64,000 bases of DNA from Melioribacteraceae bacterium (GTDB taxonomy: Bacteria; Bacteroidota; Ignavibacteria; Ignavibacteriales; Melioribacteraceae). The stretch covers positions 1 through 64,000 of the forward strand of contig JAIOZI010000009.1 in assembly GCA_021740785.1 (NCBI GenBank), given 5' to 3'. This document shows positions 1-64,000 of this stretch, piece by piece. A model generated the notes under the pieces. It saw only the letters and a program-made list of their open reading frames with translations. It was not told the origin of the DNA and did not search any database. A program made the translations under genes and the position numbers. How positions within the stretch are numbered: the stretch's first letter is position 1; every line of letters starts with the position of its first letter.

Positions 1-93
1 ACAAAATATTATTTGACAGCTTTGGGTAAAAAAGCTATTGCTATAATTATGATGTTAAAAGAAAAAAATATAATTCCTGCATTAGCTAATTAA
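1..93 (+). CDS. C-terminal end of an unidentified protein (5' end outside the window)
   Basis: The first 30 codons run open from the window edge to TAA at 91-93. The peptide contains YYLTALGKKAIA and ends in NIIPALAN. A Tyr-x-Leu-Thr-x-Leu-Gly-Lys stretch is typical of the wing of winged-helix folds, but 30 residues cannot settle a family. The gene could be a regulator or the tail of a recombinase-like protein. No function is assigned. Confidence 0.4.
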   Translation, partial: TKYYLTALGKKAIAIIMMLKEKNIIPALAN

Positions 94-206
94 AAAGTTT
101 CCGATTTACGTAGATTTTAACAGCTAAGGGATTAATCTGAGGGAACAATTCAAGAATGTTCTGTCATCTTCCATGCAAAAAAATATTGTTTATCTCCTTC
201 CATTAG

Positions 207-230
207 GAGCGAACTAAAGTCCGCTCTACA
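207..230. repeat. REP-like hairpin ending in GCTCTACA
   Basis: The arms GAGCG and CGCTC flank AACTAAAGTC, followed by TACA. The same sequence recurs at 17518-17540. Related hairpins with the same GCTCTACA end lie at 16281-16308, 17266-17291 and 51176-51200. The copy sits just before the broken T9SS tail, in the position where the body of that gene has been lost. Confidence 0.7.
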
Positions 231-240
231 TACATCACTC

Positions 241-411
241 TCAGTATATGATATTTTAGGGAGAGAGGTAAAAACACTGCTCAACAAAAACCTTGAACCC
301 GGTACATATGAAATTGAATTCGATGGATCTGATTTTGCTTCCGGTGTTTACTTCTACCAATTACGAAGCGGTGAGTTTATTGATACGAAAAAATTTGTTC
401 TTTTGAAATGA
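241..411 (+). pseudogene. Fragment of a T9SS type A sorting tail
   Basis: The frame reads SVYDILGREVKTLLNKN, then GTYEIEFDGSDFASGVYFYQLRSGEF and ends KKFVLLK before TGA at 409-411. This matches the last two thirds of the T9SS type A C-terminal domain seen in the proteins at 14204-16228 and 29173-30540. The frame is open only back to a TAA at 133-135, contains no start codon, and upstream of 241 it runs through a REP-like hairpin instead of the NYPNPFNP segment. It is therefore a decayed 3' remnant of a secreted-protein gene. Confidence 0.75.
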
Positions 412-632
412 TACAGATGGGAGCAACGACTTTCTTGGAGTTGATAAAATCATCTTACACTGCTAATTACCCCTCGGGCTAAAACCTTGCAATTCTCCGA
501 TGCCAGGATATATATATTTATACTTGTTTTGCTTTTCTATTTAACTTAATTTTTATTGTAGGCTCGATATTAAGTAATAGCGGCTATTTGAGATCATTGA
601 GAATGATGCCAAAAATATATGTGGGGAGCAGA

Positions 633-1490
633 ATGAAAAAAGAAAGTTCAAGACAAATAGAACAGATCCAAAAAGTTTTTGAAATACGCAGCTATTATGT
701 TATGCTAGCTTCAAAAGTTGCTGAAGCATTTGAAGTTGAAACCAGACAAATTGTACAGAATGTTAAAAATAATCCATCCTTGTTTCCAGAAAAATATGCT
801 TTCCAATTAACGTCTGATGAAATTGAAAGTTTGAGATCACTGGGAATGATCTCAAAACCTGGTCGAGGCGGTAGCCGGGAATTACCATGGGTTATAACTA
901 GAAAAGGAGCAATTCGGCTTGCAACAATAATGAAAGGAAAGAAAGCCATAGAGGCAGCTGATATATTTATTGATGTTTTTGATGAGGTGCTTGTTCAACT
1001 TTATAAACATCGCAAAAATATTAAGGTCTCTAATCCATCAAGAATTGTACAAGCTGATGACGATTTAGATAAACTTAGGAAAAGAATTGTAACGTCACTC
1101 GATGATTTGTTAAATACTGTAATTAATTCAAAAACAAATACGACCTTGAAAGACGAGTTACAAGATGTAACAACAACTGCGATCATTTCTGTAAAAGAAT
1201 TTCTCAGAAGCAAAAAAGTTGATAACGAAAAAGTAGAAGCAGAAACGCTTTTAATTATTGAAAAGGCTAGAGATATTTATGAACGAAGACAATCGGAATT
1301 GGAAGATGCAAAAATTGATAGAGAGACTAAGATATTAAATAACTTCCAGAAAAAAATTGAAATTGCCGAGAAACTTTGGGACATGTACAAAAAACTTGAA
1401 CCTAATGCTGTTGTGGATATTATTGGTAAGTATGTGGAAAAGGATTCTGTAAGATTAATTACTTCCCCAGATAAACTAAATAAAGATTGA
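633..1490 (+). CDS. ORF6N domain-containing protein
   Basis: The N-terminal half matches the ORF6N DNA-binding domain of phage and bacterial regulators: IRSYYVMLASKVAEAFEVE, FPEKYAFQLTSDEIESLRS, the GRGGSRELPWVITRKGA block, then a helix-rich end. The C-terminal half is Lys/Glu-rich, looks coiled-coil-like, and has no recognised domain. ORF6N proteins occur in phages and as chromosomal genes next to mobile elements; no phage genes are nearby. I chose ATG 633 because GGGGAG lies at 622-627. A longer in-frame start (TTG 588) has no ribosome binding site. A role in DNA binding is inferred from the family. Confidence 0.75.
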   Translation: MKKESSRQIEQIQKVFEIRSYYVMLASKVAEAFEVETRQIVQNVKNNPSLFPEKYAFQLTSDEIESLRSLGMISKPGRGGSRELPWVITRKGAIRLATIMKGKKAIEAADIFIDVFDEVLVQLYKHRKNIKVSNPSRIVQADDDLDKLRKRIVTSLDDLLNTVINSKTNTTLKDELQDVTTTAIISVKEFLRSKKVDNEKVEAETLLIIEKARDIYERRQSELEDAKIDRETKILNNFQKKIEIAEKLWDMYKKLEPNAVVDIIGKYVEKDSVRLITSPDKLNKD

Positions 1491-1555
1491 GAACATAAAA
1501 ACTGAACCGGAATCATAGTTTTAATCATATTTACAATCATAATCTAGAAATATCA

Positions 1556-1584
1556 AAGCGGCAGGAAAATTATTCCCGCCGCTT
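1556..1584. terminator. Hairpin between converging genes, possible bidirectional terminator
   Basis: AAGCGGCAGG and CCCGCCGCTT form a 10-bp stem with one mismatch around a 9-nt loop. It lies between the ends of the ORF6N gene (+) and sdhB (-), 12 bp from the sdhB stop. U-tracts are weak on both sides, so this is a moderate call. Confidence 0.45.
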
Positions 1585-1596
1585 CTGTTAAATTAA

Positions 1597-2361
1597 TTAT
1601 GCAGTTCTTTTTGCAACTTTTGCTACAATATAATCACGATTCATTCTTGCAATATTTTTAACCGAAATTCCTTTCGGGCATTCGGCTTCGCATGCGTAAG
1701 TATTTGTACATGATCCGAATCCTGCTTCATCCATCGCCGCAACCATAAATTGAACACGCTCGTATCTTTCCGGCTGACCTTGAGGCAGAAGTGCAAACTG
1801 CGAAACTTTCGCTCCGACAAATAACATCGCAGAAGCGTTTTTACATGCAGCAACACACGCGCCGCACCCGATACACTCAGCGGCATCAAGAGCTAAATCA
1901 GCCATCTCTTTTGCAATCGGTATTGCATTTGCATCCGGTGCGCTGCCGGTGTTAAATGAAACGTATCCACCGGCTTGCTGAATTTTTTCAAATCCCACAC
2001 GGTCAACAATCAGATCTTTCATTACCGGGAATGCTTTAGCGCGGAACGGTTCGATGTATAAAGTTTCACCGTCTTTAAAATTTCTCATGTGCAGTTGGCA
2101 TGTTGCGGTTTTGGGTAATGGTCCGTGTGGATGACCGTTTACTACAAGTCCGCACGTACCGCAAATACCTTCACGGCAATCACTTTCAAAAGATATTGGA
2201 ATCTTCCCTTCCTTTTCCAATCTATTGTTCAAGTCATCCAGCATTTCAAGAATTGAAGCATGAGGAGATACGGAGACTTTAAATTCTTCAAAACTACCTT
2301 TAGCCGACGGAGATTCCTGCCGCCATATATGTAATTTCAAATTAATGTTTTTTTCGCTCAT
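1597..2361 (-). CDS. sdhB: Succinate dehydrogenase/fumarate reductase iron-sulfur subunit
   Basis: Carries electrons from the flavin of SdhA to the quinone site of SdhC in the inner-membrane complex II. The 254-residue protein has a ferredoxin-type [2Fe-2S] motif (C62, C67, C70, C88, in CREGICGTC) and a C-terminal ferredoxin domain with C163, C166, C169, C173 (CIGCGACVAAC) plus C218, C224 and C228 for the other clusters. This layout resembles the Bacillus/Bacteroidota-type enzyme. Its ATG overlaps the sdhA stop by one base (TAATG), so the two are translationally coupled. It is the last gene of sdhCAB. Direction of catalysis (oxidation or fumarate reduction) cannot be read from sequence. Confidence 0.95.
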   Translation of the reverse strand: MSEKNINLKLHIWRQESPSAKGSFEEFKVSVSPHASILEMLDDLNNRLEKEGKIPISFESDCREGICGTCGLVVNGHPHGPLPKTATCQLHMRNFKDGETLYIEPFRAKAFPVMKDLIVDRVGFEKIQQAGGYVSFNTGSAPDANAIPIAKEMADLALDAAECIGCGACVAACKNASAMLFVGAKVSQFALLPQGQPERYERVQFMVAAMDEAGFGSCTNTYACEAECPKGISVKNIARMNRDYIVAKVAKRTA

Positions 2362-4268
2362 TACTTATAACTCCTCGTAGCTAATTCAACAAATTCGAAT
2401 TTAAGATCCTCTTTGTGAAGATTCCATTTGCCCGGTTCCACATATTCCCAGGCAGCAACGTATGAAAAATCTTCATCGTTACGTATTGCCTCGCCGTCCG
2501 GTGTTTGGTGTTCCTCGCGGAAATGTGCTCCGCATGATTCGTCGCGTTTCAGTGAATCGACTGCCATTAATTCTCCGAGTTCCAGAAAATCGGCAACCCT
2601 TCCTGCACGTTCAAGGTTTTGATTTAAATCTTCGGCTTTACCGGTCACTTTAACATCGCTCCAAAATTCGTCGCGAAGTTTTCTGATATCTTCAATTACT
2701 TGTTTCAAACCTGCTTCATCGCGCGACATCCCGACTTTATCAATCAATAAATGACCTAGCTTTTTGTGAATTTCATCAACCGTTTGTGATCCGTTAATTG
2801 AGAGAAGTTTATTCGTTCCGTCTTTAACATTTTGTTCAGCTTCTTTAAATTCCGGTCTGTTTACATCAACCTTTTCCGGCTTCTCACTTCCGAAATAATT
2901 TCCGATAGTATAAGGCACAATAAAATAACCGTCGGCAAGACCCTGCATTAAAGCGCTCGCTCCCAACCTGTTGGCTCCGTGATCTGAAAAGTTTGCTTCA
3001 CCGGTTACAAACAAACCGGGAATATTGCTCATCAAATTATAATCAACCCATAATCCGCCCATCGTGTAATGTGGTGCGGGATAAATTTTCATCGGCACTT
3101 TATAAGGATTTTCACCTGTGATGTTTTCATACATTTCAAAAAGATTACCGTATTTATCTCTAACAGCGTCTTCACCTATCCTGTTTATTGCATCTGCAAA
3201 ATCAAGATAAACAGCTTTGCCGCCGTTAACTCCCTTACCTTCGTCGCAGACATATTTTGCACTTCGTGATGAAATATCTCTTGGTGCAAGATTGCCGAAC
3301 GACGGGTATCTTCTTTCGAGATAGTAATCCCTTTCATCTTCGGGAATTTCCCCGGGAGGTCTGTGATCACCTGGTTTTGCCGGCACCCAAATTCTTCCGT
3401 CATTTCTCAAACTTTCACTCATCAGTACTAATTTAGATTGACCTTCTCCATGAACAGGTAAACATGTAGGATGAATCTGAGTGTAACACGGATTTGCAAA
3501 AGCAGCACCTTTTTTATGCGCCCGCCAAATTGCAGTTGCGTTGCAGTTCATTGCACTGGTTGAAAGGAAGAATACATTTGAATATCCGCCGGTTGCAAGA
3601 ATCACTGCTTGAGCGGAAAAACTTTCAACCTTTCCGTCAACTAAATCACGAACTGTAATACCGACAGCCCTTCCGTCAGCCAAAACTAAATCAAGCATTT
3701 CTTTTCTGTGGTAAACCTGAACATTTCCAAGTTTAACCTGACGATTAAACGAGCTGTATGCTCCAAGTAGTAATTGCTGACCCGTTTCGCCGCGGGCGTA
3801 AAATGTTCGTGAAACCTGTGCGCCGCCGAATGATCGGTTTGCTAATGTTCCGCCGTATTCTCTTGCAAATGGTACGCCCTGGGCTACACATTGATCAATA
3901 ATATTGTTGCTAACTTCAGCGAGCCTATGAACGTTTGCTTCACGTGATCTGAAATCTCCACCCTTCACGGTATCATAAAACAATCTATAAATCGAATCGC
4001 CGTCATTCTGATAATTCTTAGCCGCATTAATTCCACCCTGTGCGGCAATAGAATGTGCTCTTCGACTTGAATCATGATACGTAAATGCTTTTACTTTGTA
4101 TCCAAGTTCGCCTAATGTTGCAGCAGCGGCGGCGCCTGCTAATCCTGTTCCGACAACAATCACATCAAACTTTCTTTTGTTAGCCGGATTAACAAGCTTC
4201 ATATTAAATTTGTGATTCGTCCATTTTTCCGAAATGTGACCTTCGGGTATATTCATATTTAATTTCAT
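2361..4268 (-). CDS. sdhA: Succinate dehydrogenase/fumarate reductase flavoprotein subunit
   Basis: Catalytic subunit interconverting succinate and fumarate on FAD. The 635-residue protein has an N-terminal dinucleotide fold ([20 protein letters not shown]), the [12 protein letters not shown] segment whose His is the usual covalent FAD attachment site, the substrate-site stretch [17 protein letters not shown] and the FAD-binding [20 protein letters not shown]. The C-terminal domain carries [11 protein letters not shown]. It overlaps both neighbours by one base (TAATG at each junction), a tightly packed sdhCAB operon. The first ~25 residues precede the FAD fold and are slightly longer than in many homologues. 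Confidence 0.95.
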
Positions 4269-4936
4269 TAGTTACCTCCCGTAATTAAAAAGTAAATAGG
4301 AATTGATGCGAATCCAACCGCCATTATTATCGCATACAATGTCCCCAGTTTCTGAATCAACGGGAAATATTTGCTGTTGTTCCATCCGAATGTCTGGAAT
4401 GCACTTTGGAAACCGTGATTCAAATGAAATCCCAACAAAATCATTGCGAAAATATAAAACCCGGCATAGATTTCATTCTGGAACCAGTAAACAACAATTT
4501 GATAAAATTCAAATGCTTTTGTTTCGGGGTGACCAGTAAAGTTGAAAGCCGCCCAGAAAGTTACCAGGTGAATAATCAAAAAGATAAATACAATGCTTCC
4601 TGTTTGGAACATAAACCTGGAAAAAATAGAAGAATTTTCAGATGCGGCATTCACTTTGTATTTAGTGGATTTTGCCTTTCTATTTTCCAGCCACAACTTA
4701 GTTCCGTTGAAAATGTGAAATATGAAAATAAGTCCAAGTATTACTTCAATAACTCTAATAAGCGGTTTAACGACTTCTAGAGTGTGAACATATCCATCGA
4801 AAGTTTTCGGACCGATGAATAATGTAAGATTACCTGCAAGGTGAATTATTAAAAACAATATTAAGCAGATACCTGTTACGGCCATTACGAACTTTTTACC
4901 GATAGATGAATTTAAGCTTTGAACAAGCCAGCTCAT
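4268..4936 (-). CDS. sdhC: Succinate dehydrogenase cytochrome b subunit
   Basis: Membrane anchor of complex II; binds haem b and quinone. The 222-residue protein shows five hydrophobic segments, and His residues in [21 protein letters not shown] and FHLNHGFQS, the usual haem ligands and neighbours in the single-subunit di-haem anchors of the B. subtilis/Wolinella class. No separate sdhD is needed in this type and none is present. It is first in the operon; the ~200 bp upstream must hold the promoter, but I cannot point to a clear box. Confidence 0.93.
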
Positions 4937-5297
4937 TAACTGCCTCCAGATTTTATTGAATTGTATTTTTGGTAAGCTTCTTTGTAGACTAACAGCATAA
5001 TTTACTTTGGAATGATCTTTAAATTTCTGATTTCATCAATATATGAACAACTGAAAAATAAGGCTATTAGATACTAATATCAAAAGATAAATTTCCTCAT
5101 TTCAATGATACATTTTAATTCCATTCTGCAGCATTTTGTTTGGTATGGGCAAATATTCATGAAGGCAGTTTGGTAAAAAACTATTATCTCCATTGGTCTA
5201 CACCCAGTTCTGTCAACTTAGTGAAATCAGTCGTAAATACTATAAACCTGCCGCTCATTGAATATCTATCTGCGATCTATTACGAAACAATATATTA

Positions 5298-5412
5298 TTT
5301 AAGAAGAAGGGTGAAAGGCAGAGAGCATAGAGCATAGCGCAGAGAGCAAAGGCATAGAGAGGCTGGGTTAAAATGTTTTTGAACCCCGATAGGGGTTCAA
5401 TATGAATAGCCT
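5298..5412. repeat. 112-bp dispersed repeat, copy 1
   Basis: From TTTAAGAAGAAGGGTG through a purine-rich GAGAGCATAG stretch and GGCTGGGTTAAAATG to GAATAGCCT, this closely matches 62000-62114. Differences are concentrated in the GAGAGCATAGAGC stretch and in the terminal hairpin (GAACCCCGATAGGGGTTC here, GAACCCCGGCTGGGGTTA there). Confidence 0.85.
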
Positions 5413-5534
5413 ATATTGAGAAAGGAAAAACAACCACGGAGTGGTTGAATATGAAAGAACATATTCAACCCCGTTGGGGTTGTGTTACTCAATATTATAT
5501 ACATTCTCTATTCACATTCAATCCCATCGGGATT
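5379..5534. repeat. Cluster of four REP-like hairpins
   Basis: Perfect or near-perfect palindromes: TTGAACCCC-GATA-GGGGTTCAA (5379-5400), CAACCACGGAGTGGTTG (5431-5447), CAACCCCGTTGGGGTTG (5466-5482) and AATCCCATCGGGATT (5520-5534). Related palindromes with different arms occur at 16879-17050. Arms differ while the centre stays CG-T/A-rich, as expected for a REP-like family that folds in RNA or single-stranded DNA. Confidence 0.7.
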
Positions 5535-5705
5535 TTATGACGAGAAGAAGTTTAATTAAATAACCAAAAGTCTCATCATCGAATAAGATTTTAATTAGTA
5601 TGATATTTTCGTAGACTTCGACCATAGTCGAGCTGCTCAGTTCAATTCTTAAGTTGAAAGCATTGGTCCACACCAAAAAGATCATTCCCTTATAAACCTG
5701 GCTTT

Positions 5706-5777
5706 AGAGATTGTGTGAAAATTGTAGAGTCTGTCGAGTTGGCGGGCTTTACAATTAACATTTTCACAGCCCCTTTG
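5706..5777. repeat. Degenerate MITE-like unit
   Basis: The left end AGAGATTGTGTGAAAATTGT continues with AGAG (5706-5729). It matches the inverted ends of the element at 51021-51217 with 21 or more of 24 bases. The right end (ATTTTCACAGCCCC, near 5760-5774) is a poorer inverted match and the interior is short, suggesting internal deletion. Confidence 0.5.
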
Positions 5778-6055
5778 CCGAAAGGCTGCTGCAGGCAGGC
5801 GAAAATCTCAAACTCTCATTCATTATTTAATATCATATTCAATTTAATCAATTGCACTTAAGCAGGTACTTTTCTAACTTAGTGCAGCTCATTGAAATAT
5901 TTACGGTGTGATATAAGACACTCACTTTATGATGTTATTCCTACACACATCATACACTTCATAAGCTTTATCTTAATCTTGGATATTGATTAATCTTAAT
6001 TTTGCTGGTAATAAATATTCCGGGAGTAAGAATAAGAGTAAGAGTAAGAAGTTTG

Positions 6056-6262
6056 GTGTAGGTGCATATATTGAAGTGAGTCACTTAATAGGGAAACCGG
6101 TGTTTTAATTCCGGTGCTGCCCCGCAACTGTGATGAACGTTAAGAATTAACAATATGCCACTATTCTTTAATTGGATGGGAAGGCGTTAATTTTTGTTCT
6201 AAGCCAGGAGACCTGCCGTAATGTTCACATTAAATCAACCTTCGCGGGAAAGGTTGGATTAA
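6056..6262 (+). promoter_or_regulatory. Cobalamin riboswitch
   Basis: The conserved core is present in order: AGGTGCATA, AGGGAAACCGGTG, TTCCGGTGCTGCCCCGCAAC, TGTGATGAA, a variable arm (6145-6190), and AAGCCAGGAGACCTGCC (6200-6216). This is the B12-binding aptamer with its B12 box. It is followed by an inverted repeat (AATCAACCTT / AAAGGTTGGATT, 6232-6260) that is a plausible switching element; no U-tract follows, so translational control is as likely as termination. It precedes the BtuB-type gene by about 70 bp, the usual arrangement: receptor expression should fall when intracellular cobalamin is high. Confidence 0.93.
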
Positions 6263-6333
6263 CATTGTTGGCTTAACAACTCTGTTTAACCCAAAGTCCC
6301 ACGAAGTTACACTTAAAAAAAGGAGTAACTTCT

Positions 6334-8253
6334 ATGAAATATTTTATTACACTCATTTTCTTCGTAACCGCATCAACTATTTTTGCTCAAAAAGATACGA
6401 TGAAAGTCGATCTTTCCGAGATTGTAATAACTGCAACAAAAACAGAAACACCGCTGCGAGAACTCGCCAGTTCACTTTCGGTGATTACCAGTGAAGAGAT
6501 TTCAAGGAAACAAAAAAATAACGTTGTTGATATTTTGAGAGAAGTTCCTGGAATTTCAATTGTGCAGCAAGGCGGCCCCGGCAAATTGAGTAACGTATTT
6601 ATACGCGGAGCAAATCCCGGTCATGCACTTGTTTTAATTGACGGCGTAGAGATGAATGATCCATCAACACCGAATAATATCTATGACCTTTCGTCCCTGC
6701 AGTCCAATAATATTGAAAGAATTGAAATTGTCAGGGGACCGCAAAGCACACTTTACGGCTCCGACGCAATGGCGGGAGTTATTAATATAATCACAAAAAC
6801 CGGCGGCGGAAAACAAAAGCTGAATATCAGTACTGAAGGCGGATCAAATAATTATTATAAAGCCGGAATTAATGCAAGCGGCAGTTATAGTGTTTTCAAT
6901 TACTTAGTTAATATTTCCCGGCTTAGCACAGACGGTATTTCATCAATCAGTTCAAAATACGGAAATGTTGAAACAGATAAATTTCAGAATGATATGGTAA
7001 ATGCAAAACTCGGGATGAACATAATTAATAATCTCAAGCTCAACTTAAACTACCGGTACAGCTATTCTAAAAGTGATCTTGACCAGTTTGATAGACTCGG
7101 TGACGATCCGAATTTCTATTATAATTTAGAAGAACAGTTGTACAAAGGTGAATTAAATTATGACATTCCCCAATTGGGGTGGGAACAAAAATTTTCCGCT
7201 TCATTTCTGCGCAGGCTTACTCATTCGGGTGATGCGGTTGATGATGTGCGTCCGGATGTCTCATCTTATAATTATACTCATGCGGCAAAAACTAAATTCG
7301 ATTGGCAGAATACAATCGACATACTCAAAAACAACCGGTTTACACTGGGCATTGAAACTGAATTGGAAAAAGCAAATACTGATTACTATTCAACAAGCGC
7401 TTGGGGTGAATATAATAGTTTTTTCCCTGTCAGCCGGGCAAGAACTACGGGATATTATCTGCATGATCAAATAAATTTATTTAATTCACTTTTTAGTACT
7501 ATCGGTATACGTTATGATGATCACGAACGGTTTGGCGGTGTTACGACTTATCGTTTTGCAACAGCATATTATATCAGCAAAACTAATACGAAAGTGAAAT
7601 TCACATACGGTACAGGTTTTAAAGCTCCTTCATTGTATTATCTTAATGATCCGATGTTTGGAAATCCCGAATTGAGACCTGAAAAGAGCCGCGGCTGGGA
7701 TGCGGGTATTGAACAATTTTTTGCTAATCAAAACATCTCAATAGGTGTTACCTATTTCTATTCTAATTTTTCCGATCTATTCGGGTTTGATGAAAATTTC
7801 AAGACAATAAATATTGCAGAAGCTAGGTCTTCCGGAATTGAAGCATTTGTCAATTTTAAATTAATACCAAAGATTGATATTAATGCCAATTATACTTTTA
7901 ATGAAACCGAGGATGTGAGTCCGGAAAGCGCAGATTATGAGATGCCGTTGTTAAGGAGAGCCAAGCATACAGCAAATTTGTCCGTCAACTATCAATTCAA
8001 TGAAGAGTTGAATTTTAATGCTTCGGCTCGATACAAGGGCAAAAGAGACGATAAAGATTTTTCAACCTTCCCGGTTTCAAGAGTAGCACTTTCCGATTAC
8101 ACTTTATTTAATTTTGCGGCTTCATATAAAATTTATGATTTCCTAAAAATAACCGGTCGCATTGAAAATATTTTCGACAAGTATTATGAAGAGGTGTTGT
8201 TTTACGGTTCACTGGGGAGAAGTTTTTATGCCGGGTTGGAGATGAATTTATAA
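6334..8253 (+). CDS. btuB: TonB-dependent outer-membrane receptor, BtuB-type cobalamin transporter
   Basis: Predicted outer-membrane beta-barrel importing cobalamin with TonB energy. Signal peptide: MKYFITLIFFVTASTIFAQ. A TonB-box-like stretch (SEIVITATKT, ~28-37) leads into the plug domain, whose blocks ELASSLSVITSEEI, VDILREVPGISI, VFIRGANPGHALVLIDGVEMND and IERIEIVRGPQSTLYGSDAMAGVINIITK are all intact. The remaining ~480 residues are barrel strands, ending in RSFYAGLEMNL with a terminal aromatic-rich strand and NIFDKYYEE. A strong AGGAG lies just before the start. Substrate assignment rests mainly on the cobalamin riboswitch upstream. No btuFCD or cobalamin-synthesis genes are in the window. 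Confidence 0.9.
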   Translation: MKYFITLIFFVTASTIFAQKDTMKVDLSEIVITATKTETPLRELASSLSVITSEEISRKQKNNVVDILREVPGISIVQQGGPGKLSNVFIRGANPGHALVLIDGVEMNDPSTPNNIYDLSSLQSNNIERIEIVRGPQSTLYGSDAMAGVINIITKTGGGKQKLNISTEGGSNNYYKAGINASGSYSVFNYLVNISRLSTDGISSISSKYGNVETDKFQNDMVNAKLGMNIINNLKLNLNYRYSYSKSDLDQFDRLGDDPNFYYNLEEQLYKGELNYDIPQLGWEQKFSASFLRRLTHSGDAVDDVRPDVSSYNYTHAAKTKFDWQNTIDILKNNRFTLGIETELEKANTDYYSTSAWGEYNSFFPVSRARTTGYYLHDQINLFNSLFSTIGIRYDDHERFGGVTTYRFATAYYISKTNTKVKFTYGTGFKAPSLYYLNDPMFGNPELRPEKSRGWDAGIEQFFANQNISIGVTYFYSNFSDLFGFDENFKTINIAEARSSGIEAFVNFKLIPKIDINANYTFNETEDVSPESADYEMPLLRRAKHTANLSVNYQFNEELNFNASARYKGKRDDKDFSTFPVSRVALSDYTLFNFAASYKIYDFLKITGRIENIFDKYYEEVLFYGSLGRSFYAGLEMNL

Positions 8254-8297
8254 TCGGAAGTTTTTTTACGATTGTCTAAACCAGAGTTCATTTAATT

Positions 8298-8323
8298 GTC
8301 ATTCCCGCTAATGTGGGAATGAC
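8298..8323. repeat. REP-like hairpin GTCATTCCC...GGGAATGAC
   Basis: Nine-base perfect arms GTCATTCCC and GGGAATGAC enclose GCTAATGT, 45 bp after the btuB stop. It may act as a transcript-end hairpin. The termini resemble those of the insertion inside the T9SS tail at 30271-30352 (GCCATTTCGA...TCGAAATGAC), so the two may be related repeats. Confidence 0.6.
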
Positions 8324-8427
8324 GACTTAAACTTCATCATTATTTTTTTGCGGTCGATTGTGACTTAGGTAACTGAATATTATTGTATTTTTTGCGATAA
8401 TAAGTGTTATTATAAACCGGGTACTGT

Positions 8428-9504
8428 ATGCAAAGCATAAGTCAAATTTCATCGATTCTATTTGCTGATCTTGTTGGATACTCAAGAATAGAAAGTGATG
8501 AACTGAAAGAAAAAATTTTTAATAAATACAGGCAAATTCAAGACCTCTATCTGGATAATGAAAATTATTTTTTCAGCAATACATGGGGAGACGGACTTTT
8601 AATATGCAGTTATGATCCGATTGATTTGGCTGAGATTGCATTAAAAATCCGTGACGAAATCCGAAATACAAATTGGAGGAGAGCCGGGTTCCCGGATGAA
8701 CTTAGTATAAGAATCGGGCTGCACATTCAGCGTATTACATTAAAAGTTGAAAACCATAAAACAGTTGAAGTGCTTGGGAAAGGAATTGACATAGCATCAA
8801 GGATAGAACCTATTGTTGCGCCGAATCAAGTTTACTGTTCACAAAGATTCTATGAACATTTGATGGATGAAGACAATCTCAAAATCAAAGCTAAGCTGGT
8901 AGGAAAGGAAAGGCTGGCTAAAGAATATGGCGAAATGAACCTGTATAAATTGAGCTGGATGCATGAATCGATTGTTAATGAAGAAAATCATCAATCTAAA
9001 AAGTCTTCCGCATTTACCGACTTATCAATCCCCGATTTACCTGAACTTAAGAAGGCTGTGGAATTTACACCCGAAGATAAAAATCAATTTATTATGGATA
9101 CATTTTTATACTTAAGTGAATATTTTCAGAATGCTTTGGATTTGCTTAGATCAAAACATCCCCAATTAAAGACAAACATTGAGCTGATTGATGAAAATAA
9201 ATTCGCATGCTTTATTGAAAATAATGAGACAATAAAATGTAAGGCTAAAGTTTGGTTGAAAGAGAATCCGGCGGGAACTCCCCAAAACCCAAGTATTGCA
9301 TTTTCACACGATTTTGAGAGTGTGGATAGAGATAACACTTACTCTCAATGGATAACTGTGGAAAATGATAGCGAAAAGATGTACTTAAATATTTCAGAGA
9401 TGGGAAAATTCGGAAATAGAATCGGGTTCAGCAATAAGGAGATTGACCAAATTGCTGCGGCAAAATTTTTGTGGAAAATTTTTATCACCTCTCTTGAAAA
9501 TTGA
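8428..9504 (+). CDS. Class III nucleotidyl (adenylate/guanylate) cyclase homologue with unknown C-terminal domain
   Basis: Residues 1-150 follow the class III cyclase fold: SSILFADLVGYSRI with metal-binding D14, WGDGLLI with the second metal Asp D55, SIRIGLHI, and GKGIDIASRIEP followed by VAPNQVYCSQRFYEHL. The Arg of the transition-state pair is kept (R125), but the Asn usually found four residues earlier is Asp (D121). Residues ~170-358 match no domain I recognise. It is a soluble protein with no sensor domain. Its stop abuts the stop of the convergent dehydrogenase gene with no gap. A cyclic-nucleotide product is inferred; altered substrate choice or loss of activity is possible. Confidence 0.75.
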   Translation: MQSISQISSILFADLVGYSRIESDELKEKIFNKYRQIQDLYLDNENYFFSNTWGDGLLICSYDPIDLAEIALKIRDEIRNTNWRRAGFPDELSIRIGLHIQRITLKVENHKTVEVLGKGIDIASRIEPIVAPNQVYCSQRFYEHLMDEDNLKIKAKLVGKERLAKEYGEMNLYKLSWMHESIVNEENHQSKKSSAFTDLSIPDLPELKKAVEFTPEDKNQFIMDTFLYLSEYFQNALDLLRSKHPQLKTNIELIDENKFACFIENNETIKCKAKVWLKENPAGTPQNPSIAFSHDFESVDRDNTYSQWITVENDSEKMYLNISEMGKFGNRIGFSNKEIDQIAAAKFLWKIFITSLEN

Positions 9505-10860
9505 TTAAACAAATCCATTCAACTTCTTTTTTGTCTCAATAAATTTTAATCCTTCCGTTTTCAATTCATCAAGTACGCGTGTGTATATTGTAGGATGAAT
9601 TGGAATGTGACAGCCGGTTAAAGGCAGTTCACCTTGTAAAATTAATTTCGCGGCAATAGCTGCAGGCATTCCAACTGTTTTCGCTATTGCAGTAATTCCA
9701 TTTCCATCACCATATTCAACAAAAGTAGATGTGATAATTTCTTTTTCATTTTTTTCGGGGTATTCAACTTCCAGTTCATGAATCAACGCTACCATATCAT
9801 GTGCCCCTTTGGGTAAAGGTAATTTCTGCTGAAGCAGATCAATCAGCACATCGGCGGCGGTTTGAGGATTGCCAGGAATTTTTTCATCGCTGAATAATCC
9901 TAGCCATCTTAAATTTTCGGTTATTTTTCCAGTAGGACTTATTCCCAAATAATTTGCAACTCTCTGAGATAACTTCGTACCGTTTGCATTCAATGGGACA
10001 AACATCTCGGTAAATTCAGCGAAGGTTTTTTTGTTGAGATTTGGTATACGCATGTTTTCATTCGGCATACCCAGCTTAATTATCTGCAGCCATGTCTCGC
10101 TCCAACCGGGATATCTAAGTGTTCCGCGGATCATCGTATGAGCGTGCTTAAGACTGAATGTGTCCAAATAAACCAGAGAATCTCTATTGGGATATGCTTC
10201 AAAAGTGCCGACATCGTCAACGTCAACCTGCCATGTGCGCCGGAAAACTTCATGATGCGGTACAACCTTTATATTATCATTTTCCATGTATTGCGCGCCC
10301 TTTTCTCCCGCCATTGCAATATTGCGCGGATTCCAGGTTATGCAGTATCGCAAAGGATTGGACTCAACATTCGGCGCAGGCAATCCACTGCCGTAAGAAC
10401 AGAAGCTCCTTATTATACCTCCATTATCCCGAACTTCATCTATCATTTTCATTGCACTCATATGATCAATACCGGGATCGAGTCCCATTTCATTTAGTAT
10501 CAAAATATTTTTACGCAATGCATCTTTATTGAGATCCCTCATCCTGTTGTCCTCATAAGAAGCAGTGATACAAGGTTTCTCGTATTGAATACAGTCAACT
10601 GCAACTGTATATTGAAAAACAGGAGCCAGCAGGTTAATAACTATATCCGAATTCTGAATTTGCGTCTGCCTTAAAATCGCATCGTTAACATCAAATTCAA
10701 CGGCATTGCCCCGCGGGTGACCGTTAATTCTCATTGCTGCCATTTCATAATCACGATCACAAACAGTTACATACCAATCATTTTTTTCAGCTTCTTTTAA
10801 CATGAATGTGATTAGAAAAGGGGTGCTTTGCCCGGCACCTAAAATTAAAACGTTTTTCAT
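9505..10860 (-). CDS. Saccharopine dehydrogenase-family oxidoreductase
   Basis: NAD(P)-dependent enzyme of the saccharopine dehydrogenase (Lys9/LYSDH) family. The N-terminal Rossmann fold begins MKNVLILGAGQSTPFL, continues through CDRDYEMAAM and INLLAPVFQYTVAVDCIQYEKPCITASY, and the family signature LDPGIDHMSAMKMIDEV (around residue 150) is followed by GSGLPAPNVESNPLRYCITWNPRN. The length (451) fits the reductase half of lysine-catabolic or lysine-forming enzymes. ATG is preceded by CCGGAGCAGATA, a good ribosome binding site. No other lysine genes are in the window, so the substrate (saccharopine, lysine or a carboxynorspermidine-like compound) is undecided. Confidence 0.85.
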   Translation of the reverse strand: MKNVLILGAGQSTPFLITFMLKEAEKNDWYVTVCDRDYEMAAMRINGHPRGNAVEFDVNDAILRQTQIQNSDIVINLLAPVFQYTVAVDCIQYEKPCITASYEDNRMRDLNKDALRKNILILNEMGLDPGIDHMSAMKMIDEVRDNGGIIRSFCSYGSGLPAPNVESNPLRYCITWNPRNIAMAGEKGAQYMENDNIKVVPHHEVFRRTWQVDVDDVGTFEAYPNRDSLVYLDTFSLKHAHTMIRGTLRYPGWSETWLQIIKLGMPNENMRIPNLNKKTFAEFTEMFVPLNANGTKLSQRVANYLGISPTGKITENLRWLGLFSDEKIPGNPQTAADVLIDLLQQKLPLPKGAHDMVALIHELEVEYPEKNEKEIITSTFVEYGDGNGITAIAKTVGMPAAIAAKLILQGELPLTGCHIPIHPTIYTRVLDELKTEGLKFIETKKKLNGFV

Positions 10861-10953
10861 TATCTGCTCCGGATTTCAATAAAAGTAATTTCTCAATGAA
10901 GTAATTTAGGAAGTTACCCAGGAAATAAAAAGTTGTGATTTATGAATTATATT

Positions 10954-12546
10954 TTATCGTCTAACCATTCTAAAACCAATTGTGTTTTCTTTGAAAGTCG
11001 GCGATTCCCACTCCCTGTAAGTAGTACGACAATCATAAGCATCATCTTTCCAGGAACCGCCTCTTACGATTTTATAGCTGCCGCTTTCGGGTCCTTTTGG
11101 ATCTGATCCCTCGGCAGTAGAATAGTAACCTCGTTTAAACCAATCCCAGCACCATTCGGCAGCATTGCCACTCATATCAAAAATCCCCGATTGATTTGGA
11201 CCCTTTTTACCCAATTCCATCACATTACTCAAAGCATCTTTTTTAGTCCACCCGACACTTTTCAAATCATCAGCGCCGCTGAATTTGAAACCTTGATTCT
11301 TCTTTCCACCGGTTGCCGCATACTCCCATTCTGCTTCGGTCGGAAGCCTGTATCCATTTTTTGAAAAATCACATGTTACGTTTGTACCGCTTATTGTATA
11401 ACATGGACTCAACCCTTCACTCTGACTTTTTTTATTACAAAATTTTACTGCATCGTACCAGCTCACATTTATTGCCGGGTAATCTTCACTTATAAAACCT
11501 GCCGCTGCGGAAATCCTGCTTCCCATAACGGTTTTCCATTCGCGCTGACTAACTTCATACTTACGGATTGAAAAACCACTAACTGAAATCGTATGTACAG
11601 GTTTTTCATCATTGCTGCCGATATCACTTCCCATTGAAAAGGTTCCGCCCTGCACATATATCATTTCATCATACATCGGCAATTTTGGTTTTTCTTCTTT
11701 GGGAGTTTCGACTACCGGTTTAACTGCTTTCACCGATTCCGGTTCAGCCTCTGTAGTTTTTGTTTCTTCTACAGGAACTGTGTTTTCATTCTCTGCTTCC
11801 TCAATTTCGGCAGGCGCTTCTGAATTTACTGCAATTGGCTCTTCACTTTCATTCGTTATTGCTTCTAAATCTTGAGTTTCAACCACGGCAGTTTCCTCGT
11901 CTGCCTTACTTACTTCTTCTCCCTCTTCAAACATCATCAATCCCACGAAAACAAGTACAATCAAGATTCCGCCGCCCAGCAATGCAATTGAGAGAATATT
12001 TTTCTTTTTGGGATTCTCATCAATACTTCCGTTTCCTACAGAATCGGGCATTCTCTCAACAGCTTCACTCTGAAATTTCTCAAGATCCTTCATCAATTGA
12101 ATTTTTTCATTTTCCTGAAGATGTTCATTTTTCTGAATCTCATTTTTAAGCACAAACATTTCTTCAACTGAAATTTGTCCGTCTGCCAGCGCATTCAATA
12201 AATTCTGCTTAAAACTATCGTTGAGATTATACTTCGATTTAATTTCACGGAACGTAAGCTGTGAGATGTAACTATTTATTCGCTGTTCCAGGGTTGTAAA
12301 TATTTGGGGATCAACACGTTCTTCCTTTAACTTCTTGCTTAATTTCATTCTTTGAAGAAGAAGCTCGTGGAAGCACTCGTCCGGTGCACTTAAATATTTG
12401 TAAAAAGTTCTGTCAATTAACTGCAGTTCTTTCTTTATAGATGCTGATGATCGCTGTTGAATAAGCCAGTTTATTACAGCGCCAATAATGGCAATGATAC
12501 CAATAATTGCTCCTATCGCTTCCCAATTGCTTAAAATGTCACTCAT
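10954..12546 (-). CDS. Membrane-anchored SUMF1/FGE-type domain protein
   Basis: An N-terminal membrane segment (IGAIIGIIAIIGAVINWLI) is followed by ~150 charged residues, a second membrane segment (ILSIALLGGGILIVLVFVGLMMF), an acidic low-complexity Glu/Val/Thr linker, and a C-terminal formylglycine-generating-enzyme domain: MIYVQGGTFSMGSDIGSNDEKPVH, INVSWYDAVKFCN, GYRLPTEAEWEYAA, GIFDMSGNAAEWCWDW and YKIVRGGSWKDDAYDCRTTYRE. Such bacterial SUMF1 domains often have structural or ligand-binding roles instead of sulfatase activation, and no sulfatase is nearby. I use ATG 12546 because TTGGGA sits at ribosome-binding distance; an upstream TTG (12558) would itself cover that site. Confidence 0.85.
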   Translation of the reverse strand: MSDILSNWEAIGAIIGIIAIIGAVINWLIQQRSSASIKKELQLIDRTFYKYLSAPDECFHELLLQRMKLSKKLKEERVDPQIFTTLEQRINSYISQLTFREIKSKYNLNDSFKQNLLNALADGQISVEEMFVLKNEIQKNEHLQENEKIQLMKDLEKFQSEAVERMPDSVGNGSIDENPKKKNILSIALLGGGILIVLVFVGLMMFEEGEEVSKADEETAVVETQDLEAITNESEEPIAVNSEAPAEIEEAENENTVPVEETKTTEAEPESVKAVKPVVETPKEEKPKLPMYDEMIYVQGGTFSMGSDIGSNDEKPVHTISVSGFSIRKYEVSQREWKTVMGSRISAAAGFISEDYPAINVSWYDAVKFCNKKSQSEGLSPCYTISGTNVTCDFSKNGYRLPTEAEWEYAATGGKKNQGFKFSGADDLKSVGWTKKDALSNVMELGKKGPNQSGIFDMSGNAAEWCWDWFKRGYYSTAEGSDPKGPESGSYKIVRGGSWKDDAYDCRTTYREWESPTFKENTIGFRMVRR

Positions 12547-12622
12547 TGTTAATCCCAAATCTATTACATGAAAATACTTTACTCTACTTTCTTACCCAAA
12601 TTTATACAAGGAAACGAACCGC

Positions 12623-13318
12623 TTAATTGATCTTTAATTCTTCCATAAAAGTTTTTAGTATTTCTTCAATTTTCCCGAACTTCTCCCGGTAATCTTCCTG
12701 ACTTCTTCTAATAACTTCAAAAGCTTCACTTCTTCCATACGTATCTGTGATCTCAACATTATGCTTCATTTCGCCTGGAATATTCTTATAGGTTAGGAAA
12801 TAATGTTTCAACCGCTCAACAATAGAAATACCGCAATCGGAAATGTCTTTATAATTTCCATATATGGCATCGTCTTTCATTACTGCAATAATTTTATCAT
12901 CTGCTTCGTTCCCGTCAATCATTCTAAATCCACCGATCGGGATGGTATTCAGAATAATGCCGCCCCGGTTAATTGTTTTTTCGGCTAGTACGCATATATC
13001 AAGCGGATCGCCATCGCCCACAATGCCGCTTCTTTCTGATTTCTGCATGCAGAACTCCGCCACTCTTCGAGCGCAGTATGTTTGAGGTACGAGTCCGTAT
13101 AGAGTGGGACAAACATTCGAGAACCTCTGCGGGCGGTCTACTTTTAAGTATCCCGAGACTTTATCTATTTCATATTTCATCGTATCGGTCGGTACGATCT
13201 CAATAAATGCTCTAACTTTTTCAGGCGAACCCTCACCAATTGATAAACCATGCCAAGGATGCGGACGAAATAGCGCTCCCATTAATTTCCAAATTGGATC
13301 ATTACCGTTTGATATCAT
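12623..13318 (-). CDS. ppa: Inorganic pyrophosphatase, family I
   Basis: Hydrolyses pyrophosphate made in biosynthetic reactions; soluble. The family I signature DGDPLDICVLAE is present, with upstream EIVPTDTMKYEIDKVSGYLKVDRP (substrate-binding Lys, Glu and Arg region) and YGLVPQTYCA. At 231 residues it is longer than the ~175-residue E. coli enzyme, with extra sequence at both ends, such as the N-terminal NDPIWKLMGALFRPHPWHGL, resembling the longer pyrophosphatases of Bacteroidota. It is monocistronic as far as can be seen. Confidence 0.93.
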   Translation of the reverse strand: MISNGNDPIWKLMGALFRPHPWHGLSIGEGSPEKVRAFIEIVPTDTMKYEIDKVSGYLKVDRPQRFSNVCPTLYGLVPQTYCARRVAEFCMQKSERSGIVGDGDPLDICVLAEKTINRGGIILNTIPIGGFRMIDGNEADDKIIAVMKDDAIYGNYKDISDCGISIVERLKHYFLTYKNIPGEMKHNVEITDTYGRSEAFEVIRRSQEDYREKFGKIEEILKTFMEELKIN

Positions 13319-14203
13319 ATCTGACTCTCAGTTTAATAATTCGATCTAAAAGATAAGAAAGTATTTTGATGTTAAAAAGGGGAGCAAGAAATAAATCCTT
13401 TGCCCGCAATTAATTCTGGTCGGCAAATAAGTTCAAAAGCCTTGAATGAATGAATGATTGATTGATTTAATGAATGAATTGGTTGGATGATTTACTTTGG
13501 TTATATATTTATTGCACAAAGCTTTTGCAATAATCAATAATAAACTCGCCAATCCTAAGTAACTCAATGACCTATTGATTTAATGACCCAATGACTCAAT
13601 GACTCAATGACTCAATAAATAAATTAATTAACTATCGGCGCATCCGCAACTATTCTTGAGATTCTGGTTTTATCAATATACACAAACTGCCGCATTAGAA
13701 TTACAAAACCGTTGGAGTTTTGCGGTTCCCGAAACCGGTTATTAGATGTAATTTGATCTCTAATCTCTGAAATCTTTTTGCCTATTTAATTCATTCAATG
13801 CAGGTAATAGTATTCGATGCCTATGGATAAATTTCAGCACTTGCTTTGGAAAAATATTTTTTTTACTTTCATCTTAACTGTAACACAAGGTATATAAATA
13901 GTGAACAATAAATACTTGAATACTTTTTATAAAAATACCGTGTCATACTCACTTCTATTTTCACAGAATACTCTCAATTTAATATAAATCCAAAATATTT
14001 TTTGATTTGTAGAATAAAACAATATAAATACCATGTTTTGTGATAAATATATCTTCATTTTTATACAATATTCTGTTTAAGCTAGAAAGCAGAGCACTTA
14101 TTGCTTTAGAAGCAATTATTAAATAAAAATGGAAAGTTCATGCGGGTTGGAAAATTTGTGTGAACTTTCCAAATAATATAAAAGGCATGGAGGATTTATA
14201 AAC
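13319..14203. other. 885-bp spacer with short tandem repeats, no gene
   Basis: AT-rich stretch between divergent ppa and the T9SS protein gene. It holds degenerate 4-bp repeats of TGAA/TGAT (13444-13480) and a tandem AATGACTC-type repeat (13565-13616). The downstream part (13800-14190) is plain AT-rich sequence that must include the promoter of the next gene, which I cannot place. Confidence 0.7.
13565..13616. repeat. Short tandem repeat, AATGACTC unit
   Basis: CAATGACC, TAATGACC, CAATGACTC, CAATGACTC, CAATGACTC and CAATAAAT follow one another at ~9-10-bp period. A related but looser TGAATGATTGATT repeat is at 13444-13480, and another at 17703-17735 beside the mltF end. Confidence 0.7.
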
Positions 14204-16228
14204 ATGATACGGTATATCAAATCAGTTTTAAAACAAATTAATATAGTGATAGTTACCTTTCTAATTATGGCAATGTTTTTTGCAAGCAATCTTTACGGAC
14301 AAGAAAAAATTTTTTCAGATAATATTAATTGTGTAACAATCGCCCAAAACAAAATAATAAAGTCTGAAGAGGGGGGGATTTTAATAGAAAATAAGGAACT
14401 TGATAAAGATTATTATACACTTACAATAAAAGCTAATTTTGAAATGCCGTTTGTTTGGATTATAAGTGATAAAGGTTTTCAACTAACTGATTATATTGAA
14501 AGTTCATTTTATAGTGTTTCATTACCCGATGGCAGATATACTATTCTTACGATAAATTATAATCCCAGTTTTGTAAACAGAAATATGGTCTTTATTAAAC
14601 AAATTATGGTAAATTGCAATGAACAGATTGAAATTGATATAACCGAAGCTAGTAAGCTGAAGAAACTGAAGCTACTTAGGGCTGATAATGAGGAATTAAT
14701 TCTTAATCAAGTCACTTTCGAAATAACATTTAACTTATTTGATAATTTCAGATTCGGACTTAGTCATGCATCGCTTTCAACAAGTGAATTTGATTTGTAC
14801 TATAACCAAATACCACCGATATTTACATTTGAATGGTTTATAAAAGGAAAGCAACCCCAAAATAACGGTGATTTATATTTGATAAATAATGAGTTTGTCG
14901 ATACACAGGATGATCAAATTATTCAAAATGATCCTGCAGACCTTGCACATGCCGATTTTAATTATTATTTCCCGGATACCTTAGATCACTATCGAATACA
15001 AATTGCCTTTTTTCCATTTTCACATTTTATATTAGACGATCCTCCATACGAATTCCCTATACAAATTAGTATATATCAAGACACAACTTCCGATATTAAT
15101 TTATATACATCAAAGTTTTATCATACGATAAAATTGGATAAAAACATTGAAAATTTTGTAAGTCCAAAACTTCGTTTAACAGGCAGTAAAGTATTGGGCT
15201 TTAATTTTGCCACAGATATAAAGAATCCTATAATTGTTTCGGAAAATGAGGATGTTTTATTAGCTACAACTCCAACTTACTGGTTCGGCGAATTTAGAAA
15301 TATAGATGATTCTCTAAAAATAAGGGGTGAATGGAAAACCCAAAATTATCATCAATTATTCCTTTCTCAGACAAATGATGTGTTAAGACAATTTCCTATT
15401 TACATAGAAGTTCAGAAACAAGAAAGTATTATATTTACTAGAAATCTTTATCCAAATTGGGGCGGTTATTTCTTAGGTTTAGGTTTTCCAATAGACAGTT
15501 TAACCTTTCCTGCTCAGCCCGATTCGTATAAAGTAATTGTTATGAATAACCACAGCGAACTACTTGGTGTTGAGGCTTTTACAAAGGCTGTTGCATCTTT
15601 TAATACAAATTTAGAAGATAAAAATCCGCCTAGATTTAATTCTTTCCAGATGCTGACTGATAATGTAATAACCAATAAGTTCTATTCCGATCGTTATAAT
15701 ATTGTGCGCATAAAACTTACGGATTCTAGTAAAATTTCCATGTACAGTTTATTTTATAATTCTGAGGATGATACAACCTGGCAGGAAATTGAACATATAA
15801 TTAACGATGGTTATTACTATTCAACACTGCCGGAGTTAAACAGTGGATTCTATTCTTTAAAAACATATGCAGAAGACGAATATGGAAATTCAATAACAAT
15901 GACGATGCAGCCGGCTTTCTATTATGAGAATGTTACTTCAATACATGATGGAGATAACGAAATACTATCATTTAAATTGTATGAAAACTATCCTAATCCC
16001 TTCAACCCCACAACAAACATAGTTTATCAGATTCCAAAAGAGGGAAGAGTAGTCATAAAACTGTACGACATACTCGGCAGAGAAATACAAACCCTAGTGA
16101 ACAAACACCAATCACAAGGAAGATACGAGTTCACATTTGACGGCAGCAAACTTTCCAGCGGTGTTTACATTTACAGGATTACAGCGGGTGAGTTTTCGGC
16201 GAGTAAAAAGTTTGTGTTGATGAAATAA
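14204..16228 (+). CDS. Secreted protein with T9SS type A sorting tail
   Basis: A hydrophobic export signal (IVIVTFLIMAMFFASNLYGQ) opens the 674-residue protein. The body, ~35-590, is beta-rich and matches no family I recognise. The C-terminal ~80 residues are a complete T9SS sorting domain: YENYPNPFNPTTNIVYQIP, VVIKLYDILGREIQTLVN, GRYEFTFDGSKLSSGVYIYRI and ending KKFVLMK. It should cross the inner membrane by Sec and the outer membrane by the type IX system. GGAGG precedes the ATG. Long repeat-rich spacers lie on both sides, so it stands alone. Function unknown. Confidence 0.85.
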   Translation: MIRYIKSVLKQINIVIVTFLIMAMFFASNLYGQEKIFSDNINCVTIAQNKIIKSEEGGILIENKELDKDYYTLTIKANFEMPFVWIISDKGFQLTDYIESSFYSVSLPDGRYTILTINYNPSFVNRNMVFIKQIMVNCNEQIEIDITEASKLKKLKLLRADNEELILNQVTFEITFNLFDNFRFGLSHASLSTSEFDLYYNQIPPIFTFEWFIKGKQPQNNGDLYLINNEFVDTQDDQIIQNDPADLAHADFNYYFPDTLDHYRIQIAFFPFSHFILDDPPYEFPIQISIYQDTTSDINLYTSKFYHTIKLDKNIENFVSPKLRLTGSKVLGFNFATDIKNPIIVSENEDVLLATTPTYWFGEFRNIDDSLKIRGEWKTQNYHQLFLSQTNDVLRQFPIYIEVQKQESIIFTRNLYPNWGGYFLGLGFPIDSLTFPAQPDSYKVIVMNNHSELLGVEAFTKAVASFNTNLEDKNPPRFNSFQMLTDNVITNKFYSDRYNIVRIKLTDSSKISMYSLFYNSEDDTTWQEIEHIINDGYYYSTLPELNSGFYSLKTYAEDEYGNSITMTMQPAFYYENVTSIHDGDNEILSFKLYENYPNPFNPTTNIVYQIPKEGRVVIKLYDILGREIQTLVNKHQSQGRYEFTFDGSKLSSGVYIYRITAGEFSASKKFVLMK

Positions 16229-16404
16229 TTGTAGAGCGATTCGCTGAATCGCTAAAATTAAATTAAATGAAAGAATTTTTAGAGCCGATCAGGCGATTGG
16301 CTCTACATAACTGAACAACCACTCGCGCATTCATGGCTTTTATTGAGATTCCGGAACAGCCGATTAAAATCAATCGCAAAGGTGGAATAGAGATTGCTAA
16401 AATG
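16223..16404 (+). repeat. 180-bp direct repeat, copy 1
   Basis: Begins inside the stop region of the T9SS gene (AAATAATTGTAGAGCG) with two hairpins: AGCGATTC-GCT-GAATCGCT (16235-16253) and AGAGCC...GGCTCT (16281-16304). It then has CATAACTGAACAACCACTCG and the start of a small frame, MAFIEIPEQPIKINRKGG, at 16333. Apart from one single-base indel and a few substitutions, copy 2 at 17208-17388 is the same. Confidence 0.9.
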
Positions 16405-16878
16405 CAATTCTTAACTCACCCCAACTTTTCCCCTCTTGCTGTCAACTTAATGGTATCAAAAAAAAATCTTCATTTACAACAAAATGAGAAAAGATGAAAA
16501 AATATATAGCTCCGTCATTTATGGCGGAGATAAAAAAACAAGAAAATGTAACCGGGCTTTAGCCCAACTATCCTTAAATTGACAGCATTGTTCCGAGTGG
16601 GGAATGAGTTCTTGAATATCTCGGGCGTCAAGGCTAACACCTTGACGATAAAACATAGTCAAAGTGTCGGGAAATCCCACCTACACTTGTCAGTTTCGGC
16701 GGATAAAGGTTCCCGACACCCGAGTTATAAACTAAATCTGAAAACTAAATAAAACATGAATTTCGCCTCTACTTTACATCTCACTCAAGTGTTATGTAAA
16801 CAATGACTATTTTTCCCTATCGTTTCCACTTCTCCTTATCTCCCTTTCGCCTTTTCAACAACAAATTTTGGAATAGCT

Positions 16879-17050
16879 AACCTCGTAGAGGTTGAAATTA
16901 CTGTAGACTGATGAAATAACCGTATGATTTAATCCTTGTAGAGGATTTATAATTGAAAACAATTTGTGAATATAATTTTATGGATCATCTCCAATGAACT
17001 GATTGTTAATGAAAATGGTTCTCTACAAAAATTTGAACATCTACGATGTT
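16879..17050. repeat. REP-like hairpin cluster
   Basis: AACCTCGTAGAGGTT (16879-16893), AATCCTTGTAGAGGATT (16931-16947) and GAACATCTACGATGTTC (17034-17050) are palindromes with different arms around a similar centre, spaced 37-87 bp apart. They resemble the set at 5379-5534. Confidence 0.65.
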
Positions 17051-17207
17051 CGAGAATCAATATCTCGTTAATCAAATCTCCACGCAAGCCCTGATAAAAT
17101 CAAAGATTGTCATTTCGGCTTACCCGTTTAAATAGCTGCTGTGTCGGGAAATCCCGCCTACACTTGCTGGTTACGACGGATAAAGGTTTTCAAGACCCGC
17201 TCATATT

Positions 17208-17388
17208 AAATAATTGTAGAGCGATTCGCTGAATCGCTAAAATTAATTTGAATGAAAGAATTTTTTGCCCGATCAGGCAATCGGCTCTACATAACTGAAC
17301 AACCACTCGCGCATTCATGGCTTTTATTGAGATTCCGGAACAGCCGATTAAAATCAATCGCAAAGATGGAATAGAGATTGCTAAAATG
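17208..17388 (+). repeat. 180-bp direct repeat, copy 2
   Basis: Matches 16223-16404, 984-985 bp away. It keeps the start of the small frame (ATG 17317; MAFIEIPEQPIKINRKDG, one Gly to Asp change), after which the two copies diverge completely at the same base. This copy runs into the MITE-like segment GAGCCCGTCTGCTCGTCAGA. Confidence 0.9.
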
Positions 17389-17725
17389 ATTGTGGAGCCC
17401 GTCTGCTCGTCAGATTGTGAGGAGTTCTGTCGATCGAATTCCGTCGAATGAATTCTGTTGACTACCGAGTTTACCCGACTTTGCCGGGGCAGGCAAGATT
17501 TATTTCGCTCAAGCATAAGCGAACTAAAGTCCGCTCTACAAAGACAAGATAGTTTATTTGCTTTCCATTACGTTGCGTTCGCTGCGCCGTTGCGAGAAAG
17601 TTGGTTTGAGTGGATTTACGCCAACCTTCGCCAAGGCTTCCCCCTACGCTGAAGCTACGGAGGACAGGACGGTTGGTAAAAATTAGCGGATTCGCGGATT
17701 AGCGAATGATTGATTGAATGATTGA

Positions 17726-19165
17726 TTAACTGATGAATTGGAGATAATGCTCGTAGCGTTCAAAAATTTCTCGCACGTATTTTGAAGTTTCCCTGCCCAA
17801 CGCATACCCGTTCCTGACAACAGGATCGTTATAATATTTTTTTTTGGATTTGCTCAACAGAAATTTTTCAACATTATCATACCATGTTTCGGGATCGCCG
17901 TCATATTTTTCGGCTAAACGCATCGCATCTTGAATGTGTCCGAGCCCGATATTATAAGACGCCAGCACAAACTTAATCCGTTCGTTTTGGTCGGCAACAT
18001 ATTCCTTCCAATAATTATCCAGCCATTTCAAGTAATTTATTCCCGCTCGTAAATTTTGATATGGATTTGTAACATCCTCAACTCCATATTGTTTAGCGGT
18101 TGCCGGCATAAGCTGCATCAATCCTTGAGCGCCTGCCCAAGATTTTGCAGTCGGGTCGAATTGTGATTCCTGGTAAATTAGCGATGCTAAAATTCTCCAA
18201 TCCCACCCCAGTTCTTGTGCATATTCTTTAATTAAGTCATCATATTTTGAAATCTTACTTCCGTTCTTCGAGAAATATTCACTTTCGGTTCTGCGTCTGA
18301 ATGCATTTCTATTCTTATAATATTTTGAATAAATAACGTAATAATCATTCTGCTTCCGCATTTCTTCAATCCAAATATTGATTGTATCAAGCAGCGTTGT
18401 AGAATTTTTTCTAACAGCCCAAGCAATTTTTTGTGGGAATGAAATTTCCGTTGTGATATCAATATCAGGGTATTGAGATTGACTCAGTTCCGCAATGTTT
18501 TCATCTGATATTGTATAATCAATTTCACCGGAAGCAACCATATCGATTAATGATTCAGTCGTCTCATCAGGATCGGCTTCAACTATTTTAATTTCACCGC
18601 CTATTTCATTAGAAAGGTTCTCCAATCTTTCGTGATAAGCTGAGTTTTTTCTGATGTGGACGGTTTTTCCGATTAATTGAAGCGGGCTGCGAATCAACTC
18701 TTTCTCAATTTCATGAATCCGCATTCGCCTCCAATTTTCGGGGCGCCGTTGAACAAGCACCTGCTTTGTTATATTATGATGATGAGTAAATGCAACCTTT
18801 TGACTTCTGCCTTTTGTCACCGTTAAATTAAATGCTATTAAATCTCCCTCACCCTCATTTAACATATTGAACATTTTTTCAATATTTTTCTCAACCTTAA
18901 ATTCAACTTCAACATCTAGGAAATCGGCTAAACGGTTAACTAGTTCATATTCATATCCCATCGGCTGACCGCGGTAAATGAAATAGCTGTAAGCATTATA
19001 GCCGGTTAATGCAATTAATTTTCCGCGTTCTTTAATTTTTGCAAAATCGAAATCAACAGGGTCATACCCGGAATTTGAATTATTCCGGTCATTCTTACAT
19101 GCGGCTGTCAAGAATATAACGGCTATTATCCATAACGCTATTTTGACTGCTCTGTTATATAACAT
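17726..19165 (-). CDS. mltF: MltF-like membrane-bound lytic murein transglycosylase
   Basis: Cleaves the MurNAc-GlcNAc bond in peptidoglycan with anhydro-MurNAc formation. A lipoprotein signal ends in LTAAC (C23). Residues ~45-280 form a solute-binding type 3 domain (LIALTGYNAYSYFIYRGQPMGYEYEL, DLIAFNLTVTKGRSQKVAFT) as in E. coli MltF. The C-terminal SLT domain has the catalytic Glu at E333 in YQESQFDP, then SWAGAQGLMQLMPATA, NLRAGINYL and LASYNIGLGH. The order (regulatory binding domain, then lytic domain) and length (479) match the family. It should sit in the periplasm, anchored by lipid. Confidence 0.92.
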   Translation of the reverse strand: MLYNRAVKIALWIIAVIFLTAACKNDRNNSNSGYDPVDFDFAKIKERGKLIALTGYNAYSYFIYRGQPMGYEYELVNRLADFLDVEVEFKVEKNIEKMFNMLNEGEGDLIAFNLTVTKGRSQKVAFTHHHNITKQVLVQRRPENWRRMRIHEIEKELIRSPLQLIGKTVHIRKNSAYHERLENLSNEIGGEIKIVEADPDETTESLIDMVASGEIDYTISDENIAELSQSQYPDIDITTEISFPQKIAWAVRKNSTTLLDTINIWIEEMRKQNDYYVIYSKYYKNRNAFRRRTESEYFSKNGSKISKYDDLIKEYAQELGWDWRILASLIYQESQFDPTAKSWAGAQGLMQLMPATAKQYGVEDVTNPYQNLRAGINYLKWLDNYWKEYVADQNERIKFVLASYNIGLGHIQDAMRLAEKYDGDPETWYDNVEKFLLSKSKKKYYNDPVVRNGYALGRETSKYVREIFERYEHYLQFIS

Positions 19166-19364
19166 AAGATGAATAAATTCCGATAAAATTAATAGATTGC
19201 TAAATTCTTACCGCTTTTTTGAGTTATGGAAAAGAAATTAATTATTAGAAATGAAAATTACAATAGGCTTTATTTGTTTAGGAAGTCTGAGTAATGCTGA
19301 AGTTGAAATGAAAGAACTTCCGGTCTTCACCTTATAAGGCAAAAACCGGAAAAACAATTTTAGC

Positions 19365-19757
19365 TTAGTGAGCTGTACAGACATTATCTTCAAATATATC
19401 CAGTTCGCCCTTTTCAAATTTAATTGCAGCTTCTCTGGCATCCTGTTCGTTTGTTAATACCGGTTCGATATTGAATTGTTTCAGGTCATCAACCAAGCGC
19501 CATCCGCAGCCGCAGCAAATTAAATGACTGCAATCGCTCAACCCCTCTGCCAGCCTGTGATGCCCGTGTCCTGCTCCATGACCGTTACCATGCCGATGAC
19601 TGCCCCCTTCCTGCCTGTGATGACTTGTAAATGTGTTTGGTCTTTCTTCAACGTTTTTAATTTCACCATCTTCAACATCAATCACCAAAAATCCTTTGCA
19701 TCTTCCAACATGACCGGTTACTACTTTGTAATCATCAGTCGCTATTGCTAACTTCAT
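19365..19757 (-). CDS. NifX/NifB-type dinitrogenase iron-molybdenum cofactor-binding domain protein
   Basis: Short protein (130 residues) of the DiNase FeMo-Co biosynthesis fold: MKLAIATDDYKVVTGHVGRCKGFLVID at the start, HLICCGCGWRLVDDLKQFNIEPVLTNE near the end. Between them a His/Gly-rich insertion (residues ~45-67, SHHRQEGGSHRHGNGHGAGHGHHR) replaces the usual short loop and could bind metal. A further Cys and His occur at the very C-terminus (NVCTAH). GGAGG precedes the ATG. It lies 20 bp after the UPF0251 gene and is presumably cotranscribed. No nif genes are near, so a role in nitrogen fixation is unlikely; metal or Fe-S cluster handling is inferred. Confidence 0.85.
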   Translation of the reverse strand: MKLAIATDDYKVVTGHVGRCKGFLVIDVEDGEIKNVEERPNTFTSHHRQEGGSHRHGNGHGAGHGHHRLAEGLSDCSHLICCGCGWRLVDDLKQFNIEPVLTNEQDAREAAIKFEKGELDIFEDNVCTAH

Positions 19758-19777
19758 TTTATCCTCCGGATAAAAAA

Positions 19778-20050
19778 TTATGAAATTTTTATTGCCTTGC
19801 CGTTTATTATTGAGTCGGCAATTTTATATCTTGCTTTTTGAACAATCCGTCCAAAAGTTGCCCGTGAGATTTTCATTTGTGCCGCTGCCTGCTCTTGACT
19901 GAGATTATCAAAATCAGCTAATTTAATAGCTTCGAATTCATCTTTTTCAAGAATACTCTCCGATAAATCTCTCATGGGTATCCCGCGTGGTTTGAAATAA
20001 TAAGCTGTCGGATTGCAGCAAGTGACTCTATGTTTTTTTGGTCTGGGCAT
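19778..20050 (-). CDS. UPF0251 (DUF134) family DNA-binding protein
   Basis: 90 residues starting MPRPKKHRVTCCNP, the conserved opening of UPF0251, followed by FKPRGIPM, EKDEFEAIKLADFDNLSQEQAA and the helix-turn-helix MKISRATFGRIVQKARYKIADSIINGKAI, resembling sigma-factor region 4. I chose ATG 20050, the family start, over ATG 20065, which lies inside the palindrome. The family is often found beside NifX/NifB-like domain genes, as here; the exact role is not established. Autoregulation through the palindrome immediately upstream is a reasonable inference. Confidence 0.88.
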   Translation of the reverse strand: MPRPKKHRVTCCNPTAYYFKPRGIPMRDLSESILEKDEFEAIKLADFDNLSQEQAAAQMKISRATFGRIVQKARYKIADSIINGKAIKIS

Positions 20051-20055
20051 AATAT

Positions 20056-20075
20056 TTATGAGCATATGCTCATAA
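20056..20075. promoter_or_regulatory. Perfect 20-bp palindrome, candidate operator
   Basis: TTATGAGCATATGCTCATAA is a perfect inverted repeat ending 5 bp before the start codon of the UPF0251 gene and covering the place where its ribosome binding site would lie. A dimeric regulator bound here would block transcription or translation of the UPF0251/NifX-like pair. The 63-bp gap to the upstream HAD gene contains no other notable feature. Confidence 0.65.
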
Positions 20076-20113
20076 CAAACTTATAACTATTCTCACTTGA
20101 AAGCAAGTAAAAA

Positions 20114-20890
20114 TTATTTTATAAGGTCAAAAACCGAATTGATTGTGTAGGTTGGGATGTGGCTTTTTCTATTCTCATTAAAATGTTTTACCCCGGTAGA
20201 AACCAATGCTGTATCAAATCCGAATTTATTTCCCATTGCGATGTCCGTCTCTACACGGTCACCAACTTGTAAAATTCTTCTGTGACCATTTACTCGTTTC
20301 AGAATTTCTTTGTAAAGAAACTTCGACGGTTTGCCAAAATGTTTTTCCAGAATTTTACCGGTTCTTTTTTCAAGAGCTGAGATCACCGCACCGGCATCTG
20401 TAATTTCGCCACCTTCAACAGGACATGTATTATCGATATTCGCAGCATAAAACCGGGCGCCACTTTCCAGGGCTTTAGCTGCAATTTCCAGCTTTTCATA
20501 ATTAAAAGTACGGTCGAGTGTGATTATCACAATATCTATTTCCGAGGGATCAGAAGAATAATTCATTCCTTTTTTTACTAACTCATCTACAAAAACCTTC
20601 TCCCCTATTGCGAAAAATTTTTGATGCCGGTGATATTCAAGCAGAAAATTTTCAATCACAACAGTTGCGTTAATAAATTGCTCCACATTTACATGAATCT
20701 CAAAATTCTTCAACAAATTATAATAATCATTAACGGTACCGGTTGTTTTATTAGAAACAAATAAAACAGTTTTGCCTTTTTCAAGAATAAAGTTGACTGT
20801 TTTATCAGCATTTGGAATGAGTTTGTTTCCTCGATAAATTGTGCCGTCCAAGTCAAATAGAATAACTTCATAACTTTCGAAGATTGCCAT
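20114..20890 (-). CDS. HAD-superfamily phosphatase, NagD-like (class IIA)
   Basis: Motif I is FDLDGTIYRGN (nucleophile D13, acid D15). Motif II is VLFVSNKTT, and motif IV/III GDRVETDIAMGNKFGFDTALVSTG. A C2 cap lies between ~75 and 180, and GKPSKFLYKEIL marks the class IIA (NagD, PNPase, AUM) type. Length 258 is standard. Likely a small sugar- or nucleotide-phosphate phosphatase; the substrate is not readable. Its ATG overlaps the rfbD stop by one base (TAATG), linking it to the sugar genes upstream. Confidence 0.88.
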   Translation of the reverse strand: MAIFESYEVILFDLDGTIYRGNKLIPNADKTVNFILEKGKTVLFVSNKTTGTVNDYYNLLKNFEIHVNVEQFINATVVIENFLLEYHRHQKFFAIGEKVFVDELVKKGMNYSSDPSEIDIVIITLDRTFNYEKLEIAAKALESGARFYAANIDNTCPVEGGEITDAGAVISALEKRTGKILEKHFGKPSKFLYKEILKRVNGHRRILQVGDRVETDIAMGNKFGFDTALVSTGVKHFNENRKSHIPTYTINSVFDLIK

Positions 20891-21798
20891 TACAATTTCA
20901 GTTCCTGTTTCATCGCGTGAAGTGAGTCCTCAATGGAATGAGGTTTATAGCCAAGTTCGGTTTCGGCTTTCAGAATAATTAATCCCGATTTTAACGGGCG
21001 GCGCGCTGCTTGGTTTAATTCCTCAGTAAATATTTTTTTGATCAACTTTTTATCAAGCTTAAAAAAGTCTGCAATTCTAAGTGTAAAATCATAACGTGAT
21101 AAAAATTCCGGTCCACCAATATTATATATTCCTTCGCGTAAATATTCGGCAGCTTTACTTATTCCTTGAACAAGATCATCAATGTAGGTTGGATTATTAA
21201 TCTGGTCGGTTACAATTTTAATTTCTTTACCGCTCCGTAAATTCTGCACCACCCATTTTACGAAATCAGGTCTGCCGTGTTTAGCAGGTCCGAATAAAAC
21301 ATTTGTTCTAATAATTGTAAATTTTGTTCCGCTCGGTCTGATTGTATTTTCGCTTGCAAGTTTGGTTCTCCCGTAATAACTGATGGGATTAGGCAGATCA
21401 TTTTCCTGGTATGGTCCCTCGTTACCGTCAAAAACATAATCAGTAGAAATGTGAATTAAATGTGCGTCAACCGTCTGTGCATATACCGCCAAGTTAGAAA
21501 CACCGGTAACATTTATTTTCCACGAAAGTTCTTTTTCGGTTTCACAACCGTCAACATTAGTGTAAGCCGCAGTATTGATTATTATATCAGGGAAAAAATC
21601 CATTATTAAATCTCTTACTTCAGATTTATCAACAATATCAATTTTTTTATACTCAACATCTTCGATATAGGAATTATCTTCTGCGGATACACACATCAGT
21701 TCCGTGGATTTATTATTCTTATAAAACTCGGTTATTCTTTGTCCAAGCATACCATTTGATCCAACAATCAAAATCCTTTTCTTAATCAAATTATCCAT
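20890..21798 (-). CDS. rfbD: dTDP-4-dehydrorhamnose reductase (RmlD-type SDR)
   Basis: Last step of dTDP-L-rhamnose synthesis in the RmlABCD route. Extended SDR with the glycine motif GSNGMLGQR at the start, NTAAYTNVDGCETEKELSWKINVTG, STDYVFDGNEGPYQE, and catalytic YGRTK in PISYYGRTKLASE. RmlD signatures near the end (GGPEFLSRYDFT, RRPLKSGLI) are kept. It overlaps the PfkB gene by 8 bp and the HAD gene by 1 bp. rfbC is ~4 kb away on the same strand; rfbA and rfbB are not in the window. A related sugar reductase is possible. Confidence 0.88.
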   Translation of the reverse strand: MDNLIKKRILIVGSNGMLGQRITEFYKNNKSTELMCVSAEDNSYIEDVEYKKIDIVDKSEVRDLIMDFFPDIIINTAAYTNVDGCETEKELSWKINVTGVSNLAVYAQTVDAHLIHISTDYVFDGNEGPYQENDLPNPISYYGRTKLASENTIRPSGTKFTIIRTNVLFGPAKHGRPDFVKWVVQNLRSGKEIKIVTDQINNPTYIDDLVQGISKAAEYLREGIYNIGGPEFLSRYDFTLRIADFFKLDKKLIKKIFTEELNQAARRPLKSGLIILKAETELGYKPHSIEDSLHAMKQELKL

Positions 21799-22672
21799 TT
21801 AAATCTTCTCTCATCATATAAAATTCTTCTATTGAATTATATCTTGTAATTACACCGGCTGCCTTATTTGCAATTTTCTGCGAATCATACAAATTCAGAC
21901 CTCGAATATAGGAATAAAAAAATACCGACCCAAAAATATCTCCGCACCCGACATAATTTATTGATTCAATATCAATTGCTTTCACAAAAAATGATTTCAA
22001 TCCGTCCTTCCTTTTTATGAAAGATCTATTCCCTTTATTGCCTTTTGTAATAAGAAGAATTTGATTCTCGTTTAACAAAATTTCATCCGCTGCTTTAAAT
22101 TCAATTTCTTTGGTTGATATGGTTCTCAATTCATTTTCATTAGCTTGAATAATATCAACATTTTTGAGCCAATCTTCTATACCGGGAACCGGTCTGTATT
22201 TACGTTCCGTTTTAACAACAACACCTTTTGCAAGACTATGAATATCAATGTGAATCTTTCCATTATAATTTTTACGTACATATTTTAAATCATCAAGTGA
22301 AATATCAAATCCGGAAATCATATTTATAAATATTCCGTCAAATTGGTTGAAGTCATCAATTACCGAAACATCAAGCTTATCACTCAAATTACAATATGCT
22401 TCATATCGATCTTCATCTTCTTTAATTCTCAAATACACTTCAGGTATCTTTTCCGTTTTAATTGAGTAATCTAGATTTACCCGGTCATAAACTTTACTAA
22501 AATAATTATAACTCGACTCATCAATTGCGGTCAGCAGGTAAAGTTCATCTTCTTTATCAAGCATTTGGTTAAAACCAAGAGATGTATAAAACACACCACC
22601 GGGTTGACACTTTATGCCGGAGTTATCTTCAATCTTATCAACTACCGAATGACCTATTACTAGAATTTTCAT
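21791..22672 (-). CDS. PfkB-family carbohydrate kinase
   Basis: Sugar or nucleoside kinase fold: N-terminal ILVIGHSVVDKIE, Gly-Gly substrate loop in CQPGGVFYTSLG, and a C-terminal ATP/anion-hole motif NYVGCGDIFGSVFFYSYIRG, where the usual GAGD is GCGD with the catalytic Asp kept. The middle (DIIQANENELRTIS, ILLITKGNKGNRSF) is typical of the family. It starts an operon with rfbD and the HAD phosphatase, diverging from bshA by ~100 bp. The sequence is more divergent than ribokinase or adenosine kinase; the substrate is unknown, with a sugar-nucleotide link inferred from context. Confidence 0.85.
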   Translation of the reverse strand: MKILVIGHSVVDKIEDNSGIKCQPGGVFYTSLGFNQMLDKEDELYLLTAIDESSYNYFSKVYDRVNLDYSIKTEKIPEVYLRIKEDEDRYEAYCNLSDKLDVSVIDDFNQFDGIFINMISGFDISLDDLKYVRKNYNGKIHIDIHSLAKGVVVKTERKYRPVPGIEDWLKNVDIIQANENELRTISTKEIEFKAADEILLNENQILLITKGNKGNRSFIKRKDGLKSFFVKAIDIESINYVGCGDIFGSVFFYSYIRGLNLYDSQKIANKAAGVITRYNSIEEFYMMREDLNG

Positions 22673-22775
22673 ATATTGAATACAACTATTTATTTATTAA
22701 TTGAATTTGTTTTTGTGATTTCTTGTTTAATGATTACTCACAAACAGAAATATAAAAAAGAGATTATAATTTAAC

Positions 22776-23903
22776 ATGAAAATTGGAATTACGTGTTACC
22801 CAACTTACGGCGGAAGCGGTGTTGTTGCCACAGAATTAGGAAAAGAACTTGCTGCATTAGGTCATGAAATACATTTCATCAGTTATGCCTTGCCAAGAAG
22901 GTTAAGCCACTTTGTTGAAAATATTTATTTCCATGAAGTTGAAATAAGCAGTTACCCGCTTTTTGAACAGCAGCTTTACGGGTTATCTTTGACAAGTAAA
23001 ATGCTGGAAGTAATTGAATATGAAAAACTTGATTTGATTCACGTTCATTATGCAATTCCGCATGCCGTTAGTGCTTACCTAGCGAAGCAAGTGCTAAAGA
23101 AAGAAAACTCAGACATAAAAATAATTACAACATTACATGGTACGGACATAACCCTCGTAGGATTAGAGCCATCATTTCTTCCTCTCGTCAAATTTAGTAT
23201 TGAAGAGAGTGACGGTGTTACGGCAGTTTCTCGATTCTTAAAAGAAAAGACCATAACTAATTATCACATCAATAAAGATATTGAGGTGATTCATAATTTT
23301 ATTGACAGCGAAGCTTACACCAGAAATGTTAATGAAAATTTTAGAAATCATCTTGCCCCGAATGGTGAGAAAATTTTAGTGCATACCTCGAATTTTAGAC
23401 CGGTTAAAAGAGTTACGGATGCAATAAGAGTTTTGCATAAAGTAAGAGAGCAAATTCCTACCAAGCTGTTATTAGTCGGAGACGGTCCGGATAGATCGGA
23501 ATGTGAACGACTTGCACGGGAGTTGGATCTCCAAAAAGATGTAATCTTTTTAGGGAAGCAGGATGGATTGGTAGAGATACTTTCAGCTTCCGATATTTTC
23601 CTTATGCCTTCTCAATCAGAGAGTTTTGGCTTATCGGCTCTTGAAGGAATGTCATGTGGACTTCCGGTTGTTAGTACGTCTGTCGGCGGTTTACCGGAAT
23701 TGATCGTTCATAATGAAACAGGGTTTATTGCCGAGATAGGCGACATTGATAGAATGGCGAAATATACTGTTCAGTTGTTGAAAAATGATAAGAAGTATAA
23801 AGTGTTTTCCGAAAACAGCAGGAACCGTGCGGTGAATGTTTTTGAGAAGAAACTTATCATTCCCCAGTATATAAATTACTATGAAAAAGTGATGGGAAAA
23901 TAA
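22776..23903 (+). CDS. bshA: N-acetyl-alpha-D-glucosaminyl L-malate synthase BshA
   Basis: First step of bacillithiol synthesis: transfers GlcNAc from UDP-GlcNAc to L-malate. GT4 glycosyltransferase of 375 residues opening with the BshA signature MKIGITCYPTYGGSGVVATELGKELA, then VHYAIPHAVSAYL, TTLHGTDITLVG, FRPVKRVTDAI, LLLVGDGPDR and the UDP-binding E-x7-E region SQSESFGLSALEGMSCGLPVVSTSVGGLPELI. TATAAT at 22765-22770 ends only 5 bp before the ATG and no ribosome binding site is visible, so the transcript may be leaderless. bshB and bshC are not in the window. Confidence 0.92.
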   Translation: MKIGITCYPTYGGSGVVATELGKELAALGHEIHFISYALPRRLSHFVENIYFHEVEISSYPLFEQQLYGLSLTSKMLEVIEYEKLDLIHVHYAIPHAVSAYLAKQVLKKENSDIKIITTLHGTDITLVGLEPSFLPLVKFSIEESDGVTAVSRFLKEKTITNYHINKDIEVIHNFIDSEAYTRNVNENFRNHLAPNGEKILVHTSNFRPVKRVTDAIRVLHKVREQIPTKLLLVGDGPDRSECERLARELDLQKDVIFLGKQDGLVEILSASDIFLMPSQSESFGLSALEGMSCGLPVVSTSVGGLPELIVHNETGFIAEIGDIDRMAKYTVQLLKNDKKYKVFSENSRNRAVNVFEKKLIIPQYINYYEKVMGK

Positions 23904-23916
23904 AGTTCTTAATCAT

Positions 23917-24327
23917 TTAAAACGGATTGGATATTTCCACTCCATGAATTCTTTGACCATGGTTCAGATCTTCTGTAACTATAGTAGAACAATTAGCATA
24001 CGAAGCAGAAATTACTATTAAAGAATCCCAAAATGATAACTTATGGGAGACACTTAAATCGATCGCGTCATTGATCATTGACAGATTAATCTCAACTATT
24101 TCAAATAGTGTAAACGAATTTATGATTTCTTTGGAAATTTTAGGTTTAGCATTTAGTTTTCTAGTCGAAGCGACATAAAACTCTTGTAAAACTTGGGTAG
24201 ATAATACTCCGCTCTTTAAGTGAATAATTTCTCTTAGTAAATCGCGCGCAATTTTTCTTTTCTTTCTGTCGGCTTTGTCAATAGAATAAATCAAAATGTT
24301 GGTATCAATAAATATTTTTTTAGTCAT
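23917..24327 (-). CDS. PIN-domain toxin (VapC-like)
   Basis: Predicted Mg2+-dependent RNase of a type II toxin-antitoxin pair. 136 residues from MTKKIFIDTNILIYSID (first acidic residue), through SKEIINSFTLFEIVEI, to SFWDSLIVISASYANCSTIVTEDLNHG, with the conserved acidic residues in place. I chose ATG 24327: it overlaps the antitoxin stop by 8 bp (ATGACTAA), the usual coupling, and the PIN fold begins there. A longer frame to 24369 would lie inside the antitoxin. Confidence 0.85.
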   Translation of the reverse strand: MTKKIFIDTNILIYSIDKADRKKRKIARDLLREIIHLKSGVLSTQVLQEFYVASTRKLNAKPKISKEIINSFTLFEIVEINLSMINDAIDLSVSHKLSFWDSLIVISASYANCSTIVTEDLNHGQRIHGVEISNPF

Positions 24328-24544
24328 ATAATTCGTCACGGCTCCATTTTTTGCCCTTTGAATCAGCATTTGATTTGTCCATCAATAAAAACATTTCATT
24401 TATTTTCTTATCCGTAACTTCGGTAAGCTCCTTATTCAGCAATTCGCGGATTAACGAATTTAATGATTTGCCTCTTTTTTTTGCATAATCTCTCGCCCTT
24501 TTAATAAGGTTGCTATCCATTGATAAAGTTATATTTTTTGTCAT
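24320..24544 (-). CDS. Ribbon-helix-helix-type antitoxin (DUF6364-like)
   Basis: 74 residues from MTKNITLSMDSNLIKRARDYAKKRGKSLNSLIRELLNKEL, the beta-strand and two helices of a ribbon-helix-helix domain, with a charged C-terminal tail expected to wrap the toxin. GGAGG lies 5-9 bp before ATG 24544, which decides the start over a longer frame. It precedes and overlaps the PIN gene, the standard antitoxin-first order, and probably represses the pair. Confidence 0.85.
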   Translation of the reverse strand: MTKNITLSMDSNLIKRARDYAKKRGKSLNSLIRELLNKELTEVTDKKINEMFLLMDKSNADSKGKKWSRDELYD

Positions 24545-24642
24545 TACGACCTCCACACATATTATGTGTAAATTACTAATGTTGAATACAATTTTCAAGT
24601 TCCACGAGGTAAAAAAAGTTGCAATAAGATTACAGAGGATAG

Positions 24643-24679
24643 AAACCGGCTCCCGATTTAGTAATCCGGGAACCGTTTT
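24643..24679 (-). terminator. Hairpin just after ugd, probable terminator
   Basis: AAACCGGCTCCCG and CGGGAACCGTTTT pair over ~12 bases (one mismatch and one wobble). The hairpin begins 3 bp beyond the ugd stop and is followed on the minus strand by TTTCTA. It would end the galE-rfbC-ugd transcript before the toxin-antitoxin pair. Confidence 0.55.
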
Positions 24680-24682
24680 AAT

Positions 24683-26011
24683 TTACTTTTTGATAGGCTG
24701 TCTGCCGATACTGTAATAAGTGAATCCAAGTTCATCCATTTTCTTCGGATCAAAAATATTCCTTCCGTCGAAAATAACCGGGTTATTCAATTTGCTGTTA
24801 ACTTCATTCATATCCGGGTTTCTAAATTCATTCCACTCCGTAAAAATGAGAAGCGCTTCAGAACCGGGCAGCGTTTTGTATTGATCATCGCAGTATTCAA
24901 TTGTGTCATCCAAATAGAACTTAGAATTTTCCATTGCAGCCGGATCATAAGCTTTAACTTTTGCACCGAGTTCCAATAATTTTTTGATTATTACAACCGA
25001 AGGCGCCTCACGCATATCATCAGTATTTGGTTTGAATGCCAAGCCCCAAACCGCAAATTGTTTCCCTTTCAAATCTTTTCCGAAATGAGCTTGTATTTTA
25101 TCTACAAGTACAGATTTCTGATTGTTGTTCACTTCATCAACACGCTGCAATAATGACATTGCAGAACCGTTTTCAACAGATGTTTTAATCAAAGCTTTCA
25201 CATCTTTCGGGAAACATGAACCGCCGTATCCAATACCGGAGAATAAAAATCTTTTGCCGATGCGTGTATCGGTGCCCATTCCTTTTCTAACAAGGTCAAC
25301 GTTTGCTCCGACTTGCTCGCAGAAATTTGCCAATTCATTCATGTATGTAATTCGCATTGCGAGATAAGAGTTTGCAGCATACTTTGTAACTTCCGAGCTG
25401 TAAGGATCCATCTCAATAATCGGGTTACCCTGACGTACGAACGGCTCGTACAAATTCCGCATTATTTCGAAACCCTTCTCGGTTTTAGCTCCGATAACAA
25501 TTCTATCCGGTTTCATGAAATCATCAACGGCAAAACCTTCGCGCAAAAATTCCGGGTTGGAGACAACTTCGAAGTTTTTCAATCCGTCTTTACTTAAAAT
25601 GTTCGTAACTTTTGCCGAGGTGCCAACCGGGACAGTACTTTTATTTACGATAATTTTATAATCTTTATCACCGGCATCAAGCAAAATTTTAGCTATATCT
25701 TCCGCAACTGCAAAAACATATTTTAAATCGGCGGAACCATTCTCACCCTGCGGCGTGGGCAGGCATAAAAATACGACATCGGATTCTAAAACGGCGCTTT
25801 TAAGATCATCCGTAAATAATAATCTTTTCTTTGCTATGTTCCGGTAAAAAATAATATCGAGACCCGGTTCATAAATCGGAACTTCTGCCTCTTTCAGTTT
25901 CTTTAATTTTTTAGGATCATTATCCACACAAATAACATGGTTACCCATTTCCGCAAAACATGTACCGGAAACCAATCCAACATAACCGGTACCAATAACT
26001 GCTAATTTCAT
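24683..26011 (-). CDS. ugd: UDP-glucose 6-dehydrogenase
   Basis: Oxidises UDP-glucose to UDP-glucuronate with NAD+, supplying precursors for surface polysaccharide. 442 residues: MKLAVIGTGYVGLVSGTCFAEMGNHVICVDND (Rossmann fold), NKSTVPVGTS, SNPEFLREGFAVDDFMKPDRIVIG, the catalytic Cys in GIGYGGSCFPKDVKAL, and VWGLAFKPNTDDMREAPSV in the UDP-binding domain. A UDP-mannuronate-type dehydrogenase is less likely. Overlaps rfbC by 4 bp (ATGA). Last of galE-rfbC-ugd. Confidence 0.94.
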   Translation of the reverse strand: MKLAVIGTGYVGLVSGTCFAEMGNHVICVDNDPKKLKKLKEAEVPIYEPGLDIIFYRNIAKKRLLFTDDLKSAVLESDVVFLCLPTPQGENGSADLKYVFAVAEDIAKILLDAGDKDYKIIVNKSTVPVGTSAKVTNILSKDGLKNFEVVSNPEFLREGFAVDDFMKPDRIVIGAKTEKGFEIMRNLYEPFVRQGNPIIEMDPYSSEVTKYAANSYLAMRITYMNELANFCEQVGANVDLVRKGMGTDTRIGKRFLFSGIGYGGSCFPKDVKALIKTSVENGSAMSLLQRVDEVNNNQKSVLVDKIQAHFGKDLKGKQFAVWGLAFKPNTDDMREAPSVVIIKKLLELGAKVKAYDPAAMENSKFYLDDTIEYCDDQYKTLPGSEALLIFTEWNEFRNPDMNEVNSKLNNPVIFDGRNIFDPKKMDELGFTYYSIGRQPIKK

Positions 26012-26577
26012 TTAAGTTCTCCTAAATTTTCGTAAGTAAAATCCTGTTGAATTTCATTGAATCTTTTTGATTGTAAATCCTTATCCGATACAATCGGATT
26101 TTCAATTCCCCAATCGATACCAATTTCCGGATCATTATAAATAATGCTTCGTTCGTGCTGTTTGCTGTACAGATTGGTACACTTATAGTGAAAAATTGCT
26201 TCGTCGGAAATCACTGCAAAACCGTGTGCGAATCCTGGCGGAATCCAAAACTGCAATTTGTTTTCCGATGAAACTTCCACAGCCTCATGCTTTCCGAATG
26301 TCGGCGATCCAAATCGAACATCGACTGCGACATCCAGAACCTTTCCTTCAATCACACTTACCAATTTCCCTTGAGCAAACTCACCGACTTGATAATGAAG
26401 TCCGCGTATTGTTCTTTTCATCGATTTAGAAATATTATCCTGTACAAAATCATAAGTAATACCAATTTCCCGGTATTTCTTTTTACTGAAGGATTCAAAA
26501 AAATAACCGCGTGCATCTTTAAATACATCCGGTTGAATTATCAGCAATCCTTCTATGTTTGTTTTTTCTACTTTCAT
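26008..26577 (-). CDS. rfbC: dTDP-4-dehydrorhamnose 3,5-epimerase
   Basis: Cupin-fold epimerase of dTDP-rhamnose synthesis. 189 residues with family blocks PDVFKDARGYFFESF, DNISKSMKRTIRGLHYQ (catalytic His), GKLVSVIEGKVLDVAVDVRFGSPTFGKH, IPPGFAHGFAVISDEAIFHYKCTN and DPEIGIDWGI. It follows galE by 6 bp and overlaps ugd by 4 bp, so the three are one operon of nucleotide-sugar enzymes. It pairs functionally with rfbD at 20890-21798. Confidence 0.94.
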   Translation of the reverse strand: MKVEKTNIEGLLIIQPDVFKDARGYFFESFSKKKYREIGITYDFVQDNISKSMKRTIRGLHYQVGEFAQGKLVSVIEGKVLDVAVDVRFGSPTFGKHEAVEVSSENKLQFWIPPGFAHGFAVISDEAIFHYKCTNLYSKQHERSIIYNDPEIGIDWGIENPIVSDKDLQSKRFNEIQQDFTYENLGELK

Positions 26578-26583
26578 TTTCTC

Positions 26584-27555
26584 TTAATATTTTTGATTTT
26601 TATGCCAATTCCACGCTGAACTTATAATTGATTCCAAATCATGTTCCGGTTTCCATCCCAAAATATCCAATGCTTTTTTATTGTCTGCAACCAACACAGC
26701 AGGGTCGCCGGGTCTGCGATCGGTTGTTTCGGATTGAATATCTCTGCCGGTAATTTTTGCAGCCGTATCAATAATTTCCTTTACCGAATAACCCTCGCCG
26801 GTACCGAGATTCACAATTAGAGATTTCTTTTCATCCTCAAGATAACGTAATGCACTGATATGTGCATCAGCCAAATCGTTAACGTGAATGTAGTCACGAA
26901 TACATGTGCCGTCGGGTGTGTTGTAATCATCACCGAAAATAAACACTTTTTCCCTTTTCCCTAAAGCCGCCTGAAGAACAATTGGAATCAGGTGAGGTTC
27001 GGGATCGTGGCTCTCGCCAATTTCCCCGCTTGTATCAGCGCCCGCTGCATTAAAATACCTCAGCGCTGCATAATTAATTCCGTACGAGATGCTGAAATCC
27101 GAGAGAATATTTTCAACCGTTAATTTAGTCTGCGCATACGGATTTATCGGTTTCACTTTTTCATTTTCCGAAATCGGAATATTATCCGGATTACCATAGA
27201 GGGAACATGTGGAAGAAAACACGAAAGACTTTACTCCGAGATCTTTTACCACTCTTATCAGGTTGAAACTGCCCATTACATTATTTTCATAATACAGCTC
27301 GGGATTTTCGACCGATTCGCCTACATAGGCAAACGCAGCAAAATGAACAACCGCATCAATCTTATAATTTGAGAGGGAATCTTTCAGTTCGACGTAATTT
27401 CTGATATCCGCATTAATAAATTCCACATTGGCGGGAATTGATTCCCTATGCCCGCGTGATAAATTATCGAGTACAAGAATATCACTTCTATTTTGAAGCA
27501 AACGCTTAACAAAATGCGACCCAATGTATCCCGCCCCGCCTGATACTAAAATCAT
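26584..27555 (-). CDS. galE: UDP-glucose 4-epimerase
   Basis: Interconverts UDP-glucose and UDP-galactose with bound NAD+. Extended SDR of 323 residues: MILVSGGAGYIGSHFVKRLL, VVHFAAFAYVGESVENPELYYENNV, catalytic SSTCSLYG and YAQTK, YFNAAGADTSGEIGESHDPEPHLIP, and GDDYNTPDGTCIRDYIHVNDLADAH, the last two being strong GalE marks. First gene of the operon; the 243-bp gap to the divergent MauE gene holds its promoter and a long T-run (27745-27762). Confidence 0.93.
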   Translation of the reverse strand: MILVSGGAGYIGSHFVKRLLQNRSDILVLDNLSRGHRESIPANVEFINADIRNYVELKDSLSNYKIDAVVHFAAFAYVGESVENPELYYENNVMGSFNLIRVVKDLGVKSFVFSSTCSLYGNPDNIPISENEKVKPINPYAQTKLTVENILSDFSISYGINYAALRYFNAAGADTSGEIGESHDPEPHLIPIVLQAALGKREKVFIFGDDYNTPDGTCIRDYIHVNDLADAHISALRYLEDEKKSLIVNLGTGEGYSVKEIIDTAAKITGRDIQSETTDRRPGDPAVLVADNKKALDILGWKPEHDLESIISSAWNWHKNQKY

Positions 27556-27798
27556 GTATGTCCGAAATTCTTGAAAATCAAAGAGTTAACTTAATATAAT
27601 TACTGAAATGATTCTTCATTAATTTGAATGCGAAATCGGATTTAACAAAAGTTTGGAAGCTTCTTTTAGATACTTGTAGAGTAACATTCTACTTACTAAA
27701 ATTGAAGAATAAAAAGAAAGATAAACTAAATTTTTGACTTGCTTTTTCTTTTTTTTTTTTTTAGACTAAAAATAGTCTTTTCAATGTGAGTTTTTAGA

Positions 27799-28785
27799 AT
27801 GAAATCTCTTTCAACAATAATTCGTATTTTACTCGCCTTAATATTTCTTTTATCGAGTTTATTCAAACTGTTAAATCCTTCTGATTTTTTACTGACCTTA
27901 AAGCAGCTTAATTTATTTAATTCCGAAATCAATAATTGGATTGCTATAGTTGTAATACTTTTTGAATTCATTATCGCTCTAGCATTTTTATTTAATTTAT
28001 TCGTAAAAGAAGCTTCGTACTTAACACTTTTATTATTATTAATTTTCACAGCCACTTTATTTACTGATTTTCTACATATTAGGCAAACCTCATGTGGTTG
28101 TTTCGGAGATTTGTTCAGTGAAGATTCAACGACATTTTCACTTTTACGAAATTTCGCTTTAGTATTTCTGTTGTTATTTAATCTAACACTTATAGAATTT
28201 ATAAAATCTGGGAAGAACTTTTATAAAAGTTACCTTAAAGAAAGAAAAACATACTACTTAAACTTGGCAACTGCAATAATTATATTTCTGTTATCAACCG
28301 AAGTACTTATTCTATCGAGAACAATTTATAACATTAAACATGATTTCTATTTTTCTAATCAAAATGTTAGCATTTTGAAAGAAGGAGAGATTGTTCCAGA
28401 TGTAATACTACTCAATTCAGGTAATAAAATAAGTAAAATTAATTTTGCAGGCAAAAGAACACTATTATTGTTTTTTAGTACAGACTGCAGTATATGTCAT
28501 GATAATATTAAGAATTGGGAAGAAATCATAAATAGCAATTCAACTAGATCAGAAATAATTCCCATTTGTATGGATCACACAAATTCAAATAAGTCTATTT
28601 TTAATGACGAAACTATAGAGATATATTATCCATATCATGGAACTCTAAAAACTATTTTCAAAGTTTACGTTTACCCGTTAACTGTATTGATAAACAATAA
28701 TCATGTTGAAAAGACATATCTAGGACTTTTATCAGATAATGACATAAAACAAATAGATTCTATCATTAATAATGAGGATTCATAA
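27799..28785 (+). CDS. MauE-domain membrane protein fused to a thioredoxin-like (redoxin) domain
   Basis: Residues ~1-135 form a MauE/DoxX-type four-helix membrane domain with a CGC motif (C99, C101; SCGCFGD) after the third segment. A further membrane segment (~156-173) leads to a periplasmic redoxin domain (~195-325) with a CxxC site at C230/C233 in FFSTDCSICHDN and a cis-Pro candidate in VYPLTVLI. In methylamine-utilisation loci MauE and the redoxin MauD are separate and needed for a disulfide-rich subunit. Here both functions appear in one polypeptide, and the next gene encodes a small Cys-rich exported protein, a plausible substrate. Only a weak ribosome binding site (GTGAG) precedes it. 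Confidence 0.85.
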   Translation: MKSLSTIIRILLALIFLLSSLFKLLNPSDFLLTLKQLNLFNSEINNWIAIVVILFEFIIALAFLFNLFVKEASYLTLLLLLIFTATLFTDFLHIRQTSCGCFGDLFSEDSTTFSLLRNFALVFLLLFNLTLIEFIKSGKNFYKSYLKERKTYYLNLATAIIIFLLSTEVLILSRTIYNIKHDFYFSNQNVSILKEGEIVPDVILLNSGNKISKINFAGKRTLLLFFSTDCSICHDNIKNWEEIINSNSTRSEIIPICMDHTNSNKSIFNDETIEIYYPYHGTLKTIFKVYVYPLTVLINNNHVEKTYLGLLSDNDIKQIDSIINNEDS

Positions 28786-28786
28786 T

Positions 28787-29155
28787 ATGAATACCGCAAA
28801 GATAGTATTGCCATTTATAATTATTGTTTTGGGTGTGTTCTCATCAAATTTGGGTCAGAAAATATTAGCTGATCCAATTGCACATTGTTGTGAAAGAGGA
28901 CTTTGTAATGAACAACCATGTAGTTCAGCGTCTTCGGCATTTATTTGGACCCAGATTGAACCATTCGAGAAGTATTGTGTTGAAAGACTGATTACTTGCG
29001 GAGAATGTATGAATCTCAAATATAGTCCTGAATGGCATTGTGATGAATTTACTACCTTGCCCACGTATTGTATTGATGAAAATGGTGATCCATATTATGG
29101 CACTCATCAAAATTTTGGACCTCCGCTACCAACTGGAGAAAGCATTGGGAATTAA
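28787..29155 (+). CDS. Small exported Cys-rich protein, family not recognised
   Basis: 122 residues beginning with an export signal (KIVLPFIIIVLGVFSSNLGQ). The mature part has nine Cys in HCC, GLC, QPC, KYC, LITCGEC, WHC and TYC, and a Cys-free, Gly/Pro-rich end. I chose ATG 28787, one base after the MauE-redoxin stop, with GAGG 10 bp upstream; ATG 28772 in the same frame would overlap that gene. Spacing of 1 and 17 bp to its neighbours makes it the middle gene of a three-gene unit. Its Cys content next to a predicted thiol-disulfide enzyme suggests it is a folding substrate, by analogy with the Cys-rich MauA. Confidence 0.75.
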   Translation: MNTAKIVLPFIIIVLGVFSSNLGQKILADPIAHCCERGLCNEQPCSSASSAFIWTQIEPFEKYCVERLITCGECMNLKYSPEWHCDEFTTLPTYCIDENGDPYYGTHQNFGPPLPTGESIGN

Positions 29156-29172
29156 AAAATTGGGAGAAGAAG

Positions 29173-30540
29173 ATGAAGATGGTAATGGCTTTTATGCTAA
29201 TCAATTTTACAGTTTCGGCACAATGGACAAATATTGGATCAAATTTGGAAGAGAATTGGATGACGGGCTATTGCATGGATGCAATCGATAGTTCAACTGT
29301 TCTTTTATCGGCTGCAATTGATACACTCCCCCGCCCCTTGTATCTCACCAAAAATGGAGGCTTATCCTGGGAATCGATTTTTACTCCCACCATTTGGAGC
29401 GCTAATGATGTAAGTATTATAGATACAGCAGAATTCTGGTTTTGCTATAGTAATATTATTTATCATACAAGCGACGGCGGCGACAACTGGGATGTTCAGT
29501 TTCAAAATGATTCTATTACAAATTTTATTAACTACATCGAAATGTTTGATGAATCAAATGGAATTGCTATGGCTGACGCAGCAGTTGAAAATACTCCGGC
29601 GATAATCTTAAAGACAACTGATGGAGGTTCAAACTGGATTTCTGTAAACGATTCAACATTTGGATGGAAATCTAATTTATACCTTATTGACTTCGTTAAT
29701 CCGGATACCGGCTTCTTCTTTGCGTCCAGATCAACTTCGGGCTCACTTTGGAAAACTTTTGACGGAGGTTATAATTGGATTGAAACCTCGCTGTACATGC
29801 AGCCTCAAAATTTTCCTAATAGTATTGATTTCTACAACAGTCAAATCGGTATAGCTGGATTCAAAAATGATATCAAATATACACAAGACGGCGGGATGAC
29901 ATGGGAAAACCATATAATTGATCCGGGTTTTACAGCCGTTTACGATATTGAATTCTCTCCCGGTTCACCTGAAAGAATTTGGGGAGGAGGAGTTCACGGT
30001 TTATATCTGAGCGATGACTCCGGCGAAAATTGGATGAAAATAAGCGAGGGCATACACGAAAAAGCAGTTGTAAGGAAAATTATATTTACTGATGATAATC
30101 ATGGTTATGTTTTATGCGACAGCAGCAGGCTGTATTATATTTCAAATGCAGGATCAATCACCAGTGTTGAGGATGTTAAAAAAGAAACTTTACCGACTGA
30201 TTTTGTCTTATCACAAAATTATCCCAACCCGTTTAATCCTACAACTACAATTGAATTTTATATTCCATCAGCCATTTCGAACTTGTCTGACGGTAAATCA
30301 AGCGAAGTGAGAAATTTTAAAGATTTCTCGTCGCAAGCTCCTCGAAATGACATGGTTAATGTAAGGCTGAAGGTTTACGATATTTTAGGAAGAGAAGTAA
30401 AAACTCTGCTCAACAAATCATTAAACTCCGGCAGATATAAGATCACATTTAATGCCGATGGGTTAAACAGCGGTGTTTATTTTTATCAGCTTACTACGGG
30501 TGAGTATAAACATGCAAAGAAAATGGTGCTATTAAGATAG
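29173..30540 (+). CDS. Secreted Ycf48/BNR-type beta-propeller with T9SS sorting tail
   Basis: A short signal (MKMVMAFMLINFTVSAQ) precedes a repeat body with five or more (S/T)xDGGxNW motifs: TSDGGDNW, TTDGGSNW, TFDGGYNW, TQDGGMTW and SDDSGENW, typical of Ycf48-like/sortilin-type propellers. The C-terminal T9SS domain begins QNYPNPFNPTTTIEFYIPS and ends GVYFYQLTTGEYKHAKKMVLLR. Between its first strand and LKVYDILGRE lies an insertion of ~28 residues (about 367-394) encoded by a repeat element. GGGAG lies at 29161-29165. It ends the MauE-redoxin unit and probably sits on the cell surface. Confidence 0.85.
   Translation: MKMVMAFMLINFTVSAQWTNIGSNLEENWMTGYCMDAIDSSTVLLSAAIDTLPRPLYLTKNGGLSWESIFTPTIWSANDVSIIDTAEFWFCYSNIIYHTSDGGDNWDVQFQNDSITNFINYIEMFDESNGIAMADAAVENTPAIILKTTDGGSNWISVNDSTFGWKSNLYLIDFVNPDTGFFFASRSTSGSLWKTFDGGYNWIETSLYMQPQNFPNSIDFYNSQIGIAGFKNDIKYTQDGGMTWENHIIDPGFTAVYDIEFSPGSPERIWGGGVHGLYLSDDSGENWMKISEGIHEKAVVRKIIFTDDNHGYVLCDSSRLYYISNAGSITSVEDVKKETLPTDFVLSQNYPNPFNPTTTIEFYIPSAISNLSDGKSSEVRNFKDFSSQAPRNDMVNVRLKVYDILGREVKTLLNKSLNSGRYKITFNADGLNSGVYFYQLTTGEYKHAKKMVLLR
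30271..30352. repeat. Repeat element inserted in frame in the T9SS tail
   Basis: Ends GCCATTTCGA (30271-30280) and TCGAAATGAC (30343-30352) are inverted repeats with 9 of 10 matches. Inside, GAGAAAT...ATTTCTC forms a smaller hairpin. The insertion encodes ISNLSDGKSSEVRNFKDF followed by SSQAPRNDM and keeps the reading frame; the other T9SS tail in this window (14204-16228) lacks it. Confidence 0.75.
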
Positions 30541-30773
30541 ATACAGTTACAAATTTTCTTGAAATCATTTTGGATGCGAACATTTCAACATCTTCACGGT
30601 GAAAAATATAAATTTCTCAAATATCGCTGTGTATATGTCGCCGCCCGCCAATCGTCAGACTCCGATGCACCCTTTCGGGAGTTCGGAGAAAAAGCAGAAT
30701 GATTACTTGCCCGCTTTAGTTCATTTTGTGAAGGAAGGCGGTCGATTTGATGAACTTGTCATACAACAGATTT

Positions 30774-31076
30774 TTAACTTACTCTTTTAAGTTTCTTTAC
30801 TTCCCTTTTTAGTCTATCTTGAAGCCTGTCTTTCTCGATTTCTAAATTGTATTTCATTTGTAAGTTCAGCCAAAACTTTTCCGACATTCCAAAATATTCT
30901 GATAATCTTAACGCCGTATCTGCTGTGACAGACCTTTTACCAAGAACTATTTCATTTATTCTTCTGGGCGGGACATTTAAATCTTTTGCTAAACGATATT
31001 GACTGATTTCCATTGGAATTAAGAATTCTGCGAGTAATATCTCTCCGGGATGTACTGGCTCTAACTTTCTACTCAT
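30774..31076 (-). CDS. higA: HigA-type antitoxin (XRE family)
   Basis: 100 residues: VHPGEILLAEFLIPMEISQYRLAKDLNVPPRRINEIVLGKRSVTADTALRLSEYFGMSEKFWLNLQMKYNLE, the full HigA/VapI helix-turn-helix signature. It normally neutralises a HigB mRNA interferase encoded just upstream and represses the pair. Here only a HigB C-terminal remnant precedes it (31082-31150), so this antitoxin appears orphaned. Confidence 0.9.
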   Translation of the reverse strand: MSRKLEPVHPGEILLAEFLIPMEISQYRLAKDLNVPPRRINEIVLGKRSVTADTALRLSEYFGMSEKFWLNLQMKYNLEIEKDRLQDRLKREVKKLKRVS

Positions 31077-31081
31077 TATAT

Positions 31082-31150
31082 TTATCCTTTATGATAATCT
31101 ATTATTTCTACTTCATAAAAATTATTGATGTTAACTTCATGTATTTTCAC
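31082..31150 (-). pseudogene. Remnant of higB toxin C-terminus
   Basis: Reading the minus strand into higA, 22 codons give VKIHEVNINNFYEVEIIDYHKG and a TAA 5 bp before the higA ATG. The ending VEIIDYHKG is what HigB/RelE-type toxins end with in front of higA. The frame is closed by a TGA at 31154-31156, inside the end of the SDR gene, so ~70 N-terminal residues are missing. The deletion joint coincides with the 3' end of the SDR gene. Confidence 0.6.
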
Positions 31151-32130
31151 CTTTCATATGCCGAGATAATTCTATCCATCATTGTGTTAGTTTGAGGATT
31201 TACAATCATTCTTACCGGATCGGATTCAAACCATTTGATTGTTTCTTTTATTCCCTCGCGGTAACTGATTCCTGTTTTAAAATCAGTAACAAATGATTTT
31301 ATTTTAGAATTATCAAAAATTGCGCTTACGGCTTTATCGCCGATCAATGTTCCGGTTAAAGAATTTTCTATAGCACAGATAAAATCCGAAGCAATATGAA
31401 TTATCTTCGGTTCAACTCCGGCAGCTTCGGCAGTGTAAGTATAAATCTGATCCCATGTTAATAATTCATCGGAAGTAATATGAAATGCTTCCCCTATTGC
31501 TTTATCATTCCCGAATAAACCGATAAATCCTTTCGCAAAATCAATCGCATGGGTTATCGTCCAAAGTGAACTCCCGTCCCCGTGAACAATAATTTTTTTA
31601 CCCTTTTTCATTCTGTCAATAATTGTGTATTCCCTCCATCCGCCAATAGCAACCGGAATCACTGTGTCGTATGTTAGAGAGGGACGCACAATGGTAACCG
31701 GAAAATCATTTTGCTGATGCAGCTCATTTAACTTTTTCTCGCATGCTATTTTATTTCGAGAGTATTCCCAAAATGGATTTTCAAGCGGCGTCGATTCTGT
31801 TATCACTGGATTTTGCAACGGCTTTTGATACGCTGATGCAGAACTTATAAATATATACTGTTTTGTTTTGCCGGAAAATAAATTGTAATCGCGAATAACA
31901 TCATGTTCGGTAAATGCAATCCAATTAACAACAACATCCCAATCGTGATCTTTCAATTTGTTTTTAATGGATTGTTCATTATTTATATCGGCATTAACAA
32001 CCGTTGCCCCGGCAACAGAAGAACCGGATAGTCCGCGGTTCAATAAATATAAGTCGATGTTTTTCTCAACACATAATCTGCTTACGGGCTGACTAATATT
32101 TCCCGTTCCTCCAATAAACAATACCTTCAT
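31147..32130 (-). CDS. NAD(P)-dependent epimerase/dehydratase-like SDR
   Basis: Extended SDR of 327 residues: MKVLFIGGTGNISQPVSRLC (GxxGxxx nucleotide motif), VVVNWIAFTEHDV, FISSASAYQKP and catalytic YSRNK in FWEYSRNKIACEK. It resembles the NAD-dependent epimerase group near chloroplast stem-loop-binding proteins and isoflavone reductase-like enzymes. Substrate unknown. It follows the sugar isomerase-like gene by 64 bp on the same strand. Confidence 0.82.
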   Translation of the reverse strand: MKVLFIGGTGNISQPVSRLCVEKNIDLYLLNRGLSGSSVAGATVVNADINNEQSIKNKLKDHDWDVVVNWIAFTEHDVIRDYNLFSGKTKQYIFISSASAYQKPLQNPVITESTPLENPFWEYSRNKIACEKKLNELHQQNDFPVTIVRPSLTYDTVIPVAIGGWREYTIIDRMKKGKKIIVHGDGSSLWTITHAIDFAKGFIGLFGNDKAIGEAFHITSDELLTWDQIYTYTAEAAGVEPKIIHIASDFICAIENSLTGTLIGDKAVSAIFDNSKIKSFVTDFKTGISYREGIKETIKWFESDPVRMIVNPQTNTMMDRIISAYER

Positions 32131-32194
32131 ACAACTCCTCGAATAGTTTTACATCACCAATAAATGAAGTAATTTACGATTAGGTTAAATTTAA

Positions 32195-33058
32195 TTACCT
32201 ATTTCCCACGGCAAATTTATTTTTAGTTAGATAATCATAACTGTCATCTATGCCGTCAAAAATATTACGTTCGTATTCATCAAATTCAACAATCATCCAT
32301 TCCGTGTTATCTTTACATGCGGAATAAACAGATTGAAAATCAACATTCCCCGATCCGACCGGAACCTGTGCATACATAGCATCACCTTTTACAGCCGGTC
32401 CATCTTTTATATGCAGCAGTTTCGCACGTTTACCGAAATCCTCAATTATTTCAGCCGGATTCATTCCCGCGGTCTTCGCCCAATAAGTATCTATCTCAAA
32501 AAAGATAGCATCATTTAAGTTTTCGAGCAGATAATAAAACGGGATAATTCCATCAACCTTTTCAAATTCCCACCAGTGATTATGCAAGCCGAATTGCAGT
32601 CCATGCGATTTTAATTTTTCACCGATTTCATTATAAAGCTCAACTGTTGATTTCAAATTATCTTCACCTTTGTATTTATCATCCTCAGGCCAGCCGTGAT
32701 AAACTACCAACTTAGAATTATAAGCATCCGTAGTCTTAAGCGCAGTTTCCAAATTCTGACCGACCGGAAGTTCAGAGTGAATACTGAATACTTCCAAACC
32801 TGCATCGTGAAAAACTTTTGATGCGTATTTCAATGTTATATTTTCGGGAAGCGGATAGGATTCAATTCCCTTATAACCAATCTCCGCAATCCTTTTTACA
32901 GCGATTTCAAAATCTTTTTCAATTTCATAGCGCACCGTATATAGTTGAATTCCGAGATTGGGAATACTATCAGTTGATGCAAACAGATTAATATTCGGCA
33001 GTGAAAATGCTGCTGCACCCAAGCCTAAAACTTTTATGAAATTCCTTCTGCTCTGCAT
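32195..33058 (-). CDS. Xylose isomerase-like TIM-barrel protein with Tat-type signal
   Basis: Begins MQSRRNFIKVLGLGAAAFSL, a twin-arginine (RRxFIK) signal with a hydrophobic core. The rest is an AP endonuclease 2/xylose isomerase-like barrel: LGIQLYTVRYEIEKD, IGYKGIESYPLP, FSIHSELPVGQN, YHGWPEDDKYKGE, QFGLHNHWWEFE, FFEIDTYWAKTAGMNP, LLHIKDGPAV and VPVGSGNVDFQSVY. Metal-binding His/Glu/Asp are kept. Such proteins act on sugars or cyclitols in the periplasm. It lies 20 bp after the TolB-like gene. Confidence 0.87.
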   Translation of the reverse strand: MQSRRNFIKVLGLGAAAFSLPNINLFASTDSIPNLGIQLYTVRYEIEKDFEIAVKRIAEIGYKGIESYPLPENITLKYASKVFHDAGLEVFSIHSELPVGQNLETALKTTDAYNSKLVVYHGWPEDDKYKGEDNLKSTVELYNEIGEKLKSHGLQFGLHNHWWEFEKVDGIIPFYYLLENLNDAIFFEIDTYWAKTAGMNPAEIIEDFGKRAKLLHIKDGPAVKGDAMYAQVPVGSGNVDFQSVYSACKDNTEWMIVEFDEYERNIFDGIDDSYDYLTKNKFAVGNR

Positions 33059-33078
33059 AAAATCTCCGTTTAATATTT

Positions 33079-34560
33079 TTATGGAATTACTAATCTATAA
33101 CTTACGAAAGCGGCTTTTTTACTATCCGGCGACCATGAAGGTACGTTGATCGTTCCTTGTCCGCCGAATAAAACCGCTAATATTTCAGGTTCGCCTTTTT
33201 CAACCGGCATGATACGCAGCACAACATCCTTATTTGCAGGATGACCTTCCACGCTTTTATCGTATGAAACGAACACAAGCTTCGTATTATCCGGTGAAGG
33301 ATGTGCGAACCAATCTCCGTAATTATCGTCAGGTGAAATTTGAACTTCGTCGGAACCGTCTGCATTCATACGCCAGATTTTCATCTGTCCCGTTCTCACT
33401 GAATTAAAGTAAATAAATTTTCCATCGGGTGAATACTCCGGACCGTCATCCAACCCCGGTGCATCGGTTAACCTGATTTCATTTCCGCCTTCAACCGGTA
33501 TAGCATAAACATCAAACTCACCGTTTCGTTCGGCACAGTAAACGAGTGTTGATCCATCCGGGGACCAGCCGTGCCAATAAGAGGGACCGTTTTCCGTAAC
33601 CAACCTCGGTTCACCGCCTGTTACCGGTACAACATAAATAAATGATTTCCAATCATCTCCTTGATGATGACTGATGGCTAACTGTTTTAAGTCTGGTGAT
33701 AATCCGTGATCGTTATTACATCGTGTTGCGAAGGATGTGAAAATTTCTTTTGTTTCTCCGCCGTCAACCGGAATCGAATACAATTTCCCGTCCATGTTAT
33801 AAATTAGTGTATTGTCATCACCTTTCCAGTTTGGAGCTTCGAAATGTTCTTTGGCTCTTCGAACAATTCTACGAATGCCGGTTTCGACATTAATTATTTC
33901 AAGTGTACTTTCTAAAACTCTCTCCGTCCCTTCACTGAGCATTTTCGAATCGACAAAGACATTACTAAAAACTGCCGTTTCGTAAGTTGTGGAATCGTGA
34001 GAGCAAATTGCCAATCCTGCATATTGATTTCCCAACTCAACTGAAATTGTACCGCCGGGATGCATTGTGTTGTCATCTGTGGAATAATAAAAAGTAAATT
34101 GATTCCCGGTCCGTTCCAGCCTTATCCTTTTAGGATATTTTACCGGAGCTTGAATTTCAAATGTTCCGCCTCCCTTAATTTTTCGGTACTGCATTGAAGT
34201 TAATCCATCACCGTGAACAACCACATCAACATAAGGATCATCCGCTTCAATTCCCCCGCGTATCATTAATCCGGCTTTACGATGCACATGATTTCCTTCC
34301 CCAATCAATTCGATATTAGAGGCTAAGGTAATGTCTCCATTCATTTCACTCCACACGAAATAGAATGCGTCTTCAGTTTCCCAAATATTTTCACCGCTTC
34401 CTGTAAGCGTATAAGTGTTATTGGATTCATTAAAATCAAATTTTCCGTGCAATGAAATCTTTCCAATATCATTTTGATTTTTAAATTCTTGCTGTGATGA
34501 ACAAACAGTCGATAAACTAAAAAGAAAAACTAAAATTGATGTGTTGAATTTGAGGTTCAT
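33079..34560 (-). CDS. Exported PD40/TolB-like beta-propeller protein
   Basis: 493 residues with an export signal (TSILVFLFSLSTVCSSQ). Residues ~35-200 form a beta-sandwich typical of DUF1349/concanavalin-like domains (TLTGSGENIWETEDAFYFVW, ASNIELIGEGNHVHRKAGLMIRG). The C-terminal half has PD40-type repeats: SPDGSTLVYCAERNGEFDVYAIP, SPDGKFIYFNSVRTGQMKIW, SPDNTKLVFVSYD and SPDSKKAAFVSY. TolB itself has a different N-domain, so this is a TolB-like propeller that may bind or process a carbohydrate. First of a three-gene set with the TIM-barrel and SDR proteins. Confidence 0.85.
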   Translation of the reverse strand: MNLKFNTSILVFLFSLSTVCSSQQEFKNQNDIGKISLHGKFDFNESNNTYTLTGSGENIWETEDAFYFVWSEMNGDITLASNIELIGEGNHVHRKAGLMIRGGIEADDPYVDVVVHGDGLTSMQYRKIKGGGTFEIQAPVKYPKRIRLERTGNQFTFYYSTDDNTMHPGGTISVELGNQYAGLAICSHDSTTYETAVFSNVFVDSKMLSEGTERVLESTLEIINVETGIRRIVRRAKEHFEAPNWKGDDNTLIYNMDGKLYSIPVDGGETKEIFTSFATRCNNDHGLSPDLKQLAISHHQGDDWKSFIYVVPVTGGEPRLVTENGPSYWHGWSPDGSTLVYCAERNGEFDVYAIPVEGGNEIRLTDAPGLDDGPEYSPDGKFIYFNSVRTGQMKIWRMNADGSDEVQISPDDNYGDWFAHPSPDNTKLVFVSYDKSVEGHPANKDVVLRIMPVEKGEPEILAVLFGGQGTINVPSWSPDSKKAAFVSYRLVIP

Positions 34561-34882
34561 GTTAAATCCATAAATATGAAATAGACATAAATGGAAAATA
34601 TGAAATGTAGAAGAATTGTACTATAAAAATAGTTCGGTTTGCCTGCCGACTTAAATTAATCGCAGATTACTGGCTGTCATTTCTCAGCCATGTAAATTGC
34701 GTCTGGATATAAGTAACATTAATATTATAATTAGTCTTTATCTATTGAAAATCGCATGCACAATTAATTATTAATGCGAAGCAGCTTTTATAAATTACTT
34801 ATTGAAAAGTATTCAGTATTTTTGATCTCGACAAACTATAGATAATAAATTTTTCAACATTGGAAATTAATTCGGAATTTTT
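34561..34882. other. 322-bp divergent spacer, no gene
   Basis: AT-rich region between the TolB-like gene (-) and the hydrolase gene (+). It must carry both promoters. I see no repeat family, palindrome or RNA gene in it. Confidence 0.6.
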
Positions 34883-37405
34883 ATGAAAAGGAACTTCATC
34901 AATCTAACTATCATTTTAATTATTTTGTTCAGCCTATCACCTTATAACTCTTTCGTCAATGCTCAATCTGATCCGATTATTATAAAAGAAGCACTTGCAG
35001 TCAAGCTGGATAAATTTGAAAGGAGATCTTTTGAGCGACCTGATCCGGTTGAATACCAATTAGTAAATGGCGAATGGAAAATTCCTTCGGATGGTTCCAA
35101 AATGAAACTATCGGATACAAGTTCCGGCGCTTGGCAAAAAATTTATACCGATTCAACCGGCTGGTTTTATGATCGAAATTTACGCGGCGGATATGTTTCC
35201 GTTCAGTTTGATTCAGATGAAGAAAAAGTGATGCTTGTTGAAGCGATGAGACATTCGATAATGTATGTTAACGGCGAACCGCACTCGGGCAATGTTTATC
35301 AATATAAAGATGAATATGAATCATGGGAACCGAAGTTTAATTTTTACCTTATCCCTGTTAAAATGAATAAGGGAATTAACGAATTACTTTTCAAATGTTA
35401 TTACGGAGCACTTAAGGTAAAACTGCATGAAGTTATAAAGGAAAAGATGCTCAATCCAAACGGGTTGACATTGCCTGATATCAGGATGAATGATGATTCC
35501 GAACTGTTCGGCGGAATTACAGTAATCAACAATTCGGGAGATGTGGTAAATAACCTGTCAATTGTAACTTCGGGTAAAGGATTTGCCGAAAGATCAATCG
35601 CTGTGCCCTCAATTGAACCATATACAATAAAGAAAGTCAGATTTAATTTTCAGCCCATGAAGCAAGATACAAGGAAAAAGTTGATTCTTAATTTAAAGTT
35701 GGTTGATGAAAAATCAAATTTGGTTGATAAATTAAATATTGCTTTCGAGGTTCAAAACCTTGAAGAAACATATAAGCGTACATTCATCAGCAGTATTGAT
35801 AACAGCGTTCAATATTTTGCAGTAAATCCCCCATCCGATGTAAATAAAGTTGAACCCTCAGCTCTATTCTTATCACTTCACGGAGCGGGAGTTGAAGCTG
35901 TAAATCAAGCCGGTTCATATTACCATAAAAACTGGGGAATGGTCATTGCTCCGACAAATAGAGGTCCTTACGGCTTTAACTGGGAAGATTGGGGAAGACT
36001 CGATGCGCTTGAGGTTTACGACATTATTCTAAAAAATTATAATATCGATGTAGAAAGAATTTACTTAACCGGTCATTCAATGGGCGGACACGGAACCTGG
36101 CATGTGGGTGAATTATATCCGGACAAGTTTGCAGCAATTGCTCCCAGCGCCGGCTGGATCTCGATTTGGAATTATCGTTATTCGAAGGATTTATCGGGAT
36201 CATCGGAGGTTATAAAATTACTTAACCGGACGGGCAATCAAAGCCGTACTCTTGATATGGTTAATAATTATGACCAACTGGGAATTTATATTTTGCACGG
36301 AGATAATGATGAAAGCGTCTCTGTTGAAGAAGCAAGAAAGATGAATGATACTTTATCAAAATTTCATAAAGATTTTGTTTATCACGAGGAACCTGAAGCT
36401 ACTCATTGGTGGGATAATGATAGTGATAAACCCGGAGCTGATTGCGTGGACTGGCAGCCGATGTTCGATTTCTTCGCTAAACATTCGCGTCCGACTAAAA
36501 ATAGAATTAGACACATAAATTTTATTACTGCTAATCCGGGAGTTTCAGCAACTAATAACTGGGTTACAATTTATTCTCAAGAAAAATTCATGCAGTTCAG
36601 TAAAGTAGATGTCACTCATTCTCCCGGTCAAAATATGATTTCAGGAACGACAGAGAATATATCGATTCTCGGGATAGATTCTGAGATACTAGATATGAAA
36701 TCACCTCTTACAATCATCCTGGATGAAACGAAAATACCCGGCATCAATATCACAAATAGTGATGGAAAAATATGGCTTGGTAGATCCGATGGCGGCTGGA
36801 AAATTATTGAAACTCCATCCGTACAGGAAAAAGGACCGCACAGATATGGTACTTTTAAAAGCGCTTTCGTTAATAATGCTTTGTTGGTTTACGGAACTAC
36901 AGGATCATTGGAAGAGAATAATTGGTCGATGGCTAAAGCAAGGTATGACGCTGAACAATTTTGGTACCAGGCAAACGGTTCTTTTGATATTGTCTCCGAT
37001 GAAGAATTCCTATCCGGAAATTTCACGAACCGGAATGTAATTTTATATGGCAACTCCAAGACTAATAGAGCGTGGGATTCATTGACTGAAAATGTTCCGG
37101 TAAATGTTTCGAACGGAAAAATTGAAATCGGTGATAAAGTAATTGAGAAGGACGGACTGGCATGTTTGTTCGTCTATCCAATGAATGGGACAACAAATAA
37201 TTCAGTAGGTTTTGTTTCGGGAACCTCTTTGGCAGGAATGAAATTAACCAACACTCTACCCTATCTTACTGCAGGTATTGCTTATCCTGATGTGACAATC
37301 ATCTCTCCAAATATTTTGAAAGGCGGAGAAGACGGATACATCGGCACTGGATTTTTTGGAGGAGATTGGCAAGTTGATTCGGGAGAATTTATACTTATAA
37401 AGTAA
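34883..37405 (+). CDS. Secreted alpha/beta hydrolase of the prolyl oligopeptidase-like group
   Basis: 840 residues with a Sec signal (MKRNFINLTIILIILFSLSP...SFVNAQ). After a ~290-residue beta-rich N-terminal region, a hydrolase domain follows: ALFLSLHGAGVEAV, nucleophile S399 in GHSMGGHGTW, Asp at 474 or 476 in ILHGDNDESV, and His508 in EATHWWDN. The C-terminal ~280 residues resemble nothing I can name. This matches multi-domain secreted peptidases/esterases with a PHB-depolymerase-like core. The exact substrate (peptide or ester) is not readable. It stands alone. Confidence 0.85.
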   Translation: MKRNFINLTIILIILFSLSPYNSFVNAQSDPIIIKEALAVKLDKFERRSFERPDPVEYQLVNGEWKIPSDGSKMKLSDTSSGAWQKIYTDSTGWFYDRNLRGGYVSVQFDSDEEKVMLVEAMRHSIMYVNGEPHSGNVYQYKDEYESWEPKFNFYLIPVKMNKGINELLFKCYYGALKVKLHEVIKEKMLNPNGLTLPDIRMNDDSELFGGITVINNSGDVVNNLSIVTSGKGFAERSIAVPSIEPYTIKKVRFNFQPMKQDTRKKLILNLKLVDEKSNLVDKLNIAFEVQNLEETYKRTFISSIDNSVQYFAVNPPSDVNKVEPSALFLSLHGAGVEAVNQAGSYYHKNWGMVIAPTNRGPYGFNWEDWGRLDALEVYDIILKNYNIDVERIYLTGHSMGGHGTWHVGELYPDKFAAIAPSAGWISIWNYRYSKDLSGSSEVIKLLNRTGNQSRTLDMVNNYDQLGIYILHGDNDESVSVEEARKMNDTLSKFHKDFVYHEEPEATHWWDNDSDKPGADCVDWQPMFDFFAKHSRPTKNRIRHINFITANPGVSATNNWVTIYSQEKFMQFSKVDVTHSPGQNMISGTTENISILGIDSEILDMKSPLTIILDETKIPGINITNSDGKIWLGRSDGGWKIIETPSVQEKGPHRYGTFKSAFVNNALLVYGTTGSLEENNWSMAKARYDAEQFWYQANGSFDIVSDEEFLSGNFTNRNVILYGNSKTNRAWDSLTENVPVNVSNGKIEIGDKVIEKDGLACLFVYPMNGTTNNSVGFVSGTSLAGMKLTNTLPYLTAGIAYPDVTIISPNILKGGEDGYIGTGFFGGDWQVDSGEFILIK

Positions 37406-37942
37406 CATTCTGGCGATAGCTATTGATGTATGTAAATTGACAATGGTTTATTCCATTAATTAATCAAAAGAGATTTTTAGTTAGCTCATTATCAGGGACA
37501 TAATTCAATCGGATATCATACCGCCCGAATTATTCGATTTCCCAAATTATATTTGTAGATTATTCAGTTGTCAGTCTAATATCCCTTTGTCATAAAAAAG
37601 GTTTATATATCTAAGTAATCAAATTATTAATTCATATTACGCATCCGTCTTAATCTAAATCCTAACCTTGTATTGATTCATTCTAAAATTGAAGTGAGCG
37701 AAGGTCGTCTTTGACGAACCTCTCGACAAAGGCTGGATTACGAATTAAGTGCGTAAGATGATTAATAAACTCACGTTAAGTTTATTAATCCCCTCACATT
37801 ATTCGGGATTATAATCTCTAAACAAAATCCTCCCGTTTAACTTTCAAAACAGTTCGTTCATCTTTTTTAATCGACCGTTTATCGATTTAATATGAAACTT
37901 AATAATCTATAATCGATAATATCACAAGAAAAAGGGATGAAA
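37406..37942. other. 537-bp spacer, no gene
   Basis: AT-rich spacer between the hydrolase and the sensory island. A short stretch with imperfect inverted segments (GTCGTCTTTGACGAACC, ~37704-37720) is the only structure I see. It presumably carries the promoter of the sensory operon. Confidence 0.5.
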
Positions 37943-39064
37943 ATGGCGCAGCTAATTTTTGTAATTGACGATGAAGATAATATCCGCGAAAATATAAAAG
38001 AAATTCTAGCATTTTCGGGATTTGATGTTGTCGATTTTCCAAATGCAATTTCGGCAATTGATTACATGGAAGAAGTCATACCGGATTTGATAATTTCCGA
38101 TGTAATGATGCCCGGTATTAATGGATTGGAATTTCTTGAGAGGATTAAACAAAACAATAAAACGCTGATTATTCCTTTCATTTATTTAACTGCTCGAAGT
38201 ACATATAAAGACCTAAGGAAAGGGATGGCAGCCGGCGCCGATGATTATTTATTCAAACCATTTAAAGCGGAAGATCTTTTAAATACAGTGAAAGTAAAAC
38301 TTGCTAAGAAGAATGACCTAAATAATCTTTTGGATGAAGTAAAATTAAACATCGCCCTTTCGGTTCCACATGAATTAAGAACTCCGCTTACACCGATTTT
38401 AGGCTTTTCAACTCTGCTAAGTGAAAGAGCCGATTCCTTAACAAGTGAACAAATTTCCGAAATGAGCAAAAGTATTAAATCCAGTTCGCTGCGTTTGCAT
38501 TCGCGCATCGAAAAATTCCTTCTATTTTCCAGTATCCAGCTTGATTTCTCCGAGCCGTTCATCAATCCCAAATCAAAAATAAATGGAGCATTCAATATCA
38601 GCGAAAAGGTGCAGCAAGTAGTTTATCAAAAGCTTGATGAATATAAAAGGAGAAACGATGTGATTATGGAAATCGAAAATGAAAATCTGAAAATTAACGA
38701 ATCTCATCTATCCATTTGCATTAATGAATTAGCTGATAATGCATGTAAATTTTCAGACGCCGGATCGAAAATTGCTATTAAAGGAATTCGTAATGACAAC
38801 TATTATATGTTCTCTTTTCAAAATAACGGTAAAGGATTTACTGCAGATCAAATAAAGAGAATTAATATTCTAAATAAATCTTTTGATTACTCGAAAGACG
38901 GAAGCGGGTTGGGGCTGCCAATAGTAAAGCAAATAATAGAATACTACGGCGGTGAGTTTAATGTTGAAAGTGAACCGGGGGTAGCGACAGATATTAAAAC
39001 AAAAATACCTGTTGCGGAAAAAATAAAAATGATGAATAACAAGTTTGAATACACATTGAGTTGA
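37943..39064 (+). CDS. Soluble REC-histidine kinase
   Basis: An N-terminal receiver domain (FVIDDEDNIRENI, phospho-acceptor Asp at 53 in LIISDVMMPGINGLEF, LTARSTYKDL, FKPF) is followed directly by a HisKA helix with phospho-His at 143 in SVPHELRTPLTPILG and a HATPase domain (CINELADNACKF, GSGLGLPIVKQI, VESEPGVATDI). No transmembrane or sensor domain. Such REC-first kinases act as phosphorelay intermediates or are controlled by another kinase's phosphorylation. I use ATG 37943, which has GGGATGAAA upstream; ATG 37937 lies directly on the GGG. Confidence 0.9.
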   Translation: MAQLIFVIDDEDNIRENIKEILAFSGFDVVDFPNAISAIDYMEEVIPDLIISDVMMPGINGLEFLERIKQNNKTLIIPFIYLTARSTYKDLRKGMAAGADDYLFKPFKAEDLLNTVKVKLAKKNDLNNLLDEVKLNIALSVPHELRTPLTPILGFSTLLSERADSLTSEQISEMSKSIKSSSLRLHSRIEKFLLFSSIQLDFSEPFINPKSKINGAFNISEKVQQVVYQKLDEYKRRNDVIMEIENENLKINESHLSICINELADNACKFSDAGSKIAIKGIRNDNYYMFSFQNNGKGFTADQIKRINILNKSFDYSKDGSGLGLPIVKQIIEYYGGEFNVESEPGVATDIKTKIPVAEKIKMMNNKFEYTLS

Positions 39065-39145
39065 CTGAAAGGTATTACATATAATACATACGGTTGAAGA
39101 TAAGAATTGAAATAAAAAAATCGAATTTATTAAGAAAGGATTGAG

Positions 39146-39664
39146 ATGAAATATAAAGTTACGCCAACAAATAAAGTCCGAGTGCTGCGTGAGAATGATT
39201 TTCTAGTTTCAAAAACAGATTTGAAAGGAAGGATTACCTATTGCAACAGAATATTTATTGAATTTTCACTTTACAGCGAAGCGGAATTACTGGGATCTCA
39301 GCATAATATTATAAGACACCCTGAAATGCCCCGCGCAGTATTCCACATGCTTTGGAATACAATTGCGGAAAAAAATGAATTCTTCGGATATATTAAGAAT
39401 ATGTCAAAAGATGGCGGCACATATTGGGTATTAGCAAATGTAACAGCCTCTGTTGACGGCAATGATAATATTATCGGCTACTATTCAGTTAGGCGGAAAC
39501 CAAAAGAAAGCGCAATTGAAACCATAGATGAGATTTACCGAAATATGCTTCAAATTGAGAGACAAGCCGGCACAAGGATTGCGATTGATGAATCCTCGAA
39601 ATATTTATCCGATCTACTATCAAAGAAAGGAATTAGTTATGAAGAATACATACTTAGTTTATGA
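39146..39664 (+). CDS. Aer/CetB-like PAS-domain protein
   Basis: 172 residues, nearly all one PAS domain of the Aer type: [67 protein letters not shown] and GYYSVRRKP. This matches the FAD-binding PAS of E. coli Aer and the separate PAS subunit CetB of Campylobacter. It has no membrane segment or signalling domain of its own. It overlaps the next gene, a chemoreceptor, by 26 bp. A redox or energy-taxis sensor acting through that partner is inferred. AAAGGA precedes the ATG. Confidence 0.88.
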
Positions 39665-41153
39665 AATAAAAAAGTTAATCAAAAACTCGGCTTTGATTTC
39701 CGCTGTGTTGTTTGTAATCCTCGCCCTGCTTCAATTTCAATGGCTTGTGAGCGCCTTTATATTTATAACAATACAGGTATTATATGTGCGCTATGCGATG
39801 AAAATCATTTCCAAACAAACTGAATTGCTGCCTAAAATTAATTCCTTAACTCAAAATATTGCAGACGGGGAATTCGAATACCGCATCACCGGTATTGATG
39901 AAACAACAGAATTAGGACAGGTGGCGTGGACGCTTAATGATTTACTGGATCAGATGGAAGCATTCTCGAGGGAAATTAAAACAATAGTGCAATGTATCAG
40001 CGAGGAAAAATTTTACCGCACATTACAGTATGCCGGTATGCACGGACAGATGCTTCATACGATGAAAGCAGTTGGAGATGCTATAGAGCTTACCAAAGAG
40101 AAAGCGAAATCGAAACAGGAATATCTGATAAATTGTGTACATATTCTTCTGGAAAACATGGATGAATTTTCAAAGGGAAATTTAACCGTTCATATTGAAT
40201 CAAATAATAGCGATGAGATAGGCAAGCTGTATAATGGATTTAATAAAGTTGTTGAAGCAACCAAAGAAATAATTATTGCGGTAGCGGAAGCAGTTCAGGC
40301 TGTTGCCGGAGCGTCAACACAGATATCATCAAGTACGGAGGAAATGTCTGCAGGCGCACAGGAGCAAAGTTCTCAATCCTCTGAAGTAGCCAGTGCAGTT
40401 GAGCAGATGACCAGGACAATAATCGAAACAACAAAGAATGTATCGGTAGTTTCGGAAAAAGCGAAACATTCCGGTCAGCTTGCCAATCAGGGAGGCGAAA
40501 TTATTACCGATACTATTGAAGGGATGAATAAAATAGCTGCGGTAGTTACAAATGCGGCAAATACGATTAGTGCATTAGGCGATAGCAGTGAAAAGATTGG
40601 AAATATTGTAGATGTCATTGATGAAATAGCAGAACAGACCAATCTGCTTGCACTGAATGCTGCGATTGAAGCTGCAAGAGCCGGCGATCAAGGCAGAGGT
40701 TTTGCTGTAGTTGCCGATGAAGTTAAAAAACTTGCTGAAAGAACTTCTGAAGCGACCAAAGAAATTGCCGGGATGATTAATCATATTCAGATCGATACAA
40801 AAAATGCTGTTGGAATAATGAACCAGGGAACCGATGAAGTTAATAACGGCAAGCAGCTCGCCGGTAAAGCTGAAGAAGCGCTTAAACAAATAATAAACGG
40901 TTCGGCTGAAGTGGTTGATAATATTACTCAAGTAGCTTCTGCCAGTGAAGAACAAGCTTCGGCTGCGGAGCAAATAAGTCGTAGTATTGAAGGGATTAAT
41001 TCAGTAACGCAAGAATCTGCAGTGGGAATACAACAGTTGGCGATGGTAGCAGAAGATATGAATAAATATACCGAAAACCTTCAAAACCTGGTTTCGAGAT
41101 TCACTTATGATTTCGAAAATGAAATCTCTTTTGAAAAATCTACTGTTGTATAA
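39639..41153 (+). CDS. CetA-like chemoreceptor lacking a periplasmic sensor
   Basis: 504 residues from [16 protein letters not shown]. Two adjacent membrane segments (~17-50) leave no periplasmic domain. A HAMP (~65-110, [20 protein letters not shown]), a second HAMP-like unit (~160-205, [18 protein letters not shown]) and a full MCP signalling domain follow, with the hairpin tip [23 protein letters not shown] chose ATG 39639 (AAGAAAGG upstream); a longer frame starts inside the PAS gene. The layout matches CetA, which signals for the PAS protein CetB. No CheR-tethering pentapeptide is at the C-terminus. Confidence 0.9.
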
Positions 41154-41195
41154 ATTAATTGAGCAAATAAATTAACAAGAAAGACGGATGACATC

Positions 41196-43526
41196 ATGAA
41201 AAAGTATCTAATCAATCTAAAAATTAAAAATAAGCTCAGGCTGATTGTAGCGTCAATCGGTATCGTAGCTTCATTCGGAATATTTAGCCTGGTAATTTCA
41301 TCCTACGATAATTATTCCAGATCAAATGTACTTCAAAGTGCAAATAAAGCATCGGACTTTATACTTATGGCAGCCGGTCAGCAAGCGCTCGAAAGAGGTA
41401 TTACCGCAACGGTTTTAGCTAATCCCGATGATAAAATATCTTACAATAAACTGGCTTCTATTAGAGAAAGAGGTGATGAATATTTGGATTCGGCTCTTGC
41501 AATTGCAAATATTCTTGCAAAAGATAATACGGTCATAGAGAAAAAAGTGTCGTTATTAAAATCGGACATAAATAAAAGAACCGAAATAAGACAAAAAGCA
41601 GATATGATACTAACCAGAAGAGCTGCTGATAATACTTTTATCAATACATGGATTGATACACAAACCGATTTAATTATGAAGAGCAACGAACTTGGAAAAA
41701 CTATGTTCGTTTCGGATAATAAATTAGAAAATGTTTTGGAATTCAACAGCATAGTAAAAAATGCAATTTTTATTGCAAGTGAATTTGCCGGACGCGAAAG
41801 AGCTGAACTTGGAAAATTAATCGGCAACCAAATTCCTATTTCAAACGAAAACTTAATCAGGTTGATGAGGTATAGAGGAATTGTTGAAGAAAATCTCCGT
41901 GCAGTGTTAGGAATGCGGGATAATTCCAATAACACTTCTGAAATTATAAACGCTATCAACGAAATGGAACGCAAGTTTCTTGATGATTTCGAAATAACAC
42001 GAGAAAAAGTATATAGTGCAGGGTTAAATGCCGAGCCGTATCCAATCGGTACTTCGGAATGGATTGCAGCTTCAACAGACGGTATTAACTCAATATTAAA
42101 AGTATCAGAAACCGTAAGTAAAGAAGCGCAAAAACTTGCAGCCGAGCAAAGCAGTGAAAGCAGCAGAAGTTTGTTTTTTACAGCGTTATTAATGGGGATT
42201 TTGTTAACAGCCATGTTTGTATCTGTTTGGATTGGCAAATTAATAACATCGCCGGTTAATGAATTATCGCAGGCTGCAGTTGAAGTCAGCGAGGGAAATC
42301 TTAATCAATCAATTGATTATACCTCAGCGGATGAAGTAGGCAAACTTGCAGCCGCATTCAATAAGATGATTGCAAATATTCGGAAAGCTGATAATGATCT
42401 CCGCGCCGAGAAAGCAAGCGTAGAAAAGAAAGTGGAACTGGCAGTAAAAGAATCTGAAGAACAAAAAGATTACCTGGAAAGAAGCGTACAAAATATTTTA
42501 GCTGAAATGGAAAAATTTGCAAATGGAGACTTAACAGTTCACCTAGAAACAGAACGGGAAGATCAAATCGGAAGCCTATATAACGGATTTAACAATGTAG
42601 TGGCGAATATTAGGAACATGATTGAAAAAGTAAGAGAAGCTGTTGAAGCAACGGCAAGCGCATCATCACAAATATCCTCCAGTTCAGAAGAAATGGCAGC
42701 CGGGGCACATGAACAAAGTTCACAGGCTTCGGAAGTTGCAAGCGCTGTTGAACAGATGACTAAAACCATAACAGAAACATCTCAAAATGTAAATGCCGTT
42801 TCTAATAACGCCATAAATTCGGGCAATATCGCAAACGAAGGTGGAAAGGTTGTTAATGAAACTATAACCGGAATCGAACATATTGCCAAGGTTGTTATTG
42901 AAGCATCCGAAACAGTGCAGAGACTCGGTGGAAGCAGTCAAAAAATTGGCGAAATAATTCAAGTGATAAACGATATTGCCGATCAGACAAATCTGCTGGC
43001 GCTCAATGCCGCAATTGAAGCGGCACGCGCCGGTGAACACGGAAGAGGATTTGCCGTTGTTGCCGATGAAGTAAGAAAACTTGCTGAAAGAACTACAAAG
43101 GCTACTAAAGAAATTGCTGATATGATTAAACAAATTCAATCAGATACCGGAAGCGCCGTTGAATCGATTAATGTTGGAACTACCGAAGTACATAAGGGTA
43201 AAGAGCTGGCAAAACGAGCAGGAGAATCATTATCGGAAATTATTAATTCAAGCAAGAAAGTAATAGACGACATTACTCAGGTAGCCAGTGCAAGCGAAGA
43301 ACAGTCGGTTACCGCCGAGCAAATCAGTAGAAGTATTGAAAGTATTAATAGTGTTACACAACAAACTGCGGCAGGTATTCAGCAAGTTGCAAGTGCCGCC
43401 GAGGACTTGAATAAGCTTACTGAAAATCTTCATAACCTTGTTGCCGGTTTTAAATTGAGTTACAACAAATCTAGGGAACATTCAAAATATACCGTTAGAC
43501 AAAACGGGAAATTAATTCATTATTAA
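41196..43526 (+). CDS. Methyl-accepting chemotaxis protein with large periplasmic domain
   Basis: 776 residues. TM1 ([21 protein letters not shown], ~17-37) and TM2 ([21 protein letters not shown], ~326-347) enclose a ~280-residue helical domain with LERGITATV and [13 protein letters not shown], resembling the nitrate/nitrite-sensing (NIT) fold. HAMP (~350-405), a coiled coil, a second HAMP-like unit, and an MCP signalling domain ([21 protein letters not shown]) follow. The signalling half is highly similar to that of the CetA-like protein just upstream, so the two are paralogues. The ligand is unknown. It follows CetA by 42 bp. Confidence 0.9.
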
Positions 43527-43547
43527 TCCGTGTATAGGAAATATTTT

Positions 43548-45428
43548 ATGAAAGTTACAATTGGTCGAAAAATTACTTTTGGTTTTATAATTCTCCTAAG
43601 CGTTTTATTCGGAATGGGTTGGCTTGCATATCACAATGTAAATAATTTTTTTTCTAATTCGGTGGCAATTGAGCAAGAGGTTAAAAAACAGATTAATGCC
43701 GGGAACCTGAGGTTTATGGTTACACAGGTTTTAATGGCAAGTAATGATTATATAATCACTAATAACAAAAAGTACATTCATGATTTCGAAGAATATAATT
43801 CGACGCTCGATAAATATTATCAAAGTTTCACCGGATTAAAATTGAACTCTTCTGAAAAAGAACTGTTAAAAGGAATAAAAAATGATATCGATTCTATCAA
43901 TTTATATTCCCGTGAAATATTTACGATCGAAAACCCGCGAAACTCTGCTGAAGCCGTAAAACTTATGGAGAAAATTGATTATAGATTCGGAAGTAAGATA
44001 AACAACAATTCAACAAAAATATTTAACGGAATTGCCGGGAGAATATCGCAGCTTAACGAAGAAGGAAGAATGCTAAAGTCGGAGCAAACCGAAATTATAA
44101 TAGAACTGATTGTCTTCGGCATAGTTTTCAGCATTATCATAATTTTGTTAACGGTTTATAGAATTAGCAATCCTATTAAAGAATTAAAGCTTGCTGCGGA
44201 GAAATTAGCCGGGGGTGATTATTCAGTTAAACCCGCTATTAATACACATGACGAAGTTGCCGGATTAGCCCGGTCGTTCATATCCATGGCTGAAGCAATA
44301 GACAACTCACACAAAAAATTGAAGGAAAACAACATTCTGCTTGAAACTGTATTTTCCACGCTGCCTTCAGGATTAATGGTGGTAGACAGCAAGGGAAAAG
44401 TAATAACATCGAACCAAAGAATGTGTGAAATAATTAGTGTTGAAAGAAGCAATTTAAGTTTTGCCGCATTAATCAAAACTCTTGAAAATGCCGAGATGCG
44501 AAAAAATCGTCATAATATCGTAAACAGCAAAGGAGAGATAAAAAATATTGAATATCACTTAACCGATGTGAAAAAAGGAAATAAAATTATTGAATTGAAT
44601 ATTATCCCATTCCATTTAGATGAACAGCAGAATCTTATTGTAATTGAAGATATAACTTCGCGAAAGCAAGCAGAAGAAAAACTTTTAATCTCATTTAAAG
44701 AGTTGCAGAAAATAAATCTAAATAATAATAAGCTTTTATCAATTATATCGCATGATTTAAGAAGTCCGTTCAACGCATTAATAGGCTCGTTAGAATTATT
44801 GGTTGAAGAGTTTGATCAGTTATCAGACTCAGAAAAAATCGAATTTATCACGGTGGCACATAAGGTATCGCAAAATTTACTCAGCCTAGTTAATGATCTG
44901 CTTGAATGGTCGAAAACACAAAATGGGAACATTGAATTAAGACCAACACAGAAGAGTCTCACCAATATTATTGAACGAATCATTGAATTATATTCACTGA
45001 ATGCTTCGGTGAAAAATATAAAGATTGAAACGAACTGCATTAAAAATTGCGAAGCCTACTTCGACGAGAATATGATTTTCACCGTTATAAGAAATTTAGT
45101 ATCAAATGCAATTAAGTTCACAAATCGCGGGGGTGTTATTAAAATTAACGCTCATGATACCGCCGATAAATTGATTTTAGTAGTTGCGGATAACGGTATT
45201 GGCATTCCCGATACAATTGTAAAAGATATCTTTTCCTTCGGGAAACATTATTCAAGAAGTGGTACGGATAATGAAAGCGGAACAGGTATGGGTTTGTTTT
45301 TATGTAAGGATTTGATTGAAAAAAATCATGGCAAAATTTGGGTCGAAAGTGATGTTAACGTTGGGACTAAATTTTATTTATCCCTTCCGAAGAATAAAAG
45401 TAATATTAAGCGACTAAAGTGCGCCTAA
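43548..45428 (+). CDS. Sensor histidine kinase with PAS domain
   Basis: 626 residues from MKVTIGRKITFGFII. TM1 (~10-28), a ~155-residue extracytoplasmic helical sensor, TM2 (~183-203), HAMP (NPIKELKLAAEKLAGGDYSV), PAS (~262-370), HisKA with SIISHDLRSPFNAL, and HATPase (SNAIKFTNRGG, DNGIGIP, GTGMGLFLCKDLI). The sensor and membrane part closely resemble those of the large kinase at 45770-49933. I chose ATG 43548, matching the paralogue's start, over GTG 43530. The partner regulator is not fused. Confidence 0.9.
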   Translation: MKVTIGRKITFGFIILLSVLFGMGWLAYHNVNNFFSNSVAIEQEVKKQINAGNLRFMVTQVLMASNDYIITNNKKYIHDFEEYNSTLDKYYQSFTGLKLNSSEKELLKGIKNDIDSINLYSREIFTIENPRNSAEAVKLMEKIDYRFGSKINNNSTKIFNGIAGRISQLNEEGRMLKSEQTEIIIELIVFGIVFSIIIILLTVYRISNPIKELKLAAEKLAGGDYSVKPAINTHDEVAGLARSFISMAEAIDNSHKKLKENNILLETVFSTLPSGLMVVDSKGKVITSNQRMCEIISVERSNLSFAALIKTLENAEMRKNRHNIVNSKGEIKNIEYHLTDVKKGNKIIELNIIPFHLDEQQNLIVIEDITSRKQAEEKLLISFKELQKINLNNNKLLSIISHDLRSPFNALIGSLELLVEEFDQLSDSEKIEFITVAHKVSQNLLSLVNDLLEWSKTQNGNIELRPTQKSLTNIIERIIELYSLNASVKNIKIETNCIKNCEAYFDENMIFTVIRNLVSNAIKFTNRGGVIKINAHDTADKLILVVADNGIGIPDTIVKDIFSFGKHYSRSGTDNESGTGMGLFLCKDLIEKNHGKIWVESDVNVGTKFYLSLPKNKSNIKRLKCA

Positions 45429-45769
45429 TTAATGTTTGGACTACATATCCTATTTTATTATTTTTATATGTGCATAAAGTATTGTATTTTAAATTCTTAT
45501 TTATTTTATAAAAAATTAGAAAGGTATATTCACACTATTTATGAAGCATGTTCAGTTTCAAGTCGACTTATGTTTCATATTTTTTTTGTAATCATTCTTG
45601 CTTCGAATTTTATTTCGGGATGTAGAAAAAATCCGCACAAATATATTTGTTATCAGTGAATTTATATATAAAGAAAGAATTTGAATTATATTTTTAATTT
45701 GGGGGTATAATTATTGAATAAAAATAATAACGACAGTAAAATATTGCATAGTCAATTACGGCATAATGT
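45429..45769. other. 341-bp gap inside the sensory island
   Basis: AT-rich and largely without features, apart from a short lipoprotein-like frame at 45570-45659. It probably holds the promoter for the large kinase, which has no clear ribosome binding site. Confidence 0.5.
45570..45659 (+). pseudogene. Possible remnant of a lipoprotein gene
   Basis: A 29-codon frame reads MFHIFFVIILASNFISGC and then RKNPHKYICYQ before TGA. This is a convincing lipoprotein signal with a lipobox (ISGC), but the mature part is only 12 residues long. It may be the surviving 5' end of a substrate-binding lipoprotein gene, or a chance frame in AT-rich DNA. Confidence 0.3.
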
Positions 45770-48700
45770 ATGAAGATCACAATAGGTAAGAAAATAGGGT
45801 TTGCATTTTTTATCCTTTTGTTATTGTTGGGATTTATGGGAATACTTTCCTATAACGGGGTTCAGGATCATGTTGAACAGATTGATAAAATGGGGAAGGA
45901 AATAGAAAAACAAATTTATGCAGGCAATCTACGATTTACAGTAACTCAAGTTTTGATGGCAAGCAGCGACTATCTTGCAACAAATGACTCTCAATTCTAT
46001 ATCGATTACCAAAAACAGAACAAACTGCTGGATAAATACTACAACGAATTCATACAACTTGACTTAACTGATACCGAAGACAAATTGTTGATTGAAATTA
46101 AATCAGATATAGATTCAATACGTTATTATTCCGAGAAAATATTTACATTCAAAGACCCGCGTAACTCGAAAACAGCAATCGATTACATGAGGAAAATTGA
46201 TTATGACCTTGGCTATAGTATTAATTTAAAAACGACCAAGATTTTTGACGGCATATCAAAAAGAATAAATGAATATAAAGCAAAAGGAGATGAGTTAAAG
46301 GTTTACGAGTATAGAAACATTATTAATCTAATTATCAGCGGGCTTTTAGCTAGTTTAATTTTTATTCTGCTCACAATAAATCGCATCACCAAGCCTATAA
46401 AGAAACTACAAGCAGCCTCCGAAAAAATTGCCGAAGGGGATTATTCGGTTGAACCTGTTGTAAATACAAAAGATGAAATTGCATCTCTTGCTAAATCATT
46501 CTCAACAATGACCAGGTCAATTAGCAGCGCACAACATAAATTGTCCGAAAACAATCATCTTCTTGAAACTATCTTCAAAACAATTCCAACAGGATTAATG
46601 ATTGTCGATGATAACGGACGGATTATGGCAGTAAATAAACAGATGTGCGATATTATAAATATTGATGGAATCGAATCCGTGAATAAATTCTTAGAAGATG
46701 TTTTGGATGGAATTAAATTCAAGGAAAACTGCCGCGATTTAATGATTAATGCCGATCATTTAGATGTTCATGAATGTGAAACTGTTGATTCTTACGGCAG
46801 AACTAAAACCTTTCGGTTAACAATATTACCGGTTGATTCCAAGGTTAAAAAGAAGCTGTTGGTGGCTGATGAAATTACAAATCTAAAGATGAATCAGAAG
46901 AAATTAGAAGACTTGAAGCAGCTTAATCAATCTGCGCTCGATTCATTAACAGCAAGTATTTGCGTGCTTGATGAACAATGCAGGGTAATAAAAATTAATA
47001 GATCTTGGAGAGAGTCTGCTTCGCAGAAATCTATTCTAATCCCAATTATTAATGAGGGAGAGAATTACATCAATTATATCAAATCATCCGAAATGAATAG
47101 TAAACCCCAAGTACTAAAATTTACTAAGGGAATTGAAGATGTGATAAGTGGTGTAATTGAAAAATTTGAAGTTGAATCCGAATGCGATCAGTCCTTTCAC
47201 AAAACATGGGTGATAAGCCGCGTTACGCCTTTTGTTGAAAGCGATTCATTGCCTAGAAAGGTTGTAATTACACATACCGATATCTCAGAACGTAAAAATG
47301 CAGAGACAGCTCTTAAGGAAAGCGAAGAAAGATATAAGGGATTGTTTGAGTCATCGCCGGTTGGAATCGTAGTTGAAAATGAAAACGGGGATATAATAGC
47401 TGTAAATAAAGCCATTCAACAAATTTCAGGTTATGATAGAGAAGAACTTATCGGGAGAAATATAAATTTATTTGTTCATGAAGATCAACATGAACTTGTT
47501 AAAGATAATATCCGGAGATTATTAAACGGGGAATCACTCCAGTTTGAAACACAATCGGTAAGAAAAGACGGGAGCACAATTTATAGTGAATTATTCGAAA
47601 CCGCAATTCAATTACCCGGCGGTAAAAAGGAAATAATAAGTATTACAAACGACATTACAAAGAGAAGGGAAATTGAATTACATAATAAGGAAATGGCGGA
47701 GATGTATTCAACTATTCTTGAAACCACGCAGGATGGTTTTTGGCTTGTTGATAAAACCGGTAAATTTCTTGACGTTAATGAAAACTATTGCAGGATGAGC
47801 GGATATACACGAGAAGAACTACTGCAGAAAGGAATACCGGATCTCGAAGCTCTTGAAACTCCCGAAGAAACCGTTCAACATATCGAATATGTAATTAAAA
47901 GAGGGCATGACAGATTTGAAACTAAACATAAGAAGAAAAACGGAAGCATCTGGGATGTTGAAATAAATACGATCTACTGGCACAATAATGAACAGTTTAT
48001 CGCATTCGTTCATAATATTTCCGATCGGAAAAACTTTGAATTTATTCTGAAACAAAACGAAGAAAAATATCGCACAGTTGCAGATTTTGCTTATAACTGG
48101 GAATGCTGGCAAAAACCAGACGGCGGGTTTGAATATGTTTCCCCGTCATGTGAAAGAATTACCGGCTATAATGTATCTGAATTCATTTCAAAACCGGAGT
48201 TATTATCCCAAATTACACATCCGGAAGATCGACATCTGCTTGATTCTCATTATAGGGAGATCACTCATAATAAAAATATCGCGCATGAAATTGAATTCAG
48301 AATTCTGACAAAAGATAATAAGGTTAAATGGATCAGCCACGTTTGTCATGGTGTTTTTAATAATGATGATAAATATTTGGGAAGACGAGGAAGTAACCGG
48401 GACATTACACAGCAAAAAAAAGCTGAAGAAAAAATTCTAAAACTGATGCAGGTAATTGAAAACAGCCCGTTGGCGGTAATGCTCACAGATTCCCAAAAAA
48501 GTATAGAATATATTAATCCACATTTTAAGAAATTGTTTAAATATACCGAAGATCAACAAATATTAGGCAATTCGCCAAGTATCCTACGATCGTGGAGTAC
48601 TTCCGATGCATTATACAAGGATATGTGGCAAAGCTTGAACAAAGGGAAGTCTTGGAAAGGAATACTTCAGGATAAATGCATGGACGGAACACTGCTTTGG

Positions 48701-49933
48701 CTAAGCGCATCAATAACACCAATTTTTGATCATAAAAATAAAGTAATCAGCTATGCGGCTATTTATCTTGATATAACAGAGCAGATAGATCTTTTAGAAG
48801 AATTAACTAAATACAAAGAACATTTGGAAAATATGGTCAGTGAACGAACAAAGGAACTTGAGGAATCACGAGAAACCTTTAGAGCTTTGGCTGAAAATTC
48901 AAAAGACGTTGTAATGAGATTCAATAATAAACATCAATATTTATATATAAATCCAGCCGTTGAACAATTCATCAACATTCCCGCTAAGGAATTTATTGGT
49001 AAAACGAATAAGGACTTAAAACTACCCAAACATCTAGCGGATCTTTTTGATAGTACAATAAAATCCGTATTCGAAACAAAACAGAATAAGAGAGTGGAAT
49101 TTCAACTACCAAACGGTATTTGGGTTGATTGGTTGTTGGTCCCAGAATTTGAATTAAACGGAAGTGTTAATACTGTACTTTCATCTTCAAGGGATATTAC
49201 AGATATTAAAAAAATGCAGATAGAAATTCAATCGGCATTAAATAAAGAAAAAGAACTTAATGAAATGAAAGACGGATTCATTTCGATGGTCTCGCATGAA
49301 TTCAGAACTCCGCTTACTTCAATATTATCATCGGCAGAAATAATTGAAATGGGCTGGGACCGACTTGAGCCGAAGAAAAAAGAGAAACATTTTGAAAGGA
49401 TTAAAAATAATATAGACAGTCTAATTTCAATGCTCGAGGAAGTTGTTTTTATTAATCGATCAGATCTTGCGAAGGATAAAATTGTTAAAGAAAAAATCGA
49501 TCTCAACAAAATGACCGTTGATATAATTGAACAGTATAATGAACTTTATCCCGGAATTAAATCTGAAATTAAAAACAGCCTGGATAAAGATTATTACAAA
49601 GTAGATGTAATGGCAGTAAAGAAGATACTTTCCAATTTGATTTCGAACGCGTTTAAGTATAATAAAAAAAATGGCTTGGTAACTGTGGAACTGAAATCAA
49701 AAAGGAATAACTTGATTTTAACCGTGAAAGATGAAGGTACAGGTATTCATCCGGAAGATCAAAAAAATATTTTCGAAGCGTTTTACCGGTCAACTTCGGT
49801 TCAGAATATTCAAGGCACCGGTCTGGGCTTAAATATTGTTAAGAAATTAGTGGATAAACAAAATGGTAGGATTTCATTTTTAAGTATACCGAATGATGGA
49901 ACCGAATTTACCGTACTTATTCCTTTACTTTGA
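45770..49933 (+). CDS. Large multi-PAS sensor histidine kinase
   Basis: 1387 residues. TM1 (~10-28), a helical extracytoplasmic sensor, TM2 (~183-203) and HAMP are paralogous to the preceding kinase. They are followed by about seven PAS units in tandem (for example TIPTGLMIVDDNGRIMAVN, SSPVGIVVENENGDIIAVN, TQDGFWLVDKTGKFLDVN, ENSPLAVMLTDSQKSIEYIN, LAENSKDVVMRFNNKHQYLYIN), several with PAC ends. HisKA SMVSHEFRTPLTSILSS and HATPase (NLISNAFKY, GTGLGLNIVKKLV) close the protein. No receiver domain is fused; the LytTR regulator directly downstream is the likely partner. Confidence 0.92.
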   Translation: MKITIGKKIGFAFFILLLLLGFMGILSYNGVQDHVEQIDKMGKEIEKQIYAGNLRFTVTQVLMASSDYLATNDSQFYIDYQKQNKLLDKYYNEFIQLDLTDTEDKLLIEIKSDIDSIRYYSEKIFTFKDPRNSKTAIDYMRKIDYDLGYSINLKTTKIFDGISKRINEYKAKGDELKVYEYRNIINLIISGLLASLIFILLTINRITKPIKKLQAASEKIAEGDYSVEPVVNTKDEIASLAKSFSTMTRSISSAQHKLSENNHLLETIFKTIPTGLMIVDDNGRIMAVNKQMCDIINIDGIESVNKFLEDVLDGIKFKENCRDLMINADHLDVHECETVDSYGRTKTFRLTILPVDSKVKKKLLVADEITNLKMNQKKLEDLKQLNQSALDSLTASICVLDEQCRVIKINRSWRESASQKSILIPIINEGENYINYIKSSEMNSKPQVLKFTKGIEDVISGVIEKFEVESECDQSFHKTWVISRVTPFVESDSLPRKVVITHTDISERKNAETALKESEERYKGLFESSPVGIVVENENGDIIAVNKAIQQISGYDREELIGRNINLFVHEDQHELVKDNIRRLLNGESLQFETQSVRKDGSTIYSELFETAIQLPGGKKEIISITNDITKRREIELHNKEMAEMYSTILETTQDGFWLVDKTGKFLDVNENYCRMSGYTREELLQKGIPDLEALETPEETVQHIEYVIKRGHDRFETKHKKKNGSIWDVEINTIYWHNNEQFIAFVHNISDRKNFEFILKQNEEKYRTVADFAYNWECWQKPDGGFEYVSPSCERITGYNVSEFISKPELLSQITHPEDRHLLDSHYREITHNKNIAHEIEFRILTKDNKVKWISHVCHGVFNNDDKYLGRRGSNRDITQQKKAEEKILKLMQVIENSPLAVMLTDSQKSIEYINPHFKKLFKYTEDQQILGNSPSILRSWSTSDALYKDMWQSLNKGKSWKGILQDKCMDGTLLWLSASITPIFDHKNKVISYAAIYLDITEQIDLLEELTKYKEHLENMVSERTKELEESRETFRALAENSKDVVMRFNNKHQYLYINPAVEQFINIPAKEFIGKTNKDLKLPKHLADLFDSTIKSVFETKQNKRVEFQLPNGIWVDWLLVPEFELNGSVNTVLSSSRDITDIKKMQIEIQSALNKEKELNEMKDGFISMVSHEFRTPLTSILSSAEIIEMGWDRLEPKKKEKHFERIKNNIDSLISMLEEVVFINRSDLAKDKIVKEKIDLNKMTVDIIEQYNELYPGIKSEIKNSLDKDYYKVDVMAVKKILSNLISNAFKYNKKNGLVTVELKSKRNNLILTVKDEGTGIHPEDQKNIFEAFYRSTSVQNIQGTGLGLNIVKKLVDKQNGRISFLSIPNDGTEFTVLIPLL

Positions 49934-49941
49934 GTAAAACT

Positions 49942-50715
49942 ATGTACAAAATATTAATTATAGACGATGATGCATCAATCCGAGATAATTTAAAAGATAT
50001 TTTTGAGCTGAGTGGTTATAATGTCAATTCAGCAGAGGACGGAATTGAGGGTATAAAAAAAGCTAAAGAAATAATCCCGGATTTAATATTATGCGATATT
50101 GCCATGCCGGATTTAGACGGTTACAAAGTTAAAATGAATTTGGAAACTGATAAAAACACATCTTTAATACCGTTCATTTTTCTAACCGCTAAAGCAGATT
50201 TTAAAAACATGCGCCATGCAATGAACCTGGGAGCTGATGATTATATTACAAAACCTGTTCGCAGCAGAGACCTGCTTGAAATTGTTAAAAAACGACTTGA
50301 AAGAATAAGCTCATTCAAATCACAACAGGTTAATTCTAATTCTTTACAAAAACTATCTCTGGATGATAAAATTTTAGTAAGCGATGGCAGCGAACATGTT
50401 TTTGTAATGATAGGAAATATTGTTGTGATTAAAGTAACTGGTGACTATACGAAAATATACATTAATGATCGAAGGAAAATCATTGTAAAAAGAACTCTTA
50501 AAAGCTGGGAAAAGGTTCTTCCGAAAAACAATTTTTTACGCGTAAGAAGAAACATTATTTTGAATATCAATTTTGTTGAAAAATTAGAGCCGTGGTTTAA
50601 AGGAATCATTGTAGCAAAAATTTATCACTATCCCGAAGTATTGAAGTTTAGCAAAAGGTATTCAATGAAGTTTAAAAAGAGTTTGAAAAATAATCCACTT
50701 TTTACGGCAGAATAA
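49942..50715 (+). CDS. LytTR-family response regulator
   Basis: 257 residues. Receiver domain: MYKILIIDDDASIRDN, phospho-acceptor D52 in LILCDIAMPDLDGY, LTAKADFKNM and TKPVRSRDL. C-terminal LytTR DNA-binding domain (~150-257): IGNIVVIKVTGDYTKIYI, KRTLKSWEKVLPKNNFLRVRRNIILNINFVE. It should bind DNA on phosphorylation by the kinase just upstream. I chose ATG 49942; TTG 49930 in the same frame would overlap the kinase stop. Last gene of the island; its targets are not visible. Confidence 0.9.
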   Translation: MYKILIIDDDASIRDNLKDIFELSGYNVNSAEDGIEGIKKAKEIIPDLILCDIAMPDLDGYKVKMNLETDKNTSLIPFIFLTAKADFKNMRHAMNLGADDYITKPVRSRDLLEIVKKRLERISSFKSQQVNSNSLQKLSLDDKILVSDGSEHVFVMIGNIVVIKVTGDYTKIYINDRRKIIVKRTLKSWEKVLPKNNFLRVRRNIILNINFVEKLEPWFKGIIVAKIYHYPEVLKFSKRYSMKFKKSLKNNPLFTAE

Positions 50716-50756
50716 CTTTAAACCCAGATTTTCCATTGGAAAATCTGCCCTTCGGG

Positions 50757-50852
50757 CCGACAATTTGTAAGTTGAGAAATATCAAATACTTAGCAATATA
50801 GAAATTTTGGAATTCGTCATTTGAATAAAATATTTTTCTTACAAATTGTCGG
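50757..50852. repeat. Inverted repeat pair, 15 bp
   Basis: CCGACAATTTGTAAG (50757-50771) and CTTACAAATTGTCGG (50838-50852) are perfect inverted copies 66 bp apart. They may be a small mobile unit or stem structure; no terminal duplication is evident. Confidence 0.6.
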
Positions 50853-51020
50853 GGTTAATCCCGCAACATAAAATGTTTTAATAAAACATTTTATGAGCGG
50901 CTAGCGGCAAAAATTCATTCCCAATGAATTTTTTGGGTTAAAATAAAACTGCAGAATCAGCCTATCTGAATTACTTAACTCACGTTACACAAACTCGTAT
51001 TTAAAATTGCTACGACCATT

Positions 51021-51217
51021 AGAGGCTGTGTGAAAACTGTAGAGCCCGTCTGCTCGTCAGAGTCCGATCGTCAGATTGCGACGAATTCTGTCGACCGCTG
51101 AGTTTACCCGACTTTGGCGTGGCAGGTGAGATTCATCTCACTAATTATGAATTTAGCACATTCTAACAACATCCTAGAGCGAAATAAATTTCGCTCTACA
51201 ATTTTCACACAAGCTCT
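51021..51217. repeat. MITE-like element, 197 bp
   Basis: Left end 51021-51044 (AGAGGCTGTGTGAAAA then CTGTAGAG) and right end 51194-51217 are inverted repeats with 21 of 24 matches. The interior is non-coding, contains AGAGCGAAAT-AA-ATTTCGCTCT (51176-51197), and shares ~120 bp (GAGCCCGTCTGCTCGTCAGA, then GTTTACCCGACTTTG) with 17395-17515. Related ends occur at 5706 and at 62877/63211. I see no clear target duplication. Confidence 0.75.
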
Positions 51218-51255
51218 GAAGCGCCGTGCTATTTTTCTTATCGAATAATCCGGGT

Positions 51256-52752
51256 TTAATTAATTTCCTGGAGTTTTCGCATTACTTCCTCAAGGCGATT
51301 TGATTTTTCAATCCTGTCGGCTGTTGTCGGCGGAGCCACTCTTTCTTTACAACCTGCTATCGTGCATGTTTCACAAGTATCATTTACTATTTGTTTAGGT
51401 ATTACCGGATCGTTCCAAAATTTTATTGTCTGCTTCATTTTCTCATCAATTTGAAAGCCTAGCGTAACGCTGTAAATATTTTTATTCGATAAACTGCCTC
51501 TCTGTGCAACGGATATGCACAAGTATTCATCCTTGGAATGATGGAAGGTGGAATGGAGTATTCCGCATGATTTGCCGTTAGAATTTTTGTCCAGCATTAA
51601 TTTTTTTTCGAGTGTGTTTAATGTTGATACTGAAACCCATCTCCGGCAGTAATGTTCACTGCTTTTATATCCGCCCGGATTTCTGCGCGTGTTTAACCTT
51701 ACTTCTTTGGAAAGATTATAATATTTACTTCCTAATTCATGATTGAACCTGAGAAAAAAGAATTTATTTAATCCGAATTCCTTTGCAAGCAGGTTTGCTA
51801 TCCTTTGGAAAAACATTTCAGGAGTAGCGTTGTACTTATCGAGCAGAGATAAAAATTTATCCTTACTCCACTTTCGCGAACCGAATATTTTTTTTAGATC
51901 GGGAATTAAAAATGATTTATTTATTATTAAAGCTGTAGCAAAGTAGGATGTATAAAAATAATTAACTAAATGATCGTAAGTTTTAAGTCTAACGCTGGAA
52001 TAAAGGTAGCTCCTTTCCTCTATGTTCAAAAAATTGTATGCTAATTCCTTTGCCAGTACGAATGCTTTTCTGTGTGTTTCCAAATTGCTGTTAAGCATCA
52101 GTTTGTTTTGAGTTTTATTAATAACTAATGCTCTTATGTCATTAAACTCCGGATATTTATTAAGCGAAGATGCATCAACCTTGTAATTATAGTTTTTCTC
52201 AAGAATAGGTTTTAACTGGTTGTAATTTAGTGTAGGCTTATTTAACAGGTCATTTTCATCTTTAAAATCATTTACTGCATCTTCCAAGTCTTCAAAATAA
52301 TTTTCATTGAACTCTTTGAATGTTCTCAGAGCAGTTTTACTAAAATTATTTTGACTGATTTCCGAACTTTTTGCAGTTTCAATAAATGTGGAAATCAAGA
52401 CGCTCAATTGCAGAGAAGAACTTGATATCGCACTTATCATTTTATTCATGTCCAGCCCATAGTGATCAAGAGGGAGCTGCTCGAGCAAATTTGAATCCAG
52501 CAGTTCCTCGATGGGGGCGAGGTTTCTCATCAATTTCAGCGACACTAATTCATCATAAGTAACATCCAAAGATTTCGCGAGAAGATCAATTTTATCAATT
52601 TTAGGATATTTTTTCCCGCTCTCAATCTCGTTTATGTAAGAAACGGATAAATTACTTTTAGAAGCAAGGTCTGATAACGACAATTTCTTATTTTGCCGTA
52701 ATTGTTTCAGTTTTAATCCAAAGATCAATTTAATGTAGTTACGTTTAGACAT
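51256..52752 (-). CDS. ScfR/RamB-type short-chain fatty acid regulator
   Basis: 498 residues. An N-terminal XRE helix-turn-helix (GLKLKQLRQNKKLSLSDLASKSNLSVSYINEIESGKKYP) is followed by a middle region related to IrrE/ImmA peptidases, with KELAYNFL at the HExxH position, so the metal motif is lost. The C-terminal DUF2083 region contains a Cys cluster (C460, C463, C468 in CETCTIAGCKERVAPP). Members such as RamB and ScfR regulate acetate and acyl-CoA metabolism. It diverges from the beta-oxidation operon by 170 bp, and regulates it by inference. A weak ribosome binding site precedes ATG. Confidence 0.88.
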   Translation of the reverse strand: MSKRNYIKLIFGLKLKQLRQNKKLSLSDLASKSNLSVSYINEIESGKKYPKIDKIDLLAKSLDVTYDELVSLKLMRNLAPIEELLDSNLLEQLPLDHYGLDMNKMISAISSSSLQLSVLISTFIETAKSSEISQNNFSKTALRTFKEFNENYFEDLEDAVNDFKDENDLLNKPTLNYNQLKPILEKNYNYKVDASSLNKYPEFNDIRALVINKTQNKLMLNSNLETHRKAFVLAKELAYNFLNIEERSYLYSSVRLKTYDHLVNYFYTSYFATALIINKSFLIPDLKKIFGSRKWSKDKFLSLLDKYNATPEMFFQRIANLLAKEFGLNKFFFLRFNHELGSKYYNLSKEVRLNTRRNPGGYKSSEHYCRRWVSVSTLNTLEKKLMLDKNSNGKSCGILHSTFHHSKDEYLCISVAQRGSLSNKNIYSVTLGFQIDEKMKQTIKFWNDPVIPKQIVNDTCETCTIAGCKERVAPPTTADRIEKSNRLEEVMRKLQEIN

Positions 52753-52831
52753 TCTTTAGTCTTTCATAAAATTAAAGGCATATGCAATATAGTAAAAAAC
52801 GAAAATATATTATCAGCAATTTTTCATTGTT

Positions 52832-52845
52832 AGCGAAATTTCGCT
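52832..52845. promoter_or_regulatory. Perfect 14-bp palindrome, candidate regulator site
   Basis: AGCGAAATTTCGCT lies midway in the spacer between the ScfR-type gene and fadD, about 80 bp from each start. Half sites of this kind are plausible for a dimeric XRE regulator; no binding data support it. Confidence 0.45.
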
Positions 52846-52930
52846 TGTGTTTCTTGAATAAGAAATTTATCTTGTAATTACTAATGAGAGTACACAACTC
52901 TTACATAATTATTTAAGGGGAGAATTGGGC

Positions 52931-54736
52931 ATGGAGAACAAAAGGCTCATCGATATTTTACCTTTTCAGATTGAAAGCTACCCTCGTGCAGATGCTCTTT
53001 GCGATAAAAAAGATGGAAAATGGAATAAGTATAATTCAACAGAAGTGCAAGAAATTATAGATAACTTCAGTTTAGGATTGCTTAAATCCGGTTTTAAACC
53101 CGGCGATAAATTCGCAATTATTTCAGGCAACAGAACCGAATGGACATTCGTCGACTTGGGGATACTGCAAACCGGGGGAATTGATGTTCCTATTTATCCA
53201 ACCATGAGTTCAACAGATTATGAATACATTTTTAATGATGCCGGAGTAAAACTTGTTTTCGTTGAAGATAAAGAACTGCATGCCAAAGTGATGAAGGTGA
53301 AGTCCAAATCAACTTCGGTCTTGGATGTTTATTCTTTCAATAAGATAGAAGGAGTTAAACATTGGAGTGAGATATCAGCGCTGGCTGATGAATCTTTAAG
53401 AGACAGGCTGAATGAAATTGAGGCAAATATTAAAGGCGAAGACCTGGCTACAATTATTTATACATCCGGCACTACAGGAATTCCAAAAGGTGTAATGCTC
53501 ACGCACAAAAATATTCTCAGCAATATAAATTCGCTAAAACAAATTATTCCTATTGGCAACAGCGATACACTTCTAAGCTTTCTTCCGGTATGTCATATTT
53601 TTGAACGTACCGCGATCTACTTCTATCTAAATGTTGGAGGAGCAGTCTATTTTGCAGAGAACATAGACAAAATAAGTGAAAACTTTTTGGAAGTAAAACC
53701 CGATTATTTTACAACCGTGCCAAGACTGCTTGAAAAAGTATTTGAAAAGATAATGGAAAAAGGAAGGAATTTAAGCGGAATAAAAAAAGCAATTTTCGGC
53801 TGGGCAGTTAACCTTGCAAATCATTACGATCCGAAAGGTGAAAATAACTTCTTTTATAATTTCCGGTTATATTTTGCACGAAAGATTGTCTTTGTAAAAT
53901 GGCAGGAAGCTCTCGGGGGAAACGTTAAAGGTATTATCAGCGGCGCTGCAACTCTGCAGCCGAGACTTGCAAGGATATTTACTGCTGCAGGCATTCCGAT
54001 TAGGGAGGGATACGGTCTTACCGAAACCTCGCCTGTAATTACCTGTAACCGGTTTGAAGAAGGCGGTTACTATTTAGGTACAACCGGTCTTGCCATCCCG
54101 GATGTTCAATTAAAAATCGGGGAAGACGGCGAAATTCTGACGAAGGGTTCGAATGTTTTCAGTGCATATTATAACAGACCTGAAGATACTGCAAAAGCCT
54201 TTGATGCTGACGGCTGGTTTCATACGGGAGATATCGGTCAGTTAATTGAAGGAAAATTCCTGAAAATTACCGATCGGAAGAAAGAGGTTTTTAAGACTTC
54301 GGGCGGCAAATTTGTGGCTCCGCTTCAGATTGAAAACAAAATGAAAGAATCCTGGTTTATTAATAATATCATGGTTATTGGGGAAAATAGAAAATTTACC
54401 TCCGCACTTATTGTTCCCGACTTCGATTTCTGCATCAAATGGTGCAAGAAAAAAGGACTTAAAAGTGATTCGGTAGATGATCTGGTTAAATGTGATAAAC
54501 TCAAAAGGAGAATATGGAAAGATATTACAAAATATAATAAGAGATTTTCTCACATCGAGCAGATTAAGAAATTTGAACTCGTTGATAAATATTGGACGAT
54601 TGATGATGGTGAAATTACACCGACGTTGAAATTAAAAAGGAAAATGATTCTTGAAATATACAACGATTTGATTGAAAAAATGTACGAAGAAAATAAAGAA
54701 AGTAATACAAATAAATTAACGGCGAAAAAGATATGA
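52931..54736 (+). CDS. fadD: Long-chain acyl-CoA synthetase (AMP-forming)
   Basis: Activates fatty acids to acyl-CoA with ATP at the membrane. 601 residues with the ANL-family motifs TIIYTSGTTGIPKGVMLTH, EGYGLTETSPVITCN, GWFHTGDIGQL, and FLKITDRKKEVFKTSGGKFVAP. Closest in style to eukaryote-like long-chain ligases of the FAA1 group found in FCB bacteria. I chose ATG 52931, with GGGGAG at 52917-52922; TTG 52925 is too near that site. The end overlaps the next gene by 4 bp (ATGA). First gene of the beta-oxidation operon. Confidence 0.93.
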   Translation: MENKRLIDILPFQIESYPRADALCDKKDGKWNKYNSTEVQEIIDNFSLGLLKSGFKPGDKFAIISGNRTEWTFVDLGILQTGGIDVPIYPTMSSTDYEYIFNDAGVKLVFVEDKELHAKVMKVKSKSTSVLDVYSFNKIEGVKHWSEISALADESLRDRLNEIEANIKGEDLATIIYTSGTTGIPKGVMLTHKNILSNINSLKQIIPIGNSDTLLSFLPVCHIFERTAIYFYLNVGGAVYFAENIDKISENFLEVKPDYFTTVPRLLEKVFEKIMEKGRNLSGIKKAIFGWAVNLANHYDPKGENNFFYNFRLYFARKIVFVKWQEALGGNVKGIISGAATLQPRLARIFTAAGIPIREGYGLTETSPVITCNRFEEGGYYLGTTGLAIPDVQLKIGEDGEILTKGSNVFSAYYNRPEDTAKAFDADGWFHTGDIGQLIEGKFLKITDRKKEVFKTSGGKFVAPLQIENKMKESWFINNIMVIGENRKFTSALIVPDFDFCIKWCKKKGLKSDSVDDLVKCDKLKRRIWKDITKYNKRFSHIEQIKKFELVDKYWTIDDGEITPTLKLKRKMILEIYNDLIEKMYEENKESNTNKLTAKKI

Positions 54737-57138
54737 AAAGAATTATTAATGAAGTAGCAGTGTTGGGATCGGGAGTGATGGGCTCACGTATTGCCGCACA
54801 TTTTGCAAACATCGGCTGCAGTGTTCTGTTGCTGGATATCGTTCCGAGGGAATTGTCGGAGACCGAAAAACAAGCTGGATTGACACTGGATGATAAAAAA
54901 GTGAGGAATAGGATAGCGAATGACAACTTGAAGAATGTCCTTAAGCAAAAACCTGCTTCGCTGTACAAATCGTCTTTTTCATCCAGGATTACAATTGGTA
55001 ATTTCGATGACGATATGGAAAAATTGAAAAGCGCTGATTGGATAATTGAAGCGGTTGTTGAAAATCTTGATATTAAAAAATCTGTCTTCGATAGCGTAGA
55101 ACAATTTAGAAAAACAGGATCATTAGTAACCACAAACACATCCGGGATACCTGTTAGCCAAATGTTAAATGGTAGAAGTGAAGATTTTCAAAAGCACTTT
55201 TGCGGTGCTCATTTTTTCAACCCGCCAAGATATTTGCAGCTGCTTGAACTTATACCCACGGAAAAAACAGGCAAAGAAGTAATCGACTTTTTGATGCATT
55301 ACGGCAGACTGTTCCTCGGTAAAACAACGGTTTTGTGTAAAGATACCCCGGCGTTCATCGCCAATAGAATCGGTGTATTCAGTATGATGGCGGTTTTCAA
55401 ATTAATGGAAGAATATGAACTATCGATAAAAGAAGTTGATGTATTAACCGGACCGTTAACCGGGAAACCGAAATCCGCAACCTTTAGAACATGTGACGTT
55501 GTAGGAATTGATACACTTATTAAAGTGGCAAATAATATTCATGCCGATTGCCCTGATGATGAAGCGCGCAGCTTATTTGCAATCCCGGGTTACGTAAAAA
55601 AACTTGAAGAGAACAATTGGCTGGGTGAAAAAACCGGGCAGGGATTTTACAAAAAAGTTAAAAAGGAAGACGGCTCTAAAGAAATATTAGAACTGGATAT
55701 TGATGCGTTGGAATATAAACCATCGGTTAAACCGAAGTTTGCTTCTGTCGGGGCTGCGAAAGCAATTGACGGCTTAAGTGAACGGTTGAAAGCTTTACAT
55801 GCTGCAAAAGATAAAGCTGCAGATTTTATAAAAATGCTATCCTTCAATATCTTTCAATATGCATCCAACAGAATACCGGAAATTGCAGATGAAATTTATA
55901 AGATTGACGATGCAATGCGCGGAGGTTTCGGCTGGGAGTTAGGTCCGTTCGAAACATGGGACGTACTCGGTGTAGAAAAATCAGTAAAGTTAATGGAAGA
56001 AGCAGAACTTTCACCTGCACAATGGGTGAAGGATATGCTGGCAGCCGGTAATAAATCGTTTTATAAAACTGAAAACGGGAAAAAGCAATACTATGATATT
56101 GCTTCAGCCGGTTACAAGGAAATTCCGGGCAGGGGTGATTTTATTATACTGGACAACTACCGTTCAAACAAACCGGTATGGCAGAATGTGGGAGCGACGC
56201 TTCATGATATCGGTGACGGTGTTTTGAATCTTGAGTTCCAAACTAAAATGAATTCAATCGGCTCGGAAATATTAGAGGCTGTAAACAAATCAATTGAGAT
56301 TGCAGAAAAAGATTTTGTAGGATTGGTTATCGGCAACAACGGTCAGAATTTTTCGGCTGGCGCTAATCTTGCAATGATGCTTATGCTGGCTGTTGAGCAG
56401 GAATTTGATGAAATTGATATGGCTGTTAGAACTTTCCAGAACACAACTATGCATGTAAGGTATTCGAGCGTTCCGGTTGTTGTTGCGCCGCATAATCTTA
56501 CACTCGGCGGCGGATGTGAATTATGCCTGCATGCTGATAAAGTTCAGGCTTCGGCTGAAACTTATATCGGTCTGGTAGAAGTAGGCGTGGGAATAATACC
56601 TGCAGGCGGAGGCACAAAGGAAATGACTTTAAGAGCTTCCGACAGTTTTAAGAAAGACATGGTTGAAATGCCCGAACTTCAATGGCGGTTCATGAACATT
56701 GCAACGGCAAAGGTGGCAACGTCTGCCTATGAAGCGATGGATATGAATATTTTCAAAGAAGGTAGAGACGGGATTACAATTAATCCGAATAAAGTAATAT
56801 ATGATGCTAAACGATCCGTACTGGCATTAACGGAGAATGGTTATACAAAGCCGCTGCAGCGTGAAGATATAAAAGTACTTGGGCGTGAAGCGCTGGCAAC
56901 ATTACTGCTGGGTGCATATTCGTTTCGCACGGCAAATTATATTTCTGACCATGATAGAAAAATTGCGGAAAAACTTGCGTTCGTAATGTCGGGCGGTGAT
57001 TTAACTCAAGGCACCTTGGTTTCCGAGCAGTATTTGCTCGATCTTGAAAGAGAAGCATTTTTAAGTTTGATAAGCGAACGGAAAACAATGGAAAGAATTC
57101 AACATATATTAAATACAGGAAAGCCGCTAAGAAATTAA
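54733..57138 (+). CDS. fadN: FadN-type 3-hydroxyacyl-CoA dehydrogenase/enoyl-CoA hydratase fusion
   Basis: 801 residues carrying two beta-oxidation steps. The N-terminal half is the NAD+-dependent dehydrogenase (VAVLGSGVMGSRIAAHFANIGC, NTSGIPVSQML, HFCGAHFFNPPRYLQLLEL, CKDTPAFIANRIG). The C-terminal half (~490-801) is a crotonase-fold domain (NFSAGANLAMMLML, LGGGCELCLHADKVQASAETYIGLVEVGVGIIPAGGG). The order dehydrogenase-then-hydratase is that of Bacillus FadN (YusL), opposite to E. coli FadB. It makes a functional set with the thiolase downstream. Confidence 0.92.
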   Translation: MKRIINEVAVLGSGVMGSRIAAHFANIGCSVLLLDIVPRELSETEKQAGLTLDDKKVRNRIANDNLKNVLKQKPASLYKSSFSSRITIGNFDDDMEKLKSADWIIEAVVENLDIKKSVFDSVEQFRKTGSLVTTNTSGIPVSQMLNGRSEDFQKHFCGAHFFNPPRYLQLLELIPTEKTGKEVIDFLMHYGRLFLGKTTVLCKDTPAFIANRIGVFSMMAVFKLMEEYELSIKEVDVLTGPLTGKPKSATFRTCDVVGIDTLIKVANNIHADCPDDEARSLFAIPGYVKKLEENNWLGEKTGQGFYKKVKKEDGSKEILELDIDALEYKPSVKPKFASVGAAKAIDGLSERLKALHAAKDKAADFIKMLSFNIFQYASNRIPEIADEIYKIDDAMRGGFGWELGPFETWDVLGVEKSVKLMEEAELSPAQWVKDMLAAGNKSFYKTENGKKQYYDIASAGYKEIPGRGDFIILDNYRSNKPVWQNVGATLHDIGDGVLNLEFQTKMNSIGSEILEAVNKSIEIAEKDFVGLVIGNNGQNFSAGANLAMMLMLAVEQEFDEIDMAVRTFQNTTMHVRYSSVPVVVAPHNLTLGGGCELCLHADKVQASAETYIGLVEVGVGIIPAGGGTKEMTLRASDSFKKDMVEMPELQWRFMNIATAKVATSAYEAMDMNIFKEGRDGITINPNKVIYDAKRSVLALTENGYTKPLQREDIKVLGREALATLLLGAYSFRTANYISDHDRKIAEKLAFVMSGGDLTQGTLVSEQYLLDLEREAFLSLISERKTMERIQHILNTGKPLRN

Positions 57139-57197
57139 TAACGGTTGTTTTCAGAAAATTATAAACAAAAATTTAAAACAAAAAATAAAGAAATATC

Positions 57198-58376
57198 ATG
57201 ATGAAAGAAGCGTACATAGTAGCCGGTTACAGATCGGCTGTAGGGAAAGCGAAGAGAGGCGGATTTCGTTTTTACAGACCGGATGATCTTGCAGCGGATG
57301 TTATCAGGCATTTATTAAAACAAGTTCCTCAATTGGATCCTCACAGAGTTGATGATTTAATTGTTGGTAACGCTGTTCCCGAGGCGGAGCAGGGACTACA
57401 AATCGGAAGGATGATTGCGCTGCAGTGTCTCCCGCAGGAAGTTCCCGGATCAACTGTTAACAGGTATTGTGCATCCGGAGTTGATACAATCGCTACAGCC
57501 ATTGCACGGATCCGCTCAGGAATGGCGGAATGTATAATCGCAGGCGGCACCGAGTCAATGTCTATGGTTCCCGTAACAGGGTGGAAATTAACACCAAATT
57601 ATAAGATTGCAGCCGAGCACCCGGAATATTATTTGAGCATGGGATTAACCGCTGAAGAAATTGCAAGGGATTACAAAATATCGAGAGAAGACGCTGATGA
57701 ATTTTCATACAACTCTCATATGAAAGCTCTAAATGCAATAAAGAACGGGTATTTCAAAGATCAAATAGTACCGGTTGAAGTTGAGGAAACGTACCTTGAA
57801 AACGGCAAAAGAAAAACAAGAACTTTTACAGTCGATACCGATGAAGGTCCGCGCGCCGATACATCTTTGGAAGCGCTGGCGAAACTTAAACCTGTGTTTG
57901 CTGCTAACGGAACAGTAACGGCGGGAAATTCATCGCAGACTTCGGACGGCGCCGCATTTGTTCTTGTAATGTCTGAAGAAATGGTGAAGGAATTAAATCT
58001 CGAACCGCAGGCAAGATTGGTTTCGTTTGCATTAGCCGGAGTTGATCCGAGAGTGATGGGTATCGGTCCGGTTGAAGCAGTTCCCAAATCTCTAAAAAAA
58101 GCAGGGATGAAACTAGAAGACCTGGACTTGATTGAATTGAATGAAGCATTCGCAGCCCAATCGCTGGCTGTAATCCGGGAACTTGGAATCAATCAGGAAG
58201 TGCTGAATGTAAACGGCGGTGCAATTGCACTCGGTCATCCGCTTGGTTGTTCAGGCGCAAAATTGACTGTCCAAATAATTAACGAACTGAGAAGAAGAAA
58301 CAAGAAACACGGTATGGTAACAGCTTGTGTAGGCGGCGGACAGGGAGTAGCCGCTGTTTTTGAACTATTGAATTAA
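57198..58376 (+). CDS. fadA: Acetyl-CoA acyltransferase (thiolase)
   Basis: Cleaves 3-ketoacyl-CoA to acetyl-CoA in the last step of the cycle. 392 residues with nucleophile C91 in VNRYCASGVDTIA, catalytic H347 in GGAIALGHPLGCSG, and C377 in ACVGGGQGVAAV. The length and motif set fit degradative thiolases (FadA/FadI, or Bacillus FadA/YusK). It lies 59 bp after the FadN-type gene on the same strand. A weak ribosome binding site precedes two adjacent ATG codons. Confidence 0.93.
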   Translation: MMKEAYIVAGYRSAVGKAKRGGFRFYRPDDLAADVIRHLLKQVPQLDPHRVDDLIVGNAVPEAEQGLQIGRMIALQCLPQEVPGSTVNRYCASGVDTIATAIARIRSGMAECIIAGGTESMSMVPVTGWKLTPNYKIAAEHPEYYLSMGLTAEEIARDYKISREDADEFSYNSHMKALNAIKNGYFKDQIVPVEVEETYLENGKRKTRTFTVDTDEGPRADTSLEALAKLKPVFAANGTVTAGNSSQTSDGAAFVLVMSEEMVKELNLEPQARLVSFALAGVDPRVMGIGPVEAVPKSLKKAGMKLEDLDLIELNEAFAAQSLAVIRELGINQEVLNVNGGAIALGHPLGCSGAKLTVQIINELRRRNKKHGMVTACVGGGQGVAAVFELLN

Positions 58377-58415
58377 TCAGAGAAGAATTTAAAACTGATA
58401 AAAGGTGAAGAAATT

Positions 58416-60209
58416 ATGGCTGAAGAAACAACAAAAAAGAAAGTATTGAAAGGGGGAGAATTTCTTACAAAGGAAACTGATCCCCAATCAATTTTTATTC
58501 CTGAAGATATTAACGAGGAGCAAAAGTTAATGTCTCAGGCGGCTGATGAATTTGTTGAAAAGGAAATTACCCCCAAGCTTGACGCAATCGATCATCAAGA
58601 GGAAGGATTAACAGAAAGTCTATTAGAAAAAGCCGGCGAACTTGGACTGCTTGGAACCGCGGTTCCCGAAGAATTCGGCGGTTTGGGTGAAGATTTTAAC
58701 ACCAACACTTTTATTGCTATGGCAATGGGTGCAAGTCATTCGTTCGGGGTTTCATTCGCAGCTCACACGGGTATCGGAACTTTGCCCATTCTATATTACG
58801 GAACGGAAGATCAAAAGAAGAAATATCTTCCGAAGTTTGCATCGGGCGAGTGGAAATCTGCTTACTGTTTAACAGAGCCTACATCTGGTTCAGATGCGTT
58901 ATCCGCTAAAACTACAGCGGTATTGACTGATGATGGAAGTCATTACATCCTTAACGGACAGAAGATGTGGATAACGAACGGCGGGTTTGCAGATGTGTTA
59001 ATCACTTTTGCGCAGGTTGACGGTGATAAATTCACCTGCTTTATTATTGATACGAGTTCCGAAGGATTTACCCGCGGCAAAGAAGAGGATAAAATGGGAA
59101 TAAAAGGATCTTCAACACGAGCCCTCTTCCTTGAAAATGTAAAAGTACCCAAGGAGAATGTTTTAGGTGAAATAGGGAAAGGTCATTATGTTGCTTTTAA
59201 TATCCTTAACATCGGCAGGTTTAAATTATGTGCAATGACAACCGGCGGTGCGAAGAAGTTTATCTCGGAAGCAATTAACTATGCAAATGAACGTAAACAA
59301 TTCGGGAAGCCGATTTCAAGTTTCGGTGCAATAAAACATAAGTTAGCCGAACAGGCTGTGCGAGTTTTTGTTTCGGAATCCGCAACGTTAAGAACCAGCG
59401 GGTTGATTAACAACCAGGTTAAAGAACTTCAGGAAGATGGACTGCCATACAGCGAAGCCGTTGTAAAATCTGCGGAAGAATATGCAATAGAATCTGCTAT
59501 GTTGAAAGTATTCGGATCCGAAATGCTGGATTATGTTGTTGATGAAGCTGTTCAGATTTTCGGTGGATATGGGTATTCCGAAGAATATCCCGCTGCGCGC
59601 GCTTACCGTGATTCCAGGATCAACAGAATTTTCGAAGGGACAAATGAAATTAATCGTCTATTGACCGTTGACATGTTGGTTAAACGATCGATGAAAGGAA
59701 GATTGGATTTAATGGGTCCCGCTATGGCTATTCAAAAAGACTTGATGTCAATTCCGGATTTCGGTGAAAAACCGGGGGGACTGCTGGTTAAGGAACTGGA
59801 AGCAATTAAGAATGCTAAGAAAGCAATATTAATGATTGCCGGATCGGCTGTTCAAAAGTTCATGCAGAAATTGGCTAATGAGCAGGAAATTATTATGAAT
59901 GTTACCGATATGCTGATAGAGGTGTTTACATCTGAATCGGCAATATTAAGAACATTGAAACTTGCCGCTGTAAAAAGTGAAGCAGAACTACAGCCATACG
60001 TTAATATGACCCAGGTTTACGTCAGCGATTCAATGGAAAGAATTAATGTTTACGGCAAGCATGCAATTACTTCATTTGCAGAAGCCGATGAATTGAAAAT
60101 GTTAATGCTGGGCATGAAACGTTATACCAAGTTAGAGCCCGTTAACACTAAAGAATTAAGAAGAAATATTGCCGACAAGTTGATAGAAACCGGCAAATAT
60201 TGTTTCTGA
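58416..60209 (+). CDS. fadE: Acyl-CoA dehydrogenase, FadE/YusJ-like
   Basis: FAD-dependent first step of beta-oxidation. 597 residues, longer than short-chain enzymes: N-terminal fold from ~25, substrate loop CLTEPTSGSDALSAKTTA, LNGQKMWITNGGFADVLITFA, GIKGSSTRALFLENVKVPKENVLGE, and catalytic E407 in RIFEGTNEINRLL. A C-terminal extension of ~170 residues is shared with very-long-chain and Bacillus FadE-type enzymes. Electrons would pass to ETF, whose genes are not in the window. It follows the thiolase by 39 bp. Confidence 0.92.
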   Translation: MAEETTKKKVLKGGEFLTKETDPQSIFIPEDINEEQKLMSQAADEFVEKEITPKLDAIDHQEEGLTESLLEKAGELGLLGTAVPEEFGGLGEDFNTNTFIAMAMGASHSFGVSFAAHTGIGTLPILYYGTEDQKKKYLPKFASGEWKSAYCLTEPTSGSDALSAKTTAVLTDDGSHYILNGQKMWITNGGFADVLITFAQVDGDKFTCFIIDTSSEGFTRGKEEDKMGIKGSSTRALFLENVKVPKENVLGEIGKGHYVAFNILNIGRFKLCAMTTGGAKKFISEAINYANERKQFGKPISSFGAIKHKLAEQAVRVFVSESATLRTSGLINNQVKELQEDGLPYSEAVVKSAEEYAIESAMLKVFGSEMLDYVVDEAVQIFGGYGYSEEYPAARAYRDSRINRIFEGTNEINRLLTVDMLVKRSMKGRLDLMGPAMAIQKDLMSIPDFGEKPGGLLVKELEAIKNAKKAILMIAGSAVQKFMQKLANEQEIIMNVTDMLIEVFTSESAILRTLKLAAVKSEAELQPYVNMTQVYVSDSMERINVYGKHAITSFAEADELKMLMLGMKRYTKLEPVNTKELRRNIADKLIETGKYCF

Positions 60210-60234
60210 TTTTTATTTGGGTCAAGCCGTAATT

Positions 60235-60276
60235 CCGCCGGAATTTCTTTTAGTTTAATGAGAAACCGGCGGTTTT
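60235..60276 (+). terminator. Probable terminator after fadE
   Basis: CCGCCGG (60235-60241) and CCGGCGG (60266-60272) form a perfect 7-bp stem followed by TTTTACTTT. It would end the fadD-fadE transcript and separate the SDR gene. Confidence 0.55.
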
Positions 60277-60338
60277 ACTTTATATGAAAAGCTATATTTG
60301 CAATACAAAACGAATGTATAACAATATGTGGAAATAAT

Positions 60339-61226
60339 ATGTCGGATAATACATACGCAAAACCTATGCTTAAAGAAGGCTCGTTGGATGGTAAGGTAAT
60401 ATTAATAACCGGCGGCGGAACTGGATTGGGAAAAGCAATGGGAAGATACTTTGCAGAGCTTGGTGCTGACCTGGTTATTGCAAGCCGCAAACTTGATGTG
60501 CTGGAAAAAACCGCAGGTGAATTAGAAAATTCAACAGGTAAAAAAGTGTTGCCCGTACAATGTGATATTACAAATTTTTCCGATGTTGAAAATCTGCAGC
60601 ATGTGTCTATTGAAAAATTCGGCAAAGTTGATTCAGTAGTAAATAATGCGGCTGGAAATTTTATTAGTCCCACTGAAAGATTGTCGCACCGGGCATTCGA
60701 TATAATTGTAAACATTGTTTTGAAAGGATCTTACTACACAACGTTGGCGTTCGGCAAACATTGGATTGCTAATAAACAAAAAGCAAGCCTGCTGAATATT
60801 GTAACAACCTATTCCTGGACCGGATCTGGTTATGTTGTACCTTCCGCCGTTGCAAAAGCGGGCGTTCTATCGCTTACACGTTCGCTTGCAGTTGAATGGG
60901 CAAAGTACGGCATTAGGTCTAATGCAATTGCGCCCGGGTTATTCCCGACGAAAGGAGCATGGGAAAGATTACTTCCCGGTGAACTAAAAGATAAATTCAA
61001 GCCCGAGAAAAAAGTCCCTCTGCAAAGAAGCGGAGAACACCAGGAGCTGGCAAACCTTGCTGCTTATCTAGTTTCTGATTTTTCATCATTTATTAACGGC
61101 GAAGTTGTAACAATTGACGGCGGCGAATGGTTAAAAGGTGCAGGGCAATTCAATATGCTCGAAGCTGTACCGGCTGAAATGTGGGACTCGATTGAACAGG
61201 CAATTAGAAATGTTAAAGGAAGTTAG
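60339..61226 (+). CDS. 2,4-dienoyl-CoA reductase-like SDR
   Basis: 295 residues. Rossmann motif VILITGGGTGLGKAMG, NNAAGNFISPTERLSHRAFD, and VPSAVAKAGVLSLTRSLAVEWAKYGIRSNAIAPG. The usual catalytic Tyr of SDRs is replaced by Ser in SAVAKAG, the same arrangement as in animal mitochondrial 2,4-dienoyl-CoA reductases (SAAAKAG), which supports that assignment. It would allow degradation of unsaturated acyl chains. The start is weakly supported (GTGGAAA upstream). It follows the fadE terminator. Confidence 0.85.
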   Translation: MSDNTYAKPMLKEGSLDGKVILITGGGTGLGKAMGRYFAELGADLVIASRKLDVLEKTAGELENSTGKKVLPVQCDITNFSDVENLQHVSIEKFGKVDSVVNNAAGNFISPTERLSHRAFDIIVNIVLKGSYYTTLAFGKHWIANKQKASLLNIVTTYSWTGSGYVVPSAVAKAGVLSLTRSLAVEWAKYGIRSNAIAPGLFPTKGAWERLLPGELKDKFKPEKKVPLQRSGEHQELANLAAYLVSDFSSFINGEVVTIDGGEWLKGAGQFNMLEAVPAEMWDSIEQAIRNVKGS

Positions 61227-61298
61227 CTTGTGAACAAATGCAAATTTTTGACAATGAAAAATTTACATCCGACTTTATTTTTACAAAAGGATTAATAC

Positions 61299-61760
61299 GT
61301 GAAACCGACTAAGGATAAAAGTTTATTTAAGCATACTTATGATGTTACTGTGAAATTTGAAGAAGTAGACATGCTTCACATCGTAAATAACGCGGTTTAC
61401 TTTAATTATTTTGAGCAGGCAAGAATTAAATATGCACGTGATATGGGACTGCTTCCTAAAGGAGGAGTTGCATTGAACGGAACAGCTTTTTATATGGCTC
61501 GCAATGAAATCAATTATTTGAAAGTTGCAACCTTTGAAGATAATCTACGTGTTTATACGCGTGTATCATTTATAAAACATAGAAGCTTCGGATTTGAACA
61601 CATAATTGAAAATGTTGATAATAAAAAAATTATTGCCGAGGGTTCCGGTGTTTTAGTACATGTAAATCCCATAACAAAAGAATCCCTGCCATTACCTGAA
61701 GAATTCTATGCAAAAGTAAGTCAGTTCGAAAAAATAAAACCGGAATTGATAGAGGAATAA
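61299..61760 (+). CDS. Hotdog-fold acyl-CoA thioesterase (4HBT)
   Basis: 153 residues: HTYDVTVKFEEVDMLHIVNNAVYFNYFEQARIKYARDMGL is the N-terminal hotdog signature, where a D/E-x-hydrophobic-x-H-x-x-N arrangement in the YbgC/FadM group forms the active site. Likely releases fatty acids or intermediates from CoA. GTG is the start (61299), with AAAAGG 8 bp upstream; no ATG exists nearby in frame. It lies 72 bp after the SDR gene, and the two probably form one transcript. Confidence 0.87.
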   Translation: MKPTKDKSLFKHTYDVTVKFEEVDMLHIVNNAVYFNYFEQARIKYARDMGLLPKGGVALNGTAFYMARNEINYLKVATFEDNLRVYTRVSFIKHRSFGFEHIIENVDNKKIIAEGSGVLVHVNPITKESLPLPEEFYAKVSQFEKIKPELIEE

Positions 61761-62192
61761 GGATTAACCGGTTAACAAATCTCCACGAGTGATTTTCGTC
61801 ATTAGAAACAGAAAAATTTGAGTTGAATGTAAATACGAAAACCCGGAAATATATATGAGTCGGAAAGTTTTCTGTTTTTTTTCATTACATATCAAAATTA
61901 TTTTTTGTCACAATATAATGCCTTATTACTCTTTATTTATTAACTATTGCCAATTTTCTGCTTATTTTTTACCCACTCGATAAGGAGAAGAGCCCCTTTT
62001 TTAAGAAGAAGGGTGAAAGGCAGAGAGCATAGCGCAGAGGGCAGAGAGCAAAGGCATAGAGAGGCTGGGTTAAAATGTTTTTGAACCCCGGCTGGGGTTA
62101 AATGTGAATAGCCTTAGTCGATTCTGAAACAGATACCGAATTAAACCATTGAGACGAATTGAATGTTTACAATGTATTATAAAGGTAAATGA
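61761..62192. other. 432-bp spacer with one dispersed repeat
   Basis: Contains a TTAACCGGTTAA palindrome just after the thioesterase stop, plain AT-rich DNA, and copy 2 of the 112-bp repeat. The last ~60 bp hold the pdxH promoter region. Confidence 0.65.
62000..62114. repeat. 112-bp dispersed repeat, copy 2
   Basis: Matches 5298-5412, including GAAAGGCAGAGAGCATAG, GGCTGGGTTAAAATG and GAATAGCCT at the end. A ~10-bp shift in the purine-rich section is balanced elsewhere, so total lengths are equal. Confidence 0.85.
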
Positions 62193-62819
62193 ATGAGTGA
62201 TATTAGAGATTTAAGAAGCGAATATATGGGAGAACCGCTTAATAAATCGGAGGTTGATCCCAATCCGGTTAATCAATTTAAGCGTTGGTTTGAGGAAGCA
62301 ATTAGATCAAGTATAATTGAACCAACCGCTATGACATTAGCGACCGTAAGTGAAACCGGTCAGCCATCAGCTAGAATTGTATTGCTGAAAGGATTTAATG
62401 AAAAGGGTTTCACTTTTTTTACAAATTATGAAAGCAGAAAAGGAAAAGAACTGGCAGCAAATAAAAAGGCATCGCTTTTGTTTTTCTGGTCCGAATTACA
62501 CAGGCAAATAAGAATTGAAGGTGAAGTTGAGAAACTGCCGGTTGATGAATCGGAGCAGTATTTTAACAGCAGGCCTGAAGCCAGCAGAATAAGTGCGATT
62601 GTTTCAGAACAGTCGAAAGTAATTCCCGGACGTAAATATTTAGAGAGATTAGTGCTCGAATTTGACAGGACAAAAATTGAACGTCCGCCAAATTGGGGCG
62701 GGTATCTGCTTAAACCCGTACAAATTGAATTTTGGCAGGGACGGGAGAATCGTCTTCACGATAGAATTTTGTATAAATCCGTAAATAATAAATGGGAAAT
62801 AAATCGTTTGGCACCGTAA
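62193..62819 (+). CDS. pdxH: Pyridoxamine 5'-phosphate oxidase
   Basis: Forms pyridoxal 5'-phosphate from PNP or PMP with FMN and oxygen. 208 residues with the family blocks AMTLATVSETGQPSARIVLLKGFNEKGFTFFTNYESRKGKEL, RQIRIEGEVEKLPVDESEQYFNSRP, PPNWGGYLLKPVQIEFWQGRENRLHDRILY and the C-terminal NRLAP. AAAGG lies 8 bp before ATG. Monocistronic and unrelated to its neighbours. It implies access to oxygen. Confidence 0.95.
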   Translation: MSDIRDLRSEYMGEPLNKSEVDPNPVNQFKRWFEEAIRSSIIEPTAMTLATVSETGQPSARIVLLKGFNEKGFTFFTNYESRKGKELAANKKASLLFFWSELHRQIRIEGEVEKLPVDESEQYFNSRPEASRISAIVSEQSKVIPGRKYLERLVLEFDRTKIERPPNWGGYLLKPVQIEFWQGRENRLHDRILYKSVNNKWEINRLAP

Positions 62820-62876
62820 TGAATTTCGCGGATGTTTTAATTTACTCAAGTTGACCGCCTCTATGCCTTGGGCTAA

Positions 62877-63211
62877 AGAGGCTGTGTGAAAACTCAATGT
62901 CAAGTGAAAAACCGTGCGCCAAAGGCGGTATAAATTAAAACGGTTATGAATTTGTTGCGTTTTTGTTTTGTTTCACACGGTTGAAAGAGTCTGTTGCATA
63001 AGTGTGAATAGCCCGTGGCTTCAGCCACGGGATGACAAAGTCTGAAAAATCACGGGACTTTAGTCCCATTAAATGCGGGAAATGGGGCTAAAGCCCAATG
63101 AAATGTTGGTGATCTTAGTCCCCGACTTAAAAGTCGGGGCAATTTATCAGTTCTACAACAAACTCTGAAAACCGTGGGTTAATATTAATTTTTAATTTTC
63201 ACACAGACTCT
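62877..63211. repeat. MITE-like element, 335 bp
   Basis: Left end AGAGGCTGTGTGAAAA (62877-62892) and right end TTTTCACACAGACTCT (63196-63211) are inverted with 15 of 16 matches, and belong to the family at 51021-51217. The interior is different: a block of palindromes at 63012-63139. Confidence 0.7.
63012..63139. repeat. REP-like hairpin cluster inside the MITE-like element
   Basis: CCCGTGGCTTCAGCCACGGG (63012-63031), GGGACTTTAGTCCC (63054-63067), GGGCTAAAGCCC (63085-63096) and CCCCGACTTAAAAGTCGGGG (63120-63139), each a perfect palindrome. GGGCTTTAGCCC-like sequence also occurs at 16555-16566. Confidence 0.75.
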
Positions 63212-63219
63212 AAAGATCG

Positions 63220-63279
63220 GGGTAATTGCCACGCCCCTGCCGGTAGGTAAGTTTTAGGGCGTGGATAATTAAATTACCC
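63220..63279. repeat. Two-tier hairpin
   Basis: Outer arms GGGTAATT (63220-63227) and AATTACCC (63272-63279), inner arms CCACGCCC (63229-63236) and GGGCGTGG (63257-63264). It lies ~80 bp from the stop of the phosphatase gene (-) and could end its transcript. Confidence 0.6.
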
Positions 63280-63358
63280 AATATTTTGAGGGGTTTAACA
63301 CCGCCTTCATAAGCAGTCAACTTGAGTTAATTTAACTAATGATTGCACGAACGAAAAC

Positions 63359-64000
63359 TTAGGTTACTTTTATGATTAATAAAGTTAGATCATCAGACTG
63401 TTCAAATCCCGCGGTAAAATTTTTCACATCATTCAGTATTAATTCTTTTGCTTCATCGGCACTTTCATTTTTTAATCCGCAGCAAATTTCTTCTAACTTT
63501 TCATCACTATATTCTTCTTCGGCAGAGTTCATTGCTTCAGTAACTCCATCGGTAAAAGTTATAATGTAATCGCCCGTTTGCAATTGAATTGTTTCCGATT
63601 CGTACGGCATCATTGTTTTTAACATTCCAAGTATCAATCCGCCTTTATCAAGTTTCCGAATTTCACCATTTCTAATAAGAAGAGGCGGATTGTGACCGGC
63701 GTTTACATAGGTTAATTCCCGCTTGCTGTTTAAAGTTCCCCAGAAAAATGTTATGTATGTTCCCGAGACAGTACTTTCTTCGACTAGGTCATTTAACAAT
63801 CCGGTTGCTTCGTGAATCGGAAGGTTCAATTTACTAATTGATTTTAAGTATGCTTGTGAATTTGCGACGAGCAATGATGCAGTAATACCTTTACCGCTCA
63901 CATCTCCCATTGCAAAAATTGTTTCGTTATCAGCATTCTTTAACAGATCAAAATAATCTCCGCCTACTTGCTTTGCCGATTCGCTGTAAGCAGATATTTG
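63359..64000 (-). CDS. SpoIIE/RsbU-type PP2C phosphatase domain (5' end outside the window)
   Basis: Ser/Thr phosphatase domain that dephosphorylates anti-sigma-factor antagonists or similar partners. The visible 213 residues include KQVGGDYFDLL (metal-binding Asp), FAMGDVSGKGITASLLVANSQAY, YVNAGHNPPLLIRNG, GDYIITFTDGVTEAMN, and SDDLTLLIIKV at the end. The frame stays open through 64000, so the N-terminal part, usually a sensor, GAF or coiled-coil region, is cut off. An internal ATG at 63910 lies within the fold and is not the start. Confidence 0.9.
   Translation of the reverse strand, partial: QISAYSESAKQVGGDYFDLLKNADNETIFAMGDVSGKGITASLLVANSQAYLKSISKLNLPIHEATGLLNDLVEESTVSGTYITFFWGTLNSKRELTYVNAGHNPPLLIRNGEIRKLDKGGLILGMLKTMMPYESETIQLQTGDYIITFTDGVTEAMNSAEEEYSDEKLEEICCGLKNESADEAKELILNDVKNFTAGFEQSDDLTLLIIKVT

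Follow-up and report, generated by a model that had tools for sequence, protein, structure and literature searches.

A MauE-thioredoxin fusion gene and its conserved neighbour, a gene encoding an exported Cys-rich protein, in Ignavibacteria

MauE, known chiefly for its part in methylamine metabolism, is presumed to help in disulfide formation. The mau operon groups MauE, a thioredoxin-like partner and a Cys-rich exported substrate. Relatives of MauE in the DoxX/DoxD group act on quinones, and many thioredoxin folds of the TlpA/ResA kind work as reductases. Layouts combining MauE, small exported peptides and propellers are spread across Bacteroidota at large. The excerpt of PMC7794033 speculates that MauE makes the disulfides of methylamine dehydrogenase; it also describes MauE clusters of Streptomyces, with precursors rich in Cys, that decRiPPter proposed as RiPP clusters. 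A literature search on titles and abstract openings returned no paper naming a pairing of a MauE-thioredoxin fusion with a Cys-rich protein; the nearest was PMC7794033, and PMC10434189 proved not to be relevant.

The window is the whole stretch analysed, i.e. 64,000 nucleotides of a Melioribacteraceae bacterium (contig JAIOZI010000009.1). The original prediction described a unit of three genes in it, encoding a fusion of MauE with a redoxin, a small exported protein rich in Cys and a beta-propeller sorted by the type IX secretion system (T9SS). The three ORFs are separated by 1 bp (fusion/Cys-rich gene) and 17 bp (Cys-rich gene/propeller); an alternative in-frame ATG at 28772 would add five amino acids to the Cys-rich protein. 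Their coordinates and spacing and the positions of the Cys, as first described, agree with the ORF reading of the window, and the assignments of MauE, of the propeller and of its T9SS tail are borne out by Pfam scores over the cut-off (Table 1).

Table 1. Features of the locus, sorted by position in the window
Feature	Position	Strand	Basis
MauE-thioredoxin fusion ORF, 328 aa	27799..28785	+	ORF; Pfam MauE 85.5 bits
C99-G-C101 of CGCFG, TM3-TM4 loop, predicted periplasmic side	28093..28101	+	Alignment and hydropathy
TM5 (predicted), residues 154-172	28258..28314	+	Hydropathy script
Thioredoxin-like (TlpA/ResA-like) domain, about residues 196-318	28384..28752	+	AhpC-TSA/Thioredoxin_2 below cut-off; Foldseek on model
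CxxC, C230-S-I-C233 (CSIC)	28486..28497	+	Alignment
Exported Cys-rich protein, 122 aa from ATG at 28787, nine Cys	28787..29155	+	ORF; homologues
Cys domain, CC-x4-C-x4-C-x18-C-x6-C-x2-C-x10-C-x9-C in the window	28886..29071	+	Alignment
Ycf48/sortilin-like beta-propeller with T9SS sorting tail, 455 aa	29173..30540	+	Pfam above cut-offs
27-aa in-frame insert in the T9SS tail, outside the proposed mechanism	30274..30354	+	Gap versus the G622 propeller

The pairing of the fusion with the Cys-rich gene is real and conserved. When 146 genomes of the order were searched with an alignment of the fusions from the window and from G003 as query, six full-length matches had E <1e-37 (G000, which is the window's genome, G003, G373, G335, G338 and G374), the next match being at 5.8e-20. 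An exported Cys-rich gene is found immediately downstream in 6/6 of these (the two query members included), with 4-bp overlaps in G003 and G374. A search blind to neighbours, in which a six-row profile built from just the Cys domain was run on 391 genomes of the class, matched seven genomes at E <=0.001. Three of the places found lie outside the profile rows: G658:C198 (5e-16), G622:C83 (1.6e-15) and G335:C94 (1.4e-18). Both G658 and G622, which come from a different order of this class, carry a MauE-thioredoxin fusion directly upstream; G622 has the complete trio, with spacings of 14 and 19 bp. G335:C94 is a diverged second copy, flanked by a T9SS-tailed gene and a peptidase-like gene, with no fusion on its 3-kb contig. 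Hence eight of the nine Cys-rich genes lie directly behind a fusion. Both the pairing and the Cys pattern withstood tests able to refute them (6/6, plus the two out-of-sample genomes).

In 395 genomes of the phylum, the Cys-domain profile had two matches only, both in the window's family, so that the domain is confined to the class in the phylum and class samples. With the window's Cys-rich protein as query, only G003 (E 2.9e-6) was found besides the query itself in 58 genomes, the rest being weak matches up to E 1; a two-sequence profile gave the window and weak matches in 296 genomes, and the four of these that were inspected are not such genes. As limited candidates were scored per genome, each genome carries at least the number of copies given. 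G034 retains a 120-aa MauE remnant, placed in the core clade, at a locus where both the thioredoxin part and the Cys-rich gene are absent, as expected if these two were lost together; one case proves little.

The MauE part of the fusion belongs to PF07291 (85.5 bits versus a Pfam cut-off of 27). The thioredoxin-like domain falls below the Pfam cut-offs (AhpC-TSA, 19 bits versus 26), and the NCBIfam StoA/ResA score is far under its cut-off, but the CxxC is kept in 6/6 fusions and a modest AlphaFold model (mean pLDDT 61.8; five-row alignment) resembles chains of the TlpA/ResA/DsbE type in Foldseek (E down to 2.7e-5). The Foldseek matches include complexes of TlpA with Sco and with cytochrome oxidase subunit II, and the structure of FetE, described as a thioredoxin in the excerpt of PMC10783030. 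The fusion has no sequence match in the PDB and no VKOR or DsbB match in Pfam. Its identity to the five other fusions of the order is 22-29%.

All four enzyme Cys (C99, C101, C230 and C233) are invariant in 6/6 fusions, and the motifs CxCFG and CxxC are found in 8/8. P293 (codon 28675-28677), invariant in 6/6, is probably the cis-proline of the thioredoxin domain. In the window's fusion, a simple hydropathy script predicts five TM helices ahead of the thioredoxin-like domain. Of the eight fusions, six have five helices in the MauE part plus linker, and G335 and G622 have four; an extra hydropathy segment lies within the thioredoxin domain of the G003 fusion. Within the membrane part of the six five-TM fusions, the K+R count peaks in the loop preceding TM5, so that the CxC loop and the thioredoxin domain should both lie outside; CxC and CxxC are thus predicted to lie on one face of the membrane.

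The Cys-rich protein starts with a signal peptide (about residues 1-28, by eye). C34, C35, C40, C45, C64, C71, C74 and C95 are invariant in the window and its five relatives, and all six sequences have at least one further Cys between the CxxC and the last Cys. Six Cys (C34, C35, C45, C74, C85 and C95) are invariant across all nine known copies, which share no invariant His; the third Cys is lost in G622. A chance or non-coding frame is ruled out, since the eight other genes keep the Cys pattern. The profile searches and structure prediction that had been proposed for the 122-residue protein gave neither a library match (none in Pfam or NCBIfam up to E 1, none in PHROGs up to E 0.1) nor a usable model (AlphaFold, mean pLDDT 47.1, with no trustworthy disulfide arrangement). 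Against the PDB, the family profile found thyroglobulin only (E 0.66-0.8), taken as chance. Having no Pfam match up to E 1, the protein was not assigned to the NVEAL peptides (PF14055). The domain, with eight to nine Cys, is a new family. Two relatives are longer, at 224 and 232 aa, and another, in G373, bears a T9SS tail (38.8 bits versus a cut-off of 27), features that fit a surface-protein domain; the tail on the G373 protein itself supports the surface destination first suggested. No T9SS tail was found by Pfam in the window's own Cys-rich protein.

The propeller matches PSII_BNR/YCF48 (69.8 bits, cut-off 27) and Sortilin-Vps10 (39.3, above cut-off). It is T9SS cargo by its Por_Secre_tail (40.6 bits versus 27), has a short signal-like stretch at its N-terminus (by eye) and shares 34% identity, across 410 aligned columns, with the propeller of the G622 trio. 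A propeller comes third in four of the eight pairs (window, G003, G374 and G622). The pair is followed by a T9SS-tailed peptidase-like protein in G335 and, at the contig end, by a peptidase-like start in G338 (by eye); in G658 the large ORF that comes next runs in the opposite direction, and the contig soon ends in G373. A constant trio is ruled out because the propeller trails only 4/8 pairs; in addition, close propellers occur at other loci. G003 and G374 have a closer propeller match elsewhere than at their own trio, the trio propeller is the best match in G622, and no MauE or Cys-rich gene was seen at four other propeller loci inspected. The three-gene unit therefore holds for the fusion and the Cys-rich gene and not for the propeller as a constant member: the conserved core is the pair rather than the trio, and the propeller is a common accessory or optional partner. 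The T9SS is likely to work in the host, judged from its PorV-family genes (14 of 21 matches over the cut-off). The insert in the tail of the window's propeller has a second copy in another T9SS tail of the same genome (G000:C84; 92% identical over 90 bases). Promoter- and terminator-like sites at the locus are not more frequent than in shuffles, and a search with an anti-phage library gave no match.

A survey of MauE covered 103 genes (101 from the search of 146 genomes and two more of the window's own genome), or 92 after removal of near copies. Small exported Cys-rich ORFs were found at 23 of 164 positions +1/+2 of MauE versus 6 of 282 far positions (Fisher p 2.6e-6); loci of the rhodanese-MauE type had 0/64. 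The two genes following other multi-TM proteins in the same loci gave 8/118, a control that is not independent, since all eight matches are peptides of the MauE clusters themselves (one double-counted) and some of the membrane proteins are further MauE genes. MauE is common in the order, and most matches have no such neighbour. Other MauE loci of the order encode short peptides with a common leader and variable Cys cores, and there are also clusters of stand-alone MauE, a small Cys peptide, a DUF5128 propeller and a redoxin. The MauE, small peptide and propeller layouts that the original prediction attributed to Bacteroidota are seen in the loci of this order. When neighbourhood labels are mapped on a tree of 100 MauE domains, they call for 18 changes versus 49.3 after shuffling. 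A 100/99 branch in a tree of 34 full-length fusions separates the 12 labelled as having a neighbouring Cys protein from the 22 without; one of the latter, L048 (Bacteroidetes), was labelled by hand and does have an upstream ORF for a small Cys lipoprotein. A single clade for the eight core fusions is neither rejected (p-AU 0.35) nor established, the window's fusion being the loosest member, and the tree came with a long-branch warning.

On balance, the pair is probably a dedicated disulfide-forming unit, in which the fusion would oxidise its own exported Cys-rich substrate. The signal-like N-terminus of this protein suggests export through Sec. Electrons from its thiols would first reach the CxxC of the thioredoxin domain, which is anchored on the outer side of the inner membrane; the CxC of MauE, on the same face, would take them next, and a quinone last. 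Both the direction of the relay and its electron acceptor are inferred. The folded protein, with perhaps four disulfides or so, would reach the cell surface, in G373 as T9SS cargo in its own right if its tail sequence is a guide; in other genomes it may act beside a T9SS-sorted propeller. The conserved unit would then be an enzyme and its own substrate. DsbB and VKOR profiles had no match in 8/8 genomes bearing the pair (one of them 71% complete), and the same searches were positive in 6 and 3 of 14 control genomes, respectively. The absence covers oxidases of the DsbB and VKOR types, whose role could be filled by MauE-type proteins in these eight genomes. The relay is the best reading given the predicted topology, this absence, the disulfide formation speculated for MauE and the action of DoxX relatives on quinones. 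Some points count against it. TlpA/ResA-type thioredoxins are often reductases, a constant set of disulfides is hard to square fully with nine Cys (an odd number) in the window's protein and with a G622 protein that lacks the third, and the second copy in G335 has no adjoining fusion on its contig.

The same genes could work in the reductive direction, the fusion keeping the Cys-rich protein reduced for binding of a metal or metal cluster, much as TlpA does for Sco and for cytochrome oxidase subunit II. TlpA and ResA chains, including those in these two complexes, are matched by the modelled thioredoxin part, and the CC and CxxC spacings could ligate a metal; however, the domain has no invariant His, the T9SS route in G373 would leave free thiols exposed, and the excerpt of PMC7794033 speculates that MauE forms disulfide bridges. 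A reductive role is unlikely. The Cys-rich product might instead be a matured secreted peptide, RiPP-like or used in signalling, with the propeller as its receptor or protector. With nine Cys next to MauE it resembles the precursors of at least eight Cys in the Streptomyces MauE(-MauD) clusters proposed by decRiPPter (excerpt of PMC7794033), and the leader-bearing short peptides at other MauE loci of the order point the same way. Against this, no conserved leader with a variable core was found, Cys positions being kept throughout the domain in a largely fixed pattern, and proteins of 224 and 232 aa, with a third bearing a T9SS tail, suit a surface-protein domain; a peptide of this kind is quite improbable.

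That a housekeeping redox gene lies by chance beside a fast-evolving exported gene would agree with MauE being common in the order, mostly without a Cys-rich neighbour. This explanation is close to refuted, and we give it very little credence: the pair is kept over two orders of the class at low identity, was found again out of sample in G658 and G622, and is matched by the excess of Cys peptides at +1/+2 of MauE over far positions.

The dedicated disulfide-forming unit would be a machine for folding one particular secreted protein where the textbook disulfide-making enzymes were not found. In eight genomes without a DsbB or VKOR match, MauE is fused to a thioredoxin and adjoins a probable substrate; enzyme, partner and probable substrate being adjacent, they are clonable as one unit and the function of MauE becomes directly testable. 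The pair would also connect oxidative folding with type IX surface display. A wider proposal is tentative and rather doubtful: MauE would be a third class of quinone-linked disulfide oxidase, many units of one enzyme and one substrate would replace the general DsbB/VKOR pathway in the class, and one branch would serve a fixed Cys domain displayed through the T9SS, its sister branch serving hypervariable Cys-core peptides of communication or competition.

Several known systems resemble the locus. The Streptomyces clusters found by decRiPPter likewise have MauE beside a small gene with at least eight Cys and a proposed modification (excerpt of PMC7794033); they belong to another phylum, whereas here the Cys pattern is conserved without a leader-core layout and some relatives add a long extension or a T9SS tail. 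Clusters of MauE, a TlpA-like redoxin, a small exported peptide and a six-bladed DUF5128 (PF17170) propeller bring the same roles together in one cluster. One occurs in the window's own genome (L118), and the three propellers scanned (L056, L098 and L118) all pass the cut-off; unlike these clusters, the window has its redoxin fused to MauE, a Cys domain that is large and fixed, and a T9SS propeller of the Ycf48 type where they have a DUF5128 protein. DsbA-DsbB and VKOR-Trx fusions also wire an extracytoplasmic thioredoxin fold to a membrane Cys pair, but the membrane part here is MauE. MauE/MauD (PF07291) shares with the locus a MauE with CxC, a thioredoxin-like partner and a Cys-rich exported substrate in one operon. 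It differs in that the enzyme halves are fused here, in a T9SS context, and in that the Cys-rich protein, having no Pfam match, is not recognisable as the small subunit of methylamine dehydrogenase (Pfam and NCBIfam, that protein alone). The system is a variant of MauE-assisted maturation, with a new family of Cys-rich domains as its likely substrate.

A second kind of MauE-linked peptide is defined by a hydrophobic leader that is common to 14 distinct ORFs (404 small ORFs scanned) and whose C-terminal end is a motif like GDIDLFGLKISLF; the Cys-containing cores that follow this leader are quite unlike one another. At L139, where two copies are found, the leaders (58 codons) are 93% identical, whereas the cores differ in length (81 vs 132 bases) and also in sequence. 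Propeller-like and redoxin-like genes, judged by eye, are often present in the leader-peptide clusters, and the propeller of L118, a locus of the window's genome (G000), passes the DUF5128 cut-off.

Two more MauE genes are carried by G000, on contigs C88 (L004/L148) and C109 (L005/L149). Both appear truncated or broken and lack the CxCF motif; genes that look propeller-like by eye are still found near each of them, and a Cys peptide is still present near the C88 gene. The C88 locus has the same cluster layout as the leader-peptide loci, but without a GDIDLFGLKISLF-like motif.

Features located in this part of the analysis
Feature	Locus or contig	Positions
Loci with leader-type peptides	L118 (G000:C64), L079, L086, L103, L105, L123, L127, L135, L138, L139	
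In-frame insert (27 aa) within T9SS sorting tail	window	30274-30354
Insert at matching site in T9SS sorting tail	G000:C84	813-902

A membrane-anchored rhodanese-like protein and MauE form another conserved pair (L062 plus 34 other rhodanese-labelled rows of the MauE-domain tree), followed in part of the loci by a heptosyltransferase-like gene, assigned by eye. Cys peptides are absent from +1/+2 of rhodanese-type MauE (0/64 positions, 33 loci), which suggests another role for MauE there.

At L043 (Ignavibacteriae fen_1260), several small Cys-rich peptides surround MauE and an unfused redoxin; in Bacteroidetes/Sphingobacteriales, small Cys-containing lipoprotein ORFs lie upstream of MauE at L048 and, farther off, at L049. 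G335, a genome of the order with the fusion and Cys-rich pair, also has a diverged second copy of the Cys-rich gene, in which the Cys are spaced differently. This copy (L158) has a T9SS-tailed gene on one side and a peptidase-like one on the other, on a short contig (C94) from which the MauE-thioredoxin fusion is absent.

The two insert copies in T9SS tails of G000 are 92% identical (90 bases); they could be explained by gene conversion, by a tail common to both genes or by a small repeat that is mobile.
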